A stretch of DNA of 64,000 nucleotides, taken from Methanoregula boonei 6A8. Lineage in GTDB: Archaea > Halobacteriota > Methanomicrobia > Methanomicrobiales > Methanospirillaceae. Each line of letters begins with the position of its first letter. Positions within the stretch are counted from its first letter, which is position 1. Below the pieces are notes generated by a model. It saw only the letters and a list, made by a program, of their open reading frames with translations, was not told where the DNA came from and did no database searches. Both the position numbers and the translations under genes were made by a program. The DNA is taken from the NCBI RefSeq assembly GCF_000017625.1, contig NC_009712.1:1922001-1986000 (forward strand), in the 5' to 3' direction. This document shows, piece after piece, positions 1 through 64,000 of this stretch.

Positions 1-484
1 TGGCCGCAATCGGGAGCATGTCGAGAAGTGCGTGCCACCCGGCGTACGCCCCGCCAAAGAGAAAGATGCTTGCCGAGAGAAAGGCAACCGCAGCGTTCCC
101 GAAAAACGGCGTGCTCTTGAGCCGGGCGGCGTAGAGGACAAGGAGCAGGGCGTTCACAAGAGCAATGCCCATGCAGAGGGGCGTGGTGAATACACTTACC
201 GCAAGGCCGAGAAGGAAGAGGGAAAACGCCCAGGCAAGCGCTGCGTTCCGGCTGACAGCTCCCGACGGGATAGGGCGATCGGGGCGGTTGATCGTGTCGA
301 TCGCGGCATCGAAATAATCGTTGATAACGTTCCCGGCAGCAGTTACCAGGAGTACAACTGCCATGAGCAGGAGGACGCCGTACACAAGCGTCCCGGTCGC
401 GATCAGGTACGCGACAATGGCTGCAAGGCCGGCAACAACCGAGTTGGCCGGGCGGGTAATGGCAAAAAAGCCCCTGACTCCCAT
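1..484 (-). CDS. UbiA-family prenyltransferase (probable digeranylgeranylglyceryl phosphate synthase), 3' end outside window
   Basis: Integral membrane prenyltransferase. In archaea this branch usually attaches the second geranylgeranyl chain to geranylgeranylglyceryl phosphate during ether lipid synthesis. The reading frame starts MGVRGFFAITRP and runs off the left edge. The family's Mg-pyrophosphate motif is visible as NDYFDAAID at about residues 55-63, followed by NRPDRP. Hydrophobic segments lie at about 15-52 and again after residue 80. The start is the first ATG before the conserved FxxITRPxN opening. The exact substrate is inferred from the family, since UbiA relatives also include quinone prenyltransferases. 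Confidence 0.85.
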   Translation of the reverse strand, partial: MGVRGFFAITRPANSVVAGLAAIVAYLIATGTLVYGVLLLMAVVLLVTAAGNVINDYFDAAIDTINRPDRPIPSGAVSRNAALAWAFSLFLLGLAVSVFTTPLCMGIALVNALLLVLYAARLKSTPFFGNAAVAFLSASIFLFGGAYAGWHALLDMLPIAA

Positions 485-576
485 ATACAGGATCCGGTTC
501 GGGCTTGCCAGATATTAACCTGCGTACCCGTTGACGGAGGATGGCCTGGTATCAGGAGGCCCGGGCAGGAAAAAAG

Positions 577-1134
577 TCAGGGGAAATCCGCCGGATCCAG
601 CGTCCACGTGGCCGAGAAACTGGCCGGGGTCTGGTTACCGGACGGTTCGGTGAAGAAGTTCACTGTCAGAGCAGCTCCGTTTTTCAGGGACTGGTAATCC
701 TGGTCGGAAGTAATCGTTACATAGTCCCTTCCTGACGCTGGCTGTCCCGGCCCGAGAGGAGGAGTCTCTGACCCGTCACCGCCATGGGAAACCCCGATGC
801 CGCCAAATGAGGACCCTTTTGCATTGGTCAGGGTGCTGTACCATTGCAGCTGGAGAGGGGTTGTTCCCGTATCGGTTACCCGCACAAAAATATCCACCTC
901 GTGACTGCCGGATGGCAGGACGGTTGTGGATATCTGGTCGATACTCGCGTTGAAGGAGTACGTCCCGTTCGTGAGGCTGATCACGCGATCCTGATCAACT
1001 GCTGCCTGACCCGATGCGCCGGCAGCGGATGATGGCACGGTTGTTCCGTTGCTTCCCGTGCCGGATGTGCACCCGGCAGCAAGAATCAGGCCGATACAAG
1101 CAAGAGCACAAAGACAAATGATTACGGTCTTCAT
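577..1134 (-). CDS. Small exported lipoprotein, unknown function
   Basis: 185 aa. An N-terminal hydrophobic stretch ends in a lipobox-like LILAAGC at about residues 16-22, followed by a Ser/Thr/Gly-rich linker, so the protein is probably anchored on the outside of the membrane. The body is beta-rich (SGSHEVDIFVRVTDTGTTPL), resembling small extracellular immunoglobulin-like or DUF4352-like domains common in Methanomicrobiales. A GGAG-type ribosome site lies just before the ATG. It stands alone between the prenyltransferase and tRNA-Arg. No specific function can be assigned. Confidence 0.75.
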   Translation of the reverse strand: MKTVIICLCALACIGLILAAGCTSGTGSNGTTVPSSAAGASGQAAVDQDRVISLTNGTYSFNASIDQISTTVLPSGSHEVDIFVRVTDTGTTPLQLQWYSTLTNAKGSSFGGIGVSHGGDGSETPPLGPGQPASGRDYVTITSDQDYQSLKNGAALTVNFFTEPSGNQTPASFSATWTLDPADFP

Positions 1135-1250
1135 GATTTTTCTCCGGTCTGTATTTTTTCCGGATATTTTTTGTGTTTTTCCATAAAATCCTGTCGAAAA
1201 ACAGAGCCGGGAGATGCGGGTGAAGGCAGGGAAAAAAGTGCCGGAGAGAC

Positions 1251-1324
1251 GGGCGAGGGGGGATTTGAACCCCCGACCATTAGCTTAGGAGGCTAACGCT
1301 CTATCCGGACTAAGCCACTCGCCC
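1251..1324 (-). tRNA. tRNA-Arg (anticodon CCT)
   Basis: A 74-nt cloverleaf read on the minus strand: 7-bp acceptor GGGCGAG/CTCGCCC, D arm, anticodon stem TTAGC/GCTAA enclosing loop CTCCTAA (anticodon CCT), and T arm GGGGG-TTCAAAT-CCCCC. CCA is not encoded. No intron is seen. A G occupies position 26, the site methylated by Trm1, whose gene is divergent next door. Confidence 0.95.
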
Positions 1325-1348
1325 ACTGCTCATACCAATTGCGGGGGA

Positions 1349-1359
1349 ATATGTATAAG
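1349..1359. promoter_or_regulatory. Shared TATA-like box between tRNA-Arg and trm1
   Basis: The short element ATGTATAAG is nearly symmetric at its core (GTATAAG / CTTATAC). It lies about 30 nt upstream of both the tRNA-Arg 5' end (minus strand) and the trm1 ATG (plus strand). One box region could therefore serve divergent transcription. This is inferred from spacing only. Confidence 0.45.
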
Positions 1360-1388
1360 TTTTGCGCGCTGCAATCTCTCTCCTCACC

Positions 1389-2513
1389 ATGGACGTTATC
1401 GAGGCCACGGAAGGCACAACAACGTTTCTTGTCCCGGTGCAGGACAGCACCGGGCAGTTCCCGCCCGGAACAGCCCCGGTCTTTTTCAACCGCCGTATGG
1501 AGCTCAACCGGGACGCAACTGTGCTCCTCCTTTCGGTACTCCAGCCGTCCGATTACCTGGATGCCATGGGGGCTACCGGTGTCCGGGGGCTCCGGGTAGC
1601 ACACGAGGTCGGGATCCCGGTCACCATCAACGACCGGGACCCGGAGGCAATCCCCCTGATCCGGGAGAACGTGGCCCGGCTCGGGCTTCCCGTTACCGTC
1701 ACCTGCCGGGATGCCTGTTCGCTCCTTTTCGAGCAGGCATTTGACGCGGTGGACATCGACCCCTTTGGAACGCCGGCGCCCTTTACCGATGCCGGGATCC
1801 GGGGCACGCGAAGGTTCCTGCTCCTGACTGCCACCGACACAGCACCACTCTGCGGGGCACACCTTAAGGCCGGGATCCGCCGGTACTTTGCCCGCCCGGG
1901 AAACACCGGTTACCACGGGGAGGTGGGCCTTCGGATCCTCCTTGGGTTTGTTGCCCGGGAGACCGTGAAGTACGATCGGGGGATAGAACCGCTCTTCTGC
2001 TTTGCCCGGGAGCATTTCGTTCGCCTCAATCTCCGCCTTACCCGGGGGCCAAAAGCCGCTGACCGGACCATTGAAAGGCTCGGGTTTATCCTGCAGTGCC
2101 CCACCTGTGCCTACCGCGAGGAGCTGCCCGGGATGTTTCCTCCCGCTGCCACCTGCCCCTTCTGTGGAAAGCCGCTGCGCCCCATCGGGCCGCTCTTTTT
2201 GGGGGCGATCTCCTCTGACGAGATCCTGGGGCAGATGCAGGCCCGGCTCCCAAGCTGCGGACTTGGGACACAAAAAGAACTCGAAAAACTCCTTACCACC
2301 TGCCGGGAGGAACTACCCACCTCCAGCCATTATGATTACCACCGGGTAGCACAACAGCTCGTGGTCTCCCCGCCGAAGATCGAAACTCTCCTGGAAGCCC
2401 TGCGGTCGGCCGGTTTTGACGCAAGCCGCACACACTATTCCGGCACCGGGGTAAAGACCAATGCCCCCCTTCCGGTACTTTACGATGCAATCCGGGGCAA
2501 AAACGAGCCGTAA
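1389..2513 (+). CDS. trm1: tRNA (guanine(26)-N2)-dimethyltransferase Trm1
   Basis: 374 aa, the usual archaeal Trm1 length. It dimethylates G26 of tRNAs with S-adenosylmethionine. Visible features: the N-terminal FFNRRMELNRD region, the SAM-fold segment DAMGATGVRGLR, the catalytic-type DIDPFGTPAPF motif at about residue 122, and a C-terminal zinc-binding set CPTC plus CPFCGK. An upstream TTG in frame (1362) is possible, but the ATG at 1389 sits at leaderless distance from the TATA box and matches the family start MxVxEG/ATEG. It is divergent from a tRNA carrying G26. Confidence 0.95.
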   Translation: MDVIEATEGTTTFLVPVQDSTGQFPPGTAPVFFNRRMELNRDATVLLLSVLQPSDYLDAMGATGVRGLRVAHEVGIPVTINDRDPEAIPLIRENVARLGLPVTVTCRDACSLLFEQAFDAVDIDPFGTPAPFTDAGIRGTRRFLLLTATDTAPLCGAHLKAGIRRYFARPGNTGYHGEVGLRILLGFVARETVKYDRGIEPLFCFAREHFVRLNLRLTRGPKAADRTIERLGFILQCPTCAYREELPGMFPPAATCPFCGKPLRPIGPLFLGAISSDEILGQMQARLPSCGLGTQKELEKLLTTCREELPTSSHYDYHRVAQQLVVSPPKIETLLEALRSAGFDASRTHYSGTGVKTNAPLPVLYDAIRGKNEP

Positions 2514-2526
2514 CCGGTAAAAAAAC

Positions 2527-2575
2527 GGTTCGGAACGTTTATGGGCAGACCCGTTCCAGACTCCCCCGTGGAACC
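2527..2575 (+). repeat. Duplicated promoter/leader, copy 1
   Basis: The roughly 49 nt before the first lipoprotein ATG contain a TATA-like GTTTATGG about 35 nt upstream and end in CCCGTGGAACC directly before ATGAACGGG. The same block recurs before the next gene with only a few changes, so promoter and gene were duplicated together. Confidence 0.75.
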
Positions 2576-3262
2576 ATGAACGGGAATAAGGCTCGTGTTA
2601 CGATCACAGTTATCGGAGGGATCCTGCTGGGTCTCCTTGTCATTTCCGCGGGGTGCAGTTCAACGGGCGGGAATGCACCGACGACTGCTGCAATAACTAC
2701 GCCGGTTACGACCCTCCCCCCCGCTGCAACATCCGCAAGCCTGGTGGAGACAACAATCATTCCGGTGACAACAACACCGCCGCCCTACCAGGTGTACACA
2801 GATCCCACCTACCCGCTGACCATGGACTACCCTGCGGGATGGGTCTATAACCAGCCAGGCAACTTCACCATGGAAGACTACGGGAAGATGACCCGCAATA
2901 TCGCCAACTTCTATTCCCCGAATGCAACCCAGGTGACCTACCGGACCTTCAGCGTGGACGTCGATCCCTCGCCCGGCTCGGACCTTGAGGATTACTTCAA
3001 CCACGCAACTGTTGCCCTGGGAAAGACCTACGATCCCCTCACCGTTACCCGGCACGACGCGATGTACACGGTATCCGGGTACCGGGCGTACCGGCTTGAT
3101 TTTACCAAACCGGACAACACAAACGAGATCGTGGTTTTCACGATCACCCCGGATAACGTGGGCTATATCTTCACGTACAATGCCATGGAGGACGCGGATT
3201 TCCAGACCCTGATGCATTCGGTCAACATTACCAGCGTTGCCGCTGCTACGACAAACATGTAA
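2576..3262 (+). CDS. Exported lipoprotein with PsbP-like domain, tandem paralogue 1
   Basis: 228 aa. The N-terminal hydrophobic segment ends in a lipobox-like LVISAGC at about residue 27, then comes a Thr/Pro-rich spacer (about 30-75), then a globular domain. That domain opens with YPLTMDYPAGWVYNQPG and has later blocks FSVDVDPSPGSDLEDYF and YTVSGYRAYRLDF. The YPxGW opening recalls the PsbP/DUF1795-like fold, but the family is only suggested. It is a tandem paralogue of the next gene, sharing promoter, signal and nearly all domain blocks. Role unknown; an extracytoplasmic ligand-binding or envelope role is likely. Confidence 0.8.
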   Translation: MNGNKARVTITVIGGILLGLLVISAGCSSTGGNAPTTAAITTPVTTLPPAATSASLVETTIIPVTTTPPPYQVYTDPTYPLTMDYPAGWVYNQPGNFTMEDYGKMTRNIANFYSPNATQVTYRTFSVDVDPSPGSDLEDYFNHATVALGKTYDPLTVTRHDAMYTVSGYRAYRLDFTKPDNTNEIVVFTITPDNVGYIFTYNAMEDADFQTLMHSVNITSVAAATTNM

Positions 3263-3387
3263 GTGGTCTCCCTGCAATCCCCAAAAAATCGTATTTTTGA
3301 CCCCAGGTGTCGGAAGTCCCCTATCGTGCTCCCGGTGCCCCGGGACGCGATCCGGGCCAAAAACTGCCTGTTACCAGGAGAAACGCC

Positions 3388-3436
3388 GGTTCAAAACGTT
3401 TATGGGAGAAAGCGTTCCAGACTCTCCCGTGGAACC
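3388..3436 (+). repeat. Duplicated promoter/leader, copy 2
   Basis: Second copy of the leader seen at 2527-2575. It has the same GTTTATGG TATA-like element, the same GCGTTCCAGACT stretch and the same CCCGTGGAACC abutting ATGAACGGG, at identical spacing to the start codon. Expression of the two paralogues is therefore likely to be similar. Confidence 0.75.
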
Positions 3437-4111
3437 ATGAACGGGAAACTGGCAGGTGGACGTATTGCAGTTATGGGAGGGATCCTGCTGATCCTTCTCG
3501 TTCTTTGTGCGGGCTGCAGTACCAAGACTGATAGTTCACCGCTGGCAGCAGCAACGAGCGGTCCGGGTACAAGCTTGCCCTCACCTGCTCCGTCCGCCTC
3601 CATCGTACAGACAACGATCATTCCCCTGACCGCAACCCCGGTGCCAAACCAGGTTTATACCGATCCCAAGTACCCACTGACCATGAACTACCCCCAAGGC
3701 TGGGTTCTTAACCAGCCGGGAGACTGTTCCCTGCGGGACTACGGGCGGACCACCTGCAATATCGTCAACTTCTATTCCCCTGATAACCCGGCATACCGCA
3801 TCTTCAGCGTGGATGTTGATCCCTCGCCGGGATCAAGCCTCGAAGATTACTTCAACGCTGCTACCGCGACTTTGAGCAGGAACTACGCACCAGTCTCAAA
3901 TCTCCGCCCCACATCCATTTACCATGTTTCCGGGTACAAGGCGTACCGCTTTGATTTTGTAAAACCGGACAACTCGGTTGAGATCGCAGTCTTTACGATC
4001 ACGCCGGACAACACCGCCTATATCTTTACGTACAATACCATGGAAGATTCTGACTTTGACTCCATGATAAAGTCGGTCAACATCACCTCCGCTGCTGCCG
4101 GCGCAGCATAA
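3437..4111 (+). CDS. Exported lipoprotein with PsbP-like domain, tandem paralogue 2
   Basis: 224 aa, with the same architecture as its upstream neighbour: signal with lipobox-like LVLCAGC, Ser/Pro/Thr linker, then the YPLTMNYPQGWVLNQPG domain and the blocks FSVDVDPSPGSSLEDYF, YHVSGYKAYRFDF and VNITSAA. A longer in-frame start exists at 3263, but the ATG at 3437 is the one preceded by the duplicated leader and followed by a proper signal sequence. Linker sequences have diverged most, the domain least, which suggests retained function in both copies. Confidence 0.8.
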   Translation: MNGKLAGGRIAVMGGILLILLVLCAGCSTKTDSSPLAAATSGPGTSLPSPAPSASIVQTTIIPLTATPVPNQVYTDPKYPLTMNYPQGWVLNQPGDCSLRDYGRTTCNIVNFYSPDNPAYRIFSVDVDPSPGSSLEDYFNAATATLSRNYAPVSNLRPTSIYHVSGYKAYRFDFVKPDNSVEIAVFTITPDNTAYIFTYNTMEDSDFDSMIKSVNITSAAAGAA

Positions 4112-4167
4112 CGGTAAACAGGTGCAAAAAAAGGATCGCTTTCCTGCCGGGGCAGGAGAAGCGGTTT

Positions 4168-5283
4168 CTAGTGCTCGATGATGATGGTGAGGATATCACC
4201 ATCAAGAAGCGGGTGGGTGAGGCCTACCCTCTGGCCGCCGTGCTTGACCGAGTCGCCCCAGATCCGGGCGTACCGGAACCGGCGCACGAAGTCCCGGTGG
4301 AGCTTGGTACAGACCGTCTCGACCGTGCTTCCCGTCCGGATGATGAGCGGCTCTTCGAGATCGGCCTCGCCGCTCTGGGGTTTTAAGTAGACCCGCATGA
4401 AACCGAGGCAGTCGTAGATCGCGTCCTTGAGCTCCTCCATGTGGTACCCTGCATGGGCGGAGATCATGATGGGCGGGTTTGCGAACCGGGCCGCGATATC
4501 GTGCTCGATCTCCAGGTACCGCTCCTTATCCACGAGGTCCACCTTGTTGACCGCAATAAAAGCGGGAACGTACACGCGGTTCCCCTGGAGGGCATCGATA
4601 AGGTCGTCCTGGGAGGCGTTCCCCCTGATGAGCACATCGGCGTTCATCATCTTGCTCTCGGAGAGGATCGATCGCACATCATCGATATCGAGATCCAGGG
4701 TCCCGACAGCCGCGAGCCGGATCCCGCCGACAGAGGATTTCTTGATGGTGATATCGGGTTTTGGCACGTTGATCCGGATACCCGCATCGTAGAGTTCTTT
4801 TAAGAGCACTTCGACATGCCGCTCGTTGAAGACATCCACAAGGATGATGATGATGTCGGCGCTCCGCACGACACCGATGACTTCCTTGCCGCGCCCCTTC
4901 CCCATGGCAGCACCGGCGATAAGTCCCGGGATATCGAGCAGCTGGATCTTCGCCCCTTTGTGTTCAAGGGCGCCGGGCACCACCGTAAGCGTGGTAAACG
5001 CATACGCGGCCACGGCACTGTCGGTACCGGTGAGCTTATTTAAGAGTGTGGATTTACCCGTGGACGGGAAACCGACAAGCACCGCAGTTGCATCGCCGGA
5101 CTTCTTGACTGAGTAGCCTTCCCCGCCACCGCCCGATTTCATCGCACGGTTAACGGCTTCATCGCGGAGCTTGGCTATCTTTGCCTTAACCCGCCCGATG
5201 TGCTTGGATGTAGCCTTGTTGTACGGAGTCTTTACCAGCTCCGCTTCCAGTTCGGCTATCTGCTCTTCAAGACTACCAGCCAT
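4168..5283 (-). CDS. DRG/Obg-family GTP-binding protein with TGS domain
   Basis: 371 aa, the normal length for archaeal DRG (Rbg) GTPases, which bind ribosomes or translation factors. Layout: helical N-terminus (1-60), G domain with P-loop GFPSTGKST at 71-79, DIPGLIAGA as G3 near 115 and NKVD as G4 near 248, an S5D2L-like insert, and a C-terminal TGS domain (about 290-371) ending in GDILTIIIEH. The start is the ATG opening MAGSLEEQIAELEAEL, as in the family. It is transcribed away from tRNA-Glu. Confidence 0.93.
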   Translation of the reverse strand: MAGSLEEQIAELEAELVKTPYNKATSKHIGRVKAKIAKLRDEAVNRAMKSGGGGEGYSVKKSGDATAVLVGFPSTGKSTLLNKLTGTDSAVAAYAFTTLTVVPGALEHKGAKIQLLDIPGLIAGAAMGKGRGKEVIGVVRSADIIIILVDVFNERHVEVLLKELYDAGIRINVPKPDITIKKSSVGGIRLAAVGTLDLDIDDVRSILSESKMMNADVLIRGNASQDDLIDALQGNRVYVPAFIAVNKVDLVDKERYLEIEHDIAARFANPPIMISAHAGYHMEELKDAIYDCLGFMRVYLKPQSGEADLEEPLIIRTGSTVETVCTKLHRDFVRRFRYARIWGDSVKHGGQRVGLTHPLLDGDILTIIIEH

Positions 5284-5286
5284 TTC

Positions 5287-5511
5287 TCATATTAATCGAT
5301 GCCCGTTCGGGATATAGTTGTTCATGGGAACAGCCCGTATTCCTGCCGGATCCACCGGGCCGAGCCGGGGCAGAACAAGACCCGGTGCATACGGATCCTG
5401 CTTCTGGGGGAGATCCAGGACCCGGGTGAGACCCAACCCCTGCCGCGCCTTCCCCCACATCGGCAGTACCGGCAGGGCGATGGCATTCGGGCAACCTTTA
5501 AGTAAGTCCAT
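5287..5511 (-). CDS. Possible small protein upstream of the DRG GTPase
   Basis: A 74-aa open frame (MDLLKGCPNAIALPVLPMWG...) ends 3 nt before the DRG start and uses codons typical of the neighbours, so it could be cotranscribed. Against it, the start lies only 24 nt from the oppositely transcribed tRNA-Glu and overlaps the TATA-like CTTTAAGTAA that probably serves that tRNA. I recognise no family. Treat it as a weak call. Confidence 0.28.
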   Translation of the reverse strand: MDLLKGCPNAIALPVLPMWGKARQGLGLTRVLDLPQKQDPYAPGLVLPRLGPVDPAGIRAVPMNNYIPNGHRLI

Positions 5512-5534
5512 CGCCCATGTTATTGGGCAATTAC

Positions 5535-5609
5535 GCTGCTATAGTGTAGACCGGCCAATCATGCGAGCCTCTCACGCTCGCGACAGGGGTTCAAATCCCC
5601 TTAGCAGCA
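5535..5609 (+). tRNA. tRNA-Glu (anticodon CTC)
   Basis: 75 nt: acceptor GCTGCTA/TAGCAGC plus discriminator A, a D arm with the CCGGCCAATCAT block typical of archaeal tRNA-Glu, anticodon stem CGAGC/GCTCG around loop CTCTCAC (anticodon CTC), and T arm AGGGG-TTCAAAT-CCCCT. CCA is not encoded. A TATA-like CTTTAAGTAA lies about 30 nt upstream. An AT-rich, foreign-looking segment begins directly downstream. Confidence 0.95.
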
Positions 5610-5750
5610 CTCGAACACTCATGGTTTAATGCTCTTTTGATGAGAGTTCACGTCCAGCATCTATTATTTACGGATCACGATTAATATTTGATAAATTGTG
5701 AAATATATTTTTATGTTTCTTCAATTGATGCGATTCTAAACATTGAAATC

Positions 5751-6731
5751 TCATCTACCCGGGACACGATACAAGGCCCGCTTTTTCTGCTTTTTTTGCT
5801 CCTCTCGATCACTTTCTGTTAAATTAACGGTTCTCCATTTCAAGTTTGAGTATATCCATCGAGGTTGATACCCAACCTCTTTTACGAGACGAGGATGTGA
5901 TAAAAACGAAGGTGCCAACAGCCGGGGTTTACCCACGCCTTCTTCAATCGATTTCTCCTTTTTCAAATCAATAATATAGTAATCAATATCGTTCACAAAA
6001 ATTTCATTCTCAAACGAATCTTTACAATACAATGAAAATTTTACACAAATATAAGGCAATTCATTTTTCAAATAGATTTTTGCAATCTGTTCTAAAGTAT
6101 ATCTCCTAGGTTTGTAATTTTGAAGGAGATCTGCTCTTTTATGTTCCAAAAATTCATATTTCAGGTTATTATTGAAATCATCATCAAGCATATAGACTGG
6201 CTCAATTTCAAAGGGCATCCAGTTTTCAGATGGTAATAAGTAGGAATCGCCAGTTGGCCGCTTTAAAAAAGTAATTCCTTCAATAGGTTTGTATTTAGAA
6301 GTTTTTTCCCCATCAAGCACTCTCTCTGGATCATAATAAGTGACATCTACAGTTTGGTCGAGTCTTTTCCTAAATATATCTTTAACAAGGCGTTCAGTTA
6401 CATACGGCCAGCCAAAATCATGGAGCCATTTCATATGTTTAATGTCATCCGTCTTATCGACAGAGAAACAGTACGTAGACACTCCCAATTCAAAAGCAGG
6501 AGTATTCCCAACATTTTTCAAGCTAATTTTTAATTTATTTTTATCAACTGAACAATTACCAATTTCTAAAATAGGTCGATTCTGAGAAAGAAGAAATGAG
6601 GTCTGTTCTTGGAAGGATTTCAATTGAGATTGAGTAATTTTGATATTTCTATAAGCATAAATCGCAAGCAGAATTGTTCCTAACGCCACGAAAACATTAA
6701 CAACCACAGATATGTCATCAACCAATGGCAT
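5751..6731 (-). CDS. Orphan membrane-anchored protein in AT-rich island
   Basis: 326 aa from MPLVDDISVVVNVF; a longer in-frame start at 6791 is possible. One N-terminal transmembrane segment (VVVNVFVALGTILLAIYAY, about residues 9-27) precedes a short coiled stretch (SQLKSFQEQTSFLLSQNRP) and a soluble domain rich in Lys, Asn, Tyr and Glu. That layout resembles host-range or defence-type membrane proteins of unknown function found near integration sites, but I recognise no named family. Codon use is strikingly AT-rich compared with every neighbour, which points to recent transfer. Confidence 0.7.
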   Translation of the reverse strand: MPLVDDISVVVNVFVALGTILLAIYAYRNIKITQSQLKSFQEQTSFLLSQNRPILEIGNCSVDKNKLKISLKNVGNTPAFELGVSTYCFSVDKTDDIKHMKWLHDFGWPYVTERLVKDIFRKRLDQTVDVTYYDPERVLDGEKTSKYKPIEGITFLKRPTGDSYLLPSENWMPFEIEPVYMLDDDFNNNLKYEFLEHKRADLLQNYKPRRYTLEQIAKIYLKNELPYICVKFSLYCKDSFENEIFVNDIDYYIIDLKKEKSIEEGVGKPRLLAPSFLSHPRLVKEVGYQPRWIYSNLKWRTVNLTESDREEQKKQKKRALYRVPGR

Positions 6732-7095
6732 ATGGAAATAAATGCATCGAGCATTATAAAAACGCGATCCTCGTTTATGGATTCTCAACAATCATTACAA
6801 TTCAATACTACACTGTAAGAAGAAGTAAATTTAGATTTACTACTCATTCAACAAAATCTGTCTCATTTTTTTCTGTTGAATAAAATCTGCCCAATATAGA
6901 AGGAGTTCAGCAAACGAGACAATATATTTCCCTCGAACTTGCTTTGCTAATGGTCGCTCGGGCGCCTCTTCGGGCAAGAGCCTTGACGAATAATTCCGGA
7001 TCCCGGTAAGTGCGTAGCGCAAAACCCGACGAGGCGTTTTGCGCGTCAGGCATCGTTACGATATCCCCCGGTAAGAATGACCGTCCCCGGGGCGC
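6732..7095. other. Intergenic stretch, right half of the AT-rich island
   Basis: The left part is AT-rich like the adjacent orphan gene and probably holds its promoter. Base composition returns to GC-rich by about 6955. A 60-codon open frame on the minus strand (6840-7022) has no recognisable content and no convincing ribosome site. I see no tRNA fragment that would mark an attachment site. Confidence 0.4.
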
Positions 7096-7371
7096 TTAAA
7101 AATCACGGTATGCACTCTTCCGATATTCCACCTCAAGGACATGAATAATTAAAACATCATCATGGATCGACAAAAATGCCCGTAGACCCCTCCGGATCCT
7201 GACGGAATAGACGGGATGCAGGGGATGGGAGCCCTTGATCTTTTTGATATGGTGATAGGGTTCTTGGCTGATCGCATGGATCTTCCGGATAACCTGCCGG
7301 GCAAGTTCGGGAGGAAGCCGGCCGAGATCGCGGTCGGCCCGGTGCGTATACCGGACCGCGTAACCGCTCAT
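7096..7371 (-). CDS. RelE/ParE-superfamily toxin
   Basis: 91 aa, typical for this toxin family. It opens YAVRYTHRADRDLGRLP, then PELARQVIRKI, and ends with the beta-strand run VYSVRIRRGLRAFLSIHDDVLIIHVLEVEYRKSAYRDF, matching the RelE pattern of basic residues preceding a conserved Arg and C-terminal Tyr/Arg. RelE members cleave ribosome-bound mRNA and ParE members poison gyrase; the sequence alone does not separate them. It overlaps the antitoxin by an ATGA junction, so the two are translationally coupled. Confidence 0.88.
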   Translation of the reverse strand: MSGYAVRYTHRADRDLGRLPPELARQVIRKIHAISQEPYHHIKKIKGSHPLHPVYSVRIRRGLRAFLSIHDDVLIIHVLEVEYRKSAYRDF

Positions 7372-7604
7372 TTAACCCCGTATTTTTTCATGACCTCTTT
7401 CTCGGCAATCAGGTTGCCTTTCCTGACATCCCCAAGGGATTCTTCGAGTCCTGCTATGGTCTCTTCGCTTAAGGGTTCCTCATCCACCGCGAGCGTGACC
7501 AAGCGCTCGATGACATCGTTGTATGATTCCTTGGGGTGACGTTTCAGGGAGTTGAGTTGATCCTTGAGATCTTCCCGGATGTAAATGGTGGTCGCGGCCT
7601 GCAT
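7368..7604 (-). CDS. Antitoxin partner (ribbon-helix-helix type)
   Basis: 78 aa. The N-terminal strand-helix TTIYIREDLKDQLNSLKRH followed by YNDVIERLVTL fits a ribbon-helix-helix DNA-binding dimer (CopG/VapB-like). The acidic C-terminus (EEPLSEETIAGLEESLGD) would wrap the toxin. The start is the ATG at 7604; a further in-frame codon at 7622 adds only MHSSIT. Antitoxin-first order and a 4-nt overlap with the toxin support an autoregulated pair. It lies between the AT-rich island and the repeat element. Confidence 0.82.
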   Translation of the reverse strand: MQAATTIYIREDLKDQLNSLKRHPKESYNDVIERLVTLAVDEEPLSEETIAGLEESLGDVRKGNLIAEKEVMKKYGVK

Positions 7605-8101
7605 GGTAATACTACTATGCACCTATAGGTGTTATAAGTGCCTGTAGGGGAGATAAACGGTCTGGATGGACCAAAGAGTTCCGAAAAAGTCCGCCCCACC
7701 CATCATCACGATCAGGGACCCCCCCCTTTTAAAAAAATCAGACACCCCCCTACCCCCCACATGGGGGTCTGCACAAAAAGAAGCCGGACCCTCTTGACCC
7801 AACGTAAAGGGGGACCCCCTTTGCATATTCCAGTTTCCCGACCTGCATTTCCACTGGATGCTCCGGTGAGAGGGGATTGGGGGTCCCCTTTTACTCAATG
7901 ATCAGGGGGTCCTCCTTGATCTGATCATAAAGGGGAGTCCCTTCGCGAAATTCGCAAATCAAAGGTACCCCCCTACCCCCCACGGGGGGGCCGCACGAAA
8001 AGAAGCCGACCCCCCATTGACTCAAAAAAAGGGGGCCCTACCCCCCGCTCATGATGGGGAGGGCCGGGTTGCCGGACAAAAAAAGATGGTGCGGCCCCGG
8101 G
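7605..8101. other. Intergenic region dominated by repeat element A
   Basis: 497 nt without a convincing gene. It contains very long C and G runs and two copies of an approximately 80-nt unit (7743-7823 and 7967-8047), described separately. No start codon with ribosome site leads into a sensible protein on either strand. The minus-strand promoter of the toxin-antitoxin pair must lie near 7610-7640. Confidence 0.6.
7716..8047. repeat. C/G-rich composite repeat element, cluster A
   Basis: Two degenerate copies of a unit start at 7743 and 7967 (spacing 224). The unit runs ACCCCCCTACCCCCCAC, then GG/TCTGCAC or CCGCACG, then AAAAGAAGCCGACC, TTGAC-CAA, a G run and CCCC. A leader GACCCCCCC-TTTT-AAAAAAA precedes copy 1, and a spacer box TTTCCACTGGATGCTCCGG lies at 7848. 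The same order of leader, unit, spacer box and unit recurs at about 29.33-29.66 kb, so this is a dispersed intergenic element rather than chance low complexity. Function unknown. Confidence 0.65.
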
Positions 8102-8992
8102 TTATGCAGTGGTTGTAGCGTTTGTCGTGCTGTTGTCCGATGACAGGGCCGGGGTTGAAGCCGGTATGATTGCCACGACATCCAGCGCGCCGTAGGGCTG
8201 GGTGGTGGACGCAGTCTGGACGAGCGTACCGTCGGAATAGATGCTCACCGTCAGGTTATCCCCGGAGCCATCGTTCTTGTTCACCGAGGCCGTGATGTAC
8301 CCACTGTTCGTCCTTGGGATCTGGTAGAACTGGTCCCCGGTGTTCGGATGCGCCTGCAGGCTGCCGGCCAGCTGCTGCAGGTTGCCGGGCGTACCCACGT
8401 TCCCCGAGAAGAGCTGGTCGTAGCTGACCTCCACCCAGACCCCGGTCTGCGGGATACGGGTCGGGGTTGGCGTCGGCACCGGGGTAGCGGTCGGGAGGGG
8501 TGTCGGGGTCGGAGTTAGGACAGGAATCGGGGTCGGGACCGGGGTGGGAGTCGCAATCGGGAGAATGGCCGCCGCACCACCGGGATGGAGGATCGCAAGG
8601 ACTCCGATAGTACCCGCGACCGCGATCACCGCCACCGCAATGATCAGGATAAAGGGGCGCATCTGGCCGCGTGTTGCCGCGCTATCAGGTGCGAGAGGGC
8701 CGGAGGATTCAGGAGGAAGGGTGCCTCCCGACTCGCTGATAAGGCCCTGGACCACCTTCTTTGCCTTCTTTGCATTCGCGTGACCGGGATCCAGGGCCAG
8801 GGCATGGTTGATGGACTGGAGTGCCCCTGAATAATCCCCGGTCTGGATCTGGGCAAGCCCCCGGTTGTTCCACCCCTCCGTCAGCTTCGGGTCAAGGACG
8901 AGGGCCTTATCGAAGGCGGCAATCGCGCGGCGAAAATCCCCCTTCCCGTACAGGGCCACACCTTCAGCAAACAGGCTCTCTGCATCTTCCAT
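8102..8992 (-). CDS. TPR protein with membrane anchor and extracytoplasmic C-terminal domain
   Basis: 296 aa from MEDAESLFAEGVALYGKG, the natural start of the first TPR. Two tetratricopeptide repeats (about residues 3-70; ALVLDPKLTEGWNNRG is diagnostic) are followed by a transmembrane helix (PFILIIAVAVIAVAGTIGVL, about 112-131). A long Pro-Thr spacer (TPTPVPTPIP...) then leads to a beta-rich domain beginning TGVWVEVSYDQLFSGNVG that likely lies outside the cell. In-frame codons further upstream would add a second hydrophobic stretch but lack support. Probable scaffold linking the cytoplasm and envelope; the partner is unknown. Confidence 0.8.
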   Translation of the reverse strand: MEDAESLFAEGVALYGKGDFRRAIAAFDKALVLDPKLTEGWNNRGLAQIQTGDYSGALQSINHALALDPGHANAKKAKKVVQGLISESGGTLPPESSGPLAPDSAATRGQMRPFILIIAVAVIAVAGTIGVLAILHPGGAAAILPIATPTPVPTPIPVLTPTPTPLPTATPVPTPTPTRIPQTGVWVEVSYDQLFSGNVGTPGNLQQLAGSLQAHPNTGDQFYQIPRTNSGYITASVNKNDGSGDNLTVSIYSDGTLVQTASTTQPYGALDVVAIIPASTPALSSDNSTTNATTTA

Positions 8993-9112
8993 GATGATAA
9001 GGGCAACCTGATCGGATATAGGGATTGTGACAGGAAGCAGGAACGGGACACCGGCCAAAAACAGGCAGGACCCGGCAATAACTTCATAAACTCAAAGCGA
9101 AGAGTTCACAGT

Positions 9113-9385
9113 ATGTCTCAAGACGATACCCCGGTCTCGCTTATCATCCCCACCGCGCTCGTCGAGAAGCTGGATACCATTGCCAAATTAAAGTACCTCA
9201 ACCGCGAGGACGTGATCATAGACGCCTGTGCCTACTACTGCCAGTTTTATGACATGAACAGCGAGCGGTTCCCCGAAACCATGCGGGGCGTCTTTTTCAA
9301 CCTCGCCCGCCACGATGACGAGTTCCGGGCGCTGCTCCGCAAGGTGGTCCAGGAGAACCCGGCCACAGAGAACAACAACCCGTGA
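9113..9385 (+). CDS. Small conserved-looking protein, unknown
   Basis: 90 aa, MSQDDTPVSLIIPTALVEKLDTIAKLKYLNREDVIIDACAYYCQ. The strand followed by two amphipathic helices at the N-terminus is reminiscent of ribbon-helix-helix proteins (SLIIPTALVEKLD...REDVIIDAC), so a small DNA-binding role is possible but unproven. No partner gene overlaps it. It is divergent from the TPR gene. Confidence 0.6.
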   Translation: MSQDDTPVSLIIPTALVEKLDTIAKLKYLNREDVIIDACAYYCQFYDMNSERFPETMRGVFFNLARHDDEFRALLRKVVQENPATENNNP

Positions 9386-9447
9386 ACGCGGGTGCATACC
9401 TTTTTTTCGCCCGGGACACGGGCAAGAGTTCTTAACCGATCCCGATC

Positions 9448-10725
9448 ATGGGTTCATTTATTGGAATGCCCACACGCCTGCCCCTGCGGTTCTTCGGGAT
9501 GTTTGCCCTGCTCTGCCTTCTTGTACCTGCGGCACTGGCAGTTTCACCCCTCTGGATCGTCAATGCCACCCCGGGCGAGAGCCTGTCTGCGGTGGCCATG
9601 GCACATGACGGTTCGGTCATCGTTGCCGGGGGAGACCAGCTGATTGCCATCTCCCCGACGGGTGAAAAACTCTGGGCCGGGTGGAGTGGCTCGCCCCTTG
9701 CGGTGAGCGCCGATGGCGGGTATATTGCGGCGGCCCAGGGCCAGCTTGTACAACTTATCTCGGGGCAGGGAATCCTTCTCTGGCAGCAGCCGCTGGGCGA
9801 AACGGTCACGGCCCTCTCCCTCTCACCGGATGCGGAGGTGATAGCAGCCGGCGGCGGGACATCGATCCAGTCCTGGTACAATTCGGGTGCCGGCATGGGA
9901 AAGAACACCACCGGAACCGTGCAGGATCTCGCAGTATCCCCGGAAAAGGATCAGATCCTGGTCTGCACCGCCGGGGCCCTGCAGAGTTTCAACCTCTCGT
10001 ATGTCCCCTTCTGGAATGACACAACCTTCAACCCTTCGGCTGTGGCAATCTCCGGTGACGGCACCGGAATCGTAGCCGTGAACGGCAACCGGGTACGGAT
10101 GTACCACGGTGGCGGGGTTCTGCTCTGGAACCAGGCATTCCCCGGGGGAAACATCATCTCCCTTGCCTATTCCAATGACGGATCAACCATTGTTGCCGGG
10201 CGGGACGACGGAACAGTTCTTGATATCGGGCGCAACGGGAACCTCATCTGGACCGGGACGGCCGGTGCCTGGGCAACGAGCGTGGCCGTTTCGGATAACG
10301 GCTCAACGGTTGCCACCGGCAGCATCGATAACCGGATCCATGTCTACGACGGACAGGGCACGCTCCTTGGGGAAGCTATTACCAAAAATCCGGTAAAATC
10401 CCGGTCGGTTGCCGTGAGCGGCGACGGCAGCCTGATCGTAGCGGTTGACAACACGAACGTGTACGGATTTTCGCGCAGCCAGTTTGCCACACCGGCCAAC
10501 CTGTCCGCGGCATCCACGCCGGCCATGGGAGGGACCACGAACACTACGCTCCCGTCCTCACCGGTAAGCACAACTCTTATGAGCACCCTCTCCGCGACTG
10601 CACCGGGGACCGCTCAGGGTGCGAGCCCGGCCCCTGCGGGAACCACCATGCCCGGGTTCTCCCCTCCCCTTGTCCTGTGTGCCTTTGCGGCCCTGGCCTT
10701 TGCAAAGGGACGCCTGCACCGGTAA
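9448..10725 (+). CDS. Exported beta-propeller protein with PGF-type C-terminal sorting signal
   Basis: 425 aa. A signal peptide (RFFGMFALLCLLVPAALA) is followed by about seven WD40/PQQ-like blades with recurring AVSxDG and GSTVATGSID motifs across residues 35-350. A Thr/Ser-rich stalk then leads to a C-terminal PGF, hydrophobic helix and basic tail (MPGFSPPLVLCAFAALAFAKGRLHR spans the end). That tripartite end resembles PGF-CTERM signals processed by archaeosortase and linked to lipid anchoring. It is probably a surface protein. The ATG at 9466 is an alternative start. Confidence 0.82.
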   Translation: MGSFIGMPTRLPLRFFGMFALLCLLVPAALAVSPLWIVNATPGESLSAVAMAHDGSVIVAGGDQLIAISPTGEKLWAGWSGSPLAVSADGGYIAAAQGQLVQLISGQGILLWQQPLGETVTALSLSPDAEVIAAGGGTSIQSWYNSGAGMGKNTTGTVQDLAVSPEKDQILVCTAGALQSFNLSYVPFWNDTTFNPSAVAISGDGTGIVAVNGNRVRMYHGGGVLLWNQAFPGGNIISLAYSNDGSTIVAGRDDGTVLDIGRNGNLIWTGTAGAWATSVAVSDNGSTVATGSIDNRIHVYDGQGTLLGEAITKNPVKSRSVAVSGDGSLIVAVDNTNVYGFSRSQFATPANLSAASTPAMGGTTNTTLPSSPVSTTLMSTLSATAPGTAQGASPAPAGTTMPGFSPPLVLCAFAALAFAKGRLHR

Positions 10726-10818
10726 GTGGCTTTTTTCCGGGAGTGCCCGGTCTCACCTCCCAAGGGTAGGGATATCCTTAAACCCCTCCTTTGCAAACCG
10801 GAAACCGGTGAACCTCCC

Positions 10819-11379
10819 ATGGAAAAAGTAACGCTCGGCCCGATGCCGTACCTGAGTGTCATGCCCACGGTCCTTGTGGGTGCAAACGTGAAAGGCAAAG
10901 CAAACTACATGACTGTTGCCTGGGCAACGGTCGCCTGCATGGCCCCCCCGATGCTCTGCGTGGCAATCAACAAGCAGCGGTACACTGCGATCGGGATCGA
11001 GGAGAACAAGACGTTTTCCGTCAACATTCCCTCAGCAGCCCAGGTGATCGAAACCGACCACTGCGGCCTTGTCTCCGGTACACACAAGGACAAGTCAACG
11101 GTCTTTACGTCATATTACGGAAAACTGAAGACCGCACCCCTGGCAAAGGAATGCCCGGTCAACATTGAATGCAGGCTCTACAACTCGGTGGACTGCGGGA
11201 GCCATCTCCTGTACGTGGGTGAAATCGCAGAGATCCATGCGGACAAGTCTGTCCTGACCGACGGGAAGCCAGACGTTGCGAAGATTGCTCCGATCGTGTA
11301 CTCGCAGGCCACCTATTTCGGTGTGGGAAAGGAGCTCGACAAAGCCTTTTCCGCAGGCAAGAAGTACCACTCCGCGTAA
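10819..11379 (+). CDS. Flavin reductase-like (flavoredoxin) protein
   Basis: 186 aa, standard for the FMN-binding split-barrel flavin reductase family. Signatures: MPTVLVGANVKGKANYMTVAW (substrate/FMN strand region), PPMLCVAINKQRYTAIGIEENKTFSVNIPS, and later HCGLVSGTHKDKS. Methanogen homologues reduce flavins or serve as flavodoxin-like electron carriers. The start is chosen at the ATG before EKVTLGPMPYLSVMP, preceded by a CCTCCC-rich leader. A longer frame from 10726 lies upstream but has no signal of coding. Confidence 0.88.
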   Translation: MEKVTLGPMPYLSVMPTVLVGANVKGKANYMTVAWATVACMAPPMLCVAINKQRYTAIGIEENKTFSVNIPSAAQVIETDHCGLVSGTHKDKSTVFTSYYGKLKTAPLAKECPVNIECRLYNSVDCGSHLLYVGEIAEIHADKSVLTDGKPDVAKIAPIVYSQATYFGVGKELDKAFSAGKKYHSA

Positions 11380-11419
11380 CGGAAACAACCCTTTTTTGCG
11401 GCCAGATCCCTGCCCGGCT

Positions 11420-11767
11420 TTAGCAGTTCACGTGCAGGATCGCGACAAACGGCCGCGGCTCCTCCTTGAGCAGATCGACGATATCCGGTGTGGGCCGGAC
11501 CACGGTCTCGTAGTGCCGGAATACATCCTCTGCATCGGGAGTAACGGGAAGATCCCCGTACTGGCCGGTCCCTATATAGAGGATCGCCGGCTGCTCGTGA
11601 ATCAGAAATCCCAGTTCCACGCCAGAAAGGGGCGTGTGGCCATAGGTGCTCTTGAGGCGCTTTGACGGTTTCTTGTGCCTTTTGGTCACGCTCCGGTCGG
11701 TATGGACCACCACGTCATGATCATACCGCACACCGTCGATCTCCACCCATCCGTTCCTGGTCTTCAT
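11420..11767 (-). CDS. Mth938-like domain protein (NDUFAF3/MTH938 family)
   Basis: 115 aa. The sequence WVEIDGVRYDHDVVVHTD, then SKRLKSTYGHTPLS and LIHEQPAILYIGTGQYGDLPVTPDA, fits the small MTH938/NDUFAF3 alpha/beta fold, which is widespread in archaea and used as a respiratory complex I assembly factor in mitochondria. The archaeal role is unknown. The ATG at 11767 is preferred over 11782 because family members begin with a short strand just before the WVEIDG block. It is convergent with the flavin reductase gene. Confidence 0.75.
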   Translation of the reverse strand: MKTRNGWVEIDGVRYDHDVVVHTDRSVTKRHKKPSKRLKSTYGHTPLSGVELGFLIHEQPAILYIGTGQYGDLPVTPDAEDVFRHYETVVRPTPDIVDLLKEEPRPFVAILHVNC

Positions 11768-12085
11768 ACGGCCCGAAAACACGTCCTCAAATCCACCATT
11801 TACTGCCGAACCATTTGAGGATATCCGAAGTACCGCTCAATAGTGCATAAGAGGCATCATACCTGCCCGGTGGAATCGGGTGGCATACCGCAGTCATCAG
11901 GGAAGCAGGGAGTTTCCGGCGGAACTGCGGACAGAAAACGGGGGTCTGCGGGAAACAGAAGTACCAGCCACACACCGGGATGCCGGGCAGAGCCTCGCCG
12001 GCCTGGCCGGTAACAGGTTATTTAAAGGGGGAAACAGTAAAAGAGCACTGAATCTGAGTATATCTGCTCTAAAGAGGGAGACCTG
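11768..12085. other. Intergenic stretch with promoter for a small membrane protein
   Basis: About 318 nt without a gene. The only clear signal is a TATA-like GTTATTTAAAGG near 12016, followed by an AT-rich run and the GAGGGAG ribosome site at about 12074. Open frames here on either strand have no recognisable content. Confidence 0.5.
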
Positions 12086-12235
12086 ATGCTTGTCAACCAT
12101 GCATACCTTTCGCTTGTGGTTCCGCCCCAGGATCGCGTCCTCCTTGCAGTCGCCCTTCTCACCATTGCCATTGTTCTTGCCTATTTCCTGGTAAAAGCGC
12201 TGCTGTACTCTGCCGAGCACGAATCCCAAATCTAG
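12086..12235 (+). CDS. 49-aa small membrane protein
   Basis: MLVNHAYLSLVVPPQ, then a single strong transmembrane helix (VLLAVALLTIAIVLAYFLVKALL) and a short charged tail ending ESQI. A good Shine-Dalgarno GAGGGAG sits 6 nt before the ATG and a TATA-like box is 60-70 nt upstream. A CCCTCTTTTT run follows as a likely terminator. Bitopic mini-proteins of this size often modulate a larger membrane partner. The MATE gene is next but convergent, so no partner is evident. Confidence 0.65.
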   Translation: MLVNHAYLSLVVPPQDRVLLAVALLTIAIVLAYFLVKALLYSAEHESQI

Positions 12236-12291
12236 GTTTTCCCTCTTTTTAACCTGCGGGAGGGGGATGGCTGCATTCCACCGTAGAGCGA

Positions 12292-13695
12292 TCATGCGTT
12301 CCGGCGGAGCCTGCGGATATATACCCGGGCCCAGGCATAGGCAACCAGGCTGCCAAGCGTGACACCCACCACCATGCCCCACCAGACCCCCCGTTCTCCC
12401 ATGCCAAGGACAATCCCGAACATCCAGGCAAAAACGGCAATAAAGACCAGCTCCCGCAGCACCACGATCGCAAGCGAGGTCATGCCCTTACCCACACCCT
12501 GAAAGATCGAAGTCGACATCATGCCCGGCGGGACAAACGGGTAAAAGAGGCACATAACCGAAAGGAATGCCGCAATCTCCGGGGTGAGATACGCGGTCTC
12601 TGATGAGTACGTAAAAACAGTCGCGATCTGGGAGGAAAAGAGCCAGGTGATCGCGCTGGTGCAGAGCGCAATGGCAAGTCCGAGCAGGATCGAGAAGTGG
12701 TGGATGATAGGGAGCTTATCAAAGTGCCGTCCCCCGTATGCAGCCCCGGCTACGGAAACGACCGCAAGGGCGATCCCTACGATAGGAATGACCGCAAACA
12801 TGACCAGCCTCCAACCCGCGGTGTATACCGCTACGGCGTCGGTGCCGGCAACCATCACGAGCATGAGGTTGACAAAGATCGAGAGGATCGCCATCATGAA
12901 AAATTCCGTGCTGGCGGGCAGGCCCACGCCAAGGATACCCATGGCCGTCTTTTTGTCCGGGACAAAACCATTCCATGAGAGCGAGACATAGGTGTCTTTT
13001 TTGACAAAGAACAAGTACAGGAGCACGAGGGCGACCATGACCTGGGAGATGATCATCCCCCATGCGGCACCGGCAATGCCCATGTGCGCCCGGTAGATGA
13101 GGATCGGATCGAGGATCATGTTGAGGATGGACGATGCGCCAAAGACATAGAAGGTCCGTTTCATGTCACCTTCGGCCCGGAGGATGGCACCAAGGATACT
13201 TGTGACAAGAAGGAGGAGGGTCCCGGCAAAGATGATCTGCCCGTACTCAAGGGCGAGCCCCAGGGTTGGACCGGCGCCAAACGCGATCAGGATGGGTCCG
13301 GCAAAGGCAAGCAGGAGCGCGGTCGTGACAACCGAGATCACGGTGATGATAACCAGGGAGTGGACAGCCGCACTGTCTGCCCCTGCACGGTCACCTGCCC
13401 CGATCCTCCGGGCAATAAGCGAGGCTGCCCCGGCGCCAAGGCCGTTTCCGAAGCCAACGAGCACCATGAACAGGGGAGAGACAAACCCGACCGCGGCAAG
13501 GGCATCCGGGCCAAGACCGGCCACCCAGATTGCGTTGATCAGGTTGTAGGTCGACATCAGGAGGATGACAACGATCATCGGGCCCGAGAGTTTCAGGATC
13601 GCCTTTTTGGGATCGCCGGTCAGGAGGGCAACGCCAAGTGTTGCCTGTACAGGGACCGGTTCCGGGGCCTTCCCTGTCGGGGAATCAGCGGACAT
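12292..13695 (-). CDS. MATE-family multidrug efflux transporter
   Basis: 467 aa with twelve predicted hydrophobic segments, as expected for MATE antiporters exporting cationic compounds against Na+ or H+. Typical blocks: PMIVVILLMSTYNLINAIWVAGLGPDALAAVGF at the N-lobe start, GAGAASLIARRIGAGD after TM2, and the C-lobe GLPASTEFFMMAILSIFVNL. The ATG at 13695 (MSADSPTGKAPEP) is chosen; an extension to 13749 adds only a Pro/Arg-rich stretch. It may be under the adjacent helix-turn-helix regulator, which is transcribed the same way and lies upstream. Confidence 0.9.
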   Translation of the reverse strand: MSADSPTGKAPEPVPVQATLGVALLTGDPKKAILKLSGPMIVVILLMSTYNLINAIWVAGLGPDALAAVGFVSPLFMVLVGFGNGLGAGAASLIARRIGAGDRAGADSAAVHSLVIITVISVVTTALLLAFAGPILIAFGAGPTLGLALEYGQIIFAGTLLLLVTSILGAILRAEGDMKRTFYVFGASSILNMILDPILIYRAHMGIAGAAWGMIISQVMVALVLLYLFFVKKDTYVSLSWNGFVPDKKTAMGILGVGLPASTEFFMMAILSIFVNLMLVMVAGTDAVAVYTAGWRLVMFAVIPIVGIALAVVSVAGAAYGGRHFDKLPIIHHFSILLGLAIALCTSAITWLFSSQIATVFTYSSETAYLTPEIAAFLSVMCLFYPFVPPGMMSTSIFQGVGKGMTSLAIVVLRELVFIAVFAWMFGIVLGMGERGVWWGMVVGVTLGSLVAYAWARVYIRRLRRNA

Positions 13696-13896
13696 GGCCG
13701 GTACCCCCGTTCCTTCCCGGGGACGCACAGCGCCGGCAGGACTGCCCAAAAAGACTGCCGGTGCCGGCCAAATGTCCAGTCAGAATGTTTTTTCACTCCC
13801 GGGAAATGGCACCGGAACAGGAGATCGCGGTGCCGGCTAGAAATCCTGACTAATAAGGGCTGGAGAGACCAAAAAAAGTTCCGCCGGATAGCGGGT

Positions 13897-14271
13897 TTAC
13901 GAGACGTAATCCCGGATCTTCCGGGTGAGCTCTATCTTGTGCCGGATCTCGGTCTCCTTTTCTGTCTGGATCTGCCCGACGATCTCCGCGATGGGCCGGG
14001 AAAGGGAAAAGATGTTCTGGGGCCTGCCAATCGCATCGGTCTTATCCAGCCGGCTTGCAACCCAGCCCCGTTCCAGGAGATACTGCATCGCAAGGCTGAC
14101 CTCGGGCTGGCGGAGATCGGCTCCCCTCTCGATATCCCGGGAGGAGGCCTCACCGGCGTAGGCAAGGAAGACCAGGACCTTTGCCACGATCCGGGGGAGA
14201 CCGACTGCGATCAGGGTGCCGGCAAACTCCTCTTCCCGTTCAGTGAAATACTGGACTTTCATTCCCGGCAT
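13897..14271 (-). CDS. Winged-helix transcriptional regulator
   Basis: 124 aa. The pattern GLPRIVAKVLVFLAYAGEASSRDIERGADLRQPEVSLAMQYLLERGWV is a TrmB/MarR-like helix-turn-helix, followed by a wing (DKTDAIGRPQNIFSLSRP) and a C-terminal helix for dimerisation. AT-rich promoter elements lie upstream (TTTATAAGA near 14330, read leftward). It is located directly upstream of the MATE exporter on the same strand, so local control of efflux is plausible but inferred only from position. Confidence 0.8.
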   Translation of the reverse strand: MPGMKVQYFTEREEEFAGTLIAVGLPRIVAKVLVFLAYAGEASSRDIERGADLRQPEVSLAMQYLLERGWVASRLDKTDAIGRPQNIFSLSRPIAEIVGQIQTEKETEIRHKIELTRKIRDYVS

Positions 14272-14368
14272 ACTTTTTATACACCCCTATTTCCATTATG
14301 TTAATTCTATTTTACATAACCCATTCTTATAAATATTGTGTTTATACCCCCTTGTATCTCCTGTACAT

Positions 14369-14557
14369 CTAACTTATCCGGGAGATCCGGACGACTATTT
14401 TGTCTCCCTGCTTTTTGAGTTCCACATTTATCTGGCGATCCCCGAACGCGATCCGGTGCTCGCCATATTTGCCGGCGGCAATAAGCCGCTGGAGCCGTGC
14501 CATGTCCGCACGGGGCATCCGACGGAAATCATCATCCACAAAAACAACTGTTGCCAT
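14369..14557 (-). CDS. Small protein, unknown
   Basis: 62 aa: MATVVFVDDDFRRMPRADMARLQRLIAAGKYGEHRIAFGDRQ and a basic beta-like end KIVVRISRIS. Codon use matches the neighbours. Charge alternation suggests a small folded alpha/beta protein. I see no family signature and no strong ribosome site, so this is a moderate call. Confidence 0.45.
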   Translation of the reverse strand: MATVVFVDDDFRRMPRADMARLQRLIAAGKYGEHRIAFGDRQINVELKKQGDKIVVRISRIS

Positions 14558-14771
14558 ACAACGGACGCTCCCGCGGGCATCCCGTTACCGGGACTGCCCT
14601 CTCAAAGGATAGTCTTTGTACGGGCACGTGTATCAACTTTCTGCGGAGATCGCGGCGCCTCTGCCTGGATTCCGTGGTTTTTCACCCGGTTTCTGGATTT
14701 AACGCGTCTTTGCGCTTTTTTATGAGGAAACATTAAATATCGTATCCCTGCATATGCCTATATGAATTACT

Positions 14772-15170
14772 ATGAGCAGGGAGAAGATCAAGGTCCCAGG
14801 CAATGTATACGAAGAACTGGTAGCGCTGGAGCGTGAGATCCACTTCACGCTGGACACCCAGGACACGGTAAAAAGGGCAGAAGACCGTGGGTATATGGCA
14901 GCCGCCAACTGGATCCGCAACAACGAGGAAGCGTACAAGGTCGGCTTCTCGTGGGGATTTGAACCCGCAGCAGAGGAGCCTCAGGGCATGATCCGGGACA
15001 TCCCCCAGCGCTCGGAACCGGTACAGAGGCGAACGGTTGCCCATCCGCCCCCCATCCAGGCAACCCGGCCCGAACCGCAGCCCCCGCGGACCCCCCAGAG
15101 GAGATCCTCATCCGGCAGCAGCACGGGCATTATTGCAGGGATCAAGAAGTGGATCAATAAGTACTTCTGA
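14772..15170 (+). CDS. Small protein with helical N-terminus and basic tail, unknown
   Basis: 132 aa. The N-terminal half (SREKIKVPGNVYEELVALEREIHFTLDTQD...RAEDRGYMAAANWIRNN) looks folded and helical. The middle (about 80-115) is Pro/Arg-rich and probably disordered, and the end GIIAGIKKWINKYF is an amphipathic helix that could touch membrane. An AT-rich promoter (CATATGCCTATATGAATT) precedes it. Unrecognised family. Confidence 0.6.
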   Translation: MSREKIKVPGNVYEELVALEREIHFTLDTQDTVKRAEDRGYMAAANWIRNNEEAYKVGFSWGFEPAAEEPQGMIRDIPQRSEPVQRRTVAHPPPIQATRPEPQPPRTPQRRSSSGSSTGIIAGIKKWINKYF

Positions 15171-15179
15171 TCACCGGTC

Positions 15180-15187
15180 TTTTTTTT
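15180..15187 (+). terminator. Poly-T terminator
   Basis: An eight-T run begins 10 nt after the preceding stop codon. Archaeal RNA polymerase terminates on such runs without a hairpin. Confidence 0.55.
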
Positions 15188-15257
15188 GCAGATACCGGGC
15201 AGGCAAAAACAACCTGTCCTGCAGCACTATCACTGACCCCGGATCCAGGAGGGACAC

Positions 15258-15605
15258 ATGGCACGCGAACTGACAGAAAAGGACCTCGCAATATTCAAAA
15301 AACTTGCTCCCGAATGCGACGATCTCACCTGCGGGGGATCAGGGCACCGGTTCCACGCGATCCTGCCCCCGGTCTCCAACCACTTTGCCGAGAGTGCGGA
15401 GGATTTTACTGAGCGGATCAGCCGGCTTTCCGATGAGGAACTGGCCTATATCACCGACAAGATCCTCACCGGCGAGGAGGGTCTTGGGTGCGTCGAGCCC
15501 GAGGATGCAGAAGCACTGGTAAAACTCGTCCACGACCGGATCTCCCCCGATATGGCAAAAAAAGTAATTGCCGCTTACGAGTCCGGCGGGGAATGCAACA
15601 CCTGA
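15258..15605 (+). CDS. Small conserved-looking methanogen protein, unknown
   Basis: 115 aa, MARELTEKDLAIFKKLAPECDDLTCGGSGHRFHAILPPVSNHFAESAEDFTERISRL; helical, acidic, with paired Cys (CDDLTC) near residue 20 that could bind metal or form a disulfide. A GGAGGG ribosome site precedes the ATG at good spacing. It is followed 24 nt later by the HEAT-repeat gene in the same direction, so the two may be cotranscribed. No function recognised. Confidence 0.7.
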   Translation: MARELTEKDLAIFKKLAPECDDLTCGGSGHRFHAILPPVSNHFAESAEDFTERISRLSDEELAYITDKILTGEEGLGCVEPEDAEALVKLVHDRISPDMAKKVIAAYESGGECNT

Positions 15606-15629
15606 TCCCGGGTTAATTCCTTTTTTCGT

Positions 15630-16103
15630 ATGGCCGATATTTCCACCCTGCTTGCCGGTCTTGGTTCCACTACGGTAAAGATCCGGCGCACGGCCGCTGC
15701 GGCCCTTGGCCGGTCCGGCAACCCGGAGGCAGTCATGCCGCTTGTGCAGGCGCTTTCTGATCCCCATCCTGCCATCCGGATCGAGGCCACGCTTGCACTG
15801 GGAAGGCTGGACGACGCACGGGCTGTCCCGGGGCTTGTGGTTGCACTCTCCGACACCGATCCCAGGGTCAGGGCAGGGGTGGTTGCTGCCCTTGGGCGGC
15901 TTAAGGACAAAAGCGCAGTGATCCCCCTTACCGCGTGCCTCTCGGACCGCGACGATCGGATCCGGGCCGGGGCTGCAGAAGTACTGGGAAAACTCGGGGA
16001 CCGGCGGGCTGCTACGGCGCTTGCCGCGGCCATGCACGATCCCTTCGAAGAGGTCAGGGAAGCGGCAGGACGGGCGATTGGCCGGCTGCAAAAGAACAGG
16101 TGA
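15630..16103 (+). CDS. HEAT-repeat (PBS lyase-like) protein
   Basis: 157 aa made almost entirely of five 31-residue HEAT repeats with the pattern AAAALGRSGNPEAVMPLVQALSD, then VPGLVVALSDTDPRVRAG, IPLTACLSDRDDRIRAG and ALAAAMHDPFEEVREAA. Such short HEAT solenoids act as protein-binding scaffolds, for example in tetrapyrrole or cofactor enzyme handling. The client is unknown. The start is the ATG before ADISTLLAGLGS. Confidence 0.88.
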   Translation: MADISTLLAGLGSTTVKIRRTAAAALGRSGNPEAVMPLVQALSDPHPAIRIEATLALGRLDDARAVPGLVVALSDTDPRVRAGVVAALGRLKDKSAVIPLTACLSDRDDRIRAGAAEVLGKLGDRRAATALAAAMHDPFEEVREAAGRAIGRLQKNR

Positions 16104-16179
16104 GCCGGGCCAGGTCCGGCCCATGATTTTTTAATCCCGTACCATCTTACCTACTGGTATCTCCCAAGGAGTGCGTACC

Positions 16180-16638
16180 ATGCCAGAAAATACCCCTGCA
16201 GCAAGCGTACCAAAAAAACAGCGCGGTCTCGACTATGTGATCCGGTTCTTTTCCCTTGTCCCACTCGCGATGTACATCATTGTCGCGGCCCTGCTCACGA
16301 TCATCGCCATCTTCTCGGTCTACGATGCGGCCCTGCAGATCGTGGATATGATCGTTTCCCGCGACTTTGCCGACGGTCTGGTCCAGACGATCTATGCGCT
16401 GCTCCTCACGATCACCATTATCGTGCTTTTCGAGACGGTCACCGTCTATTTCCGTACCAAGCGTGTGGATGTGCGGGCGCTCTTGATTGCCGGCGTTACC
16501 GGCCTTGTGCGCCACATCCTGGTCTACAATGTGGCAACCACCGACGCTCTCCAGATGTTTGCCACCGTGGCGCTGCTCGCGGTCCTCATCGTGGGGATTG
16601 TGTTTGTAAAAAGCGAAGATCAGATCTCACCGGTCTGA
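16180..16638 (+). CDS. PsiE-family membrane protein
   Basis: 152 aa with four transmembrane helices (about 28-50, 68-92, 100-118, 124-145), matching phosphate-starvation-inducible PsiE proteins. The blocks RFFSLVPLAMYIIVAALLTIIAI, ALLLTITIIVLFETVTVYFRTKRVDVRALLIAGVTGLVRHILVY and FATVALLAVLIVGIVFV are characteristic. Function in the family is unclear. The ATG at 16180 follows a GGAG at 8 nt, so it is preferred over the GTG at 16171. The phosphate uptake operon lies far away at 57.6 kb. Confidence 0.85.
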   Translation: MPENTPAASVPKKQRGLDYVIRFFSLVPLAMYIIVAALLTIIAIFSVYDAALQIVDMIVSRDFADGLVQTIYALLLTITIIVLFETVTVYFRTKRVDVRALLIAGVTGLVRHILVYNVATTDALQMFATVALLAVLIVGIVFVKSEDQISPV

Positions 16639-16735
16639 TTTTGCCGCACCGGATACAGAGACAGTCCGGGGGTTTTGGAAACATCGCGGGCATTTTATGG
16701 GCCGGCAATAAACTGATGGATACTGGGGGAGTTGC

Positions 16736-17647
16736 ATGACTGCGATTATCGAGGCCGACGAACTGACCAAGACCTATAACGATATGGTTGCGGTCAGCCA
16801 TATCCGGTTTTCGGTAAAAAAAGGCGAGATCTTCGGATTTTTGGGGCCCAATGGCGCCGGCAAGACCACCACCATGCGGATGATCGAATGCGTCTCCCCC
16901 CGGACCTCGGGGACGCTCCGGGTATTTGGCATGGATCCTGAGGTAAACCCGGCCGGGATCAAGCAGAGGATAGGGGTTGTCCCACAGGAGACCAATCTTG
17001 ACCCGGATTTCACCTGTGCAGGAAACCTGCTGGTCTATGCCCGGTACTTCGATATCCCCTCCGCAGAAGCGCAAATAAGGGTTAAAAACCTCCTCGAATT
17101 CGTGGCGCTCACCGAGAAACGCGATACTGCAATCGACAAGCTCTCCGGGGGAATGAAACGCCGCCTCATCCTTGCCCGGGCGCTCATCAACAACCCCGAT
17201 CTGCTCATCCTGGATGAGCCCACCATCGGCCTTGACCCGCAGGCCCGCCACCTGATCTGGGAGCGCCTGCGGCTCCTGCGGGCGCAGGGGAACACCATCC
17301 TCATGACCACCCATTACCTGGACGAGGCTGCCCGGCTCTGCGACCGGCTGGTGATCATGGACCATGGCACGTTCCTGGTGGAGGGCGCCCCTGCAGACCT
17401 GGTACGCGAGCAGGTGGGAAGCGAGATCATCGAGATGGATAACACCCCCGAGGTGATCGCCTGCCTTGATGAACTCGGCGTGACTTTTGAGGTGGCAGGC
17501 GACCAGGTACAGGTGGCAACCGATGCGTCCTCGCGGGAACTGGCAAAAATCCTGCTTGACCGATGCAAAACCAGCCGCGTGAGCACGCGGCCGGCAACAC
17601 TTGAGGACGTGTTTCTGAAACTGACCGGGAGGACGTTGCGTGAGTGA
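16736..17647 (+). CDS. ABC transporter ATPase (drug/polysaccharide ABC-2 type)
   Basis: 303 aa. Walker A GPNGAGKTTT (37-46), Q-loop near VVPQETNLDPD, signature LSGGMKRR at about 138, Walker B LLILDEPTIGLDP at about 158 and the H-loop TTHYLDEAARLCD. The C-terminal extension (FLKLTGRTLRE) is typical of DrrA-like exporters. It overlaps the permease start by 8 nt, indicating translational coupling. It probably powers export of lipids, drugs or polymers; the substrate is not predictable. Confidence 0.93.
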   Translation: MTAIIEADELTKTYNDMVAVSHIRFSVKKGEIFGFLGPNGAGKTTTMRMIECVSPRTSGTLRVFGMDPEVNPAGIKQRIGVVPQETNLDPDFTCAGNLLVYARYFDIPSAEAQIRVKNLLEFVALTEKRDTAIDKLSGGMKRRLILARALINNPDLLILDEPTIGLDPQARHLIWERLRLLRAQGNTILMTTHYLDEAARLCDRLVIMDHGTFLVEGAPADLVREQVGSEIIEMDNTPEVIACLDELGVTFEVAGDQVQVATDASSRELAKILLDRCKTSRVSTRPATLEDVFLKLTGRTLRE

Positions 17648-18434
17648 GATGGCGCACCTCTGGGCCATTCCCCGGGTCTCGCGCCGCGCCGGCAGGGTCT
17701 GGCGCCGCAACTTCGATGTCTTTTGTAAGACCTGGAAGGTGAACTTCTTCCCGCCGTTTATCGAGGCCCTCCTTTACCTCTCGGCCATCGGCCTTGGGAT
17801 CGGGAGTTACATTGGCGCACTCAACGGGGTGCCGTACGTGAATTACATTGCACCGGCCATCCTTGCCATCTCGGCCATGAACTCGGCCTTCTTCGAGTGC
17901 ACCTATGGCTCCTACGTGCGGATGTATTACCAGAAGAGCTTTGACGCGATCATCGCGACCCCTCTCTCCATCGAGGACGTAATCGCCGGCGAACTTCTCT
18001 GGGGCGCCACCCGGGCCGTGATCTCGGTTACGATCATGCTGCCGGTGCTCGTGGCCTTTAACGTGATCTCCCTGCCCTTCTCGCTTCTTACCATACCACT
18101 GGCATTCATCGGCGGCCTCATGTTTGCCGGCCTTGCCATGTGCTTTACTGCGATCACCCCGGGCATTGACACCCTCAACTACCCGTCGTTTTTGCTCATC
18201 ACCCCGATGATGCTCTTCTCGGGCACCTTCTTTCCGCTCTCGATCCTCCCGGCGATCTTCCAGTACGTTGCCCTTGCCTTCTTCCCGCTCACGCACCTGG
18301 TCTCACTCATGAGGATGGCTACCCTTCCGGCGCCGGGTGCGATCCTTTTGCTCAATATCACCTGGATCCTTGTTGCGACCGTGGTGTTCTGCATCATCTC
18401 GATCAACCTGATGCGGCGCCGGCTGATCGTATAA
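17640..18434 (+). CDS. ABC-2 type transporter permease
   Basis: 264 aa with six hydrophobic segments. The block PAILAISAMNSAFFECTYGSYVRMYYQKSFDAIIATPLSIEDVIAGELLWGA is the ABC-2 permease signature (NodJ/DrrB-like). The GTG start at 17640 overlaps the ATPase stop; the ATG at 17649 is an alternative. It forms the membrane half of the exporter with the upstream ATPase. Confidence 0.92.
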   Translation: MSEMAHLWAIPRVSRRAGRVWRRNFDVFCKTWKVNFFPPFIEALLYLSAIGLGIGSYIGALNGVPYVNYIAPAILAISAMNSAFFECTYGSYVRMYYQKSFDAIIATPLSIEDVIAGELLWGATRAVISVTIMLPVLVAFNVISLPFSLLTIPLAFIGGLMFAGLAMCFTAITPGIDTLNYPSFLLITPMMLFSGTFFPLSILPAIFQYVALAFFPLTHLVSLMRMATLPAPGAILLLNITWILVATVVFCIISINLMRRRLIV

Positions 18435-18458
18435 CGGAGAGGGAAAAGAGATCCGCGA

Positions 18459-19061
18459 TCAGAGAGAGCCGGTCCTTTCCCGCGGCCGGTGGAAAGCGGG
18501 AATGCTCTCCCCATAGGGAGAAGGTGCCTCTCCTGCGGCACCACCGGCGGGATCCGCCCGGGGGGTTCCTGACGAAGATGACCGGTGGAGAAGACAGAGC
18601 GTTTCGTCAAGGCCCGCAACCAACGCGCGGATCTCTTCAAGAGGAAATTCCCCTTCAAGCTCGGCAAGGAGGACCGCGATCTCCTCCCGAAGCGGATCGC
18701 GTGCAATCCCGGCAAGCGAACACATGCCCAGCTCATGGTAGCAGAACAGGGTCCGGTACGCTTCCGTGTACACGAAAAGGTCCGAGAAGAGTTCCTTACG
18801 GTATGCACTGCCACCTTCTTCTTCGAGTGCGGCAAGATCCCGGCTGATACGCCCAAACTCCGCATGATGCTCCGGGGAACACCGGGCCTCAGTCTCACCT
18901 GAAGCCATCAGGCGGCGCAACGGGTACAGGGCAAAATAGGGGGCACCGGCCCGGTATCTCCCAAAGGCACTGCGTTCTGCGGCATGGGTACTGGTCTCTT
19001 TTACTGCCGTGGCAAAATGGCGGAGGCGGCAGGTGATGTCATCAGGAGTAACGGTGTCCAT
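18459..19061 (-). CDS. Helical protein, unknown
   Basis: 200 aa, MDTVTPDDITCRLRHFATAVKETSTHAAERSAFGRYRAGAPYFALYPLRRLM. Mostly helical, Ala/Glu/Arg-rich, with a Pro/Ser-rich C-terminal tail (about 165-200). The layout faintly recalls TorD-type or other helical chaperones, but no diagnostic motif is present. Convergent with the ABC permease. Codon use is normal for the genome. Confidence 0.6.
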   Translation of the reverse strand: MDTVTPDDITCRLRHFATAVKETSTHAAERSAFGRYRAGAPYFALYPLRRLMASGETEARCSPEHHAEFGRISRDLAALEEEGGSAYRKELFSDLFVYTEAYRTLFCYHELGMCSLAGIARDPLREEIAVLLAELEGEFPLEEIRALVAGLDETLCLLHRSSSSGTPRADPAGGAAGEAPSPYGESIPAFHRPRERTGSL

Positions 19062-19183
19062 GGGATTACCTGGTTATTTTGGTGCAAGTAAAGCGGGATC
19101 GGCGAAAAATCTGTATACATATTGCCGGTATTTCCATAAATAATTTGATTTTGCCGGGAGTATCCCGGTGCCGTATCTCCGAA

Positions 19184-19396
19184 ATGGGAAAAAACTACTA
19201 TCACAAACGGCGTATACTGAGGAACCGCATGAAAAACCTCCGCCAGCTGATATTCTTTTACCTAATATCCTTAACCGGGCTGCTCTGGGCTGCTTTCCTT
19301 CTCCTGAACAGCGACTGGTTCTACCCGGGGCTCTGCATGATCGGTATGATCCTTGCCACGAACGTAGTCGTGCTGATCCTCTGGATAAAAAGCTAG
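19184..19396 (+). CDS. Small two-helix membrane protein
   Basis: 70 aa, MGKNYYHKRRILRNRMKNLRQ then two transmembrane segments (LIFFYLISLTGLLWAAFLLL and GLCMIGMILATNVVVLILWI). The strongly basic N-terminus should stay in the cytoplasm. A shorter start at 19229 is possible. Its stop shares the palindromic CTAG with the stop of the convergent methyltransferase gene. Confidence 0.6.
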   Translation: MGKNYYHKRRILRNRMKNLRQLIFFYLISLTGLLWAAFLLLNSDWFYPGLCMIGMILATNVVVLILWIKS

Positions 19397-19950
19397 TCTC
19401 CCTGCCGCGTGATCCGGAGCACGAAGAGATCCTCTCCTTCCAGTGCCTGCTGCCGGACCACCGATACCGCAAATCCGTACCGGGAAAAGAGTTCCTGTAC
19501 TTCGGGGAGTCCGGTCAGGGTGGAGATCAGGAGCAGGAGCCGGCCGCCGGGGGAAAGCACATCGCCGACAGATGATGCGAATCGATCTATGGTTGCCCGG
19601 CCGGTTGCCCCGCCATCAAGTGCAAACTCCAGCCAGTCATCGATCCGCTCCTCAGGCCGGGTCGGGAGGTAGGGGGGGTTGAAGAGGATAAGATTGAACC
19701 TGCCCCGTATGCCGGAAAAGAGATCGCACCGGATGACATCAAGGCCTTCTTTTCTGGCACAGAAGACCGCGTGGGGGTTAATATCGGTGGCAACAACCTC
19801 ATGATCCCGCACCAGTGCTGCCGCGATCCGCCCGGATCCGGTGCCAATTTCAAGCACCCGGTCCCCAGGCCTTACTTCCTCCTGCGCTGCTTCAAGAAGC
19901 AGGAACGTATCGGCCTCGGGTTGGTACACCTGGGTGGGATCACAGGGCAT
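19393..19950 (-). CDS. HemK/Mtq2-like protein glutamine methyltransferase
   Basis: 185 aa. SAM-binding motif LEIGTGSGRIA near residue 35 and the catalytic NPPYLPTRPEERIDDW near residue 92 identify the HemK/PrmC-Mtq2 branch, which methylates the Gln of the GGQ motif in release factors (aRF1 in archaea). The start is placed at the ATG before PCDPTQVYQPEADTFLL, where homologues begin; the frame extends upstream to 20016 without family content. Confidence 0.9.
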   Translation of the reverse strand: MPCDPTQVYQPEADTFLLLEAAQEEVRPGDRVLEIGTGSGRIAAALVRDHEVVATDINPHAVFCARKEGLDVIRCDLFSGIRGRFNLILFNPPYLPTRPEERIDDWLEFALDGGATGRATIDRFASSVGDVLSPGGRLLLLISTLTGLPEVQELFSRYGFAVSVVRQQALEGEDLFVLRITRQGD

Positions 19951-20036
19951 GACACAGGAATCTGGGGCAAAAGAGGGGAAAAAGGGATCGCCCCTAGCGC
20001 AAAATAATATGAGCAACTACGAGAAACGGAGATTCA

Positions 20037-20309
20037 ATGGATGCCCCAATAAAGGTAAAATGGCTCATCGACCTCCTTATGGGAGTCTCGTTTCTTGTCT
20101 GTTTTGTCACCGGCCTGCTGAAATACCAGGATCTCCTCGAGCTGACCGGGCTTAACAACATTGTCCTCCCTGCCGCCCAGATCTCCGATCTCCACGACTG
20201 GACCGGGCTCCTGATGGGATTTTTTGTCTTCCTTCACCTGATCCTGAACCGCCACTGGATCATCGCTACCACCAAAAAGATCCTTGCCGTAAGCAGGAAA
20301 GAGCCCTGA
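20037..20309 (+). CDS. DUF4405-like small membrane protein
   Basis: 90 aa with two or three hydrophobic helices: KWLIDLLMGVSFLVCFVTGLLKY, then after a loop HDWTGLLMGFFVFLHLILNRHWI. The two His residues (LHDW and FLHLILNRHW) match the DUF4405/cytochrome b561-like pattern that may bind haem, although no enzyme activity is assigned. A T-rich run follows the stop. Confidence 0.72.
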   Translation: MDAPIKVKWLIDLLMGVSFLVCFVTGLLKYQDLLELTGLNNIVLPAAQISDLHDWTGLLMGFFVFLHLILNRHWIIATTKKILAVSRKEP

Positions 20310-20803
20310 TTTTTTTGCTGCCCGGGTCGGCATCCAAAGGATCGGCCCCGGGATGAAACTCTGGTTTTTGTTCCCTGAATTCGGGTATCCCTGCGGCTTC
20401 CCCTCAGCGTGTATATGAGGGATCAGCAGGATAGCCCGATCTTTTCAAATCCTTTGATTCACCCTTACCCGCACATGTTCTCCGCCACCAGCGGGAAGAT
20501 TCTCACCGTATTCTTCTGATCGGGAATATCGGGAGACCCGGCGCAAAAAAGATGCCCTGTTACAACGGCAGGTCCGGCCCGGTTCTCCCATAAAAATCCC
20601 GGTTACAATAAACTCACCGGGAGTATATACTGATAGAAAAAGGGGAATGACCGTGTACTGTACCATTCTCAGATACAATCCGTAAGAACAGACAAAAAAA
20701 GGGAGCCCTGCCAGGATCACCAGCCAATAAAACGGGAAATCCAAAAAAATGGGGAGGTCTCTCGTCGAAAAAGGGGCAGAAATTTCCGAAAAAAATCCAA
20801 AAA
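20310..20803. other. Intergenic stretch, possible gene remnant
   Basis: About 494 nt with mixed AT-rich and GC-rich patches. On the minus strand, 20445-20744, an open frame begins with a convincing transmembrane stretch (MDFPFYWLVILAGLPFFVCSYG) but its second half looks like noise (SRYSRSEEYGENLPAGG). It may be a decayed or frameshifted small membrane gene. Nothing else is recognisable. Confidence 0.4.
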
Positions 20804-21568
20804 TTATACGAAATTTGCTATTGTTGCAAAATCTTCCAGGTACAGTTCTTCCGGCCGGCTCTGGAGAATTTCACCCGGCAGTGCGTCAATAACACGCTTT
20901 GTCCATTCGGGAGCAAGGATGCCCGAAGACCCCCGAAGACCGTTTCGTACCGTTTTTCGCCGGTGGGTAAAGAGCGCCCGTACCACGTCCGCGTACCGCT
21001 TTCTATCATTAACCCCAAAGATAGGGGGGCGGGGAACAATCTTTACCACCATCGAATGCACCTGTGGCTTGGGGGAGAAGCAGGCAGGCGGGAGCGTGAA
21101 GCACCGCTGGACGGTCGCATACGTCTGAACCATGATCGAGAGGCGCCCGCAGTCCTTGGTGCCTGCCGGGGCTGCCATGCGCTCGGCAAACTCCTGCTGG
21201 TACATCAGGACGGCAACACTAAACCCGAGATCGAGAAGCCGGAACGTGATCTTTGACGAGGCCGAGTAGGGAAGGTTGGAAACCACCATCTCAAAGGGCG
21301 GAAGGGGGCATTTTGTCGCATCCCCGTGCGTAACGGTGAGCGTCCCTTTCTGGATCTCTTCAAAAAAACGATCGGCCAGCTCGTCGCAGAGGATCCGGTC
21401 CAGCTCCACCGCGTGGACAATGGCACCCCGGTCGAGCAGGGCCCGGGTCAGGGCCCCGTTCCCCGGCCCGATCTCAAGAACCTCTTTTTCCTTCACGTCC
21501 GCACAGCCCGCGATCCGCTCGATCGCGTTCTTATCGATAAGGAAGTGCTGGTCGTACCGGGCTGTCAT
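20804..21568 (-). CDS. rsmA: 16S rRNA (adenine(1518)/(1519)-N6)-dimethyltransferase
   Basis: 254 aa, archaeal KsgA/Dim1 family. It dimethylates two adjacent adenines at the 3' end of small-subunit rRNA during ribosome assembly. Motifs: QHFLIDKNAI at the start, SAM motif LEIGPGNGALT (31-41), the catalytic NLPYSASS near 107, and KPQVHSMVV. Its ATG overlaps the DUF655 stop (ATGA), so it is the last gene of the rpl21e-rpoF-DUF655-rsmA string, an order common in archaea. Confidence 0.95.
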   Translation of the reverse strand: MTARYDQHFLIDKNAIERIAGCADVKEKEVLEIGPGNGALTRALLDRGAIVHAVELDRILCDELADRFFEEIQKGTLTVTHGDATKCPLPPFEMVVSNLPYSASSKITFRLLDLGFSVAVLMYQQEFAERMAAPAGTKDCGRLSIMVQTYATVQRCFTLPPACFSPKPQVHSMVVKIVPRPPIFGVNDRKRYADVVRALFTHRRKTVRNGLRGSSGILAPEWTKRVIDALPGEILQSRPEELYLEDFATIANFV

Positions 21569-22128
21569 TTTGTGGTAAAGAGATGGTACTTGACGTCCTT
21601 GTCCTGCAGTTCTTCGAGGATACGGGCCTCGATCATCTTCTCCGGGTGGGGCAGCGATTTGATCCGGGTGGAGATATCTGCGAAGCTCTCGAAAGGCTTG
21701 CGGTTTCGCGACTCAAGCACCTCCCACATCAGTTTCTTCCCGATGCCGGGCAGAAGGTGGAGCATGTGGAGTTTGGGGGTGATCGAGATCGCCTTGTTAA
21801 AGAAAGTGACAAAGTCCTGTTCGCGCTCCTTTACCACCTGCTCGACCATAAACGGCAGCTCTCCCTTTGCCGTGGGAGTCAGTTCTTCGTACCCGATCCG
21901 GCGTTTCACCCGCTCGATCTTGTCCCTTTCAGAGTCCCCGATATACATCTTGTCATGCAGGTTGATGACCACACCGGGTTTGGGGATCAGCTCGAGCAGT
22001 TTGAACTGCTCAAGGCCCATTGCCTGGATAACCGGTTCACGCTTGAACTGGGGCCGGGGATCCCCGGCATGCCCTTTCATGAGCACGTCCAGTACGATCG
22101 CGTTGACCTCTTTCTTCTCGGCCTTCAT
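21565..22128 (-). CDS. DUF655 RNA-binding protein
   Basis: 187 aa. An OB-like N-terminal half (VNAIVLDVLMKGH..., LIPKPGVVINLHDKMYIG) is followed by a helix-hairpin-helix (LHLLPGIGKKLMWEVLESR). DUF655 is archaeal and almost always sits between rpoF and rsmA, as here. The start at 22128 follows a GGGGTG ribosome site; an in-frame GTG at 22137 is the alternative. Presumed role in RNA processing, not demonstrated. Confidence 0.93.
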   Translation of the reverse strand: MKAEKKEVNAIVLDVLMKGHAGDPRPQFKREPVIQAMGLEQFKLLELIPKPGVVINLHDKMYIGDSERDKIERVKRRIGYEELTPTAKGELPFMVEQVVKEREQDFVTFFNKAISITPKLHMLHLLPGIGKKLMWEVLESRNRKPFESFADISTRIKSLPHPEKMIEARILEELQDKDVKYHLFTTK

Positions 22129-22140
22129 GATCTGCACCCC

Positions 22141-22491
22141 TTAAAAGTGTGCCATGACCAGGTCGATGATAGAATCGATCTCTTCAGGAGAAAGAGTGAA
22201 ACGCTCCTTGGCAAAGATTGCCCGGACCTCATCCCGGCTCTTGGGCATGATATTTGCGATCCTATAGGCAATCTCCGGTTTCATCTTCTCGAGCTTGAGA
22301 AGTTTCTCCACGAGTTCCTTGGATTTTTCAGGAGTGGTCCTGGCAAGCTGATTGGCATGTTCCATGCTGCGCCGGAATTCATACGAAAGTTCTTTTTCCG
22401 CAGCAATTCTCTCGGATTCCACGCCCTGAAGTGAAGCGCGGAGCTCCGGGAGCGTAACCTTTTCTTCGCTAAGAACGCCCTTGACTTTCAT
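22141..22491 (-). CDS. rpoF: DNA-directed RNA polymerase subunit Rpo4 (F)
   Basis: 116 aa, Rpb4 orthologue forming the polymerase stalk with Rpo7 (E). It has the characteristic helical HRDC-like region ANIMPKSRDEVRAIFAKERFTLSPEEIDSIIDLV. The ATG at 22491 comes 4-5 nt after an AGGTGATT ribosome site, so the upstream GTG at 22500 is less likely. Located between rpl21e and DUF655. Confidence 0.95.
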   Translation of the reverse strand: MKVKGVLSEEKVTLPELRASLQGVESERIAAEKELSYEFRRSMEHANQLARTTPEKSKELVEKLLKLEKMKPEIAYRIANIMPKSRDEVRAIFAKERFTLSPEEIDSIIDLVMAHF

Positions 22492-22513
22492 GCCAATCAC
22501 CTGACAATTGAGT

Positions 22514-22804
22514 TTACTTTTGTGCTTTTAGATGTTGCGGTCTTGCAATGACCGTTTTTTCCGCATTACCGTCGTGGATTGTGAGCATCCAGGCCCGGCC
22601 CCTCTTACCGATCACGGTGCCCGTGAGCCCGTGGAACCGGCGGTGCGGCATACCCTTCTGGACGCTTGAATTCACGACAATGTGAACCTTCTCGCCCACT
22701 TCGAACTGCTGGATCACGGAGGTGACCGGCGGCAGCCCGCGCTGTCTTAACTCTTTCTTGAACTTATACCGTGTTTTCTTTCTGGGTCCGTTGTGGTGTG
22801 CCAT
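22514..22804 (-). CDS. rpl21e: 50S ribosomal protein L21e
   Basis: 96 aa with the family opening MAHHNGPRKKTRYKFKKE and the KOW/SH3-like core GEKVHIVVNSSVQKGMPHRRFHGLTGTVIGKRG. First gene of the conserved rpl21e-rpoF-DUF655-rsmA set. It starts directly after the pus10 stop (22805). Confidence 0.97.
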   Translation of the reverse strand: MAHHNGPRKKTRYKFKKELRQRGLPPVTSVIQQFEVGEKVHIVVNSSVQKGMPHRRFHGLTGTVIGKRGRAWMLTIHDGNAEKTVIARPQHLKAQK

Positions 22805-24037
22805 TTAATCTCCCTCCTGTGGTCCTTCTACCTGCACGACATCAAGACTGGTGACGCGTGCCGGTCGTTGCAGGATCTCGGCAAGACTCGGGATGGTCCT
22901 TCCCTGATCGCCTGATATGAGTTCTTTGATGTAGAGGCCGGCTTCGCCGAGGACTTCAAGAATGAACTTTCCGTCCTGTTCCCCCACATACTCGATATCG
23001 AGGACTTTACGCTCCCGGATCTTATCTGCTCTCCGGTGGGCGACCCGTTCGGGCGTGCGCTGCTGTATTGTGACGCCCTTTAAGGTATTCAGGGCATTTG
23101 CAAGCAGTTCTGCCGGCACCTGCCCATCAACCTCGACCAGGATCCTGTATTTTTTATGCGCTTTGCTTGATTTAAGGGTTTCCACCTCCGAGCGGTCGCT
23201 CCAGCGCGAAAGGGCAACCGAAACCCTTCCTTCTGCAGACCTGTTGATCTCCGCTTCCACGGCGGCCAGATCAACAGAACGTTTCCTGGGTGCCACGATC
23301 TCAAGGATAAATGGCCTGCCGGTACCCACGCAACGGGCGTCGATATCTTCCCTGCCCGCCCCGTGCAGGACCGCGTTCTCCGCATCAAAGAGTTCGATGA
23401 CCGGCCTGCCGATCAGTTCTTCCACCGAGTCTGCGTACTGCTTGCCGGTATAATTGCACTTCTCGCAGCCGGCACCCCCGCAGGCCCGGCAGTTCCAGTG
23501 AGTCTGCGGGATGCCGCGCTCGAACTTCTGGTACCTGCCATAAAAGAACAGGGCATTGACCTGGATATCCACGAGACCTGACGCCGGGTCGAGCAGGACG
23601 GTGATATCGGGTTTTTTGAAGTCCACGACCTTTCCCGTGATGACTGATACCGCCTTGCCTACCTCCCGGTTCACCTCGGACTTAAACGGTTCCGGTTCGC
23701 CAAGCGAGAGATCGCTCCAGACCATCTCCTCGTTCTCCGCGATAAGCGGGGGGACCCGGCAGCCGACAAGGAACGTCTTGTACTCGTGGCCTTCCAGGGC
23801 TGCTGCGACTTTCTGTGCCCATTGGGGAATATTATCAAAGAAGTTGCCGCAGACCCAGCAGGTGCCGCTAAAACGCTCGTATGGCTGGTTTGCAGCAAGG
23901 GCCCGTGCGATCCGGAGCCCCCGTCCACGTTCATCATTGGTAAGGCCATGCGAGCGTTTCCCAAAGAAACGGCCCAGGCAATGGTCGCAACACTCGCCAT
24001 AGGCAAGGATCTTTTCAACCTGTTCGTTTATCTCCAT
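22805..24037 (-). CDS. pus10: tRNA pseudouridine synthase Pus10
   Basis: 410 aa. It makes pseudouridine 54 (and in some archaea 55) of tRNA. The N-terminal THUMP-like zinc module carries Cys pairs (CCDHCLGRFFG, CWVCGNFF, CRACGGAGCEKC). The catalytic domain has GAGREDIDARCVGTGRPF with the catalytic Asp in the R-x-D-A-R region, and the C-terminus EAGLYIKELISGDQGRTIPSL. It overlaps trmY by 10 nt. Coupled synthesis makes sense because TrmY uses the Pus10 product. Confidence 0.95.
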   Translation of the reverse strand: MEINEQVEKILAYGECCDHCLGRFFGKRSHGLTNDERGRGLRIARALAANQPYERFSGTCWVCGNFFDNIPQWAQKVAAALEGHEYKTFLVGCRVPPLIAENEEMVWSDLSLGEPEPFKSEVNREVGKAVSVITGKVVDFKKPDITVLLDPASGLVDIQVNALFFYGRYQKFERGIPQTHWNCRACGGAGCEKCNYTGKQYADSVEELIGRPVIELFDAENAVLHGAGREDIDARCVGTGRPFILEIVAPRKRSVDLAAVEAEINRSAEGRVSVALSRWSDRSEVETLKSSKAHKKYRILVEVDGQVPAELLANALNTLKGVTIQQRTPERVAHRRADKIRERKVLDIEYVGEQDGKFILEVLGEAGLYIKELISGDQGRTIPSLAEILQRPARVTSLDVVQVEGPQEGD

Positions 24038-24603
24038 CCGTTTGTCCTCCGGTCGATCTCGTTTGAGATCACCGTAATCGTGTGATCGGCGTGCAGGCAG
24101 GCAGGCCCCACCGAGTACCGGGGGGCATCCCGGATGAGTGCCTCTTCTTCTTCCGTGAAATTCTGGTGGTCTGACAGGAGAAACGCCCCCGGCACTTCCT
24201 TGGCCGTGCGGATATCGGTACCCTTCTCGTCCAGTACGGCAAATGCCTGTTCTGCAAGGAGGCGTTCAAGGCCTCCGTTTCGCACAAAGACCCCGGGTGC
24301 TGCCTCGCGGAACTCGCTCCCGCACGGGATTGAGAGCGCCTTTTTGATAAGCGCCCCCGCGCTCCGTTCATCAGGAGACAGGGACCGGATCTCACTACCC
24401 TTGAAGAGCACCGTTTTGGGGGGTTTGGGCTCGCCAAGCAGCACAAGGCCGCACTCCACATCCCTGCGCAGGTCATGCGAGAGGAAGAGCGACGCATTTA
24501 CGCACCGGCAGAGCACATCCATGCGCCCGGCACCAGGCAGGTCGTTTAAGGAGAATTCACCGTCCGTGCGGGCACGGTGCCCGACAATGGCAAACACGGT
24601 CAT
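24028..24603 (-). CDS. trmY: tRNA (pseudouridine(54)-N1)-methyltransferase
   Basis: 191 aa, SPOUT family. It methylates pseudouridine 54 to N1-methylpseudouridine, the archaeal replacement for ribothymidine. Blocks: FAIVGHRARTDGEFSLNDLPGAGRMDVLCRC, the SAM knot region GAFLLSDHQNFTEEEEALI and the end SVGPACLHADHTITVISNEID. Its 3' end overlaps pus10, the enzyme for the preceding step, and srp54 lies just upstream. Confidence 0.95.
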   Translation of the reverse strand: MTVFAIVGHRARTDGEFSLNDLPGAGRMDVLCRCVNASLFLSHDLRRDVECGLVLLGEPKPPKTVLFKGSEIRSLSPDERSAGALIKKALSIPCGSEFREAAPGVFVRNGGLERLLAEQAFAVLDEKGTDIRTAKEVPGAFLLSDHQNFTEEEEALIRDAPRYSVGPACLHADHTITVISNEIDRRTNGWR

Positions 24604-24604
24604 C

Positions 24605-25930
24605 TCACTGCATTCCGGAGAAACGCTTCATCAAGCGCTGCATGTTGAATTTCCCGCCACCGGAACCCCGCAGGCCCTTGAGGGTCTTGTGCATCATCTT
24701 GTAATATTTCAGGAGTTCCCGTACCTCTTCGGGAGTACCCCCGGCACCCCGGGCGATCCGCTGCATCCGGGAGCTGTTGATGAGGGAAGGATCGTCGAGT
24801 TCCTTTGGGCTCATCGAGTCCATAAGGATCCGGTACCGCGCCATCTTGGTGCTGGTGACATCGTAGACCCCCTCGGGGAGCTGCATGTTTCCCATCGGGA
24901 GCATGCTCATGATCTGCTTTAAGGGCCCCATTTTGTTGAGGGCTTCGAGCTGCTTGTACATGTCGCGAAGGGTGAAGTGGCCCTTCATCATCGCTTCCAT
25001 GTCCACCTCGTCAGCCATCTGGGCTTCCTGGACCTTCTCGACAAGGGCCTGGAGATCCCCCATACCGAGGAGACGGGAGATAAACCCGTTTGCATCGAAG
25101 CGTTCGAGATCTTCGATCGTCTCCCCGGCACCGATAAAGACAATCCCGCTCTTTGTCTCGGCAACTGCCGAAAGGGCGCCACCGCCTTTTGCCGTGCCGT
25201 CCATCTTGGTGATGATCACGCCATCGATCCCGATCGCTTCGTGGAACCGTTTTGCCTGCTCGCTTGCCTGCTGGCCAAGTGCGGCATCGATCACGAGCCA
25301 GCGGTGGGATGCTTTCGTGAGTGCATTGAGATCGATAATCTCCTGGATCAGGTCGGGCTCCAGAGCGTGCCTGCCCTGGGTATCAACGATGATGACTTCC
25401 TGGTCCTTAACCGCAACAAGACCCTCCCGGACAATCTGCCGGGCATCGGTAACCTTCGGGTTGCCAAAGCAGGGCACGTTGATCTTCGCACAGAGCGTGG
25501 AGAGCTGGTCGTACGCCCCGGGCCGGAAGGTATCGGCGCAGATCACCCCGACCTTCATGCCCTTCTTCTGGAAGTAGCGGGCGATCTTTGCCGTGGTCGT
25601 GGTCTTGCCGCTCCCCTGGAGACCGGCCATGAGAATGACCTGCGGTTCTAGTTTTAAGTCGGCGCTGGCGTAGACGAGCCGTACCAGTTCCTGGTACACA
25701 ATCCGCAGGACATGCTCGCGGACATTGGTATTTTTGGGCAGCTCTTCATCAAGCGACCGGGTACGGATCGCTTTTGAAAGATCCATGACCAACTTGACGT
25801 TAACATCGGCGGAGAGGAGCGCCCGCTGGAGATTTTTTACCAGCTCGTCAACCGCCGCTCGGTCAACTACTGCTTTTCCTGCCAGCTTTTTTAAGGCGTC
25901 CTTGAGCGAGCCTGAAAGGCTGTCCATCAT
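24605..25930 (-). CDS. srp54: Signal recognition particle 54 kDa protein
   Basis: 441 aa. N domain (1-85), G domain with P-loop [12 protein letters not shown] at about 103-114, [13 protein letters not shown] and [14 protein letters not shown], and the Met-rich M domain (about 300-441) that binds 7S RNA and signal sequences, ending in [12 protein letters not shown]. The start overlaps the last base of ftsY; a second ATG lies 3 nt later. SRP54 with its receptor FtsY directly upstream makes a complete targeting pair apart from SRP19 and 7S RNA, which are not in view. Confidence 0.97.
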
Positions 25931-26964
25931 CAGGCAGCACCGCCAAGAAGTTCTTCTACAACCGCCCCGGGCTCAAACGGCATAATATCCTCATATGCCT
26001 GGCCGGTGCCCAAGAAAAGGAGGGGTTTACCAATGGTATGGGCGATTGAGATCGCCGCCCCTCCCCGGGAGTCCATGTCGGCCTTGGTGAGCACGATCGC
26101 GTCTGCACCCACGGTCTTGTCGAACTCCGCTGCCCGGACCACCGCGTCGTTCCCGGCAACCGCCTCGTCCACGTACACGATAAGATCGGGCTTCATCACG
26201 CGCCGGATCTTCTCAAGCTGGCTCATAAGGTTCGCCTTGGTGTGGAACCTGCCTGCGGTATCGGCGAGCACCACATCTGTTTTGTGGGCAATGGCGTACT
26301 GCACGGTATCGAAGAGCACCGCGGACGGGTCGGCACCGGTCTGGTGCTCGATCACCTTGATACCAAGCCGCTCTGCATGCACCCCGATCTGCTCGATGGC
26401 ACCGGCCCGGAACGTATCGCCGGCCCCGATAACAACCGAGAATCCTTCCTTTTTGAGATACGCCCCGATCTTTGCGACCGTTGTTGTCTTGCCGGTGCCG
26501 TTTACCCCGGTAAAGAGGATCTTGACCGGCCGCTCATGGGACCGGATATAGGCCGGGAGGTCAAAACCCTGGCCAAGAACCTTTAACAAGGCGGATTTGA
26601 GGGACCGGACCACAAGGGAGTCCACGGACTCTCCGATCTTGCGGTGCTTTCCTACGAGCCCCGCACGAATATCGGCAATCAGGGCATCGGTTACGGGAAG
26701 AGCCACATCGCTTTCAAGAAGCGTCATCTCCAGTTCCGAGAGCGCATCGGCGATGTCCTTCTCCGATACCACCAGTTCCCGGTCGATGATGAGGATCCGG
26801 ACCTTGTCGGCAAGGGTCGGGTTCTTTGCCGGGGCTTCCCCCTCCTTCTCAAGTGCAGCCGGTTTTTCCGGCTCCTGTGGTTGTGATGCTGCCGCTGCAG
26901 CACCGATACTTGCGCCAAGCCGGTCCCGTGCAGACTGCAGCCGTTCCCTCAGACCCGAAAACAT
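25930..26964 (-). CDS. ftsY: Signal recognition particle receptor FtsY
   Basis: 344 aa. Short, charged N-terminal A region (about 1-45), then the NG domain with [10 protein letters not shown] near 146, [13 protein letters not shown] and [15 protein letters not shown]. It docks SRP-ribosome complexes at the membrane. Overlaps srp54 by one base and follows pfdA; the pfdA-ftsY-srp54 order is common in Euryarchaeota. Confidence 0.97.
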
Positions 26965-26982
26965 AACCGTAATTCCGAACTC

Positions 26983-27462
26983 TTATTCTTCGTCGTGATC
27001 TTCGTGATCGTGGCGGTGGGGGACCGGGCTGCCACCCGGGGCCTGCCGGTACCCCTGTTCGAGCCGTTTTGCGATCTCGTTTGTCTGGGCGCGGAGTTTC
27101 TCCAGCGCCTCGCTAACCTTCTTCTGCGAGGCCTCAAGTTCGGTGATACGGTCCTTGAGGTACTCGATCGCATCAACACTTGTCTTCTCCACAATGACCT
27201 CTGATCCGATATTGAGGAGGACTTTCTCCGGTTCAAGGACTTTTGCCCGCAGGCTTGCCCCGCCACCTATCTGGAGGAGCACGGTGCCGTCTTCTGATGT
27301 GGCAAGCGCCTCAAGCGCCTCGATCGCGGCAAGCGCCTCCATGCGCCCGTTCTCCATGAGCTCGAGCTGGCCGGCAAAGACCTCGGCCTGCTGGCCGTAT
27401 TCTTTTAAGTAGTACTGGAGCGTCTCAATTTCATTCTGATCCAAGGGTTGTGCTGCTGCCAC
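26983..27462 (-). CDS. pfdA: Prefoldin subunit alpha
   Basis: 159 aa. It partners with prefoldin beta in a jellyfish-shaped chaperone that hands unfolded chains to the thermosome. Two long coiled coils (LDQNEIETLQYYLKEYGQQAEVFAGQLELM and EYLKDRITELEASQKKVSEALEKL) flank the beta hairpins, and a His/Asp/Glu-rich tail closes the chain. I place the start at the GTG (27462), which follows a GGGGAGG ribosome site 8 nt upstream. The longer frame to 27651 would include the TATTTATG promoter at about 27523. Confidence 0.93.
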   Translation of the reverse strand: MAAAQPLDQNEIETLQYYLKEYGQQAEVFAGQLELMENGRMEALAAIEALEALATSEDGTVLLQIGGGASLRAKVLEPEKVLLNIGSEVIVEKTSVDAIEYLKDRITELEASQKKVSEALEKLRAQTNEIAKRLEQGYRQAPGGSPVPHRHDHEDHDEE

Positions 27463-27717
27463 GATCCGTGCCTCCCCGTTCTTTTGGTACCGGGTCTTTC
27501 TGATATGTTTGTCCGCAGGGAGCATAAATACATCATGATGCGGCGTGATGCGGCGCTTCCCGGCCGGCAATCGGCCCGTCCCGCCTCCCCCATATCCCGC
27601 TCTTTTTCGGGGGATCCCCCTCGTTACCCGGTCACAAAACCCGCATGCCAACCCTGTCCGCTTCTGTACTCAAGTGTGGTTGCGGCCAGTAAGGTCGGAT
27701 CACAATTCTCTTGACCC

Positions 27718-29223
27718 ATGGGAGGCAACATCCCTTTCATGAACAGTCAGGGCTCTGCCCCCCGGTCCGGTTTTTTCCTCCTTGTCTTCTCCATCTCGCT
27801 TGCCACATTCATGGCGGGCCTTGACGGCACGATTGTCAATATCGCGCTTCCGACAATCTCGGAGGCGTTCCACGTCTCCTCCACAACGGTGAGCTGGGTT
27901 GCCACCGCTTACCTGCTCGTGATGGCCGGCTGCGTGCTGATCTTCGGGAAAATATCGGACATCATCGGTTTTAAGAAGATATTCCTGACCGGTTTTGTCA
28001 TCTTCACGCTCGGATCACTTGCCTGTGGCACCCTGCCGGACCTGTTCCATTCCCTTCCGGTGCTTGTGGGCTCGCGCATGGTCCAGGCAATTGGCGGGGC
28101 AATGATCACTGCCATTGCGCCGGCCATGGTCACGGCGTACATCCCCTTGGACCAGCGGGGAAAGGCAATGGGCATTGTCATGACGCTTGCCGGCCTTGGG
28201 ACTGCGCTCGGGCCGACCATTGGGGGATTCCTGACCCAGTACCTCTCGTGGCACTGGATCTTTTTCATCAACGTGCCAGTTGGGATCGGTGCGGTTATAC
28301 TCGGCACCCGGGAGATCCCGGCATCGACAGCCAGGGGCAGTCTTGCCGGTTTTGACCGGTCCGGCGCCGTTCTCATATTTACCGGCCTTGCCGCCCTGCT
28401 CTTTGTAGTCTCCGAAGGAGAGACGATGGGCTGGACCTCCCCTGCCATCCTGGGTATTGCCGCCCTTGCCATAGTCACGCTCGCGTGGTTTATCCGGCAC
28501 GAATGCCGGCTCTCTGATCCGCTTCTTGACTTCTCGCTCTTCAAAAACAAAAATTTCCTGGCCGTAAACCTCCTGCTCTCCCTGGTATTTCTGAGCTTTT
28601 CCGGGATCAACTACCTCCTGCCGTTCTACCTCAAGTACATCGGGGCCTACGATACCTCCACTGCAGGCCTGATCATGACCGCGCTTTCCTTTGCCATGAT
28701 GGTGGCAGGTATCCTTGCCGGCATGCTCTTCAACCGGACCGGCCCCAAGCTGCTCTGCATTGCTGCCGGTATCCTGCTTACCGCAGGCTATTTCCTCATC
28801 ATGCAGCTCCACCCGGATACACCGGTCGGATATATCGTCCTCTGTCTTGCCCTCATCGGGTTTGGCCTGGGCCTGATTATCACCCCGGCTTCGAACCTGG
28901 TGATGAACTCGGTGGCAAAGGCAAAACAGGGCATGGTCTCAAGCCTCACGAGCCTCGAACGCTTTGTCCCCCTCACGCTGGGTATTGCAATGTTCAACCT
29001 GATCTTCCTGTGGGGGATCCTCTCCATTGCCACAAACCACAATGTGACACAGGCCTCCCCGGTCGACCTGCAGATAAAAGTAGCCTCAGCCGGTTTTGAT
29101 CTTGCGTTCCTGGGCTCGTTTATCCTGGGCCTGATCATCCTTGCCCTGACGCTCGTGATCCGTCAGGAGATCCACCCGGATTACGAGAACGACACAGGAG
29201 AAAACGGACCGGGGATGATCTAA
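27718..29223 (+). CDS. MFS drug:H+ antiporter, DHA2 (EmrB/QacA) type
   Basis: 501 aa, fourteen hydrophobic segments. Signature blocks: LATFMAGLDGTIVNIALPTI (TM1 motif D1), GSRMVQAIGGAMITAIAPAMVTAYIPLDQRGKAMG (motif A/B) and LGTALGPTIGGFLTQYLSWHWIFFINVPVG (motif C), typical of QacA/EmrB exporters. A GGAGG between the ATG at 27718 and one at 27739 leaves the start open. It is on the plus strand inside an otherwise minus-strand ribosomal cluster, so it is likely an insertion. Confidence 0.93.
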   Translation: MGGNIPFMNSQGSAPRSGFFLLVFSISLATFMAGLDGTIVNIALPTISEAFHVSSTTVSWVATAYLLVMAGCVLIFGKISDIIGFKKIFLTGFVIFTLGSLACGTLPDLFHSLPVLVGSRMVQAIGGAMITAIAPAMVTAYIPLDQRGKAMGIVMTLAGLGTALGPTIGGFLTQYLSWHWIFFINVPVGIGAVILGTREIPASTARGSLAGFDRSGAVLIFTGLAALLFVVSEGETMGWTSPAILGIAALAIVTLAWFIRHECRLSDPLLDFSLFKNKNFLAVNLLLSLVFLSFSGINYLLPFYLKYIGAYDTSTAGLIMTALSFAMMVAGILAGMLFNRTGPKLLCIAAGILLTAGYFLIMQLHPDTPVGYIVLCLALIGFGLGLIITPASNLVMNSVAKAKQGMVSSLTSLERFVPLTLGIAMFNLIFLWGILSIATNHNVTQASPVDLQIKVASAGFDLAFLGSFILGLIILALTLVIRQEIHPDYENDTGENGPGMI

Positions 29224-29788
29224 GAAAAGGTATGGGGCTTGGAGATTTGAGCCGGAACTGCGGCTTTTTGGGAGGTTATAATGGAGGGCTCCCCGGCTCG
29301 TACTCGGACATTTCCAAAAATATTGGGGGGGGTGACCCCCCCCATTCCAAAAAAAACCGGTCACCCCCCTCCCCCCTCTTGGCGCTCCGCAAAAAAATTG
29401 ATCGGACCGATCAATTTCAAAATAGGTCGGGGCAACCCCTTTTCTTCCAATATCGCAACATATGCTTCCACTGGAGTTTCAGGTGAAACGGGATGATCAG
29501 TCCGATCGTTTCTGAAAATGGCCGGACCGATCAATTCCGGAATTGGTCGGGGCTACCGATCATGCAGCGGGATCTCAGGTGGCCCCCTACCCTCCACTCT
29601 GCGCTCCGCAAAAAAATTGGCCGGGTCGATCGATCTCAAAAAAGATCGGGGCGGCCCTTTGTTCATTGGTAGAGGACAGCGTTTCCGGAATGAGAGACGG
29701 ATTGGATAACCCTGCACAATCCGCAGCGAAAAATCCGAAATCCCGGATCTCCCGGTGACCTGCCACCGGGAACAGGAAAAAGAAAGAG
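29224..29788. other. Intergenic region with repeat element B
   Basis: 565 nt between the MFS gene and rpl18a. Apart from the composite repeat (29333-29660) it holds only an AT-rich tail. No coding signal is seen. This is the same position in which the conserved ribosomal/prefoldin gene order is interrupted. Confidence 0.6.
29333..29660. repeat. C/G-rich composite repeat element, cluster B
   Basis: Units at 29362-29440 and 29582-29660 (spacing 220) share C-run, GCGCTCCGCAAAAAAATTG, a GATCGG palindrome, TTTCAAAATAGGTCGGGG and CCCTTT. A partial third copy lies at 29520-29553. The leader GACCCCCCC...AAAAAAAA and the spacer box CTTCCACTGGAGTTTCAGGTGA at 29464 match cluster A (7.7-8.05 kb) in order and spacing. 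Unit 1 holds a perfect palindrome with 11-bp arms at 29395-29417. Confidence 0.68.
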
Positions 29789-29980
29789 TTACTCTTTAAC
29801 CGGCGAAACGCCGGAGACCGTGATGTAGCGTCTCTTGAGGTTGTGCTTGCTCCCGATGGTTGCAAAGGTGCGCTCCTCAGCCTGCTTTGCATTCGGGGCC
29901 TCGATCACTTTCGTGTAGGGCATCCAGTCTTCGCCCATTAAGAAAGTTCCTTTCACTTCAAACTTTTGCTCTGCTGCCAT
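29789..29980 (-). CDS. rpl18a: 50S ribosomal protein L18a (LX)
   Basis: 63 aa, MAAEQKFEVKGTFLMGEDWMPYTKVIEAPNAKQAEERTFATIGSKH, the archaeal LX family. A GGAGTGA ribosome site is 7 nt before the ATG. It usually heads or ends the eif6-rpl31e-rpl39e string with prefoldin alpha next, as would be the case here if the MFS gene and repeat were removed. Confidence 0.95.
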   Translation of the reverse strand: MAAEQKFEVKGTFLMGEDWMPYTKVIEAPNAKQAEERTFATIGSKHNLKRRYITVSGVSPVKE

Positions 29981-29985
29981 AATTC

Positions 29986-30648
29986 TCACTCCAGAAATCC
30001 AAATACGTCCTCGACCCTGCCCAGTTCAAATCCGCTTGTTGCATTACCGGCCAGGTATCCCGTGTCATTCACCAGAAGACCGGTCCCGACAAGGCCGCTG
30101 CCCATGTTAATTGTGCCGGTACCGACCGGGATGCCTGATACTGTTTCGAGCCGGGCAATCTCCTGCGCTGTTGCCCGCGGATGGACAATCACGCCCTTGT
30201 TGGTCGCAACCCCGGCCATGCCGGTTGTCCGCACTCCCCCAAGTGTCAGGTGGATCACCTCAACACCAAGGAATGCGCCGATCTCTTCGGCAACCTCAGC
30301 GGGAAGGTCGGGGTGCACCGCGGCAAACGTATCGTTTGCCATAATGACATTCCCCGCTGCGTTCATCGTCTCGCAGAGCAGCATGACCTTCCGGTGCTTT
30401 TTCAAAACCGCAAGTTCTTCATCGGTTGCAAGCCCCGAGACCACGAGGCCCCGGCTGTTCCCTGCAACAAGCGATCCGATGATCGCGCTGCCCTGGATCG
30501 TGGTAACCAGCAGTTCCACGCCAAGACCCTCGCGGATTGCGTTCCGGAACTCTTCCGGCGCCTCCGGTGGGATCACGGCAATGTTGCCTGCTACCCGGGC
30601 AAAGACCCCGATATTGGGATCCCCGGCAAAGGTGGTCGTGCGTTCCAT
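29986..30648 (-). CDS. eif6: Translation initiation factor aIF6
   Basis: 220 aa forming the five-fold pentein repeat that binds the large ribosomal subunit and blocks premature joining. Blocks: [43 protein letters not shown] and [16 protein letters not shown]. The start is the ATG before [13 protein letters not shown]; the frame extends upstream into rpl31e without content. 4 nt separate it from the rpl31e stop. Confidence 0.95.
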
Positions 30649-30652
30649 ATGC

Positions 30653-30919
30653 TTACGATTCCAGGGCAAGTTCCGCCTGGACCTGCCCGTCCTCCATCTT
30701 CATGGCGCGGACGCGGATTTTTGAGGGCGGTTTTTCGGCTCCCCTGCTCCACACCTTCTCGTTGATGGTCTTGTCAAGCTTGACGTCCTCGGTCTTCATG
30801 TGCTTGGCAAGGTACTTGCGGATATCCTTGATCGCGCCATTGGCACGCTTCCACCGTGGCATCCTGCGGGCATCCCGGAGGGGGATGATGTAGATATGCT
30901 CTTTCATCTCTTCTGCCAT
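30653..30919 (-). CDS. rpl31e: 50S ribosomal protein L31e
   Basis: 88 aa (84 from the second Met at 30907): [36 protein letters not shown], the conserved L31e core, then [26 protein letters not shown]. It lies between L39e and aIF6 on the same strand, as in many Euryarchaeota. Confidence 0.96.
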
Positions 30920-30923
30920 GATC

Positions 30924-31076
30924 TTACACCTTCAGCACACTTCTGCGCCAGTTGCGTCTTTTGGGGTGGTTGACCACCGCTCTCTTGGTCCGGATCATGA
31001 CCCACTGGGGCACGCGCCGGTTCTGGTCGCATGCTTTCGCGAGCCGGATCTTCCTTCCTTTGCTGAGCTTGCTCAT
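30924..31076 (-). CDS. rpl39e: 50S ribosomal protein L39e
   Basis: 50 aa, very basic: [20 protein letters not shown], then [20 protein letters not shown] and NWRRSVLKV. Matches the L39e pattern with its conserved NRRxPxWxMxKT-like core and RNWRR end. Ends 4 nt before rpl31e starts. Assigned by direct translation. Confidence 0.96.
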
Positions 31077-31085
31077 ATCATTCAC

Positions 31086-31685
31086 CTAGTTGTTCGTGTT
31101 CTTCTTTGTTCCCACCACAAGCGACTGCTCGTGATGCAGGGGGAACAGGGCAGCCGGATCCGCGCCAAGGGTGCGGACAGCAGCCCGTATCTCGGACTCG
31201 TAGTCGCCGTTTGCGATCGTCCCGGTCTCCCCGTATTCCACGAGGAAAAACCGGTCAACCAGCCGGTCAACATCGGCCCGCATATAGCCAAGAAGCGGGC
31301 GCACATACGTGCTCCCGGTCCGGCTGCAGATGCTCTGCACCTGATCCCTGGTGAGCATCGGGACCCGGTCGTCAAACCGGGTGCCGTCTCCGACAACCCT
31401 GTACTCACCGGCAAGGGTCTCGATGGCAGTCCGGTGGATGCGGTTGATCGCGTCATTGGGATATCCGCATGAAATTACCATCTCTGCCATCTCTTCTGCC
31501 ATACCTTCGGGAAATACCCGTTTTTTCAAACGGAGCCCCAGCGCCTGCGCGGCCTGTTCTATTGACGGGATTAAGCGGGCGGGGTCGAACACAAACGTGT
31601 TGAGTTCGACCTCGAAATACGTACCCAGCATGATCGCTGCAAGGGAACTATCCTTCCCGCCGCTGTAAAGCACTCCTGCTTTCAT
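31086..31685 (-). CDS. N-type ATP pyrophosphatase (PP-loop) protein
   Basis: 199 aa. The PP-loop SGGKDSSLAAIMLG at the N-terminus identifies the adenine-nucleotide alpha-hydrolase group, which adenylates a substrate to drive amide or thiol chemistry, as in tRNA thiolases. Lower blocks VVGDGTRFDDRVPML and YVRPLLGYM resemble tRNA-modifying members, but no Cys pair is seen. Its ATG shares an A with the PDCD5-like stop, so the genes are coupled. Substrate unknown. Confidence 0.85.
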   Translation of the reverse strand: MKAGVLYSGGKDSSLAAIMLGTYFEVELNTFVFDPARLIPSIEQAAQALGLRLKKRVFPEGMAEEMAEMVISCGYPNDAINRIHRTAIETLAGEYRVVGDGTRFDDRVPMLTRDQVQSICSRTGSTYVRPLLGYMRADVDRLVDRFFLVEYGETGTIANGDYESEIRAAVRTLGADPAALFPLHHEQSLVVGTKKNTNN

Positions 31686-32023
31686 CACTTTCTGGTGATC
31701 GAGTAATCCCGTTTTGCCGGTGCAAGCTGCCGGAGCAGATCTTTGAGCTGTGCATCGGTGATCTTCTGCCGGAGACGCCCGCTCTGGGCAAGCATCACCA
31801 GCTGCTGTTCCACGGCGCTCGCGAAGTCCGGTTTTGTCAGCCGGATGGTGTTGAGACGTTCCCGGGCATCAGGCTCGAGAACCTGCATGAGCACCATCTG
31901 GATCTGGGACTTGAGACGCTGCTGGCGTTCGACCTCCTCCTGCATGGCCTGCTGGTCGCCGGCCTGCTGCTGGAGTTGCGCCATCCTTCTCTTGCGGATC
32001 TCACTCAGCTCATCGTCTCCCAT
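31685..32023 (-). CDS. PDCD5-related DNA-binding protein
   Basis: 112 aa, helical, MGDDELSEIRKRRMAQLQQQ then LMQVLEPDARERLNTIRLTKPDFASAVEQQLVMLAQSGRLRQKITDAQLKDLL. This is the archaeal PDCD5/TFAR19 family, a three-helix bundle with nucleic-acid binding. It typically sits between rps19e and rpl39e, as here. Confidence 0.95.
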   Translation of the reverse strand: MGDDELSEIRKRRMAQLQQQAGDQQAMQEEVERQQRLKSQIQMVLMQVLEPDARERLNTIRLTKPDFASAVEQQLVMLAQSGRLRQKITDAQLKDLLRQLAPAKRDYSITRK

Positions 32024-32038
32024 GGATCATCACCGTTG

Positions 32039-32638
32039 TTACTCTTCGGACTTCTTGCTTTCAGATTTCTTGCCTTCGCCTTTCTTTGCGGCAGGCTTCT
32101 TCTCGGCCTTGGCATCGTCGGACTTCTCGCCGCCTTTCTGAGCCTTGCCGCCTTTCTTGGCCGGCTCGGCCTTCTTTGGCTCCTCGGCAACCGGTTTTAC
32201 TCTCTTCGGGACCGGTGCCGGCGGATTGGTGAGCACCTCTTTTGCCACGCTGTCCAGGAAGGCCATGCCGGCAGGAGAGACTTTGCGCCCGGTCTTGTCG
32301 TGCACAATAAGTCCTGCTGCCTCAAGCTGCTGGAGAGCTTTTCTGAGAACAGAGCCACTGCCCTTCCGGAAAGCATTCGGTTTAGAGCCGCGGTTCTTGC
32401 TCCCGCCATAGAAACTCCGCATCCGTTCGACACCCAGGGGGCCGTCGACATAGACGCGTCTTAACACTGCTGCTGCCCGGGTAAACCACCAGTCGGGATC
32501 CTCGGGGGGCATCTCCTTATGTACCCCGGTCTTTGCAAAGGCAGCCCATGCCGGCGGCTTGATCTCCTGCCGCTTCTTGAGCTCCTCGGCTACCTTCCTG
32601 ATGAGGTGGTCGGCCGGGACATCATATACGGTCGTCAT
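32039..32638 (-). CDS. rps19e: 30S ribosomal protein S19e with long charged C-terminal extension
   Basis: 199 aa, compared with about 150 usual. The folded core (1-140) is standard: VYDVPADHLIRKVAEELKK, WWFTRAAAVLRRVYVDGPLGVERMRSFYGGSKNRG and GLIVHDKTGRKVSPAGM. It is followed by about 55 residues of Lys/Glu/Ala/Pro (VPKRVKPVAEEPKKAEPAKK and repeats of KSESKK) that is probably disordered. First gene of the S19e-PDCD5-ATPase-L39e-L31e-aIF6-L18a run. Confidence 0.95.
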   Translation of the reverse strand: MTTVYDVPADHLIRKVAEELKKRQEIKPPAWAAFAKTGVHKEMPPEDPDWWFTRAAAVLRRVYVDGPLGVERMRSFYGGSKNRGSKPNAFRKGSGSVLRKALQQLEAAGLIVHDKTGRKVSPAGMAFLDSVAKEVLTNPPAPVPKRVKPVAEEPKKAEPAKKGGKAQKGGEKSDDAKAEKKPAAKKGEGKKSESKKSEE

Positions 32639-32748
32639 GACTAGTCCTCACTGTATTTAAAACTAAATAACAGTCTTAACTTATTGGGTAGCGAGGTTTT
32701 TATATATTTCGAGGTTCGGCGCCCGGTATCCGGGCACGAAAAAAGGGC

Positions 32749-33000
32749 TTATTTCTTCGTCGGTTTTCCGCGCTGTGCAAGGATCATGGTCTTTCCCCTG
32801 ACCCCGACAAGCGCCGCGCATGCTGCTTCTGCCACGGCTTCCGGGTCGACCTCGGTATTCTGGAGCCATTTTACCTTGATCACCTTGCGCTTCTTGAGCT
32901 GGGCCGTAATCTCGTCGATCGTTGCTTCCGTGCAGCCCTGCTTTCCTATCCAGACCGTGGGCTTGAGGTCCTGCATTGCGGGATCGTTCTTTGTGGTCAT
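32749..33000 (-). CDS. CRS1/YhbY-domain RNA-binding protein
   Basis: 83 aa, the single-domain YhbY fold (KPTVWIGKQGCTEATIDEITAQLKKRKVIKVKWLQ, then VGVRGKTMILAQRGKP). These proteins bind pre-ribosomal RNA in bacteria and introns in plastids; in archaea a ribosome-assembly role is suspected. The ATG overlaps the rnp4 stop (ATGA), so it is cotranscribed with the RNase P protein gene. Confidence 0.92.
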   Translation of the reverse strand: MTTKNDPAMQDLKPTVWIGKQGCTEATIDEITAQLKKRKVIKVKWLQNTEVDPEAVAEAACAALVGVRGKTMILAQRGKPTKK

Positions 33001-33311
33001 GGGGTTCTCTCCACCCGGTACCGGGTTGTTTTTTTGCATCCAAGGCAGGTGACCGCCACCCATCCGTGGTGCACCCGCACTCTCATGTTCGCCCCCGGGA
33101 CCAGGTACCGCGAGCAATGGTGGCAGAACCTGCGGCGGTATTCGTGATCGATCCGCACCCGCTCCTTCATGGAGATCTTCCGGGCCAGGGCCACGTACCG
33201 GTCGCTGTAACCGGGATTTTCGTGGAATATCTTTTCTGCTTCGGAGAAAAGCACCGCGATGCGCTCCCGTGCCAGGGGTTTTACGGAGGGGGGGCGCTTT
33301 TTGTCCTTCAT
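32997..33311 (-). CDS. rnp4: RNase P protein component 4 (Rpp21)
   Basis: 104 aa. Helical N-terminus (RERIAVLFSEAEKIFHENPGYSDRYVALARKISMKERVRID) followed by a zinc ribbon with CHHC and CLGC pairs. It is one of the archaeal RNase P proteins (binding with Rnp1), supporting tRNA 5' end maturation. Overlaps the YhbY-like gene. Confidence 0.94.
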   Translation of the reverse strand: MKDKKRPPSVKPLARERIAVLFSEAEKIFHENPGYSDRYVALARKISMKERVRIDHEYRRRFCHHCSRYLVPGANMRVRVHHGWVAVTCLGCKKTTRYRVERTP

Positions 33312-33389
33312 GGTCTTCTTATGCCTGCCCTGAGGTGAGATAGTATCCGTGCCCGGGGTATAAAAAGGGCAGGTGCCCGGGCGGGGAGC

Positions 33390-33998
33390 CTAGAGCCGGG
33401 TCCGGACTCTCCGTCCCTCAATGGTGAGCCGATCCTCGCAGAAGAGGCGGACTGCCTCGGGAAGCGCGATATGCTCCTGGATCAGGATCCGGTTTGCGAG
33501 GGTGTCCTCGTCATCATCATCCATCACCCTGACGCTCCGCTGGAGGATGATGGGGCCGCCATCCAGGCTCTCATCTACGAAGTGGACCGTGCAGCCGGTA
33601 ATCTTCACGCCATGCAAAAGGGCCTGGCGCTGGGCGTGAAGACCGGTGAAGCTGGGCAGGAGTGCCGGGTGGATGTTGATCATCATCCCGGCGTACTCCC
33701 GCACGATTGCAGAACCGAGGATCCGCATGTAGCCGGCGAGAATCACAAGATCCGGGCGTGCTTCTTTGAGTGCGGCAAGGAGCGCCTGCTCGTAGAGCTC
33801 GCGGGAGGCGTACGAGCCGTAATCCACAACAACCACCGGGACACCCGCCTCCTGTGCACGCTCAATGGCAAAGGCTTTGGGGTTATCCGTGACAAGAGCC
33901 ACGCATTCACCCGGGATCCACTTTCGCTGGAGCGCCTCGATCACAGCCTGGAAATTCGAGCCACGTCCCGACGCAACCACCACGATCCGTTTTGTCAT
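33390..33998 (-). CDS. purN: Phosphoribosylglycinamide formyltransferase
   Basis: 202 aa, MTKRIVVVASGRGSNFQAVIEAL. It transfers formyl from 10-formyl-tetrahydrofolate to GAR in purine synthesis. Catalytic residues are present in NIHPALLPSF (Asn, His) and VHFVDESLDGGPI (Asp). Many methanogens use formate-dependent PurT instead, so this folate-type enzyme is noteworthy. The ATG at 33998 is the conserved start; an upstream in-frame Met at 34031 adds a stretch without homology. Confidence 0.93.
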   Translation of the reverse strand: MTKRIVVVASGRGSNFQAVIEALQRKWIPGECVALVTDNPKAFAIERAQEAGVPVVVVDYGSYASRELYEQALLAALKEARPDLVILAGYMRILGSAIVREYAGMMINIHPALLPSFTGLHAQRQALLHGVKITGCTVHFVDESLDGGPIILQRSVRVMDDDDEDTLANRILIQEHIALPEAVRLFCEDRLTIEGRRVRTRL

Positions 33999-34008
33999 GC
34001 TTCCTCCG

Positions 34009-35286
34009 TTAACGGGACTCTTCACGGTCATTTGTCTCCGGGCGGACCACGCACTTGATCTTTACGATCCGCCGCCCGTGCATCTGCATGACCACAAGCG
34101 TGATCCTGCCCCCTTCGATCTCCACCTTTTCACCCGGGTGCTGGGGGAGGTGGCCGAGCCGGTCGATCAACAGGCCGCCGATAGTCTCGTAGGACTCGTC
34201 CATGGGCAATGCCAGGCCAAGCTCCTCGTTTGCATCGTCCACCCACATCTGAGCGTCAAGGATGTACACTCCCTCTGCGATCTTCTGCACATCGGGCTCC
34301 TCACGGTCGTATTCGTCCCGGATATCCCCTACCAGCTCCTCCAGGATGTCCTCGACCGTGACAATACCGACAAAGCCGCTGTATTCGTCGATAATAATTG
34401 CGATCTGCACCCGGTGGACCTGGAGCTCCTTTAAGAGGTCGTCAATCTTCTTGGTCTCGGGAACAAAGGTCGGGTCGTACATGATCTCTTTTATCGAGAG
34501 ATCCTTGCGGTTGGAGACCATCGCGGAGAAGACGTCCTTGACATTGAGAACACCGGTGATGTTATCGATCTGGTCGTGGTACACGGGGATGCGCGAAAAG
34601 CCGGTCTCGTTAAAAAGCCGGATCGCTTCACCGAGTGTTGTGGTATCCTCCATCACGATCGCATCAACGCGGGGGGTCATGATCTCCCGGGCAGTGGTAT
34701 CCCCGAACTCGAGCACCGAGTACAGCATATCCTGTTCATCCTGCTCGATCGTACCCTCTTCCTTGCCCACATCGATCCATTCCTTAATCTCCTCTTCGGT
34801 CACCGCCGGTTCGGCAGAGTCCCTGCCCATCCCAAGCGACGGGCTCACCCGTTCCACCACCCAGATAACCGGGGAGAGGATACGGGAGAGGAAAAGGATC
34901 ACCGGGGCAACGGCACGGGGATAGGTATCCGGGGCCCGGGTAGCATAGATCTTGGGGCCGATCTCCCCAAAGACCAAGAGGACAATCACCACAAACCCGG
35001 TGGCGATCCCGACACCGATGCTGCCAAAAAAGCTGATGGCAATTGCCGTTGCAATGGACGCGGCAGCGATGTTGACAATCGTGTTCCCGACAAGGATCGT
35101 GATCAGGAAGTGATCGGGGTTCTCCTTTAAGCGGGCAAGGGCTGCGGCGCCAGGCTTATTGTCGTTTGCCAGCGTCCGCACCCGTGCCCGGGTAATCGAG
35201 ATCAGGGCCACTTCGGCACTCGAAAAAAATGCGGAGAGCAGGATGCAGATGATAAATAGCAGGAGATAAAAAAAGTCCTCAATCAT
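34009..35286 (-). CDS. CNNM/CorC-HlyC family membrane protein (DUF21-CBS-CBS-CorC_HlyC)
   Basis: 425 aa. Four membrane helices in a DUF21 domain (1-190; IEDFFYLLLFIICILLSAFFSSAEVALIS), two CBS domains (about 205-325; EIMTPRVDAIVMEDTTTL, DLSIKEIMYDPTFVP) and a C-terminal CorC_HlyC domain (about 340-415). The family is linked to Mg2+ or Na+ handling. The start is right at the SAxFSSAE region. Its 3' end reaches into the purN upstream flank. Confidence 0.93.
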   Translation of the reverse strand: MIEDFFYLLLFIICILLSAFFSSAEVALISITRARVRTLANDNKPGAAALARLKENPDHFLITILVGNTIVNIAAASIATAIAISFFGSIGVGIATGFVVIVLLVFGEIGPKIYATRAPDTYPRAVAPVILFLSRILSPVIWVVERVSPSLGMGRDSAEPAVTEEEIKEWIDVGKEEGTIEQDEQDMLYSVLEFGDTTAREIMTPRVDAIVMEDTTTLGEAIRLFNETGFSRIPVYHDQIDNITGVLNVKDVFSAMVSNRKDLSIKEIMYDPTFVPETKKIDDLLKELQVHRVQIAIIIDEYSGFVGIVTVEDILEELVGDIRDEYDREEPDVQKIAEGVYILDAQMWVDDANEELGLALPMDESYETIGGLLIDRLGHLPQHPGEKVEIEGGRITLVVMQMHGRRIVKIKCVVRPETNDREESR

Positions 35287-35402
35287 CCGCTTTCACACCG
35301 TGCACAGGCACGCAGGCATCGTTGGTTCATTTCGTAATCTACACCAGATATAGGGGACAAGATTACATAAAACCAACGGACGGCGGAAAAAAGGGAAGCA
35401 TT

Positions 35403-36230
35403 TTAGCCCTGTTCCACGCACTCCCGCATGAACCGGAGATCCCGTGCAAGGACTGCGCATTTTTCCTCATGAGAGAAGGGCCGGGGAAAATTAAGGTCAT
35501 CAATCTCTAACATCAGGGGGCCCAGGTAATGATGATCGCGGAGGAACCCAAGGATCCGGGCCATCACCGGGCTTTCCTCCAGCGGAAGGTGGAGTCTGCC
35601 CCCGGCAGCCCGGCTGAGGTGAACGTTTGCCAGCCGGTCGCCGCAGAGATCGATGTACTCGGAGACCGTCTCTTCCGAGGAAACGAGGGCATGGGAAGTG
35701 TCCAGGGTAAACTTCAGCCACGGTTCTGCATCAAGCACCTCCCGCATCCGTTCCGGCGTGCAGATGAGGGCATTGACGGCAGGCTCCATGTTCTCCATGG
35801 CCACAGTTACTGTACTTTTCCGGGCTGCCTCCTTCAGTACGGCAAGGTAATGGTCAAATCTGATCTGGTCTGCATCCCCGGGAGGGCGTTTTGCCGTCCG
35901 CCGCCCGGGATGGACCGTGAGAAGCCCGGCCCCGAGCTCCCGGGCAAGGGCAAGCGATCGTACTGCCCATGCAACCGAGACCTCGGCTACATCAGGATTG
36001 ATGGAACAGGGATTAAGATCGAGAACCGGGGTATGGACCGTGAACGTGGCGATCTCCGGGTGCGCCTGCCGGCAGGCTGCTACTTCCCCGGTCGGAAGAC
36101 GGGAAAGCCAGAAGTACGGTGTCTCCAGCCAGTATTCAATCCCGTCAAGGCCCGCCCGCGAAACATGGGAGAATATTTCCGCTGAGGGGTACTCATGGAA
36201 GAACATGCTCGAAACGCCGTAGGCGGTCAT
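35403..36230 (-). CDS. Sugar-phosphate isomerase/epimerase-like TIM barrel protein
   Basis: 275 aa. AP endonuclease family 2 fold: GLDGIEYWLETPYFWL near the start, FTVHTPVLDLNPCSINPDV, LTVHPGRRTAKRPPG (metal-binding His), VAMENMEPAVNALICTPERM (metal-binding Glu) and LTLDTSHALVSSEE (Asp/His). These are the zinc/manganese ligands of the barrel. Specific substrate unknown; an inositol/xylose-type isomerase or endonuclease IV-like role is possible. Divergent promoter with xseA. Confidence 0.85.
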   Translation of the reverse strand: MTAYGVSSMFFHEYPSAEIFSHVSRAGLDGIEYWLETPYFWLSRLPTGEVAACRQAHPEIATFTVHTPVLDLNPCSINPDVAEVSVAWAVRSLALARELGAGLLTVHPGRRTAKRPPGDADQIRFDHYLAVLKEAARKSTVTVAMENMEPAVNALICTPERMREVLDAEPWLKFTLDTSHALVSSEETVSEYIDLCGDRLANVHLSRAAGGRLHLPLEESPVMARILGFLRDHHYLGPLMLEIDDLNFPRPFSHEEKCAVLARDLRFMRECVEQG

Positions 36231-36274
36231 GATAATACTAATTGATAAGCACTTTGGTGCATAATACTTCCTTC

Positions 36275-37549
36275 ATGGACTGGTTTTACCGCACCGAAAC
36301 ACCGGACGAGCGGAAAGAGCCAAAAACGCCCGCTGTCACGGAGGCCCCGCTTACGGTCGGGGAGGTGAGCAGCCTCATCGAAGATCTGCTCGACGACCGG
36401 AGGCTCCAGGATATCCGGGTGCTGGGCGAGGTGACCAACTACAAGCACCACAGCCGGGGCCACCGGTATTTCTCGCTCTCGGAGAAAGGAGGAGGGAGCA
36501 CGGCAGCCATAATACGGTGCGTCATGTGGCGTACAGACGCTGACCGTCTCGTGTTTGTACCCGAGGATGGCATGGAAGTAGTGGTCACCGGGTCGGTCCG
36601 GGTCTATGCCCCGTCAGGCGCTTACCAGGTCCAGGTAAAACGGATGACCCGGGGCGGCCTCGGGGAGAAGTACCTGCTCGTGGAGCAGTGGAAGAAGGAA
36701 CTGGCAGCCGAGGGATGTTTTGCCGCGGAAAGGAAACGCCCGCTCCCGGCATTTCCTGCCCGCGTGGGCGTAGTCACTTCGGAAACCGGGGCGGTGATCC
36801 ACGATATCCGCATCGTGATCGCCCGGCGTTTCCCGGTGGAGATCGTTATCTCCCCGACTGCCGTGCAAGGCGAGGAAGCGCACACCGATATCGCACTGGC
36901 TATCACACGGGTCGCTAGCCATGTGGATGTAGTGATCGTAGCCCGGGGAGGCGGGAGTTTCGAGGATCTCTTTGCCTTCAACCACCCTGACGTAGTGCGG
37001 GCGATTGCAGCCTGCCCGGTACCGGTGGTCTCGGCCATCGGCCATGAAGTTGATGTGACCCTGGCCGATCTTGCGGCAGATATTCGGGCCCCGACCCCGT
37101 CTGCGGCAGCAGAACTCGTAGTACCGGATCGGCGGGATCTCCGGGTGGCGCTTGGGGAGCTCCGGTGCCAGCTGGGCGGGGCTCTCCTTGCCCGGGTTGC
37201 CCGGGCCCAAAAGGACGTAGCGGATCTCCGTGACCGGCTCCGCCCCCAGCGGTTCTGCCGGAAGATCGGAGAGAAAAGGCAGGCCACGGCCGATCTTTCC
37301 GAACGGCTCGAACGGGCCTTTGTCACCCGGATCGAGCGGGACCGGCTCGTGCTTGCGGAGATGAGAACGGCACTCGAAGGCAGGAGCCCGCGAGCGGTCC
37401 TTGCCCGGGGCTACTGCGTGGCAGAAAAAGGCGGCACCGTGGTGCGATCAGCGGGTGCCCTGCATAAAGACGACCACCTGTCCCTGCATTTTTACGATGG
37501 CAGGGGCGGAGTGGTGGTGGAGCGTGTGGACCATGACGGGAACCTATGA
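36275..37549 (+). CDS. xseA: Exodeoxyribonuclease VII large subunit
   Basis: 424 aa. N-terminal OB domain (LTVGEVSSLIEDLLDDRRLQDIRVLGEVTNYKHHSRGHRYFSLSE), then the catalytic Exonuc_VII_L domain with VVTSETGAVIHDI and VARGGGSFEDLFAFNHPDVVRAI, and IGHEVDVTLADLAADIRAPTPSAAAELV, all diagnostic. A single-strand-specific exonuclease. Bacterial in origin; in archaea it is patchy in Methanomicrobia. Start 36275 (MDWFYRTE) follows an AT-rich leader. Confidence 0.95.
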   Translation: MDWFYRTETPDERKEPKTPAVTEAPLTVGEVSSLIEDLLDDRRLQDIRVLGEVTNYKHHSRGHRYFSLSEKGGGSTAAIIRCVMWRTDADRLVFVPEDGMEVVVTGSVRVYAPSGAYQVQVKRMTRGGLGEKYLLVEQWKKELAAEGCFAAERKRPLPAFPARVGVVTSETGAVIHDIRIVIARRFPVEIVISPTAVQGEEAHTDIALAITRVASHVDVVIVARGGGSFEDLFAFNHPDVVRAIAACPVPVVSAIGHEVDVTLADLAADIRAPTPSAAAELVVPDRRDLRVALGELRCQLGGALLARVARAQKDVADLRDRLRPQRFCRKIGEKRQATADLSERLERAFVTRIERDRLVLAEMRTALEGRSPRAVLARGYCVAEKGGTVVRSAGALHKDDHLSLHFYDGRGGVVVERVDHDGNL

Positions 37550-37718
37550 GGAAAAGATCGAAGAACTGCGGCAGATCATCGCAAAGATCGAGGACGGCAC
37601 GACGAGCCTTGACGAGAGCATGAAGCTCTACGAACAAGGGGCGGCACTTGTGAAGCAGTGCGAGACGCTTCTTGCTGATGCAGAAGAGAAGATCACGACG
37701 CTGGCCCGGGGCGCGTAA
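37533..37718 (+). CDS. xseB: Exodeoxyribonuclease VII small subunit
   Basis: 61 aa, MTGTYEEKIEELRQIIAKIEDGTTSLDESMKLYEQGAALVKQCETLL, the coiled-coil XseB pattern. It overlaps the end of xseA by 17 nt in a different frame, giving tight stoichiometric coupling. Its 3' end overlaps the convergent DUF371 gene by 26 nt. Confidence 0.93.
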   Translation: MTGTYEEKIEELRQIIAKIEDGTTSLDESMKLYEQGAALVKQCETLLADAEEKITTLARGA

Positions 37719-38130
37719 CCGTCAGGGTAACGATAAGCTCGTCTCCCTGCCGGAGCCGGGCAATAAGTTCCCGGGGCAATGTGGCAGCAACCGCGTCCGA
37801 GCAGATGCCAATCGTTCGTGAGCAAGTAAACGTGCTGCGCCGCCAGACCATATCGGTGGGGTGACTGAGGGTGAGCCGGTCCGAGCCTTTTGCATGGATC
37901 TCCGCCGTAATCTCCCCTGACGCGAGCCGGGTGGTGAGCATCGCGTCATCATGGCAGAGAAGGGAACGGAATTCCTGCGAGAGGCCGGCGCAGCCCCTGT
38001 CAGCTGCAACCCCGACGATACAATTACCGTTCTCCGTAAGGTGTTCCTCGCACGTCACTTCAAACGTCGTCGGGTGGGTACCAAGGACAAGGGGATGCCC
38101 CCGGCAGCGGATGATCTCCTGCGCCTCCAT
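37693..38130 (-). CDS. DUF371 protein
   Basis: 145 aa: EIIRCRGHPLVLGTHPTTFEVTCEEHLTENGNCIVGVAADRGCAGLS, then LTLSHPTDMVWRRSTFTCSRTIGICSDAVAATLPRELIARLRQGDELIV. This is the archaeal DUF371 family, with many conserved Cys and His but no known function. It ends within the 3' end of xseB (opposite strand). Confidence 0.9.
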   Translation of the reverse strand: MEAQEIIRCRGHPLVLGTHPTTFEVTCEEHLTENGNCIVGVAADRGCAGLSQEFRSLLCHDDAMLTTRLASGEITAEIHAKGSDRLTLSHPTDMVWRRSTFTCSRTIGICSDAVAATLPRELIARLRQGDELIVTLTVTRPGPAS

Positions 38131-38164
38131 GCTTTATCATGTGAGGGTTGCCATTCATATTTTA

Positions 38165-38740
38165 ATGTTTATCACCGTTCCGTGCCCTGAATGCAAGGAA
38201 GAGACCGAGCACGAGATCCTCTCCGAATCCCGCGACCGGCTCGTCCGGTGCACTGCATGCGGGCACCACCACCATATCCCCAGGGAAAAAGAGGTAAAAC
38301 CACTTGTGGTAAAGACGATCATCTCCCGTGAGGGGACCTCGATTGCCGGGACCATTGAGTTTGACCCCGAGGACGAATGCTCCGTGGACGACCATCTGGT
38401 TGCCGAGGCCGGGGATGAAGCCTATGGGGTCGAGATCACGGCAGTCGAGTGCGGAGAAAAGCGGCCGCAGCGGGCGAAGGTAAAGGATATCACCACATTG
38501 TGGACCCGGACCATCGACCGGGTAGTGGTGAAGATCTCCATCCACGACGGCAGGAAGACCATTCCACTCTACCTAGAATGCGAAGGCGAGGACGAGTTCG
38601 TGGTAGGCCAGAAATACGTGGTGGACGGAAAGCGTTTCACCCTCTCCCACATCAAGCTGCGCGATGGCCCCCTGATGCGAAAGCCGGACTGGAAGACCTT
38701 TGCCCGCCGGATCAAGAGGGTCTACGGCGTCAGGTCATAA
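38165..38740 (+). CDS. HVO_0476-type zinc finger protein
   Basis: 191 aa. An N-terminal zinc ribbon (TVPCPECKEETEHEIL ... RCTACGHHHHIP) precedes a two-lobed beta domain (VKTIISREGTSIAGTIEF, WTRTIDRVVVKISIHDG). The protein family is restricted to Euryarchaeota and function is unknown. The ATG lies only about 5 nt after an AT-rich box, so transcription probably starts at or just before the ATG. A poly-T run follows. Confidence 0.85.
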   Translation: MFITVPCPECKEETEHEILSESRDRLVRCTACGHHHHIPREKEVKPLVVKTIISREGTSIAGTIEFDPEDECSVDDHLVAEAGDEAYGVEITAVECGEKRPQRAKVKDITTLWTRTIDRVVVKISIHDGRKTIPLYLECEGEDEFVVGQKYVVDGKRFTLSHIKLRDGPLMRKPDWKTFARRIKRVYGVRS

Positions 38741-38744
38741 TCTC

Positions 38745-38752
38745 TTTTTTTT
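38745..38752 (+). terminator. Poly-T terminator
   Basis: Eight T residues start 5 nt after the stop codon of the zinc-finger gene, with a second T-rich run nearby at about 38819. Consistent with archaeal intrinsic termination. Confidence 0.55.
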
Positions 38753-38873
38753 AAGGGCGGCAATTCCATATTCCGGGGACTGTTTGCCAGCCGCTTTCCC
38801 GAAAAAACGGGGAATACCTGTTTTTCAAGCGCCGGGCGTCAGAAAAGACAGCACGGTTAAAAAAAATGAATGA

Positions 38874-39572
38874 TCAGCTCGATGCGGAGTTGATCGAATC
38901 AACCGTGATATCAACGGTCGGGTAAGAGAAATCTATGGTGACGCCATCGGCAGTCTTGTTGGTTACCTGGGCAATCCGGACATACGTTGGAGTGGAGTTG
39001 TCCTCAGAGGCGTACGGGTTGCTGGAGACACCCATATTCAGGTAGTCCCCGACACTGATCGAGGAGAGGCTCATGTTCCCTGCCGAAAGCTGGTCTTTTG
39101 ACCAGAACTGGGTCATGGGCTTGGTGGAATCAAGGGAGATGGTCTTCTGGCTGTTTGCCTTCATGCCAACAACACCGGAACTGATGGCGTTGAACTCATC
39201 CCGGAACAGGGCAAACTGGTTATCGGTTGACCAGCCGTTTGTCGGGGTATAGAATGCGATCGGGTACACGCTGTCGGAATAGGTCTGGTTAGCCGTAATC
39301 GTCAGCGGTTTCGCGTACAGTACACCTGATCCTTCTTTGGCAAGCTGCAGGTACAGTTGGGAGCTCGAGGTCAGGATGGGGGCTCCCTGCGCATTCTTAA
39401 ACGTATAATCAATCTGTACCGTGTCACCGGGCTTTATCGTGGCAAGGCTTGAGATCCAGCTCGAACCCATGGCCGATACCACCATCAGGACCACAAAAAC
39501 AACCCCGACGATAACAGCGATTACTTTTATCCACATCTTCTGCGATTTTTCTGCCTGTTTTTTCGTGCCCAT
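38874..39572 (-). CDS. Membrane-anchored FKBP-like peptidyl-prolyl isomerase
   Basis: 232 aa from MGTKKQAEKSQKMW; preceded by a strong AAGGAGGA ribosome site. One transmembrane helix (VIAVIVGVVFVVLMVVSAMG, about 18-38), then an FKBP fold (TIKPGDTVQIDYTFKNAQGAPILTSSSQL ... SSGVVGMKANSQKTISL), with a large insert. The canonical FxxS/T and DY segments are partly altered (DYTFKNAQGAPILTSS replaces the usual DGxVFDSS), so catalysis may be weak. It probably assists folding outside the cytoplasm. Confidence 0.8.
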   Translation of the reverse strand: MGTKKQAEKSQKMWIKVIAVIVGVVFVVLMVVSAMGSSWISSLATIKPGDTVQIDYTFKNAQGAPILTSSSQLYLQLAKEGSGVLYAKPLTITANQTYSDSVYPIAFYTPTNGWSTDNQFALFRDEFNAISSGVVGMKANSQKTISLDSTKPMTQFWSKDQLSAGNMSLSSISVGDYLNMGVSSNPYASEDNSTPTYVRIAQVTNKTADGVTIDFSYPTVDITVDSINSASS

Positions 39573-40038
39573 GCCTAAAATCCTCCTTATTAGTTCCTTG
39601 TTGAACGGTCTTAAACTATTCTTTCCAAACGGGGAGGTGGTTGCCGGGAGCAGCTGCCAACCGGCCAGGGTATTAATGTGCCCCAAGAACCCAAGCAGAA
39701 CCCGGGAGGCCAAGGGTACTTTTTTTATTTTGCCGGACCCCCCTTTCATTTTTGTGCGGACCGCACGTACCCCTTTCGAGTGAAAAAAGCAGGGGTTTGC
39801 GGAAAATGATCTATGGCATGCTCCGGCGGGTAGCGGTACTGCCCGCGGACGTTATCCATGAAGCAAAAAAGCCAGATTCAAAAGCGGTGTCCTGGAAGTC
39901 CATCTCAAACGCCAGACCATCGCACCATCCTCGGGCATCACAATCATGTGAGGCTCCTTACCCTTCGTACCTCATTTCCTTTTTTGTTATTCCGGTCCAC
40001 CGATTCCTTTAATGTTACCGGCACCGGAAATTGTACAG
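39573..40038. other. Divergent intergenic region
   Basis: 466 nt between the FKBP-like gene (minus) and the CBS-ParB gene (plus). It contains a near-perfect palindrome GTGCGG-A-CCGCAC at 39754-39766, a possible operator, and AT-rich promoter tracts on both sides. No coding signal on either strand. Confidence 0.45.
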
Positions 40039-40824
40039 ATGGATAAGAAAAAGGTCAAGGACTACATGACCTACGATGTAGTCAGCGTGGATCTCCACGG
40101 GAAGGTGGAATCAGTCATCGAGAAGATCCAGCAGACCAAGCACGATGGCTTCCCGGTCCTTGACGGGGATGTGGTAGTCGGGTATATCGCCGCCCGGGAC
40201 CTTCTCTTTGTCAAGCCGGGCGAGACAATCGAGGCCGCCATGTCCGGCGAACTGATTGTTGCCGACCCCGAGATGGACATCAACGATGCAGCCCGGGTGA
40301 TCTTCAGGAGCGGCATCCAGAAACTTCCGGTCGTGGACGAGAAAAATCACCTGCTGGGCATTATCTCCAATTCCGATGTGATTCGCTCGCAGATCGAGCA
40401 CGTCTCTCCCGAAAAAGTCTTTAACTTCATGACCACGCTCAAGAAACTCTATGGTGTGGATCCCACCCTCAACCGCGGGATCGTCCCCGTTAAAGATCTG
40501 CTCCCTACCCAGTCTAAGATCTACCAGGACGAACTCGAAGGCCGGATCTACGAGATCAAGAAAGGGCTTGCCGAGCCTATTATCGTGGTGCGCCGCCCGG
40601 GGAGGATCATTCTTGTGGACGGCCATCACCGGGCGATCGCGGCAAAAAAACTGGGCATCACGGCGCTGGATGCATACATCATCGAGGTTAACGAGGATAT
40701 CGAACTGGGTATGGAACGGACCGCCCACACAATGAACCTCAAGACGCTGGACGATGTCCAGGTGCTGGATTACGCCCGCCACCCGCTCGTGGCTATCACA
40801 CACCGGTTGGTAAAACGCCCGTAA
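40039..40824 (+). CDS. CBS-pair protein with ParB/Srx-like domain
   Basis: 261 aa. Two CBS domains (about 5-125; VKDYMTYDVVSVDLHGKVESVI, VADPEMDINDAARVIFRSGIQKLPVVDEKN) that sense adenine nucleotides, then a ParB/sulfiredoxin-like domain (about 140-261; RGIVPVKDLLPTQSKIYQDELEGRIYEIKKGLAEPIIVVRRPGRIILVDGHHRAIAAKK). This fusion is seen in methanogens. The G-x-H-R in DGHHRAIAAKK is the ParB box II, giving probable nucleotide chemistry or DNA binding. Start 40039, before DKKKVKDYM. Confidence 0.85.
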   Translation: MDKKKVKDYMTYDVVSVDLHGKVESVIEKIQQTKHDGFPVLDGDVVVGYIAARDLLFVKPGETIEAAMSGELIVADPEMDINDAARVIFRSGIQKLPVVDEKNHLLGIISNSDVIRSQIEHVSPEKVFNFMTTLKKLYGVDPTLNRGIVPVKDLLPTQSKIYQDELEGRIYEIKKGLAEPIIVVRRPGRIILVDGHHRAIAAKKLGITALDAYIIEVNEDIELGMERTAHTMNLKTLDDVQVLDYARHPLVAITHRLVKRP

Positions 40825-40852
40825 AATACGAAAAATAGGAAATTATCTTTTT

Positions 40853-42031
40853 TTACGATCCCTCGCACCGGAGGTCGAACTTGTCGTTGAGCACGTGCTC
40901 TTTTATGATCTGATTATCGCAGACCACGATCTCAGGCCAGATTCGGGTCTTGGAATGGACCACCACGTTGTTGCGCAGCACCACCCGGGGGCCAAGAACG
41001 GTATCGTTCTCAATACTGCAGCCCTCACCTATATGGGTGTCGTTATCAATGATGCTTCCTGAGATCGTGCTGTTTGATCCGATTGTTACCCGGTTGTAGA
41101 GCGAAGACGAGAAGATCTTCGCGTTGTTCCGGATAATGCAGCGCTCGCCGATACTCGTATAGGGACCGATCAGCACGTTGTTTCCGATGGTGGTGCCCGA
41201 TCCAATCGATACCGGCCCGATCACCCGGGTGTTCTTCCCAAGGGTTATCGAATCCCCAAGATTCACCGGTCCCTGGATCCGGGCTCCGTGCATGGAAAGA
41301 TCGCCGATGATATCGGTGGTGGTGATCTCCTGGAGTTTCCAGCGCTCGGCCTGGCGGAGCATGTGCGGGCTGCCCACATCGGTCCAGTTCCCGCGGGCAA
41401 GCCAGCCCTTGAGGGATTTTCCTTCCTCCATCAGGCGCGGGAAAATGTCCCGGGCAAAGTCGGATTTTTTCCCGGACGGAATATAATCGAAGATCTCAGG
41501 ACTGCAGACGTACATCCCGGTGCTTGCGAGATTGGAGAAGATCTCTCCGGGGGAAGGCTTCTCCTTGAACCGTTTTATCTCATAACTCACATCGATCTCA
41601 GCGATACCATACTCCCCGGGATCATCGATCGAGATCAGGCCGATTGTAGTAACGGCCTTCTCCTTCTGGTGGGTCCGGTAGAATTCAAGGACATTAAGAT
41701 CGGTAACATGATCGCCGCCGACCACAAGGAAGTCCTGATCGTCAAGATATTTTTTGGCATTGCGCACGCTGCCGGCTGTCCCGAGCTTGGTTTTCTCATG
41801 GACATACGTGATATCAACGCCATAGAGTGACCCATCACCTAGCGCAGCCTCGATGTCTTTTCCCATGTATCCAAGGGTCATCACCACTTCGCGGAACCCA
41901 AGGTTGGAGAGATGGGAAACCAGGTGCTGGATTGACGGTCGGTTGACGATCGGAATACAGGGTTTTGGCCGTTCGAAGGTGAGAGGGCGCAGGCGTGTAC
42001 CTTCGCCCCCGCACATGATACACACCTTCAT
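40853..42031 (-). CDS. Sugar-1-phosphate nucleotidyltransferase with left-handed beta-helix
   Basis: 392 aa. N-terminal pyrophosphorylase: CIMCGGEGTRLRPLTFERPKPCIPIVNRPSIQHLV (signature GGxGTRLRPLTxxxPKP), VVGGDHVTDLNVLEFYRTH. C-terminal hexapeptide repeats (TLGKNTRVIGPVSIGSGTTIGNNVLIGPYTSIGERCII...) form a left-handed helix from about 255. Likely makes NDP-sugar for surface glycans or exopolysaccharides; the GDP/UDP/dTDP specificity is not decided by the sequence. Confidence 0.9.
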   Translation of the reverse strand: MKVCIMCGGEGTRLRPLTFERPKPCIPIVNRPSIQHLVSHLSNLGFREVVMTLGYMGKDIEAALGDGSLYGVDITYVHEKTKLGTAGSVRNAKKYLDDQDFLVVGGDHVTDLNVLEFYRTHQKEKAVTTIGLISIDDPGEYGIAEIDVSYEIKRFKEKPSPGEIFSNLASTGMYVCSPEIFDYIPSGKKSDFARDIFPRLMEEGKSLKGWLARGNWTDVGSPHMLRQAERWKLQEITTTDIIGDLSMHGARIQGPVNLGDSITLGKNTRVIGPVSIGSGTTIGNNVLIGPYTSIGERCIIRNNAKIFSSSLYNRVTIGSNSTISGSIIDNDTHIGEGCSIENDTVLGPRVVLRNNVVVHSKTRIWPEIVVCDNQIIKEHVLNDKFDLRCEGS

Positions 42032-42098
42032 GGTTCACACGTTGGCGTTGAATTGCTTTAAGTATAGTGCCTGAAAAACAGTACAGCCGGGAGAGATC

Positions 42099-42365
42099 AT
42101 GGGATCGGAAACATACCGGGATCTTGATGTATCAGGAGGAACCGTGCAGTGCCTGCCGGAGAAGCGGGAGCCCGTGGAGCATTGCCGCCTCTGCATCCAT
42201 TGCCGGGAATTCAAAGTAAAGGGCCAGTTTGTGAAATCCCCCTCCCTTGCCTATTGCGTGAAATGCCGGGTAACCGGGGAAGTAGACCTCTCGGTCGTCC
42301 AGGCGGTCCGGTGTGCGGATCGCCAGAGCGAGGGGTTCCACAGCATCACAAGCCTTATCGGGTAA
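42099..42365 (+). CDS. Small Cys-rich protein, unknown
   Basis: 88 aa with C-x2-C-x2-C and C-x2-C patterns (HCRLCIHCREFKVKG, YCVKCRVTGE, VRCADRQ), likely zinc or iron-sulfur binding. MGSETYRDLDVSGG start behind GGGAGAG. Divergent from the nucleotidyltransferase; convergent with cobyric acid synthase. No recognised family. Confidence 0.68.
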   Translation: MGSETYRDLDVSGGTVQCLPEKREPVEHCRLCIHCREFKVKGQFVKSPSLAYCVKCRVTGEVDLSVVQAVRCADRQSEGFHSITSLIG

Positions 42366-42379
42366 AACAGGCCATCCCG

Positions 42380-43822
42380 CTATTTTTCAAGCAGGGCTAC
42401 TATGGCTTCCATATCCACGTGTTCCTCAAAGAGGCCAGCAAGCAGATCGTAGGGATCGGCAGCCCCGGTCTGTATCGGGGAATATGTTAGTTCTTTTTTG
42501 GCGTACAGGTAGGCAAGCAGGGCATCTGCCGCAGATGGGTTGAGGAAAAGCCCGTGCATGTAGGTGCCAAAGACCAGTCCGTCCGCGGTTACCCTGCCGT
42601 CGCCGGAGAACGCTTCTTGGTCTGTGCCCGGATCGGTCACACCCATATGGATCTCGTAGCCGGTCACCTCACCCATGGAAACGAGGATAGGAGACACCGG
42701 TGCGGCCAGCCGCTTTACCTGCATAGTGTTTTTGGAGTACGTGGCAAACCGGGTGGAACAGTCAAGAAGGCCGAGACCGGGGTACTCGCCGGCCGCTGAT
42801 TCAAAGCCATCGTCAATCAGGGTGGCACCCAGCATTTGGTATCCCCCGCAGATACCGATCACCGGGATCCCCTGTTCCCGTGCAGATAGGATCTCCCGGT
42901 CCGTCCCTGCCTCCCGGAGAGCTGCAAGGTCTTCGATGGTATTTTTGGTACCGGGAATGATGATACAATCGTAGCCCGCAAGCGATCCACCACATGGCAC
43001 ATACTCCACCGCGGCATACTGTTCGAGCAACTCAAAATCCGTAAAATTGGAGATATGGGGAAGGCGGATCACTGCAATCCGGACCGGGAGATCGCGATGT
43101 CTCTTGTCCCCTATCGAGAGGGAGTCTTCACTGGGTAAAGGGAGGGAGAAATGTGGCACCACACCAAGTACCGTGACCCCGGTGAGTTCTTCGATGATCC
43201 GGATTCCGTTTGCAAAGATGGCGGGATCGCCCCGGAACTTGTTGATAATAATCCCTTTGACCAGCGGCCGAAGCGGGGCCGGGAGCAGTTTTATGGTCCC
43301 GTAGACCTGGGCAAAGACCCCGCCCCGCTCGATATCGGCAACAAGGATCAGGGGAATACCCAGTTTCTCTGCAAGCAGGGTATTGGCAATATCCCGGTCG
43401 TACAGGTTTACCTCGGCTGCCCCGCCGGCCCCTTCAACTACTACCTCGCCGTACTCCTCCACCAGCCTCCCGTACGCTGCGAGTGCCTCGGTGAGGAGAT
43501 AGGGGGTTTCCATATAATACTCGGCGATGGGGACATCCTTGTACGGGTGGCCGAGGAGCACGACCTGCGAAGTGCAGTCACCCTTAGGCTTGAGCAGCAC
43601 CGGGTTCATATCGATTGTGGGAGAGAGCCGGGCGGCCCAGGCCTGCATTGCCTGGGCAATCCCGATCTCCCCGCCATCTGCGGTCACAAAGGAGTTCAGG
43701 CTCATATTCTGGGATTTAAAAGGCGCAACGCGGATGCCCCGGCGCACCAGGCAGCGGCAGATCGCCGCTACCATCGTGCTCTTCCCCACATGCGACGATG
43801 TCCCCACGACCATGAGCGGCAT
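42380..43822 (-). CDS. cobQ: Cobyric acid synthase (cobQ/cbiP)
   Basis: 480 aa. Amidates side chains a, b, d, e or g of adenosylcobyrinic acid a,c-diamide in cobalamin synthesis. Dethiobiotin-synthetase-like N-domain with [10 protein letters not shown] (P-loop-like, about 7-16), then the glutamine amidotransferase class-I-like domain with [15 protein letters not shown] at about 325 and the His of YMHGLFLN near 430. Methanogens use corrinoids in methyltransferases, so a B12 gene here is expected. Start 43822 after [10 protein letters not shown] alignment. Confidence 0.95.
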
Positions 43823-43940
43823 ATACAATCATTTGAATGCCCCCACATAAAACGGATACGTGCCGGATTGCGCAAAAAAAGCAGGAAATACGTCCGGACA
43901 ATGCCAAGTAATAAATAAAGAGAACTTAAAAATAGCTGTA

Positions 43941-44246
43941 ATGATTGGTGGCATTTGCCCGACGTGTGGACTTCCCAAGGAACTATGTATCTGCGAGGAG
44001 GTAGCAAAGGAACAGCAGAGGATCAACGTCAAAGTCAACAAACGCCGGTACGGGAAAGAGGTCACAGTAATCGAAGGTCTTGACCCTACGGATATTGACC
44101 TTGAGGATCTCTCAAAATTTATGAAGGGCAAGCTTGCGTGCGGCGGAACGGTCAAGGGAAATTCGATCGAACTGCAGGGTAATCATCGCGACCGTGTCAA
44201 GGAACTTCTCTCGCTCAAAGGCTACAGCACGGAAAACATCTCTTAA
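43941..44246 (+). CDS. Translation initiation factor aIF1 (SUI1)
   Basis: 101 aa: a short zinc-like N-terminus [16 protein letters not shown], then the SUI1 fold [59 protein letters not shown], the conserved start-codon-scanning surface. AT-rich promoter AATAAATAAA is about 30 nt upstream of the ATG, so transcripts may be leaderless. Confidence 0.93.
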
Positions 44247-44399
44247 TATAATCTCGTTCTTCTCTTTTTCACACTATCCGGGTGTAAGATAGCGGGCGGT
44301 TTGTCCGATTTTTTCAAAAAATAAGCTCGCGGGAAAACCGGTAAGTCCAGAGTTCCTGCAAGAGATAACCTCACAAAAAAACGGAGGTAAAAAGAAAAA

Positions 44400-45449
44400 T
44401 CAGATGAAGAACCGGAAGGTGACCCACGCGACAATCAGCATGATCGCGGAGTATTTGAGCCCGGCAATGACCCGGCCTTCGCCCATCTGCCCGGCGCAGA
44501 GGCCAGAGAAAAAGCCTTGGATCATAGCCGCATGGGAGAACAGGCGCTTATAGGCCGGGAGATCAATTCGTCCCATGAATTTGCTGCTTGCCGCGGTTAC
44601 TTGGGCGGCCGTCCCTGCGGTTGCCATGGTGCTCAGGAAAGAGCTTACGAGCACCGCGATAACAAACAGGAATACGGTAAATGAGACAATCACGATGATC
44701 ACGTAAATCAGCATGTTGTTCCGGCGTTCCTGGGCAAGATTGACCACCTCAAAGGTATCGTTTGCCGCCGCACGGAGCACTTCGCTGATGTCCCCGCCGG
44801 CCTTGCTTGCCTTGGCAATCAGGTCAACACTCCGGTCGGCAAGCGGGGTCCCCAGGCTTTTCCCAAACCGGTACAGGGCTTCGACAAAACCGACTCCCCA
44901 TGACATCTCGTTATCGAGTTTTCTGATATGGGGGGACAGGGTACCGTATTCCGCCCCTGCCACCAGGTGGACCGCGTTTGGCAGGGTCATACCGGAATCA
45001 TTCATGCCGGCAAGATCACGGAAGAAGTTGGGGAGTGCGGTCTCCAGGTTCCGCATCCGTGATTGTTCCCGGAAATCGAGGACTGCCACCGGGATGATGG
45101 AAATGAGCACCGCCGCAACGGCAAAATCATCAATCACGGTTGAGTTGAAGAGCACGGAGATGCCGTACATCTTCACCATCGAGATAAATCCACCAACAAA
45201 AACGATAAGTGACAGGGGGACGCAGACAATAAGGATATTCTCGGGCTTTTCCACGAGCACCTTGAGCGGGTGCTTAAGAAAACGCCCGATCCCTTCCCGG
45301 CTCTTGCGTTCCGTATCCAGCCTGCCGGAAATATCGCTCAGTTCCTTTTCCACGGAATCCATCTCGCTTTTGGAAAGCGGTGGCGGGGCTTGGGAGAGAG
45401 GATCTTTTTCTTTTCCAAGAATGCCCTTTAATCTATCGTTGAATGCCAT
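44400..45449 (-). CDS. TadC/FlaJ-like membrane component of type IV pilus-type machine
   Basis: 349 aa. Three or four transmembrane helices (about 70-95, 110-130, 260-285, 330-349) flanking a T2SSF-type cytoplasmic domain (LPNFFRDLAGMNDSGMTLPNAVHLV ... DNEMSWGVGFVEALYRFGKSLGTPLADRSVDLI). In archaeal pili and archaella this subunit is the platform that the ATPase acts on. Preceded 3' to 5' by a second, split FlaJ-like gene and the ATPase, so two platform proteins are encoded, as in Tad systems. Confidence 0.88.
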   Translation of the reverse strand: MAFNDRLKGILGKEKDPLSQAPPPLSKSEMDSVEKELSDISGRLDTERKSREGIGRFLKHPLKVLVEKPENILIVCVPLSLIVFVGGFISMVKMYGISVLFNSTVIDDFAVAAVLISIIPVAVLDFREQSRMRNLETALPNFFRDLAGMNDSGMTLPNAVHLVAGAEYGTLSPHIRKLDNEMSWGVGFVEALYRFGKSLGTPLADRSVDLIAKASKAGGDISEVLRAAANDTFEVVNLAQERRNNMLIYVIIVIVSFTVFLFVIAVLVSSFLSTMATAGTAAQVTAASSKFMGRIDLPAYKRLFSHAAMIQGFFSGLCAGQMGEGRVIAGLKYSAIMLIVAWVTFRFFI

Positions 45450-45451
45450 AA

Positions 45452-46375
45452 TTAGGACTCCGGGGTCATGGAACTGATCATGATGATAAACATCATCGTA
45501 CCGAAGGGAATCATGAGGTAGATAACGACATAGAGAAATATCGGTTTTGAATCCCCACCCAGCACCGACATGATGGACTGGAGGATGATCAAAAAGAGCG
45601 TACCTGCCACCATCGCCGTCACGTAGGACTCCGAAATCAGGGCAAGCGTATCCAGGAAGAGTTTCTGGGTCTGGCGGTTCTCCAGGGCATACTGAGCAGC
45701 TTTTGTCCGGAAATACTCGGTGAGATTTCCCCCGCTCGATATGCTTGCCATTGCACCCTGCAGGAATTCCTTCATCCGCAGGGAAGGTGTACTCGAGGAA
45801 ACGATCCGGAGGGCATCGATAAGGTCTCGCCCGAAGATATCGAGCTCCCGGGCTATGTAACGGGCCTCCACGGAACTTTCACCATATATCGGGCTGTCCC
45901 CGAGCAGGCGGAAGATCTCTGCCGGTGTGATACCGGCCGTGGACATAGAGGTGATGTAGTTGATCGCGTAGGGCAGGGTCGCGTCAATATTCCGGCGTCG
46001 GTTCCCGGCGACAACAGAAGGATATGCAATAAAAATTGCATACGTGATCCCCCCAAAAACCAGAAGCGAGAAGACCACCACAAAGATAGTCCCGAGAAGG
46101 ACGCCGTACTGGTTGAGGAAAAGCATCGTTGCCGGGACTTCACCTTTGTAGTGTATCAGGTTGGGGAGTTTTAAGGCCTATGTGATAAGACCCAGGAAGA
46201 CCGCCGAAATCAGACCAACAAGGATGGAACTGACAACCGCAGTGGAGATATATACCTCAAACGGGGTCTTGAGCCGGGCCGAGATGATATCGTTCCGGAG
46301 CTGGGCGTACTGCTCCCGTTTTGACTTCATCCTCATACCCAGAAGGTTGAAGCAGAACCGCTCGAAACTATTCAT
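45452..46375 (-). CDS. Second TadC/FlaJ-like membrane component, interrupted by an in-frame TAG
   Basis: Reading from ATG 46375: MNSFERFCFNLLGMRMKSKR... VGLISAVFLGLIT, then TAG (46178-46180), then in the same frame 17 sense codons and MLFLNQYGVLLGTIFVVVFSLLVFG, continuing through the T2SSF core (ATLPYAINYITSMSTAGITPAEIFRLLGDS) and two C-terminal helices to a normal stop. The combined frame is 306 residues plus the amber, the standard size. The N-part (65 aa) and C-part (224 aa) would be useless alone unless the amber is suppressed, read through, or translation restarts at ATG 46126. Overlaps the ATPase end by 8 nt. Confidence 0.75.
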
Positions 46376-48806
46376 ATAGATCCTTCCTTACGCGCTCTAC
46401 AACCACTTCGGGCTCACGGAAGTACGAGATAAGGATCTTTGCTACATCCTTGTAGTGCCGGATCTTCTTGATACGCATCCACTCCAGCACCTCCTGCCTG
46501 CGTTTGAGTTCTTCCCGCATACGGTTCTCGTTCCAGCCCCGCGCCTCCATGATGTCCTCAAGGATGTAAGATTTCCCCGAGTAGGTGATCTCATCGGTTG
46601 CCGATCGCCAGCGGAAGACCTCGTTTGTGATCAGTTCGTTTGTCCGCGGATCGATATCGAGGATCTCAACAATCTGCTTGTTCCGGCGGATCCGTTTCCC
46701 GCCCATCCGGGCCTGTACCTGGACACAGATGAAATCGAGCGCGGAGAGCATATTCCGTGGTACGTCCATGGGCGGGTTCTCGATACGGTGCACGACGCTC
46801 GCAACAGAGTCGGCGTGAGTTGTGGAGTAGGTAACGTGGCCCGTGCTCATTGCCTGGAAAAGTGTCTGGCATTCCTTACCTCTAACCTCACCGACGATGA
46901 TGTACTCGGGCCGCTGACGCATAGCCGCACGGAGCAACTCATACATGTTGATCTCTCCTCTGCCGGCGGTGTCAAATGAGTCACGCGTGACACTCGGGAT
47001 CCAGTTCGGGTGAGGAAGCTTGACTTCACGGGTATCCTCCAGAGAGACAATCTTTGCCATCGGGGGAATGAAAAGCGAGATTGCATTGAGGGCAGTAGTC
47101 TTCCCGGACGCGGTCCCACCGGCAAAGATAGCGGACTTGCCATTCTCGACGCAGAGCCATATGTAAGCGATCGAGAGCGGGGCAAAGGTGTGCCATTCAA
47201 TGAGATCGGTAGGGGTAATTGGCTCGTCCTTGAACTTACGGATAGTGAATGTCGAGCCGTGCGCAGTGACCTCCTGCCCCAGTGTCATCTGGATACGGGA
47301 TCCATCCTGCATGGTCGCATCGAGAATGGGCTCGGCAATGGAGATGTACTTGCCTGCCCTTTGTGCGAGCTTGGTGACAAAGGAGTCGAGCTCCTCGGCA
47401 TTGTGGTACATCAGGGTGGTCTTCATTGACTCGTAATTGGCATGGAAGGCAAAGAGAGGGGTGTTGACCCCGTCGCAGGAGATATCCTCGATATACTTGT
47501 CATGCATGATCGCATCGATCATGCCATCACCCAGAAAGTCCTTGTGCATGTTATAGAGGATCTTCTCACGTTCCACCGGGTTGAGCTTGATTCCGTAATC
47601 CGCCAGAATCTCATCAACCGAACGACGGAGCTGGCTGCGGGCCTCCTCTTTGGAAATGTCCTTGGTGTTGATGTCAAGGATCTCAAAAAGGCGTTCCTTT
47701 AACTCCTTTAACAGGTCTTTCTCTGGCTCCGAGAGTACAGGTTCGAGAACCTGGTAGGTATATTCATGGGTGGAATGGTCATAGATGACCCGGACATATG
47801 CATAGGGATCGTTGACGGGGTACGTATCCATCACTTCGATACCGGGTTTTGGCTCAAAGGTGAGATCGACGAGAGGTCCATGGATCTTGGGATCGTATTC
47901 CACGTTCTCCGACCGGATCGCGCTGAAGAGTGCACTAAACCAGGATTTCTTTTCTGTCCCCTTATCCGTCCCCTTGTCTGCAAGGGTCAGTTCTGATTCA
48001 AGGTCCTTGAAACCGGATGTGGAAAACTCCCTTTTCCAGATCTCGGCAAGTTCCGGGGGAAGGCTACCGGTTCCGGTGGACTCAAACGCCTGCATCCGGC
48101 CATGAAGATTGATCTCATCAACATGGAATGTCGCACCTTTGGGGAGAATAAGACCGGAAAATTCGGATATCTGGTCAGCGGAAATAATCCGCTCATCAGA
48201 TTCGGTCACCGCGGATTTCCCGATCTGATCTGTCGGGGCTCCCACTTTTTCGGCCTTCTTTTTCTTGAAAAACCGGGACGTGCGATTCTCGCGGGGATCT
48301 TCCTCTTCAGTAATTTCGACAACTTGTTCCGGGGGTAACTCTGATTCCGGGGAGGCTGTAAGAGGCTCCGGGGAGTGCGCCGACGGGGGGACCATCTCCG
48401 GTTGTCCCATGATCTTGCCCAGTGCCGCGCGAACATCGTCCCCGCTTAGTACCGGGGGTTCTACACCTTCTTGCGCCGGGGGGACATCTTCGAGAAGCTC
48501 ATCGAAAGTATCCAGCTCTTCAGGTTTACCGGTTGCTTCTTTCGGGAATTGTACGGGCTCATCCGGGGTGGGGAGGGATTCCGGAACTACCTCTTGAGGA
48601 GGGGTACCGGCATTCATGCCAAGCTTTTTTATCAGTGCCGAGAAATCACCCGGGCTTCCATCTCCAGCACTTCCGTCCTCTCCCTGCGTCGCCGGAGGAG
48701 GCGCGGCTACCGGCGCCTCAGGTGTACTGCCCGGTGCCTGGATACCCCGTATCTTTTTGAGAAGATTGCTTACACTGTCCTGATCCTCGTCATCCTTTGG
48801 TTTCAA
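46368..48806 (-). CDS. Type II/IV secretion system ATPase (GspE/TadA/FlaI-like)
   Basis: 812 aa. Residues 1-230 are an acidic, Pro-rich, probably disordered extension. The catalytic domain has Walker A GGTASGKTTAL near 560, the Asp box VSLEDTREVKLP, Walker B IIVGEVRG near 635, and the His box GHVTYSTTHADSV. It powers pilus assembly with the two downstream platform proteins. The start codon is TTG (48806); the ATG upstream opens only an 8-codon frame (MKTGGHPA) that ends over the TTG, a possible leader peptide. Confidence 0.93.
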   Translation of the reverse strand: MKPKDDEDQDSVSNLLKKIRGIQAPGSTPEAPVAAPPPATQGEDGSAGDGSPGDFSALIKKLGMNAGTPPQEVVPESLPTPDEPVQFPKEATGKPEELDTFDELLEDVPPAQEGVEPPVLSGDDVRAALGKIMGQPEMVPPSAHSPEPLTASPESELPPEQVVEITEEEDPRENRTSRFFKKKKAEKVGAPTDQIGKSAVTESDERIISADQISEFSGLILPKGATFHVDEINLHGRMQAFESTGTGSLPPELAEIWKREFSTSGFKDLESELTLADKGTDKGTEKKSWFSALFSAIRSENVEYDPKIHGPLVDLTFEPKPGIEVMDTYPVNDPYAYVRVIYDHSTHEYTYQVLEPVLSEPEKDLLKELKERLFEILDINTKDISKEEARSQLRRSVDEILADYGIKLNPVEREKILYNMHKDFLGDGMIDAIMHDKYIEDISCDGVNTPLFAFHANYESMKTTLMYHNAEELDSFVTKLAQRAGKYISIAEPILDATMQDGSRIQMTLGQEVTAHGSTFTIRKFKDEPITPTDLIEWHTFAPLSIAYIWLCVENGKSAIFAGGTASGKTTALNAISLFIPPMAKIVSLEDTREVKLPHPNWIPSVTRDSFDTAGRGEINMYELLRAAMRQRPEYIIVGEVRGKECQTLFQAMSTGHVTYSTTHADSVASVVHRIENPPMDVPRNMLSALDFICVQVQARMGGKRIRRNKQIVEILDIDPRTNELITNEVFRWRSATDEITYSGKSYILEDIMEARGWNENRMREELKRRQEVLEWMRIKKIRHYKDVAKILISYFREPEVVVERVRKDLYE

Positions 48807-48947
48807 GCCGGATGTCCCCCTGTTTTCATCTCCACGTTCCTTAAAATTTTATAAAAGATCTTTCTTATCCCGGACTATATGTACTCTCTTACCCCAATCA
48901 GGAAAAACCTTCCCCCTCGCCGGGCATACGGCAAAACCAGCTGCTTG

Positions 48948-49685
48948 TCAGGAATGTCCAGCCTCGTGCTGGAGACTCCTGATAAGTACCCGGAGGAGAC
49001 CGAGTTGGGCATCAGATCGGGCAATGATACAAAGGCAAAGATCCCCGAATGGTGAGATGATGAACTTGTTCTCTGCGGTTTCAAGAATCAGCTGATCAGG
49101 CCGGCCAAGACTCATATCAAGGGCAATAGTGGTTCCCGTCCGGAGGAGGTCCTCTGCCCGTGCGGCAACGTGCTCGAAATCCGCATTGCCTCGGGAAATT
49201 ACCGGGAATCCCTCATAGAAGGCGGAAACGGCTACAACGCCCGGTTGTGCCATAATCTTTGTGAGGGTTGCCTCATCCAAATTACCTGAAGGCTGACGGG
49301 GTACTTGTGTGCTCTCGTAAAGAGGGGGAGGAGATTTCTGCACTACCGGGGCTGATCCGATAAAGAGCTGGCGTTCTGTACACCGATCTAGTGCTTCTGC
49401 AAAATCCTTATCCGAATAAGGTCTCAGGGCAAACTGCTGTTGGTTCGGGTCGCTCCCTCCCGCAGGTGTTGCCATGATGTACCTGAGTGCGGCATCTCCC
49501 CGATACATCTGCTCCTTATCCTCAAAACAGGCTGCCACCAGTTCGCCGTTACGCATCAGGATGAACCCCTTTCCGCGGTCGGTTTCCACCTCAATTAACC
49601 CTTTAAAGCCCCTAAGGTTCTCAAGAGTGTCACCCTTCCGGGGATCGAGAGCGATACCCCCTTGTGTTCCTGCCGGCATTTTCAT
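48948..49685 (-). CDS. Sensor-like protein: small N-terminal domain plus roadblock/LC7 domain
   Basis: 245 aa. N-part (about 20-75: LENLRGFKGLIEVETDRGKGFILMRNGELVAACFEDKEQMYRGDAAL) resembles DUF4388/DUF2226-like modules and recurs in two neighbours. A Pro-rich linker (about 120-145) leads to a roadblock/LC7-type C-domain (ATLTKIMAQPGVVAVSAFYEGFPVISRGNADFEHVAARAEDLLRTG). The latter often binds small GTPases or ParA-type ATPases. It lies upstream of the pilus genes on the same strand. Confidence 0.75.
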   Translation of the reverse strand: MKMPAGTQGGIALDPRKGDTLENLRGFKGLIEVETDRGKGFILMRNGELVAACFEDKEQMYRGDAALRYIMATPAGGSDPNQQQFALRPYSDKDFAEALDRCTERQLFIGSAPVVQKSPPPLYESTQVPRQPSGNLDEATLTKIMAQPGVVAVSAFYEGFPVISRGNADFEHVAARAEDLLRTGTTIALDMSLGRPDQLILETAENKFIISPFGDLCLCIIARSDAQLGLLRVLIRSLQHEAGHS

Positions 49686-49710
49686 AAAAAAAAGCCCAAT
49701 AAAGAGTGGT

Positions 49711-50058
49711 CTAAAGGGCCGCAACAATGCGTTCCTTGTTCTTCTTTAATTCATAACGGATTCTACCGATATTTGCAGTTGTATCTGCGACAAGTGCTAT
49801 CAGTTCATCTGCGGATAAAGGTGCAAGAATAATAGGCCCTTTTTCCAATTCGACCAGCATCTGGGAAAGCTCGCCTTTCCCGAGGGTATTACCCATTGCT
49901 TCTGATGTCCCAAGGCCGGTCGATGCCATAGCTCCCAGCGCCTCGATATCTACCTTACCGGATACGGCGCTTTCTATTACAAATCCGTCCCTCCCCACCA
50001 CAACTGCCGCCGATACGCCTTCAACTCTCAGAAATTCATCTAATAACGGCTTGAGCAT
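49711..50058 (-). CDS. Roadblock/LC7 domain protein
   Basis: 115 aa, single domain: LLDEFLRVEGVSAAVVVGRDGFVIESAVSGKVDIEALGAMASTGLG... SQMLVELEKGPIILAPLSADELIALVADTTANIGRIRYEL. This is the MglB/roadblock fold, usually a dimer that acts as GTPase activator or positioning factor. A GGTGAGAT ribosome site is just before the ATG. Next to a second roadblock-containing gene. Confidence 0.92.
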   Translation of the reverse strand: MLKPLLDEFLRVEGVSAAVVVGRDGFVIESAVSGKVDIEALGAMASTGLGTSEAMGNTLGKGELSQMLVELEKGPIILAPLSADELIALVADTTANIGRIRYELKKNKERIVAAL

Positions 50059-50323
50059 TATCTCACCATTTAATAATTGTGACTTTCTTGTTTTTTTCCT
50101 ATTAAAATGTTGGGATCATTTTCCATAAGAATGCCACAAAATAGCCTTTAAAAACCAAAAAAAACCCTCATTTGTGGCGCAAAAATCGGAAAAATGACCT
50201 ACCTCAAGGTAAGGTGAGAAAACAAATACAGGTGGCTCCGTTTGGCATTGTCTGAAACCGGGGATACCTGACCGGATTGTGCAAAAAGAAACTATATACT
50301 GGAATGCAATCATTAGAGAGATC
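50059..50323. promoter_or_regulatory. Divergent promoter region in the pilus/sensor cluster
   Basis: 265 nt between the roadblock gene (minus) and the next sensor gene (plus). A TATA-like CTATATACTGG at about 50291-50301 fits near-leaderless transcription from ATG 50324. AT-rich tracts near 50060-50110 serve the minus strand. This is the control centre from which the two halves of the cluster diverge. Confidence 0.45.
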
Positions 50324-51055
50324 ATGCAATTACCCCGGGGGACATTCCGCGAGATCCAGAAGAGCCGGAAAGCCCGTGAGATCCTCACGGAGCTGGAGCG
50401 GAGCCGGTTTAGCGGGATCTGCAGTATTTCCTGCCCCGATGGTATCTGTACGCTTGTTTTCCATACGGGAAAATCCATTCTTGCAGAATACAACACGGCA
50501 AAGGGCGATGCTGCGCTCGAAAGCCTCTTTGCTTCCTTTGAGGAGGAGGCTGTGGACGCTGCGCTCTCCACGCTTGATGAGGCCCAGATCCGGTTATCTC
50601 TTGAATTTAACAAACGCGAACAAGTCGTTTCCCCTAATCCTTCCCGAAAACAGGAAAAACCGGTGCACCCGGATATCCTCCCTGCCCACCCTGCACCGAG
50701 AGTTCTCGCAAAGAAAACCAGCCCCGCACCAACAGCAGGCAATCCCCCCCCCGGCAGCGAAGTCACAAGGCTGATAACACACCCCGTGGAGAAAACACCC
50801 CGACCACCATTAGCAGGCCCTAGAAATCCTATCGTAGGGCCACCACCATTGATCCGGGCAGAAAAAATACATGTACAAAAAGAAGAGCTGACGGAGCCGG
50901 TACCTCCCTCAAAAGAGAGCGGGAAAACCTCACTTGAGAGCGATCTGGACACGCTGGATTCCATGAATCTCGACCAGGTCAAAAGTAAGATCCGGGATGA
51001 ATGCAAGACCATGGTCAAGCATCTCAAGCTGGATCATCTCATGGACAAGGATTAA
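50324..51055 (+). CDS. Sensor-like protein with small N-terminal domain and Pro-rich linker
   Basis: 243 aa. N-domain (about 1-85): LPRGTFREIQKSRKAREILTELERSRFSGICSISCPDGICTLVFHTGKSILAEYNTAKGDAALESL, resembling that of two neighbours. The middle (about 105-195) is Pro-rich and low complexity. The C-terminal helix is Lys/Asp-rich (LDQVKSKIRDECKTMVKHLKLDHLMDKD). No membrane segment. The TATA box and the downstream neighbour on the same strand indicate an operon. Function inferred as a signalling partner. Confidence 0.7.
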   Translation: MQLPRGTFREIQKSRKAREILTELERSRFSGICSISCPDGICTLVFHTGKSILAEYNTAKGDAALESLFASFEEEAVDAALSTLDEAQIRLSLEFNKREQVVSPNPSRKQEKPVHPDILPAHPAPRVLAKKTSPAPTAGNPPPGSEVTRLITHPVEKTPRPPLAGPRNPIVGPPPLIRAEKIHVQKEELTEPVPPSKESGKTSLESDLDTLDSMNLDQVKSKIRDECKTMVKHLKLDHLMDKD

Positions 51056-51081
51056 CTACCCCTTACGTGGTGATACCAACG

Positions 51082-51645
51082 ATGCCTGACCTGCCCTCTC
51101 TGAGAATTATTCTTTTGCTTGCCGGGGGATTGCTCATCCTCTGCATTGCAGCGTGGTTCCTCGCAGGGAAACGTCGGCGCGGAGTAAAGAGATTGGCCTC
51201 TGCCATCAGTTTGGACCCCAACCGGTCACCGCTCCGGGTGCAGAAAGTCCCGTTCCGGAGTACTGAAGATCCTGCCAATCCCGACAAGATCACAGATGCC
51301 ACGTCCCACAAGGAAGAGACAGACTGCGTCAACAAACAGAGGGATCTTGCCGGGAGCCTGGATGCCCTTGCAAAGAAATATTCCCTGGACGAAATTATCC
51401 TTGCCACGGCGGACGGCCTTTTGCTTGCCTCGTCCCGGAACGCTCCACCGGCAGGAGATATTGCACGATACACAGGAATGTTTGCTGAAAACATCCAGCC
51501 CCGGCCACCTGGGATCATCCTCTTTGGTCTGGAGTACAAGGGTTCGCATCTTGTAGGAATCGCCAGGGGAAGAGATCTGCTGATCCAGGAGCCCGATCCG
51601 GATATGGTACGCGAGACAAAAGCTATTTTAAACAGGTGGATATAA
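51082..51645 (+). CDS. Membrane-anchored roadblock-like protein
   Basis: 187 aa. One N-terminal transmembrane helix (LRIILLLAGGLLILCIAAWFLAG, about 7-29), a basic patch KRRRGVKRL, a disordered segment, then a roadblock/LC7-like domain (LDALAKKYSLDEIILATADGLLLASS ... YTGMFAENIQPRPPGIILFGLEYKGSHLVGIARG). An earlier in-frame start overlaps the previous gene and lacks a signal. It could tether the signalling module to the membrane. Confidence 0.75.
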   Translation: MPDLPSLRIILLLAGGLLILCIAAWFLAGKRRRGVKRLASAISLDPNRSPLRVQKVPFRSTEDPANPDKITDATSHKEETDCVNKQRDLAGSLDALAKKYSLDEIILATADGLLLASSRNAPPAGDIARYTGMFAENIQPRPPGIILFGLEYKGSHLVGIARGRDLLIQEPDPDMVRETKAILNRWI

Positions 51646-51725
51646 CACGAATATGAAACACATAAATAAAATATTCCACAATACGTATATTTACACAGGA
51701 TAATATTCAGGACGACAGGTGTTTG

Positions 51726-52526
51726 ATGGTCAAGGTATATACGATTGCATCCGGAAAAGGGGGTACAGGAAAAACCACCGTTTCTGTTAACCTCGGAACA
51801 ATGCTTGCCAAGATGGGTAAAGAGACCTATCTGATGGACGCCGATATCGGGATGGCAAACGTCGGACTAATCCTGGGATTGCAGGATGCACCGGTCACCC
51901 TTCATGAAATTCTTGCCGGAAAAAACAATATCGATGAGGGTATCTACACGGGCCCGGCCGGGCTCAAGGTTATCCCAAGCGGCATCTCGCTCCAGGGCTT
52001 CCAGCAGGCAGACCCGGACAAAATCCGCGACGTTATGTCGGAAATCGTAAAACGGTGCGAATTCCTCCTGATCGATGCACCTGCCGGCATCAGTAAGGAT
52101 GGGGTCGTCCCGCTCGCGGTTGCCGATGAGGTCATCCTCGTGGTCAACCCCGAACTCTCGTCCATTGTCGATGCACTCAAGACCAAGATCCTGACAGAAG
52201 TGGTCGGCGGCCATGTGCTTGGCTCCATTATCAACCGGGTGGACCAGGACAAAAGCGATGTCATCTCACGGAAGATGGAAAAAGTCCTCGGGGTAAAAGT
52301 CCTCGGAATCATACCTGAAGATTCTAATGTCAGGAGAGCAGCAGCAGCCCGCTCTCCAATAGTAGTCTCCTACCCGGACTCACCTGCATCAAAGGCAATC
52401 CACCGGATAGCCGCAGACCTTATCGGGGTGTCATACAAGGACGAGACCCCGGCGGTGGCCAAGCGCGAAGGATTCATTGACCGTTTCTCAAAGGCACTCT
52501 TCAAGAAGAAATCGGATAAGAAATAA
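51726..52526 (+). CDS. minD: MinD/ParA-family ATPase
   Basis: 266 aa. Deviant Walker A KGGTGKTTVSVNLGTML (about 11-27), DADIGMANVGLILGLQ (switch I), the switch II motif LIDAPAGISKDGVVPL, and KMEKVLGVKVLGIIPEDSNVRRAAAARSPIV. A C-terminal amphipathic helix (RFSKALFKKKS) can bind membrane. Start ATG at 51726, just after an AGGTG; TATA-like ATAAATAAAATA upstream. Probable positioning factor for the pilus or sensors. Confidence 0.9.
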   Translation: MVKVYTIASGKGGTGKTTVSVNLGTMLAKMGKETYLMDADIGMANVGLILGLQDAPVTLHEILAGKNNIDEGIYTGPAGLKVIPSGISLQGFQQADPDKIRDVMSEIVKRCEFLLIDAPAGISKDGVVPLAVADEVILVVNPELSSIVDALKTKILTEVVGGHVLGSIINRVDQDKSDVISRKMEKVLGVKVLGIIPEDSNVRRAAAARSPIVVSYPDSPASKAIHRIAADLIGVSYKDETPAVAKREGFIDRFSKALFKKKSDKK

Positions 52527-52538
52527 GGATTTTTTGCG

Positions 52539-52546
52539 TTTTTTTT
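52539..52546. terminator. Poly-T terminator between convergent genes
   Basis: A run of eight T follows the minD stop after a shorter T6 at 52530. It ends plus-strand transcription before the convergent response-regulator gene. Confidence 0.5.
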
Positions 52547-52576
52547 AGGAACTTGCCGGAACTGGGGAGGTCAGAT

Positions 52577-53368
52577 TCAAACCTTCTCTGCCATCTTGAT
52601 CTCAGTTAATGTTTTCTCCCGGATCTGGATGGAAACGCCAATCATCTCGTTCTTGTCATCCTTGACCGGTCTGGCCGTGAGCGCAACAAACCGTTTCTTG
52701 TTAGCAAGAGAGACAAGAACGGTATTAAGCTCATAGCTGACTACTATCTTGTCCCGGATGACGTCAAGTGCCGGATCATTAATCCTCTCACCGGTGAGTT
52801 TGTTGACCAGAATCAGGACCTTCCTGAGCGGTTGCGCCAGTGCATCCTTCTCCAGAATATCCAGCAAGCGGCAGGAATATGGGTTCAAAAAGATGATCCG
52901 GCCCCGGGTGTCAGTGATGATCACCGATTCAAGTGCAGCCATGATCTTTTTCATATCCCACAGTGCTGCTTTGTCGAAATAGCGCTTGCGGATGGTATGG
53001 TTGTACAGGGCGATCTCAATATTGGATACGATTTCGTTTGACGTAAAAGGCTTGAGGAGGAACCCGTACGGCTCTGCGGCCTTAGCCCGGGTAAGGATCG
53101 CGTCATCGCACTGGCCAGTGAGAAAAATTACTGGGATGCGGAAAATAGAATAGATATACTGAGCAGCCGTAATACCATCCAGTGCACCGGCGAGGCTGAT
53201 GTCCATGAGAACTAAGTCAGGCTGATATTCGGCCGCCTTCATGATAGCGTCTTCGCCGGTCATCACCTTGCCGGCAACAGCATATCCTTTCTTTTCGAGA
53301 ATAACGCTTATAAGGTTGGAGATAATCTCGTCATCTTCCACGATCAGGATCTGGACGGGCGAGGCCAT
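52577..53368 (-). CDS. Response regulator with REC and PAS domains
   Basis: 263 aa. REC domain (1-120): ILIVEDDEIISNLISVILEKKG, phosphoacceptor in LVLMDISLAG (Asp about 53), and LLKPFTSNEIVSNIEIAL. PAS domain (about 140-260): LESVIITDTRGRIIFLNPYSCRLLDI, with C-terminal SANKKRFVALTARPVKDDKNEMIGVSIQI. No DNA-binding or enzyme output, so it likely signals by protein contact. Start ATG 53368; GTG at 53377 is in frame. Cognate kinase not in view. Confidence 0.92.
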   Translation of the reverse strand: MASPVQILIVEDDEIISNLISVILEKKGYAVAGKVMTGEDAIMKAAEYQPDLVLMDISLAGALDGITAAQYIYSIFRIPVIFLTGQCDDAILTRAKAAEPYGFLLKPFTSNEIVSNIEIALYNHTIRKRYFDKAALWDMKKIMAALESVIITDTRGRIIFLNPYSCRLLDILEKDALAQPLRKVLILVNKLTGERINDPALDVIRDKIVVSYELNTVLVSLANKKRFVALTARPVKDDKNEMIGVSIQIREKTLTEIKMAEKV

Positions 53369-53588
53369 GGCATTCACAGGATGGGATTGTTCTGGTTAAG
53401 AATATGGAACAGGAGTATTTAAATGTAGATTTTATTTTTTATAAAAAAGCAGAACACATCCCGATCTCCTCACAGAGAGTACATCAAAAACTATCCCCTT
53501 CCCGGCATACAACATCCTGTATCCAAGAGTTAAAAAAAGGAAAACTGGTGTGGGGGTGAAAATCCATGCCTTTACGTTCCGGCAAAGA

Positions 53589-54698
53589 TCATTCTGCCTT
53601 ATTGGTTACGGTGAAGACACAGAATTCGTCACCTTTTGACCGGCACTTGATCTCCCGGCACTGAACTTTGACGCCAAACGATCCTTCAATGATCCCGGCG
53701 AGAAGGCCAGCGGTACAATAGCATACATGCTTACCGGTTGAACCAAACGCTTCTGACTCAACGGTGTGTTCGAGCGTAATAATCTTTTCCTTCTTTGCTT
53801 CGTTCCACTCGCTCTTGACAAGCTTAAACCAGCCCATCTGGGAGTAGAACGTAAATGCCATATCGGAGAGTGTCGTTGGTTCCGTGATGCCCATCTTCTT
53901 ATAGTGTTCGACGTTTTCCTTACCCATGTCCATATAGGCACGGTAGTTTACTCCACCTGCCGGAAGCTCCCCCATCGTCTTTTTGAGTGAATTCATCATG
54001 GACGTGAAGACAAAACGTGGCATCAGAACCACCGGGTCATCGATCAGCTGGATGATCCCTTCCACCGGGCGGTGATCGATGAACTCAGTAATAGCAGAAT
54101 CTCCCTTTACCACGGCCTGGGCCTTGAACTTCCAGCTCGGTTCAACCTGATCGGCAACAAACTCGCAGCAGTCATCCCCGTTTGCCACGCACTTGCGTTC
54201 GAGGCAATACCAGGTTTTACCGGTAACCGCAGTCAGTACACCTTCGATCCATCCCATGTGGACACCACAGACCGGCATTTTCCAGTCTTTTAAGATCTCC
54301 GATTCGAAGGTGTGTTTTGTGCGAAGGACGATCCGCTTTTCGCTCTGCTCCACAACCTCAAAAGGAGCTCCCCAGCCCTGCTGGTGCTGGAGCTTGAAGA
54401 CCAGAAGGAGAAATTCGGCCGGAGTAAGTTCCATGCCCATTTTTTTGAGGAGATTCTGCAGGCCCACAGCACCCTGACCGACAGAGCGGAACAGTTTACG
54501 CACCGCTTTTACGGCCAGTTTCCGGTTCAGGTGCCCCTCGTACATCTCGTAGATAGCTTTAATCAGATAATTGGGGTTGCTCGCAGTCTTCACCCCAAAA
54601 ACCGAATAGGTGCCGGCCACGGGATCCAGCTCGATATATGAGGTGATGTCCTTCTCACCCTTGATCAGCGCCTCGAAGTCTTCACGTCCGATCTTCAT
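53589..54698 (-). CDS. Tandem V4R-domain protein
   Basis: 369 aa. Two V4R/4VR-like domains, each ending in a Cys cluster (TGKTWYCLERKCVANGDDCCEF at about 155-176; VQCREIKCRSKGDEFCVF near 350). V4R domains bind small ligands or a metal/haem in signalling and aromatic catabolism proteins. Preceded by an N-terminal segment (about 1-60) of unclear type. Probably a small-molecule or metal sensor feeding the neighbouring REC-PAS/pilus module. Confidence 0.85.
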   Translation of the reverse strand: MKIGREDFEALIKGEKDITSYIELDPVAGTYSVFGVKTASNPNYLIKAIYEMYEGHLNRKLAVKAVRKLFRSVGQGAVGLQNLLKKMGMELTPAEFLLLVFKLQHQQGWGAPFEVVEQSEKRIVLRTKHTFESEILKDWKMPVCGVHMGWIEGVLTAVTGKTWYCLERKCVANGDDCCEFVADQVEPSWKFKAQAVVKGDSAITEFIDHRPVEGIIQLIDDPVVLMPRFVFTSMMNSLKKTMGELPAGGVNYRAYMDMGKENVEHYKKMGITEPTTLSDMAFTFYSQMGWFKLVKSEWNEAKKEKIITLEHTVESEAFGSTGKHVCYCTAGLLAGIIEGSFGVKVQCREIKCRSKGDEFCVFTVTNKAE

Positions 54699-54810
54699 AA
54701 GCAATCAGTCTGCGATTATATAATTAAAGGGTTTCGCCTCGATTCTCGGCGTATATTCCCAAGGAAAAACAACTGTTGGTTCACCCATCCCCTGATGCCC
54801 AACGGGATAA

Positions 54811-55422
54811 TCAGAGATCCAGAATATGGGAAGGGTGCGCTTCATCAAAATTAATAGTAAAACGGGTCACAACCTGGGACCGGTCCTGGACAATACAGGT
54901 GTAGGTGCCGTACATCACCCGAAAACTGACCGTTCCGTTACCGGTCGTGACATCGCTTCCCACAATCTTACCATCTTTCCGGATCGATACCCGTACGCCG
55001 TTCTGCGGCATTTTTTCCCGACGGACCGTGAGCGTGACAACCCCGAGGCCCTCACTCTTCTTGCCGATCTCCGGTACCGAATACGTGATATTCTTTCGGA
55101 TGTGCCCCTTCTCAAAGATCCGGCACCCCATGACAAGCGCATCGATAATCTCCGGTTTGACATCGCAGAGAACATACTGCCGGCCCTCCCGGATATAGAC
55201 AACTGCTTTGTCGCCATAGAGCGCTCCCTCGGAGTCGATATAGATTGCCCCTTCCGGTTCCCCGTTGAGAAAAGCAAGATAGAACTGCTTGTTTCCTTCC
55301 TTTGCTACAGCAAGGGCATGCAGGCGACGGGATGCAGCGAACGCAAGCATATCGGTGAGGGAAAAAGTACCCAGGTATTTCGCACCCTTCAGAATATTCT
55401 CCAGCAGCTCCTGCAGATCCAT
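54811..55422 (-). CDS. Sensor-like protein with small N-terminal domain
   Basis: 203 aa. N-domain (about 1-85): LQELLENILKGAKYLGTFSLTDMLAFAASRRLHALAVAKEGNKQFYLAFLNGEPEGAIYIDSEGALYGDKAVVYI, third member of the same domain type in this cluster. C-part (about 120-203) is a beta-sandwich-like region (GLGVVTLTVRREKMPQNGVRVSIRKDGKIVG ... YTCIVQDRSQVVTRF), resembling PEGA/carboxypeptidase regulatory-like folds. Divergent from the prepilin peptidase. Confidence 0.7.
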   Translation of the reverse strand: MDLQELLENILKGAKYLGTFSLTDMLAFAASRRLHALAVAKEGNKQFYLAFLNGEPEGAIYIDSEGALYGDKAVVYIREGRQYVLCDVKPEIIDALVMGCRIFEKGHIRKNITYSVPEIGKKSEGLGVVTLTVRREKMPQNGVRVSIRKDGKIVGSDVTTGNGTVSFRVMYGTYTCIVQDRSQVVTRFTINFDEAHPSHILDL

Positions 55423-55634
55423 GAATTATTCTCCGCGTATTCAATCCGGGGCAGAAATAAAGATAATCTCTCCCGGCCAAGTGCCAATTGCTTTTAATCA
55501 TATATTCACAACAGGCGTATTATATATTTGCAAAAAAGCTCACTGTCGGACAAAACCGGATATCTCCGATGAAGGAAACAGGCACGGGAATCGTCATGCA
55601 TAAGTGGTTGGAGATATAACCGGTATTTCTGCAT

Positions 55635-56816
55635 ATGACATATTCCCCGCTTATAATATCGACGGTTGCCGTTTTCATTACGCTTCTCTATGCCTCGTAC
55701 CTGGATGTCAAAGAGCGGCGTGTCCCGTTCAGGACATGGTACCCCATGCTTGTTGTCGGAATGATTGCTACCATCGTACTCTTCTACCAGAATACCGAAA
55801 ACATCAGCCTGATTTGCGGTTACCTGGCACTGGTGGCCAGCTTCCTGTACGCGGACTATCTCGACAACCATGAGCCCGGGACACCGTTCCGGCTGCAGTA
55901 TCTTGCCATTGTGCTTGCGCTCCCTATTCTATCCTGGTTCCTTCTTCCTATCCTCACTACAGGACATATGCCTGAAACGCAGCTGATTCCGTGGTATATC
56001 ATGTTTGCCGGTCTGCTCGGGTACGTCTCGTACCGCGAATACAAACGGGAACCTGAACGCCGGCTCACGGCAAAACAAGCACGAAAGGAGGCGCAGCGGG
56101 AATCGAACGTAGAGGAAGTACTGACACGCTGGTATTTCGTGCTGGTCGTTGTCATCCTGGCCATAGCATCATTCTATATGATTGGGAGCGGAAACTGGGG
56201 AATTCCGGGCATTTACATTGCACTTGCAGCAGTTTTCTGTGGAGTGTTCTATATCTTCGGACAGATGCGCCTCTTTGGCGGTGCCGATGCCTGGGCGCTC
56301 ATCTTTATCGCCTTCTGCATCCCTACGTTCCCCATAACGCCGCTCTTCAAGGCCTCCCCCATAGGGTTTCTCGCGTTTTCGGTGCTGATCAATGCGCTGA
56401 TCCTCAACCTTGTAGCTCCACTGGGGATCTTCATCATCAACGTAGTCAAAAAGAACCGTGCCCCGCTCCAGTACATGTTTTTTGGCTTCCCTGTAAAAGG
56501 AGAAAAGATCCAAGAGGCCTGGGGCTTTGTGATGGAGGACTTCACTGAGAAGGAGGGGAAGATAGAACGAAAATTCATTGGGTTCTGGGACTCCCTGCGC
56601 CGGATGCGTTCCGATGAGGGACGAGTGTATACCAAGGATCTCCGTGAACACCCTGAAGAATTCGAAAAAGAGCTCGGAACATACAAGAAAGCAGGGAATG
56701 TTTGGATCTCGTATGCCGTCCCGTTTATCCTTCCCATTACCGCGGGACTGATCACCGCCATTCTCTTTGGGGATATCCTATTTACTATAATGAGCTTTGT
56801 AACCGGTGGTGCATAA
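55635..56816 (+). CDS. Prepilin/preflagellin peptidase (A24 family)
   Basis: 393 aa with about eight membrane helices. The two catalytic aspartates are visible in [10 protein letters not shown] (near residue 19) and [10 protein letters not shown] (near residue 216), equivalent to the GxGD aspartyl-protease pair. It removes class III signal peptides from archaellins and type IV pilins. The C-terminal part (about 300-393) is longer than in typical FlaK. It sits close to the ATPase and platform genes, completing the assembly core. Confidence 0.92.
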
Positions 56817-56817
56817 C

Positions 56818-57189
56818 GTGCTCCCCCTTAAATTCCATGAGGGCGGATTGATCCCCGTCATAGTCCAGGATCAAAAGACCCGGGAAGTCCTGATGATGGC
56901 CTATGCAAACGAGGAGGCAGTACGGCTTACCGAGAGTACCGGTTCTGCCCATTATTACAGCCGGAGCCGGAAAAAAATCTGGAAGAAGGGAGAAGAGAGC
57001 GGCCATTTCCAGAAAGTAGGACGTATTCTCGTGGATTGCGACGAGGATTGCCTCATATACGAAGTCGAGCAGACCGGTGCGGCCTGCCATACCGGCTATC
57101 GCACCTGCTTTTACCGGACCCTCGACGGCGTCACCATTGGTGAAAAAATATTTGACCCAGAAAAAGTGTACGGGAAAACCGGGCATTAG
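56818..57189 (+). CDS. hisI: Phosphoribosyl-AMP cyclohydrolase
   Basis: 123 aa: [34 protein letters not shown] ... [24 protein letters not shown], then [29 protein letters not shown] with the metal-ligating Cys and Asp. Third step of histidine synthesis. The first GTG in frame is 56806, but GTG at 56818 follows a GGTGGTG ribosome site and gives the usual length. It starts 1 nt after the peptidase stop, so it is coupled to it. Confidence 0.95.
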
Positions 57190-57636
57190 ATCACCGGGCG
57201 GATCCAGTTTGCAGTTTTAGATCCTGTGGGAATCACCGGGAGGCCGGGGGATTGTGGAGAATAGGCCCTGAACTTGACGGTTCAGGGTAAGAGTGATTCA
57301 ACGCAAAAACTTTTTTTAACGATTCGCAAATTGGGAAAGCAGATTTCCGGGACCGGAAAGGATACATTGGTCCAACGGTATACCAACTATCAATACGGGT
57401 CTGTTGTAGTATAAGGGCTGACAGAACGATGCCAGTGCGGATCTCCTACTCATATCTCCGTAAATGGCATAACCCGACTATCCGGAAAAATAAAAGAGTG
57501 CAAAAAAGAGTACAATAACTCTAGAGATATATGATAGATATGCGTGACTCCATGTCAATCTTTTTTTCATATATATTCGTATATTCTATGTCGAAAAACT
57601 GTATATTAACTCGGGATAATCACATGAACGAACACC
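57190..57636. other. Long upstream region of the phosphate operon
   Basis: 447 nt without a gene. AT-rich motifs rise near the end: TCATATATATTCGTATATTC at about 57568, with overlapping TATA-like sequences (CTGTATATTAAC at about 57600) about 35-70 nt before the pstS start. Several small inverted repeats here could be operator sites for phosphate control, but no archaeal Pho-box consensus can be recognised by eye. Confidence 0.5.
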
Positions 57637-58623
57637 ATGAAAGCCAATCGGAGTTCATATCTCTTGGTGACAGCATGCCTCTTGGCATTGCTCATTGCAT
57701 CGCTTATCGTTGCCGGATGTACCAGCAACGGATCAACAAACTCTGCCACGGTATCACCGGCGGCAACTGCCGCGCCCACTGCGGCCCCGGCAACGGCTGC
57801 TGCCACAGCAGCGGCAACCGCAGCAGCAACCCAGAGCTCAAACACCACTGCTTCTTCCGGCCAGACGCTTACCCTGACAGGTTCGACCACCGTTCTGCCC
57901 ATTGCTCAGGCTGTTGCTGATGCTTACATGCAGAACAACCCTAACGTAAACATTCAGGTTTCCGGCGGAGGATCCGGTGTCGGCGTCCAGGCTATCATTA
58001 ACAAGAAAGTAGATATCGGGATGAGCTCAGCTGCGGTCTCTGCAGCACAGCAGGCACAAGACCCTCAGATGAATATCATTACGATTGCCCACGATGGCAT
58101 TGCAATCATTGTGAACCCTGCAAACACCATCCAGGACATCTCTCTTGACCAGGTCAAGGCCATCTACAATGGCAGCGTCACTTCTTGGACTTCCGTCCCT
58201 GGCGCCGGTGTGCCCAACTCCAACAACCAGATCGTGCTTGTCGGCCGTGACAGTTCCTCGGGAACCCGTACCTACTTTGACCAGTTCGTTATGCTGAATA
58301 CCAACGACTCCCTGTCCATGCATGAGGATAACTCCAACGGAGCAGTCCTTCAGGAAGTTGCCCAGACCCCGGGTGCTATCGGGTACATCTCCATCGGCTA
58401 CCTCACGTCCGATGTCAAGGCAGTCCCGATCTTAACCACAAACGGCCATGTCATCGCCCCGAGCGTTGCGACCGTCAAGGACAAGACCTACCCGATCCAC
58501 CGCGATCTCTACATGATCACTAACGGACAGCCCACGGGTCTTGCGAAGGATTACCTCGACTTCCTCCTCAGCACACAGGGCCAGCAGATCGTTGTTGCAC
58601 AAGGGTACGTCGCCCTTCCCTGA
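57637..58623 (+). CDS. pstS: Phosphate-binding protein PstS
   Basis: 328 aa. Lipoprotein signal with lipobox-like LIASLIVAGC (about 16-27), a Thr/Ala-rich spacer (about 30-70), then the PBP-like fold starting LTLTGSTTVLPIAQAVADAYMQ. Phosphate-contact blocks GGGSGVGVQAIINKKVDIGMSS and VGRDSSSGTRTYFDQFV are present. First gene of the pst-phoU operon; the ATG at 57637 follows an AT-rich leader, with an upstream ATG at 57624 in another frame. Confidence 0.95.
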   Translation: MKANRSSYLLVTACLLALLIASLIVAGCTSNGSTNSATVSPAATAAPTAAPATAAATAAATAAATQSSNTTASSGQTLTLTGSTTVLPIAQAVADAYMQNNPNVNIQVSGGGSGVGVQAIINKKVDIGMSSAAVSAAQQAQDPQMNIITIAHDGIAIIVNPANTIQDISLDQVKAIYNGSVTSWTSVPGAGVPNSNNQIVLVGRDSSSGTRTYFDQFVMLNTNDSLSMHEDNSNGAVLQEVAQTPGAIGYISIGYLTSDVKAVPILTTNGHVIAPSVATVKDKTYPIHRDLYMITNGQPTGLAKDYLDFLLSTQGQQIVVAQGYVALP

Positions 58624-58665
58624 ACTGATGATGAAGTTCCTTAAATCCACTTTTTTAAGTAGTGT

Positions 58666-58675
58666 GGAGAGGTGA
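58666..58675 (+). promoter_or_regulatory. Ribosome binding site that decides a non-canonical start
   Basis: GGAGAGGTGA includes GAGGTGA, complementary to the archaeal anti-Shine-Dalgarno (UCACCUC), and lies exactly 6 nt before an ATT codon at 58682. No in-frame ATG, GTG or TTG occurs between here and residue 48 of the chain; the nearby GTG (58672) is in another frame. Confidence 0.6.
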
Positions 58676-58681
58676 CAAACC

Positions 58682-60637
58682 ATTACAGAGAGAGAAAAAC
58701 CTGTCGGAAAGCTCCCGGGAAACACCGCCTTTGTCTCCCTCATCAAGGAGCGGTTCGTCAGATCCGTATTCTTCGTCACAGCATTCTTTGCAGTCATTGT
58801 CGTAGCATTCATCCTGCTCTTCTTGCTCCGGGACGGCTATTCGATCTTCGAGACCGTGGGACCACTCAACTTCCTCTTCGGGACGATCTGGGCCCCGGGC
58901 GCGTATGTGCCCAGTTACGGGATTGCCGCACTCATCATCGGTACGCTCCTTGTTACACTGGGTGCTATGGTCTTTGCCGTTCCGCTTTCCCTGGGCTGTG
59001 CCATTTACATCTCTGAACTCGCCTCTCCCCGGATAAAGAATATCCTAAAACCGGCCACTGAACTTCTCGCAGGCATCCCGTCAGTCGTGTATGGGTTCTT
59101 CGGCATGATCGTATTAAGCAACTTCATTCGCGTTACCTTCAACATCTCCAGCGGGCAGACCTGGCTTGCCGGGTCGATCCTTCTGGGCATCATGGCGCTC
59201 CCCACGATCATCAGCGTTTCCGAAGACGCAATCAGCTCCGTTCCCCGGGAGTACCGCGAGGGGTCGCTTGCAACCGGAGCAACACGCTGGCAGACCATCA
59301 GCAAAGTGATCGTCCCGGCAGCACTCTCGGGGATAGCGGCAGCAATCATCCTTGGGATCGGGCGTGCCATCGGCGAGACCATGGCCGTGATCATGGTCAC
59401 CGGGAACGCCGCCATCATCCCCAGTCCCATATGGAACGTGCTCTCATCAGTCCGCACCCTTACCGGGACACTTGGGATCGAAATGGGTGATGTAGCCATC
59501 GGAAGCGAGCACTACCATGCACTCTTCGGCGTGGCTGTCGTGCTCCTCCTTATTACACTCATTATCAATATAAGTGCGGTGGCCATCCTCTCCCACCTTG
59601 GGAAATCGGCAGGCCGGGCGAAACGCCCGTGGCTCGACATCCCCGCTCTTGCACCGGTGAGGGAAAAACTCCACCCGTACTCCCAAAAGATTCTTCTTGC
59701 CTTCATCGCGCTCCTGTTCCTTGCTATCGGTCTCTGGGAAGTATCAATCGTCATTGTCCTTGCTGCAGGGGCCTGGCACTATGGCCGTGAGCGGTTCTCA
59801 CGGCGCTCCATTGAACGGGTAGCATTCGGATGCGTCATCGCCGCGGCAATGGCAGTCCTTGCCATCCTCGCGATCATCCTTGGGTACATTATTATAAACG
59901 GCTTGCCGGCCATATCGTGGCAGTTCCTGACACAGAGCCCTACGGACCTGGGCAGGGGTGGCGGGATCTTCCCGGCGATTGTAGGTACCCTCTATCTTGT
60001 GGCAGGCGCCATCCTGATCGCCCTTCCCCTTGGGGTTGGGGCCGCAATTTACCTGATCGAATACACCCGGGAAGGAAGGATCACCAAGCTGATCCGGACC
60101 GGGGTTGATCTCCTCAATGGGACGCCCTCGATCGTCTTTGGTCTTTTTGGCTTTGCATTCCTGGTTCTCTTCCTCAATGTAGGCGTATCACTTATCGCCG
60201 GCATGATTACACTGGCGTTGATGGTGCTCCCGACCGTGATCCGAACGACGGAAGAAGCCCTCAAGAACGTCCCGCAGTCCCTAAGGGAAGGAAGCCTTGC
60301 GCTCGGCGCCACGAAATGGCAGACGATCAAAAACGTGGTCATCCCACCCGCAGTTCCCGGGATTGTGACCGGAGCGATCCTATCGATCGGCCGGGCCGCC
60401 GGGGAGACAGCGCCGATCATGTTCACCGCGGTCGTCTTTTCGACCCGGTTTTTACCGACATCGCTTTTCCAGCCGGTGATGGCGCTGCCCTACCATCTCT
60501 TCATCTTGTCGACCAATGTACCCGGCTCTTCGACCAACAAGTACGGGACGGCGCTTGTTCTCCTGATGCTGGTCGTGACATTCTATGCAGTCGCTATCCT
60601 GATCCGGAACCATTATGCAAAAAAGGCACGGGGATAA
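58682..60637 (+). CDS. Fused phosphate permease PstC-PstA, probable ATT start
   Basis: 651 aa. PstC half (about 1-310) has the first TM FVRSVFFVTAFFAVIVVAFI, a binding-protein-dependent permease loop and REGSLATGATRWQTI (EAA-like motif). The linker carries an extra hydrophobic pair (KILLAFIALLFLAIGLWEVSIVIVLAAGAWHYG). The PstA half (about 375-651) repeats the pattern, with IFPAIVGTLYLVAGAILIALPLGVGAAIYL and REGSLALGATKWQTI. The frame contains no stop. Starting at TTG 58823 would remove TM1; the ATT at 58682 has a fine Shine-Dalgarno. Forms the membrane channel with PstB. Confidence 0.88.
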   Translation: MTEREKPVGKLPGNTAFVSLIKERFVRSVFFVTAFFAVIVVAFILLFLLRDGYSIFETVGPLNFLFGTIWAPGAYVPSYGIAALIIGTLLVTLGAMVFAVPLSLGCAIYISELASPRIKNILKPATELLAGIPSVVYGFFGMIVLSNFIRVTFNISSGQTWLAGSILLGIMALPTIISVSEDAISSVPREYREGSLATGATRWQTISKVIVPAALSGIAAAIILGIGRAIGETMAVIMVTGNAAIIPSPIWNVLSSVRTLTGTLGIEMGDVAIGSEHYHALFGVAVVLLLITLIINISAVAILSHLGKSAGRAKRPWLDIPALAPVREKLHPYSQKILLAFIALLFLAIGLWEVSIVIVLAAGAWHYGRERFSRRSIERVAFGCVIAAAMAVLAILAIILGYIIINGLPAISWQFLTQSPTDLGRGGGIFPAIVGTLYLVAGAILIALPLGVGAAIYLIEYTREGRITKLIRTGVDLLNGTPSIVFGLFGFAFLVLFLNVGVSLIAGMITLALMVLPTVIRTTEEALKNVPQSLREGSLALGATKWQTIKNVVIPPAVPGIVTGAILSIGRAAGETAPIMFTAVVFSTRFLPTSLFQPVMALPYHLFILSTNVPGSSTNKYGTALVLLMLVVTFYAVAILIRNHYAKKARG

Positions 60638-60640
60638 TCC

Positions 60641-61402
60641 ATGTCCGATTCAACTGTTATTGCAACCAAAAACCTCAACCTCTGGTATAACGAGAAACAC
60701 GCTCTCCAGGATATCACCATGGATATTGAAAAGAAGAAGACCACCGCGCTGATCGGACCCTCCGGGTGCGGGAAGTCCACGCTGCTCCGGTGCTTTAACC
60801 GGATGAACGATCTCATCAGCCACGTGAAGATCACCGGGCAACTCCTCCTCGATGAAGAGGATATGCTCTGCAACGGCATGGACGTAGTGGCCTTACGGAA
60901 ACGGGTCGGCATGGTCTTCCAGCGCCCCAACCCCTTCCCCAAGTCCATCTACGAGAACGTTGCCTACGGCCCCCGGGTCCACGGGATCAACGACCGTAAG
61001 GAGCTGGACACAATCGTGGAAAAGAGCCTCAGGCACGCCGCGCTCTGGGACGAGGTTCGGGACCGGCTTAACGATTCCGCTCTCGGACTCTCAGGAGGCC
61101 AGCAGCAACGGCTCTGCATCGCCCGGACCCTTGCCGTAGAGCCTGAAGTAATCCTGATGGACGAGCCCTGCTCTGCGCTTGACCCGATCGCGACAGCGAA
61201 GATCGAGAACCTCATCGAAATGCTCAAAGAATATTATACGGTCATCATTGTCACGCACAACATGCAGCAGGCGGCCCGGGTCAGCGATTATACTGGTTTT
61301 ATGTACCTGGGCAAGCTCATCGAATTTGACAAGACCACCACCATCTTCGAGCACCCCAATGAGGACCTGACCGAGAACTATATCACCGGCCGGTTCGGGT
61401 GA
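60641..61402 (+). CDS. pstB: Phosphate transporter ATPase PstB
   Basis: 253 aa. Walker [13 protein letters not shown] (38-49), [16 protein letters not shown] signature near 147, Walker [14 protein letters not shown], and the H-loop [16 protein letters not shown]. Energises PstCA. It begins 3 nt after the permease stop. Confidence 0.97.
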
Positions 61403-61410
61403 GGGAAAAT

Positions 61411-62061
61411 ATGACAGACAAATTCCACACGGAACTCAAAGATCTCAAAAAAGGGGTCTCGGGAATGGCCCGCTACGCCTTCTCGATGCTTCAGGACTCG
61501 CAGGAGGCATTCATCAACCAGGACGCCGCGCTTGCCGCCACGGTGCTCGACCGCAAAGACGCTCTCCGGGAGAAGACCGTGGAACTCGAGGAGATCTGCT
61601 ATCAACTCATTGCCTTAAACCAGCCGGTGGCAAAGGACATGCGGACGATCGTCTGCTCGTTAAAGATGATCGCAGCATCGGAACGGATCGGGAGATACGG
61701 CAAGTCAACCGCTAAAATCGTAAAAGAGATCTCCGGCAAGCCCCATATTGCCAACATGATGAGCATCCCGCTCATGTCGGAATACGTGCTTGCAATGATC
61801 GACGATGCGATCACTACCTACGAAACCGAAAACGTAAAAAAACTCGAGGGATTCTCCGCACGGGACGATGCAATCGACGCTCTGCGCCACTCCATCTTCC
61901 GTGAGGCTATCACCTACATGATGGAAAACCCCAAAACCATCACCCAGGCCACATACTATATCATCATTGCCCGGTACCTGGAGCGCTGTGCTGACCATGC
62001 CTGCAAGATGGCAGAAAATGTCCAGTACATGGAAACCGGCGAACGGATCGAAATCAAATGA
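61411..62061 (+). CDS. phoU: Phosphate-uptake regulator PhoU
   Basis: 216 aa, two-repeat three-helix bundle: ELKDLKKGVSGMARYAFSMLQDSQEAF, EEICYQLIALNQPVAKDMRTIVCSLKMIAASERIGRYGKSTAKI, and YYIIIARYLERCADHACKMAENV, with the E/DxxxD metal-binding pattern. It dampens Pst transport and Pho signalling when phosphate is ample. The GTG at 61399 is in frame, but ATG 61411 sits at proper distance from GGTGAGGG. Confidence 0.95.
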   Translation: MTDKFHTELKDLKKGVSGMARYAFSMLQDSQEAFINQDAALAATVLDRKDALREKTVELEEICYQLIALNQPVAKDMRTIVCSLKMIAASERIGRYGKSTAKIVKEISGKPHIANMMSIPLMSEYVLAMIDDAITTYETENVKKLEGFSARDDAIDALRHSIFREAITYMMENPKTITQATYYIIIARYLERCADHACKMAENVQYMETGERIEIK

Positions 62062-62120
62062 GATCTTTAAAAAAACAGGGATTTGTTGAGAGAAGCACAC
62101 CCCTTTTGCTGCCCGGGAGT

Positions 62121-62501
62121 TCAGTGGACGATTACCGTTCCTTTTATTGACGGGTTATCCGTGCAGTGGTAACCATACGTCCCCGGGATCGTGAACGTGA
62201 ACTGGTACCGGCTGTTATTTACCAGGGGCGGTGAGGTGAAGGAATCGGGATCTGATGCATCGGAGGTGACCGTATGGACACCCATATCAAGGTTGAGCCA
62301 GGTAACCGTCACCCCCTTATCCACCACCAGAACCTGGGGATTGACACCTGCGCTCCCGATCAGGATTGTGGTCTGCGGGGTATACAGAGGTGTTGACGGG
62401 CGGGATGGGGGTGGCGAACCGGCACAGCCTGCAATACATATCAGTGCAGCAAACACACAAAGAACGCCGACCATCAATACCACAGGAGATCGGGGCTGCA
62501 T
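62121..62501 (-). CDS. Cupredoxin-like lipoprotein lacking copper ligands
   Basis: 126 aa. Signal with lipobox-like LICIAGC (about 18-26), Pro-rich linker, then a plastocyanin/azurin-type fold (TILIGSAGVNPQVLVVDKGVTVTWLNLDMGVHTVTS ... YQFTFTIPGTYGYHCTDNPSIKGTVIV). In copper-bound relatives the loop reads C-x2-H-x2-M; here the Cys is kept but the next ligands are Asn and Ile. Mononuclear type-1 copper is therefore doubtful. Probably a structural or electron-transfer relic. Convergent with phoU. Confidence 0.82.
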   Translation of the reverse strand: MQPRSPVVLMVGVLCVFAALICIAGCAGSPPPSRPSTPLYTPQTTILIGSAGVNPQVLVVDKGVTVTWLNLDMGVHTVTSDASDPDSFTSPPLVNNSRYQFTFTIPGTYGYHCTDNPSIKGTVIVH

Positions 62502-62611
62502 GGACTAAGATTGGTTACCGGACAATAAAGGCTTCATGGTTTTGGCCAGGTTTGTTCCCCATTTGTCAGCAGGAACCGGAAGAATATCCTGTAGGGTCTT
62601 TCGGGATTGCC

Positions 62612-63205
62612 TTACAGGATAAACGCAACCTGGGTACGTCCTTTGTCGGGTGCTGCTGCTGTTGCAGAAGGGAATGTGTACAGCAATTGCATCTTGTCGG
62701 AGTTCTGGGGAACGATGTACACCACGCTTGCAATGCCGGTGGTATCAGGAGACAGATCGTACGAAGGTTTGGACTGAATTCCCCCGGAAGGAGTGTAATA
62801 GATGCCCTTGCCATCGGTTAGGGCAAAATCAGCTGCCGCAATGGTATAGGTGTCGGATGCGTTATAGTTCTGGAAAGTGAGGGTGACAGTATAGAACCGG
62901 TTTCCGTTGAACTGGGTCTCTCCGGCTCGGGCGTCGGTGACCGTGACCTGGAGATCCCCTATCCGCACAGGCTGGTTGAGAGGGTACTGAGGTAATGGTG
63001 TTGGTGTGGCAGTAATAGCACCGAGAGCGGTTGAGAGTACGTGCCCGCCGGCCATGGAATATTCAATGGCCGGGACGATCACAAGGACGAGAACTATAAA
63101 AACGACCAGGAGCACGACTGCGGGAACCAGGTACCGCCGTATCCCCTCATGTTGAGGGAGCTCCGGCAGGGGTGAACCACAATTAATGCACCGGGTGTAA
63201 ATCAC
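62612..63205 (-). CDS. Zinc-ribbon membrane protein with DUF4352-like domain; 5' end in doubt
   Basis: 197 aa from the GTG at 63205, IYTRCINCGSPLPELPQHEGIRRYLVPAVVLLVVFIVLVLVIV. One TM (about 27-52), then a Pro/Thr linker and a beta-sandwich (VRIGDLQVTVTDARAGETQFNGNRFYTVTLTFQNYNASD). The zinc ribbon needs a second pair upstream: in frame and 5' of the GTG, the codons spell KRCPRCKTDNP, but no ATG/GTG/TTG precedes them before a stop at 63251. A natural ATG at 63254 is in the other frame because of a run of four A's (about 63234-63241). Confidence 0.7.
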   Translation of the reverse strand: MIYTRCINCGSPLPELPQHEGIRRYLVPAVVLLVVFIVLVLVIVPAIEYSMAGGHVLSTALGAITATPTPLPQYPLNQPVRIGDLQVTVTDARAGETQFNGNRFYTVTLTFQNYNASDTYTIAAADFALTDGKGIYYTPSGGIQSKPSYDLSPDTTGIASVVYIVPQNSDKMQLLYTFPSATAAAPDKGRTQVAFIL

Positions 63206-63454
63206 CGGGTTGTCAGTTTTACACCGGGGACACCGTTTTACTGCCGTACTTCATCACCTTTTGTTCCTGTCAGGTGCCGCGTCCCCGGGAACGAAGAAGT
63301 GTTTCCGAACGCACGCCGACCCCGGCATATGCACGCATTTCGCATGTCAGGGAATGATCACATCAGCGGCCCGGCTTATGGACTTTTCTTTTTTATTCAT
63401 GCTAAAGAATAGAGAAGGAATTGCAGGGAGCATCCCTGCCCGGCATTATTCGCT

Positions 63455-63596
63455 ATGATCCTGTTTTGCCCGTTATGCGGCGGGAAGGACATGGACAATG
63501 GCGTGGAGAATCGCGATGATAATGTTGAGGAAGAGTACCTGTGCAGTGTGTGAAGGATCCTTCCACCTGTTTGATCATAATACGGGTTTTGAGTGA
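63455..63596 (+). pseudogene. Tiny zinc-ribbon gene with apparent GT-repeat frameshift
   Basis: ATG 63455 opens MILFCPLCGGKDMDNG, continuing VENRDDNVEEEYLCSV, then TGA at 63551. In the second frame, starting from the same spot, the chain reads CEGSFHLFDHNTGFE and stops at 63594. The combined sequence has the zinc pattern CPLC...CSVC. The break falls in GTGTGTG, so one GT unit may have been lost (or a sequencing error). Intact length would be about 47 aa. Confidence 0.5.
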
Positions 63597-64000
63597 AATA
63601 AATTTCAGTTAACTTTCGGAACCGACTTAGGAAACCTTGTTGTCTCTTTTTGGATCCAGATCTGTTTGGGGGTACCGCACCCGACGCGGGCCTGACCTAA
63701 ATCAACGAAAACGTCATGCCCCATCGATATACGGTGGTCAGAACACTTTTGGATCGCGTGACCCCCTGCAGAACACGGTACCCTATTTTGCCATGAGTTA
63801 TAGTCATAAAAATGGCTCAATTTTGTATCAGGTTTGAAGCAGGGATGAAGGGGGTCACGTGGGTACAAACTGTAGAATGGTCCCGCACAGATCCGGATGC
63901 TGTATTTGAATTACCGGCCGGTTTTTCTGATATTTTATAACGTGGAGATGGGATGCTGCAGCCATACCCGAGCATGTGGATCGTGTACTATAGCCGGGGG
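63597..64000. other. Right-hand end, no recognised gene
   Basis: 404 nt. A short inverted repeat CGTGACCCCC (63757-63766) / GGGGGTCACG (63850-63859) with 83 nt between may be a terminal repeat of a small mobile or decayed element. An 87-codon frame on the minus strand (63605-63868) shows no familiar motif. The sequence is cut by the window edge. Confidence 0.4.

Follow-up and report, generated by a model that had tools for sequence, protein, structure and literature searches.

The pilus-type locus at positions 44400-56816 of the window (the whole stretch of 64,000 nucleotides that was analysed) combines two separate gene sets. One is an assembly core, TadC1-TadC2-ATPase-hyp203-prepilin peptidase, which is found throughout the Methanomicrobiales. 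The other is a movable, conserved gene cassette, Rob-RobB-DUF4388-MinD, to which TMx is added in part of the lineages and which in relatives adjoins a second [NiFe] hydrogenase. Our best explanation, which we hold tentatively and somewhat below even confidence, is that this MinD/roadblock positioning cassette acts on the pilus ATPase via DUF4388-like adaptors, with exchangeable redox inputs. The first-pass annotation had proposed a dedicated switch for a surface machine. Because core and movable cassette are separate gene sets, this proposal is only partly supported: the linkage of cassette and ATPase is recurrent, but the same cassette accompanies the hydrogenase apart from the ATPase in families f5 and f14.

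Pilus-type and signalling genes were located by open reading frame calls and Pfam searches (Table 1). All those listed by the first-pass annotation were recovered in place, and two genes that it had missed, hyp203 and D4388, were added. The true start of D4388 is probably the methionine of MQLPRG at position 50324.

Table 1. Genes of the pilus locus, with positions in the window, strand and main evidence
Gene and description	Positions	Strand	Evidence
TadC1, T2SSF/TadC-type platform protein, pilus core	44400-45449	-	Pfam T2SSF 3.8e-17
TadC2, second T2SSF platform protein, pilus core	45452-46126	-	Pfam T2SSF 1.2e-14
Pilus assembly ATPase (GspE/PilB3-like)	46368-48806	-	T2SSE 3.4e-30; PilB3_C weak, 5.5e-5
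RobB, DUF4388-like N-domain and C-terminal roadblock domain	48948-49727	-	Robl_LC7, AlphaFold/Foldseek, hhalign
Rob, stand-alone roadblock/LC7 protein, 115 aa	49711-50058	-	Robl_LC7 5.5e-17
D4388, DUF4388-like N-domain, variable linker, conserved C-terminal helix	50279-51055	+	PF14332 family matches, alignment
TMx, one N-terminal TM segment and small cytoplasmic domain; start uncertain	51001-51645	+	family alignment
MinD/FleN-type ATPase	51723-52526	+	NCBIfam minD_arch TIGR01969 2e-94
REC-PAS regulator	52577-53377	-	Response_reg 2.3e-21, PAS_9 3.6e-7
Tandem V4R protein without DNA-binding domain	53589-54704	-	V4R, two stretches, 5.9e-24
hyp203, DUF4388-like N-domain and transthyretin/CnaB-like C-domain	54811-55422	-	hhalign, AlphaFold, C-domain matches
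Prepilin peptidase, A24 and archaeal C-terminus type II	55635-56816	+	Arc_PepC_II 1.5e-25, Peptidase_A24 1.6e-8

As judged by homology, the core is archaeal type IV pilus assembly machinery. TadC1 and TadC2 score 62.9 and 54.8 bits with T2SSF (cut-off 25.2) and each occurs in 38 of 40 ATPase loci, while the prepilin peptidase matches PF06847 with 90 bits (cut-off 29.9) and PF01478 with 35.4 (cut-off 26.5). The ATPase reaches 105 bits with T2SSE against a cut-off of 24.9; its PilB3_C and PilB3_N scores (23.7 and 16.4) stay below the Pfam cut-off of 27 bits, and its long N-terminal extension varies between members. Of 150 genomes in the order, 145 have an ATPase match at E<=1e-60, with paralogues counted in. 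A profile search with Pilin_N gave no match in the window, in agreement with the earlier statement that no pilin gene is present, and 13 matches that exceed the cut-off in other parts of the genome; the pilins of this machine probably come from other genome sites. This organization resembles the euryarchaeal clade 2 (PilB3-type) pili, for which the part of Makarova 2016 (PMC4858521) available to us describes a secretion ATPase, two TadC proteins, a prepilin peptidase and stand-alone pilins elsewhere. The same text places roadblock (arCOG02603) and FleN/MinD (arCOG00589) proteins in or associated with archaeal type IV pilus loci, among them those of clade 2. The present locus differs from that description in that MinD, roadblock and DUF4388-like proteins form one conserved cassette, joined to a [NiFe] hydrogenase in relatives, and in that hyp203 is an obligate DUF4388-like partner.

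In 51 of 91 genomes, from four families and with differing gene orders, no more than 12 kb separate Rob from the ATPase. Rob, RobB, D4388 and MinD are linked to it in f1 (the family of the window), f3 and f4, and Rob and RobB also in part of f2, where they, but not MinD, adjoin hyp203. The whole cassette is next to the ATPase in 22 of 22 assessable f1 genomes, with Rob/RobB beside the ATPase and MinD/TMx/D4388 divergent. In f4 the genes form a colinear, near-gapless run, 188aa-FrhG-FrhA-Rob-RobB-D4388-MinD-hyp203-ATPase-TadC2, and the order in f3 is identical. Since at most 6.6% of the genome lies within 12 kb of a T2SSE gene and the arrangement recurs in 51 genomes, this clustering is above chance. 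Linkage in related genomes, the check that the first-pass annotation had suggested, is recurrent but not general: it was found in 0 of 29 genomes of f5 (Methanoculleus-type) and is likewise missing in f14, a family outside the order. In f6 the core is present and the cassette absent. Genomes G137 and G121 carry a natural deletion: Rob, RobB, TMx and V4R were lost jointly with the DUF4388 domain of D4388, whereas the C-terminal helix of D4388 and MinD remain beside the ATPase.

hyp203 is an obligate neighbour of the pilus ATPase: it accompanies the ATPase orthologue in 49 of 49 genomes, in 48 within about 10 kb and in one split over contigs. Its DUF4388-like domain is related to those of RobB and D4388, with hhalign values of 85-95% (hyp203 versus D4388, 92%; RobB N-domain versus D4388, 94.8%, and versus hyp203, 85.1%). 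The AlphaFold models of hyp203 (pLDDT 87.3) and RobB (pLDDT 84.9) show the same order of secondary-structure elements in this domain. The matches listed by Foldseek and other structure searches fell on the C-domains of both proteins, which are transthyretin/CnaB-like in hyp203 and roadblock in RobB, and none of these matches gave a known fold for the N-domain. We name the domains only DUF4388-like because they score 16.3 and 15.9 bits with PF14332, below its curated cut-off of 25, and because this profile matches 11 of 16 D4388 family members weakly (best 7.6e-4). The conserved C-terminal helix of D4388 reads IRxDCxxLLKxLxLEHL in the family alignment. The DUF4388-like domain is probably of the same family as PATAN. 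In cyanobacteria, PATAN-domain proteins, among them phototaxis regulators such as PixG, interact with the pilus ATPase PilB1 (PMC12288463). Unlike PixG-type regulators, the proteins described here have no fused REC domain, and their tie to the ATPase is seen in gene neighbourhood alone.

Rob scores 61.7 bits with Robl_LC7 (cut-off 23), is strongly conserved (mean column identity of 85% across 17 loci) and matches Asgard roadblock, MglC and MglB profiles from the PDB. Two further roadblock-like proteins had been claimed at the locus. RobB bears this out: its C-terminus scores 22.4 bits, slightly below the cut-off, but Robl_LC7 was found in 16 of 16 family members (best 2.7e-8), and Foldseek matched the model to MglB, LAMTOR2 and Asgard roadblocks. 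TMx does not, with Robl_LC7 in only 2 of 9 members (best E 0.11) and a profile comparison with Rob of only 1.5%.

MinD belongs to the curated archaeal MinD family (TIGR01969, 315.5 bits against a cut-off of 201.75). The family alignment shows a deviant Walker A motif, GKGGTGKTT, of which GKGGTGKT is invariant, and a conserved C-terminal segment, GFIDRFxxxLF, which is possibly a membrane-targeting helix. Spatial functions are known for MinD and for roadblock proteins of other systems. In Haloferax volcanii, the MinD-family ATPases MinD2 and MinD4 place archaella, which are surface machines, as well as chemosensory arrays; the part of that report available to us describes no roadblock partner for them (PMC11588486).

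The REC-PAS regulator is mainly confined to the genus of the window and the tandem V4R protein is restricted to f1; both are additions of this family, outside the conserved switch. The V4R protein (PF02830, 84.4 bits against 31, two stretches) has invariant cysteines in its family alignment. An assignment as MsvR transcription factor was rejected: the NCBIfam MsvR model matched the V4R part at 4.7e-20 with 72.3 bits against a cut-off of 220, and Pfam gave no match to an HTH or other DNA-binding domain.

In f5, f14 and part of f2, the cassette lies away from the pilus genes and adjoins a second, Mvh-type [NiFe] hydrogenase (FrhA2/FrhG2), while hydrogenase, cassette and pilus genes are all together in f3, f4 and another part of f2. 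FrhA2/G2 are missing in f1, where only the ordinary Frh is left in the 8 genomes tested: this family lost the hydrogenase and retained the cassette at its pilus genes. FrhA2 and FrhG2 carry [NiFe] and cluster cysteine motifs, with RICGICPxxH and DPC(I/V/L)SCATH in all cassette copies of FrhA2, and their best matches are the F420-non-reducing MvhAG/VhuAG (PDB 5odc). They do not reach the VhuA and VhuG equivalog cut-offs (399 versus 800 and 247.8 versus 450 bits) and branch as a separate clade adjacent to the HdrABC-linked Mvh. Unlike MvhAG/VhuAG, they have no adjoining MvhD or Hdr genes, are clustered with roadblock/MinD and are absent from the genome of the window. In f14, a distinct MvhGA already sits beside HdrABC, which argues against the cassette hydrogenase as the known Hdr partner there. 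Many Methanomicrobiales lack MvhAG (Kaster 2011, PMC3087415). Because a search of f2-f5 revealed no second Mvh besides the cassette enzyme, a role as Hdr partner is a possibility in these families. Within the hydrogenase cluster, the 188-aa protein is not a V4R protein: it has no V4R match in Pfam, compares at 4.9% with the tandem V4R protein and shows a weak ATC_hydrolase match in 19 of 25 members (best 1.1e-4).

The mechanism that we propose starts from a movable control cassette that has joined the assembly core of an archaeal type IV pilus. hyp203 would dock on the ATPase via its DUF4388-like domain, by analogy with PATAN proteins and PilB1. RobB and D4388, which share this domain, would connect the ATPase/hyp203 site to a Rob/RobB roadblock dimer, and the C-terminal helix of D4388 would connect to MinD. 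By cycling on the membrane, MinD would determine the site of pilus assembly by the ATPase, or whether it takes place at all. Inputs may differ by lineage, with the Mvh-type hydrogenase and the 188-aa protein in f2-f5 and the tandem V4R and REC-PAS proteins in f1. We counted in favour of this explanation the constancy of hyp203 (49/49), the Rob-ATPase linkage in 51 genomes with differing gene orders, the cassette kept with pilus genes in f1 after hydrogenase loss, the joint deletion in G137/G121, the kinship of the three DUF4388-like domains and the precedents in PMC11588486, PMC12288463 and PMC9481161. Counted against it were the unlinked cassette in 29/29 f5 genomes and f14, its absence in f6, a DUF4388 similarity below the Pfam cut-off, and a possible origin of the linkage in a single insertion kept by inertia, given that unrelated neighbours of the core (SUI1, hisI and cobQ) are conserved as well.

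Alternatively, the cassette may primarily serve the [NiFe] hydrogenase in scaffolding, membrane localisation or regulation, its place at the pilus locus being an accident of one ancestral insertion and f1 having kept it for another use. The linkage to FrhA2/FrhG2, which spans f2-f5 and reaches f14 beyond the order, is wider and probably older than that to the pilus genes. The separate hydrogenase clade, a gene apart from the HdrABC-linked Mvh in f14, points the same way, as does the gap of only 3 bp between FrhA and Rob in locus L050, which has the f4 arrangement. We nevertheless regard this alternative as unlikely, since the f1 cassette is still at the pilus ATPase without FrhA2/G2 and MinD is still beside the ATPase in G137, G121 and G149 although Rob is gone. 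As a further alternative, cassette, hydrogenase and core might be unrelated units of a slowly rearranging region, like SUI1, cobQ and hisI next to them. SUI1 (30/40 loci) and hisI (37/40) indeed flank the core without a plausible link to it, and the ATPase/TadC tree is compatible with a single gain of linkage and later separations. Mere neighbourhood is quite improbable, however, given that rearrangement (f1 versus f3/f4 orders) has not separated the genes and that borders across hydrogenase, cassette and pilus genes are tight in f4, with overlaps of 8 bp (hyp203/ATPase) and 14 bp (Rob/RobB) besides the 3 bp gap. Proteins of similar sorts, MinD and roadblock, also recur near archaeal type IV pili in other taxa (PMC4858521).

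A true MglA/MglB-type polarity switch, in which Rob/RobB regulate a small GTPase encoded elsewhere that in turn switches on the pilus ATPase while MinD serves as landmark, is the least probable of these readings. In the MglA/MglB/RomY polarity module of Myxococcus xanthus, the roadblock protein MglB controls pilus polarity and roadblock proteins act on MglA to control type IV pili (PMC9481161), and the RobB model resembles MglB. The locus encodes no small GTPase by ORF and Pfam searches, and thus no MglA, as was noted at first; MinD and DUF4388-like adaptors are found instead. A stand-alone 168-aa small GTPase is encoded elsewhere in the genome (G000:C1:438567; TIGR00231 3.8e-14, above cut-off), but it is unlinked to the locus and far from MglA, with a PDB match (E 2.9e-4) not better than that to Ras and GTP_EFTU as its best Pfam match.

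To return to the favoured cassette-ATPase explanation, the position of its regulatory set beside a hydrogenase in relatives is suggestive, though not proof, of a control by hydrogen or redox state over the place or time of pilus building. The stronger form of this idea, in which the second [NiFe] hydrogenase (in f1, V4R and REC-PAS) signals to roadblock/DUF4388/MinD and so decides the site or onset of pilus assembly, is rather doubtful; if true, this would give archaea a first sensory-type hydrogenase and be a first case of pili controlled by MinD and roadblock proteins. The first-pass annotation knew of no description of such a system. The association of roadblock and FleN/MinD proteins with pilus loci had already been reported (PMC4858521); for the hydrogenase-cassette-pilus arrangement we found no description in the paper texts covered, nor anything relevant there on roadblock proteins together with a hydrogenase in methanogens.

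As Makarova 2016 (PMC4858521) states explicitly, the choice of site and time for pilus building in archaea is poorly understood. The cassette offers named candidate genes for this control, and its natural variants (linked or unlinked, with hydrogenase present or lost, with roadblock lost) are open to comparison. For methanogen physiology, it raises the question of what role the second Mvh-type hydrogenase has in the many Methanomicrobiales that carry it, since this enzyme is clustered with regulatory genes and not with heterodisulfide reductase.

The genome of the window (G000) is complete (2,542,943 bp), and the closest named relatives of its stand-alone roadblock protein, Rob, are Methanoregula MAGs. 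Analysis of the window by ORFs and Pfam identified 12 genes between SUI1 and hisI. A first-pass annotation of this region had overlooked two of them and its third roadblock protein is unconfirmed; the rest of its gene list is correct.

Genes of the locus and coordinates of other features (L, extracted loci)
Feature	Position	Strand	Remark
SUI1	43860, window
TadC1, TadC2, ATPase, RobB, Rob		minus	one side of divergent arrangement
D4388, TMx, MinD		plus	divergent from TadC1-Rob group
REC-PAS, V4R, hyp203	hyp203: 54811-55422, window	minus	beyond MinD
Prepilin peptidase		plus	after hyp203
hisI	56806, window
T2SSE-matching frame, 673 aa	just past window's end, G000
PIN-domain/ATPase/KH-type protein	L050:16074-18023; L007		after hisI in many loci
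Second ATPase copy	L058 (G000:C1:1551552-1571049), 5998-8067
Roadblock protein, then two response-regulator proteins	L217:2257-4067 (G000:C1:2002256-2004066)		18 kb past window's end
Stand-alone small GTPase	L216:4568-5074 (G000:C1:438567-439073)		168 aa; TIGR00231, 3.8e-14; family uncertain
Protein of no known family	L109:6505-7392		f14; 295 aa, between D4388 and MinD
D4388	L109:7403-8584		f14; longer, 393 aa

Profiles of the window's proteins were run against 40 loci around the ATPase's closest relatives in the order; two of these loci are second copies without TadC genes. TadC1, TadC2 and the prepilin peptidase are present in 38/40 and hyp203 in 37/40; these genes constitute the core. In a separate sample, hyp203 was found in all 49 genomes having an ATPase orthologue, and the six genomes listed for the order that lack hyp203 gave no ATPase match of orthologue strength. 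Rob, RobB, D4388 and MinD, termed here the cassette, occur in only about 17 of the 40; V4R is confined to the window's family (f1) and REC-PAS mainly to its genus. The second ATPase copy of G000 is 77% identical and stands alone among PAS/REC signalling genes, where no adjoining TadC gene was found; G011 has a similar copy (L075). One locus of the genus (L097, genome G109) is decaying: its ATPase is split in two frames, and TadC2 and hyp203 were not found.

The C-terminus of RobB is a roadblock domain by structure (AlphaFold model, Foldseek). The N-domains of RobB, D4388 and hyp203 are mutually related (85-95% in profile comparison), and the hyp203 C-domain is transthyretin/CnaB-like. D4388 members give weak Pfam DUF4388 matches. 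The whole of G000 contains just two such matches, both weak; these and two of its three roadblock matches fall within the locus.

Rob is single-copy in 96/150 genomes and lies within 12 kb of the ATPase in 51 of the 91 where both were placed: 22/23 in f1, 6/6 in f3, 11/12 in f4, 12/21 in f2 and 0/29 in f5 (Methanoculleus-type). The f1 and f4 exceptions have the two genes on different contigs. In f5 and part of f2, the cassette forms a separate cluster with a second [NiFe] hydrogenase and a 188-aa protein, in the order D4388-TMx-MinD-188aa-FrhG2-FrhA2-Rob-RobB. Outside the order, f14 has 188aa-FrhG2-FrhA2-Rob-RobB-D4388-x-MinD, and in f3 and f4 (Methanofollis) the same gene order continues directly into hyp203-ATPase-TadC2-TadC1, with genes overlapping or 0-123 bp apart in L050. 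Elsewhere in f2, Rob and RobB stand between FrhA2 and hyp203-ATPase, with MinD at another place. The cassette is therefore an independent unit, which became attached to the hydrogenase, the pilus core or both on separate occasions or in separate lineages. Four f2 loci (L098, L199, L200, L202) carry a second, divergent Rob-RobB pair on the far side of the hydrogenase cluster, adjoining the peptidase.

Natural deletions divide this unit further. G137 and G121, sister genomes belonging to the window's genus, are devoid of Rob, RobB, TMx, V4R and D4388's DUF4388 domain, and have kept MinD and the D4388 C-terminal helix adjoining the ATPase; G149, a third genome, is devoid of Rob and RobB and retains full D4388 and MinD. 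The cassette thus splits into two halves, Rob/RobB/DUF4388 and MinD/helix, the latter tied to the ATPase.

The hydrogenase subunits FrhA2 and FrhG2 most resemble VhuA/MvhA (1.8e-119) and VhuG/MvhG (1.3e-73), both below equivalog cut-off, and match PDB 5odc. Both [NiFe] cysteine motifs are kept in all cassette-linked copies, which group in a single clade next to the f14 Mvh linked to Hdr. An ordinary FrhA is likewise present in every genome tested, and the window's family has lost FrhA2/FrhG2. Their regulatory gene neighbours raise the idea that they might sense hydrogen. In f9 (L115, L125), a more distant hydrogenase pair lies near 188aa-like genes and a divergent roadblock gene; its large-subunit match crosses a TGA stop near the C-terminus, so this subunit may be split, as it is in VhuA/VhuU. 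That the cassette serves the hydrogenase is unlikely in our estimation, and mere neighbourhood of cassette and pilus genes appears improbable; the ATPase and TadC protein tree is compatible with a single origin of the linkage.

The arrangement had been considered undescribed. MinD and roadblock genes close to archaeal pili are in fact known from the accessible text of Makarova et al. 2016 (PMC4858521), where the fuller arrangement was not found. Among the open-access papers searched (main text), none was found to describe the cassette as a single unit, to name hyp203 as an obligate partner or to report the run of hydrogenase, cassette and pilus genes. MinD proteins are reported to position archaella and chemosensory arrays in Haloferax (PMC11588486), PilB1 interacts with PATAN proteins (PMC12288463) and MglB roadblocks govern polar type IV pili (PMC9481161). 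By analogy with these systems, we propose that MinD and the roadblock pair would determine the position of the ATPase or its activity via DUF4388-like adaptors.

Follow-up and report, generated by a model that had tools for sequence, protein, structure and literature searches.

We have found that the gene for a pilus platform protein in the reference sequence of Methanoregula boonei 6A8 is interrupted by an in-frame TAG at codon 66, and the best explanation, which we consider probable, is a very recent nonsense mutation (TGG to TAG; W66) in the 6A8 lineage or culture. The gene, termed platform gene 1 here, lies in a window of 64,000 nucleotides (i.e., the whole stretch of DNA analysed; NC_009712.1, positions 1,922,001 to 1,986,000), and all coordinates refer to this window unless stated otherwise (Table 1). 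The interruption is real in the reference sequence: minus-strand translation of 45452–46375 yields, from the ATG at 46375, 306 sense residues and one internal TAG, after which the frame continues for 241 sense codons to a TAA at 45452–45454. The 17 codons between the TAG and a downstream ATG at 46126 encode ALKLPNLIHYKGEVPAT. A preliminary description of the region had placed both halves in one frame, separated by the TAG and 17 sense codons, and had ascribed the FlaJ/TadC layout to the joined chain of 306 residues; translation bears out the former, and the domain match, the hydrophobic segments and the orthologues described below bear out the latter.

Table 1. Features of the pilus operon and of the interrupted platform gene 1 (window coordinates).
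Feature	Positions	Strand	Basis
FlaI/PilB3-like secretion ATPase, first operon gene, ends in TAG	46368–48806	minus	PF00437 match
Platform gene 1, encoding a TadC/FlaJ-type protein (PF00482); read-through length 307 codons	45452–46375	minus	T2SSF match, four hydrophobic segments, end-to-end orthologues
N-terminal piece, 65 codons, holds first membrane helix	46181–46375	minus	No family match when alone
In-frame TAG, codon 66; TGG (Trp) in close orthologues	46178–46180	minus	Translation and orthologue comparison
17 sense codons from TAG to possible restart ATG	46127–46177	minus	Translation
Modest RNA hairpin over ATG 46126 region, z -2.0	46080–46149	minus	Folding score
224-codon ORF from ATG 46126, T2SSF domain and membrane helices 2–4; possible restart product	45452–46126	minus	
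Platform protein 2 gene (T2SSF), intact	44400–45449	minus	Domain match

The read-through product belongs to the archaeal platform proteins of the TadC/FlaJ type. The chain matches T2SSF (PF00482) over residues 138–265 with 53.7 bits (cut-off 25.2) and has four hydrophobic segments, at residues ~46–64, 92–110, 254–272 and 283–301, W66 lying where the first membrane helix ends. Orthologues align with it over its full length, at 64–87% identity, which implies that the frame is more than chance; the named relatives recovered by protein search come from Methanoregula and other Methanomicrobiales. The NCBIfam ArlJ score is far under the cut-off (90 bits versus 550), and platform protein 1 is therefore not an archaellum ArlJ equivalog. 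A structure model of low confidence (mean pLDDT 60) ranked the cytoplasmic domains of EpsF, PilC and OutF at the top, with E values of 0.36 or worse, and a sequence search of solved structures with platform protein 1 returned no match.

A secretion ATPase (T2SSE/FlaI-like) is encoded directly upstream in a tight operon, where its gene overlaps the platform 1 frame by eight bases and two bases separate the end of the latter from platform gene 2. The best NCBIfam match of this ATPase is archaellum FlaI, albeit under the cut-off of that model. Modules consisting of an ATPase and two TadC proteins are known from euryarchaeal type IV pili (PMC4858521), and the M. boonei gene resembles the archaeal TadC/FlaJ (ArlJ) platform genes described there in its T2SSF domain, its four hydrophobic segments and its operon partners, a gene for a FlaI/PilB3-like ATPase and another TadC gene; it differs in that the frame is broken at codon 66, in that genome only. 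Upstream of the pilus operon, the section 48948–52526 includes two Roadblock/LC7-type genes, oriented like the operon, and a divergent gene set, the last member of which encodes a MinD-family ATPase; these neighbours may serve the pilus machine in regulation or positioning.

Comparison with orthologues, which the preliminary description had proposed as a check, identified a sense codon at position 66 in 100 out of 100 records (drawn from two collections, with some genomes present in both): TGG in 61, Tyr (TAC/TAT) in 28 and Phe (TTT/TTC) in 11. TGG stands in every relative of 80% identity or more, so that a single G-to-A transition accounts for the stop. The TAG is private to M. boonei 6A8, no relative having a stop there, and the ancestral residue was thus tryptophan. 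Among 39 Methanoregula genomes, just one other has a stop in platform gene 1, at a different codon.

Apart from the stop, platform gene 1 shows no damage. Pairwise dN/dS to close relatives is ~0.07–0.12, with much the same level on either side of the stop, and intact relatives compared with one another give comparable values; we found no second stop or indel in the gene. At 148 otherwise invariant columns, M. boonei is changed at none (other members at 0–5), versus some 65–163 changes expected had the gene been unconstrained over its whole terminal branch, a rough estimate for which the synonymous length of that branch was taken as 0.2–0.5, with synonymous sites near saturation. Constraint could, therefore, have been lost for at most ~2–5% of the terminal branch, which excludes an old pseudogene, and the mutation, if real, must be very young. 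The intact frame is still compatible with a mutation of very recent date, with an error in the sequence or with a protein that works. As in a typical nonsense-interrupted pseudogene, there is a single in-frame stop, found in no orthologue and differing from the ancestral codon by one base, and no decoding machinery was detected; unlike in such pseudogenes, neither relaxed selection nor further decay is seen, so that a reference error looks the same at the level of sequence.

If, as we infer, the reference base is correct, a single G-to-A change would very recently have turned the conserved TGG codon 66 into TAG in the 6A8 lineage or culture. Translation should then end after 65 residues, by which platform protein 1 would not be made, and the module of one ATPase and two platform proteins would fail; in the strain that was sequenced, it is probably inactive. 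Against this stands the intact frame, which would be expected equally well from an error in the sequence or from a product that still functions.

That loss of the module can be tolerated is suggested by its state elsewhere. One Methanoregula metagenome-assembled genome (MAG; L065:3001-3921, L093) has a TAG at codon 22 of platform gene 1, although lesions in MAGs may be assembly errors, and a single-contig 1.9-Mb Methanoregula genome (G054, L110) shows a frameshift in the ATPase gene and a deletion that spans its junction with platform gene 1 and takes away the first part of the latter. M. boonei itself harbours a further, intact copy of the ATPase gene (689 amino acids; 74% identical to the window copy over 694 columns) on the minus strand at genome positions ~1557549–1559618. 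Downstream of it, ~36 codons are left of platform gene 1, and there is no platform 2 gene in the 8 kb examined; this locus (~1557449–1559618; L195:3450-5619) is apparently an orphaned duplicate of the same module. With damage in two other Methanoregula genomes and a second copy devoid of platform genes, loss seems to be tolerated, which favours simple inactivation. The MAG also has an internal TGA in its match to another platform paralogue.

The strongest competitor of a recent mutation, which we hold to be possible but clearly less probable, is a mistake of base calling or consensus building in the reference genome; the codon would then be TGG in the living cell, and the gene intact. The perfectly preserved remainder of the gene would be as expected, the lesion is private to one sequence, and the genome dates from 2007 (‘Candidatus Methanoregula boonei’ CP000780; 2,542,943 bases; JGI sequencing; PMC2040194). 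The difference is, however, a substitution and not a homopolymer indel. Finished genomes in general have few base errors of the substitution type. A pseudogene, here by nonsense mutation, and a sequencing error, both listed in the preliminary description, are the two ordinary explanations that stand.

Another proposal is that translation stops at the TAG and restarts at ATG 46126, and that the resulting pieces of 65 and 224 residues, or the larger alone, keep some function. The ATG is in the same frame, 51 bases past the stop, with a GGTGA 13 bases upstream, and the larger piece retains the T2SSF domain and three membrane helices; restart may indeed occur at some level. But the spacing of the GGTGA is poor and the same bases encode part of a conserved KGE stretch, while the modest hairpin may cover the restart region. 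Moreover, Met84 (i.e., ATG 46126) is common only to the nearest relative (87% identity; partial contig), the gene of which is uninterrupted, with TGG at codon 66, so that an evolved two-gene arrangement is not supported. The orthologues are single chains, none of them split in the codon 66 region, and two independently conserved genes with separate starts, the case named in the preliminary description as contradicting a split gene, were not seen; a conserved two-gene organisation is rejected on these grounds. Altogether, we regard a functional two-piece protein as improbable.

Both remaining explanations call for decoding of the amber codon, and we have sought signs of it in the window and in the genome. 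TAG ends 6 of the 53 long non-overlapping ORFs in the window, the upstream ATPase gene among them, in agreement with the earlier remark that TAG is a normal stop elsewhere in the window and that this argues against global amber recoding. We have surveyed in-frame interruptions by alignment to the syntenic regions of five relatives, using non-overlapping relative ORFs since antisense shadow ORFs swamped the unfiltered version: over the part of the window for which syntenic homologues exist (63%), the codon 66 TAG is the sole clean in-frame interruption. The few other matches in this survey (21713–21955 and 30774) were taken, by position alone, as shadows of opposite-strand genes. Nothing in the window points to general amber recoding.

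Among 39 Methanoregula genomes, M. boonei included, none has a match above the cut-off of the pyrrolysyl-tRNA synthetase (PylS) model, which was passed in one of 14 control genomes, presumably that of Methanosarcina acetivorans. The sub-cut-off matches in the M. boonei genome resemble SepRS and PheRS (the sequences being judged by eye), and a PylC-like protein was not found in that genome. One published study reports PylS from no archaea but Methanosarcinales among those it surveyed, and its table is without pylS for M. boonei (PMC3037878).

A census of the genome yielded 44 tRNA genes, none with a CUA anticodon; tRNA-Trp and tRNA-Tyr are missing from it, probably because of introns. Pattern scans for CUA tRNAs, in which the gaps could hold introns, returned nothing but ordinary tRNA genes and unrelated chance sites, none of them recognised by ARAGORN with introns allowed; the pattern presumes a normal T-loop, a feature that tRNA-Pyl is without. 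On the strength of the census and the scans, a suppressor tRNA was rejected. Rfam identified no recoding element at the stop site, its one match there being sub-threshold and irrelevant. The census also includes four tRNA-Cys(GCA) genes (L141, L142, L147, L148), in an archaeal genome apparently also carrying SepRS.

Functional read-through would imply that a near-cognate tRNA (e.g., Trp or Tyr) decodes UAG often enough for full-length platform protein. The downstream frame is fully conserved, and Trp, Tyr and Phe are all accepted at the site in relatives, so that several misreadings would give a working protein. Yet no suppressor tRNA or Rfam recoding element was found, TAG is a normal stop nearby and the stop is conserved in no relative. 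The novel read-through envisaged in the preliminary description is left without positive support beyond the intact downstream frame, which is equally expected with a recent stop or an error, and we consider it very unlikely; the case in which a near-cognate tRNA efficiently places an aromatic residue at the UAG, giving a functional full-length protein without pyrrolysine machinery, is likewise very unlikely.

Insertion of pyrrolysine, likewise among the options first listed, would suit a methanogen host and a TAG codon, but it is effectively excluded by the lack of PylS over the cut-off (39/39 genomes of the genus), of a PylC-like protein and of a CUA tRNA, by the published table and by a consensus residue that is aromatic, not lysine-like. 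The pyrrolysine-containing methylamine methyltransferase genes (mtmB, mtbB and mttB) resemble platform gene 1 in that they, too, are methanogen genes in which the frame holds an internal TAG and is conserved beyond it; they encode unrelated proteins, and for platform gene 1 the TAG is not conserved among orthologues, the consensus residue at the stop is aromatic and no pyl genes were found.

Were efficient near-cognate reading true, platform gene 1 would represent stop-codon read-through in an archaeal membrane protein; on the present evidence, archaea have one candidate fewer for amber recoding without pyrrolysine. If the mutation is indeed recent, it would amount to the ordinary loss of a surface structure. 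The pilus module in M. boonei 6A8 is probably non-functional, or it is wrongly sequenced, so that a lack of such pili in the 6A8 culture should not be extended to the genus Methanoregula.
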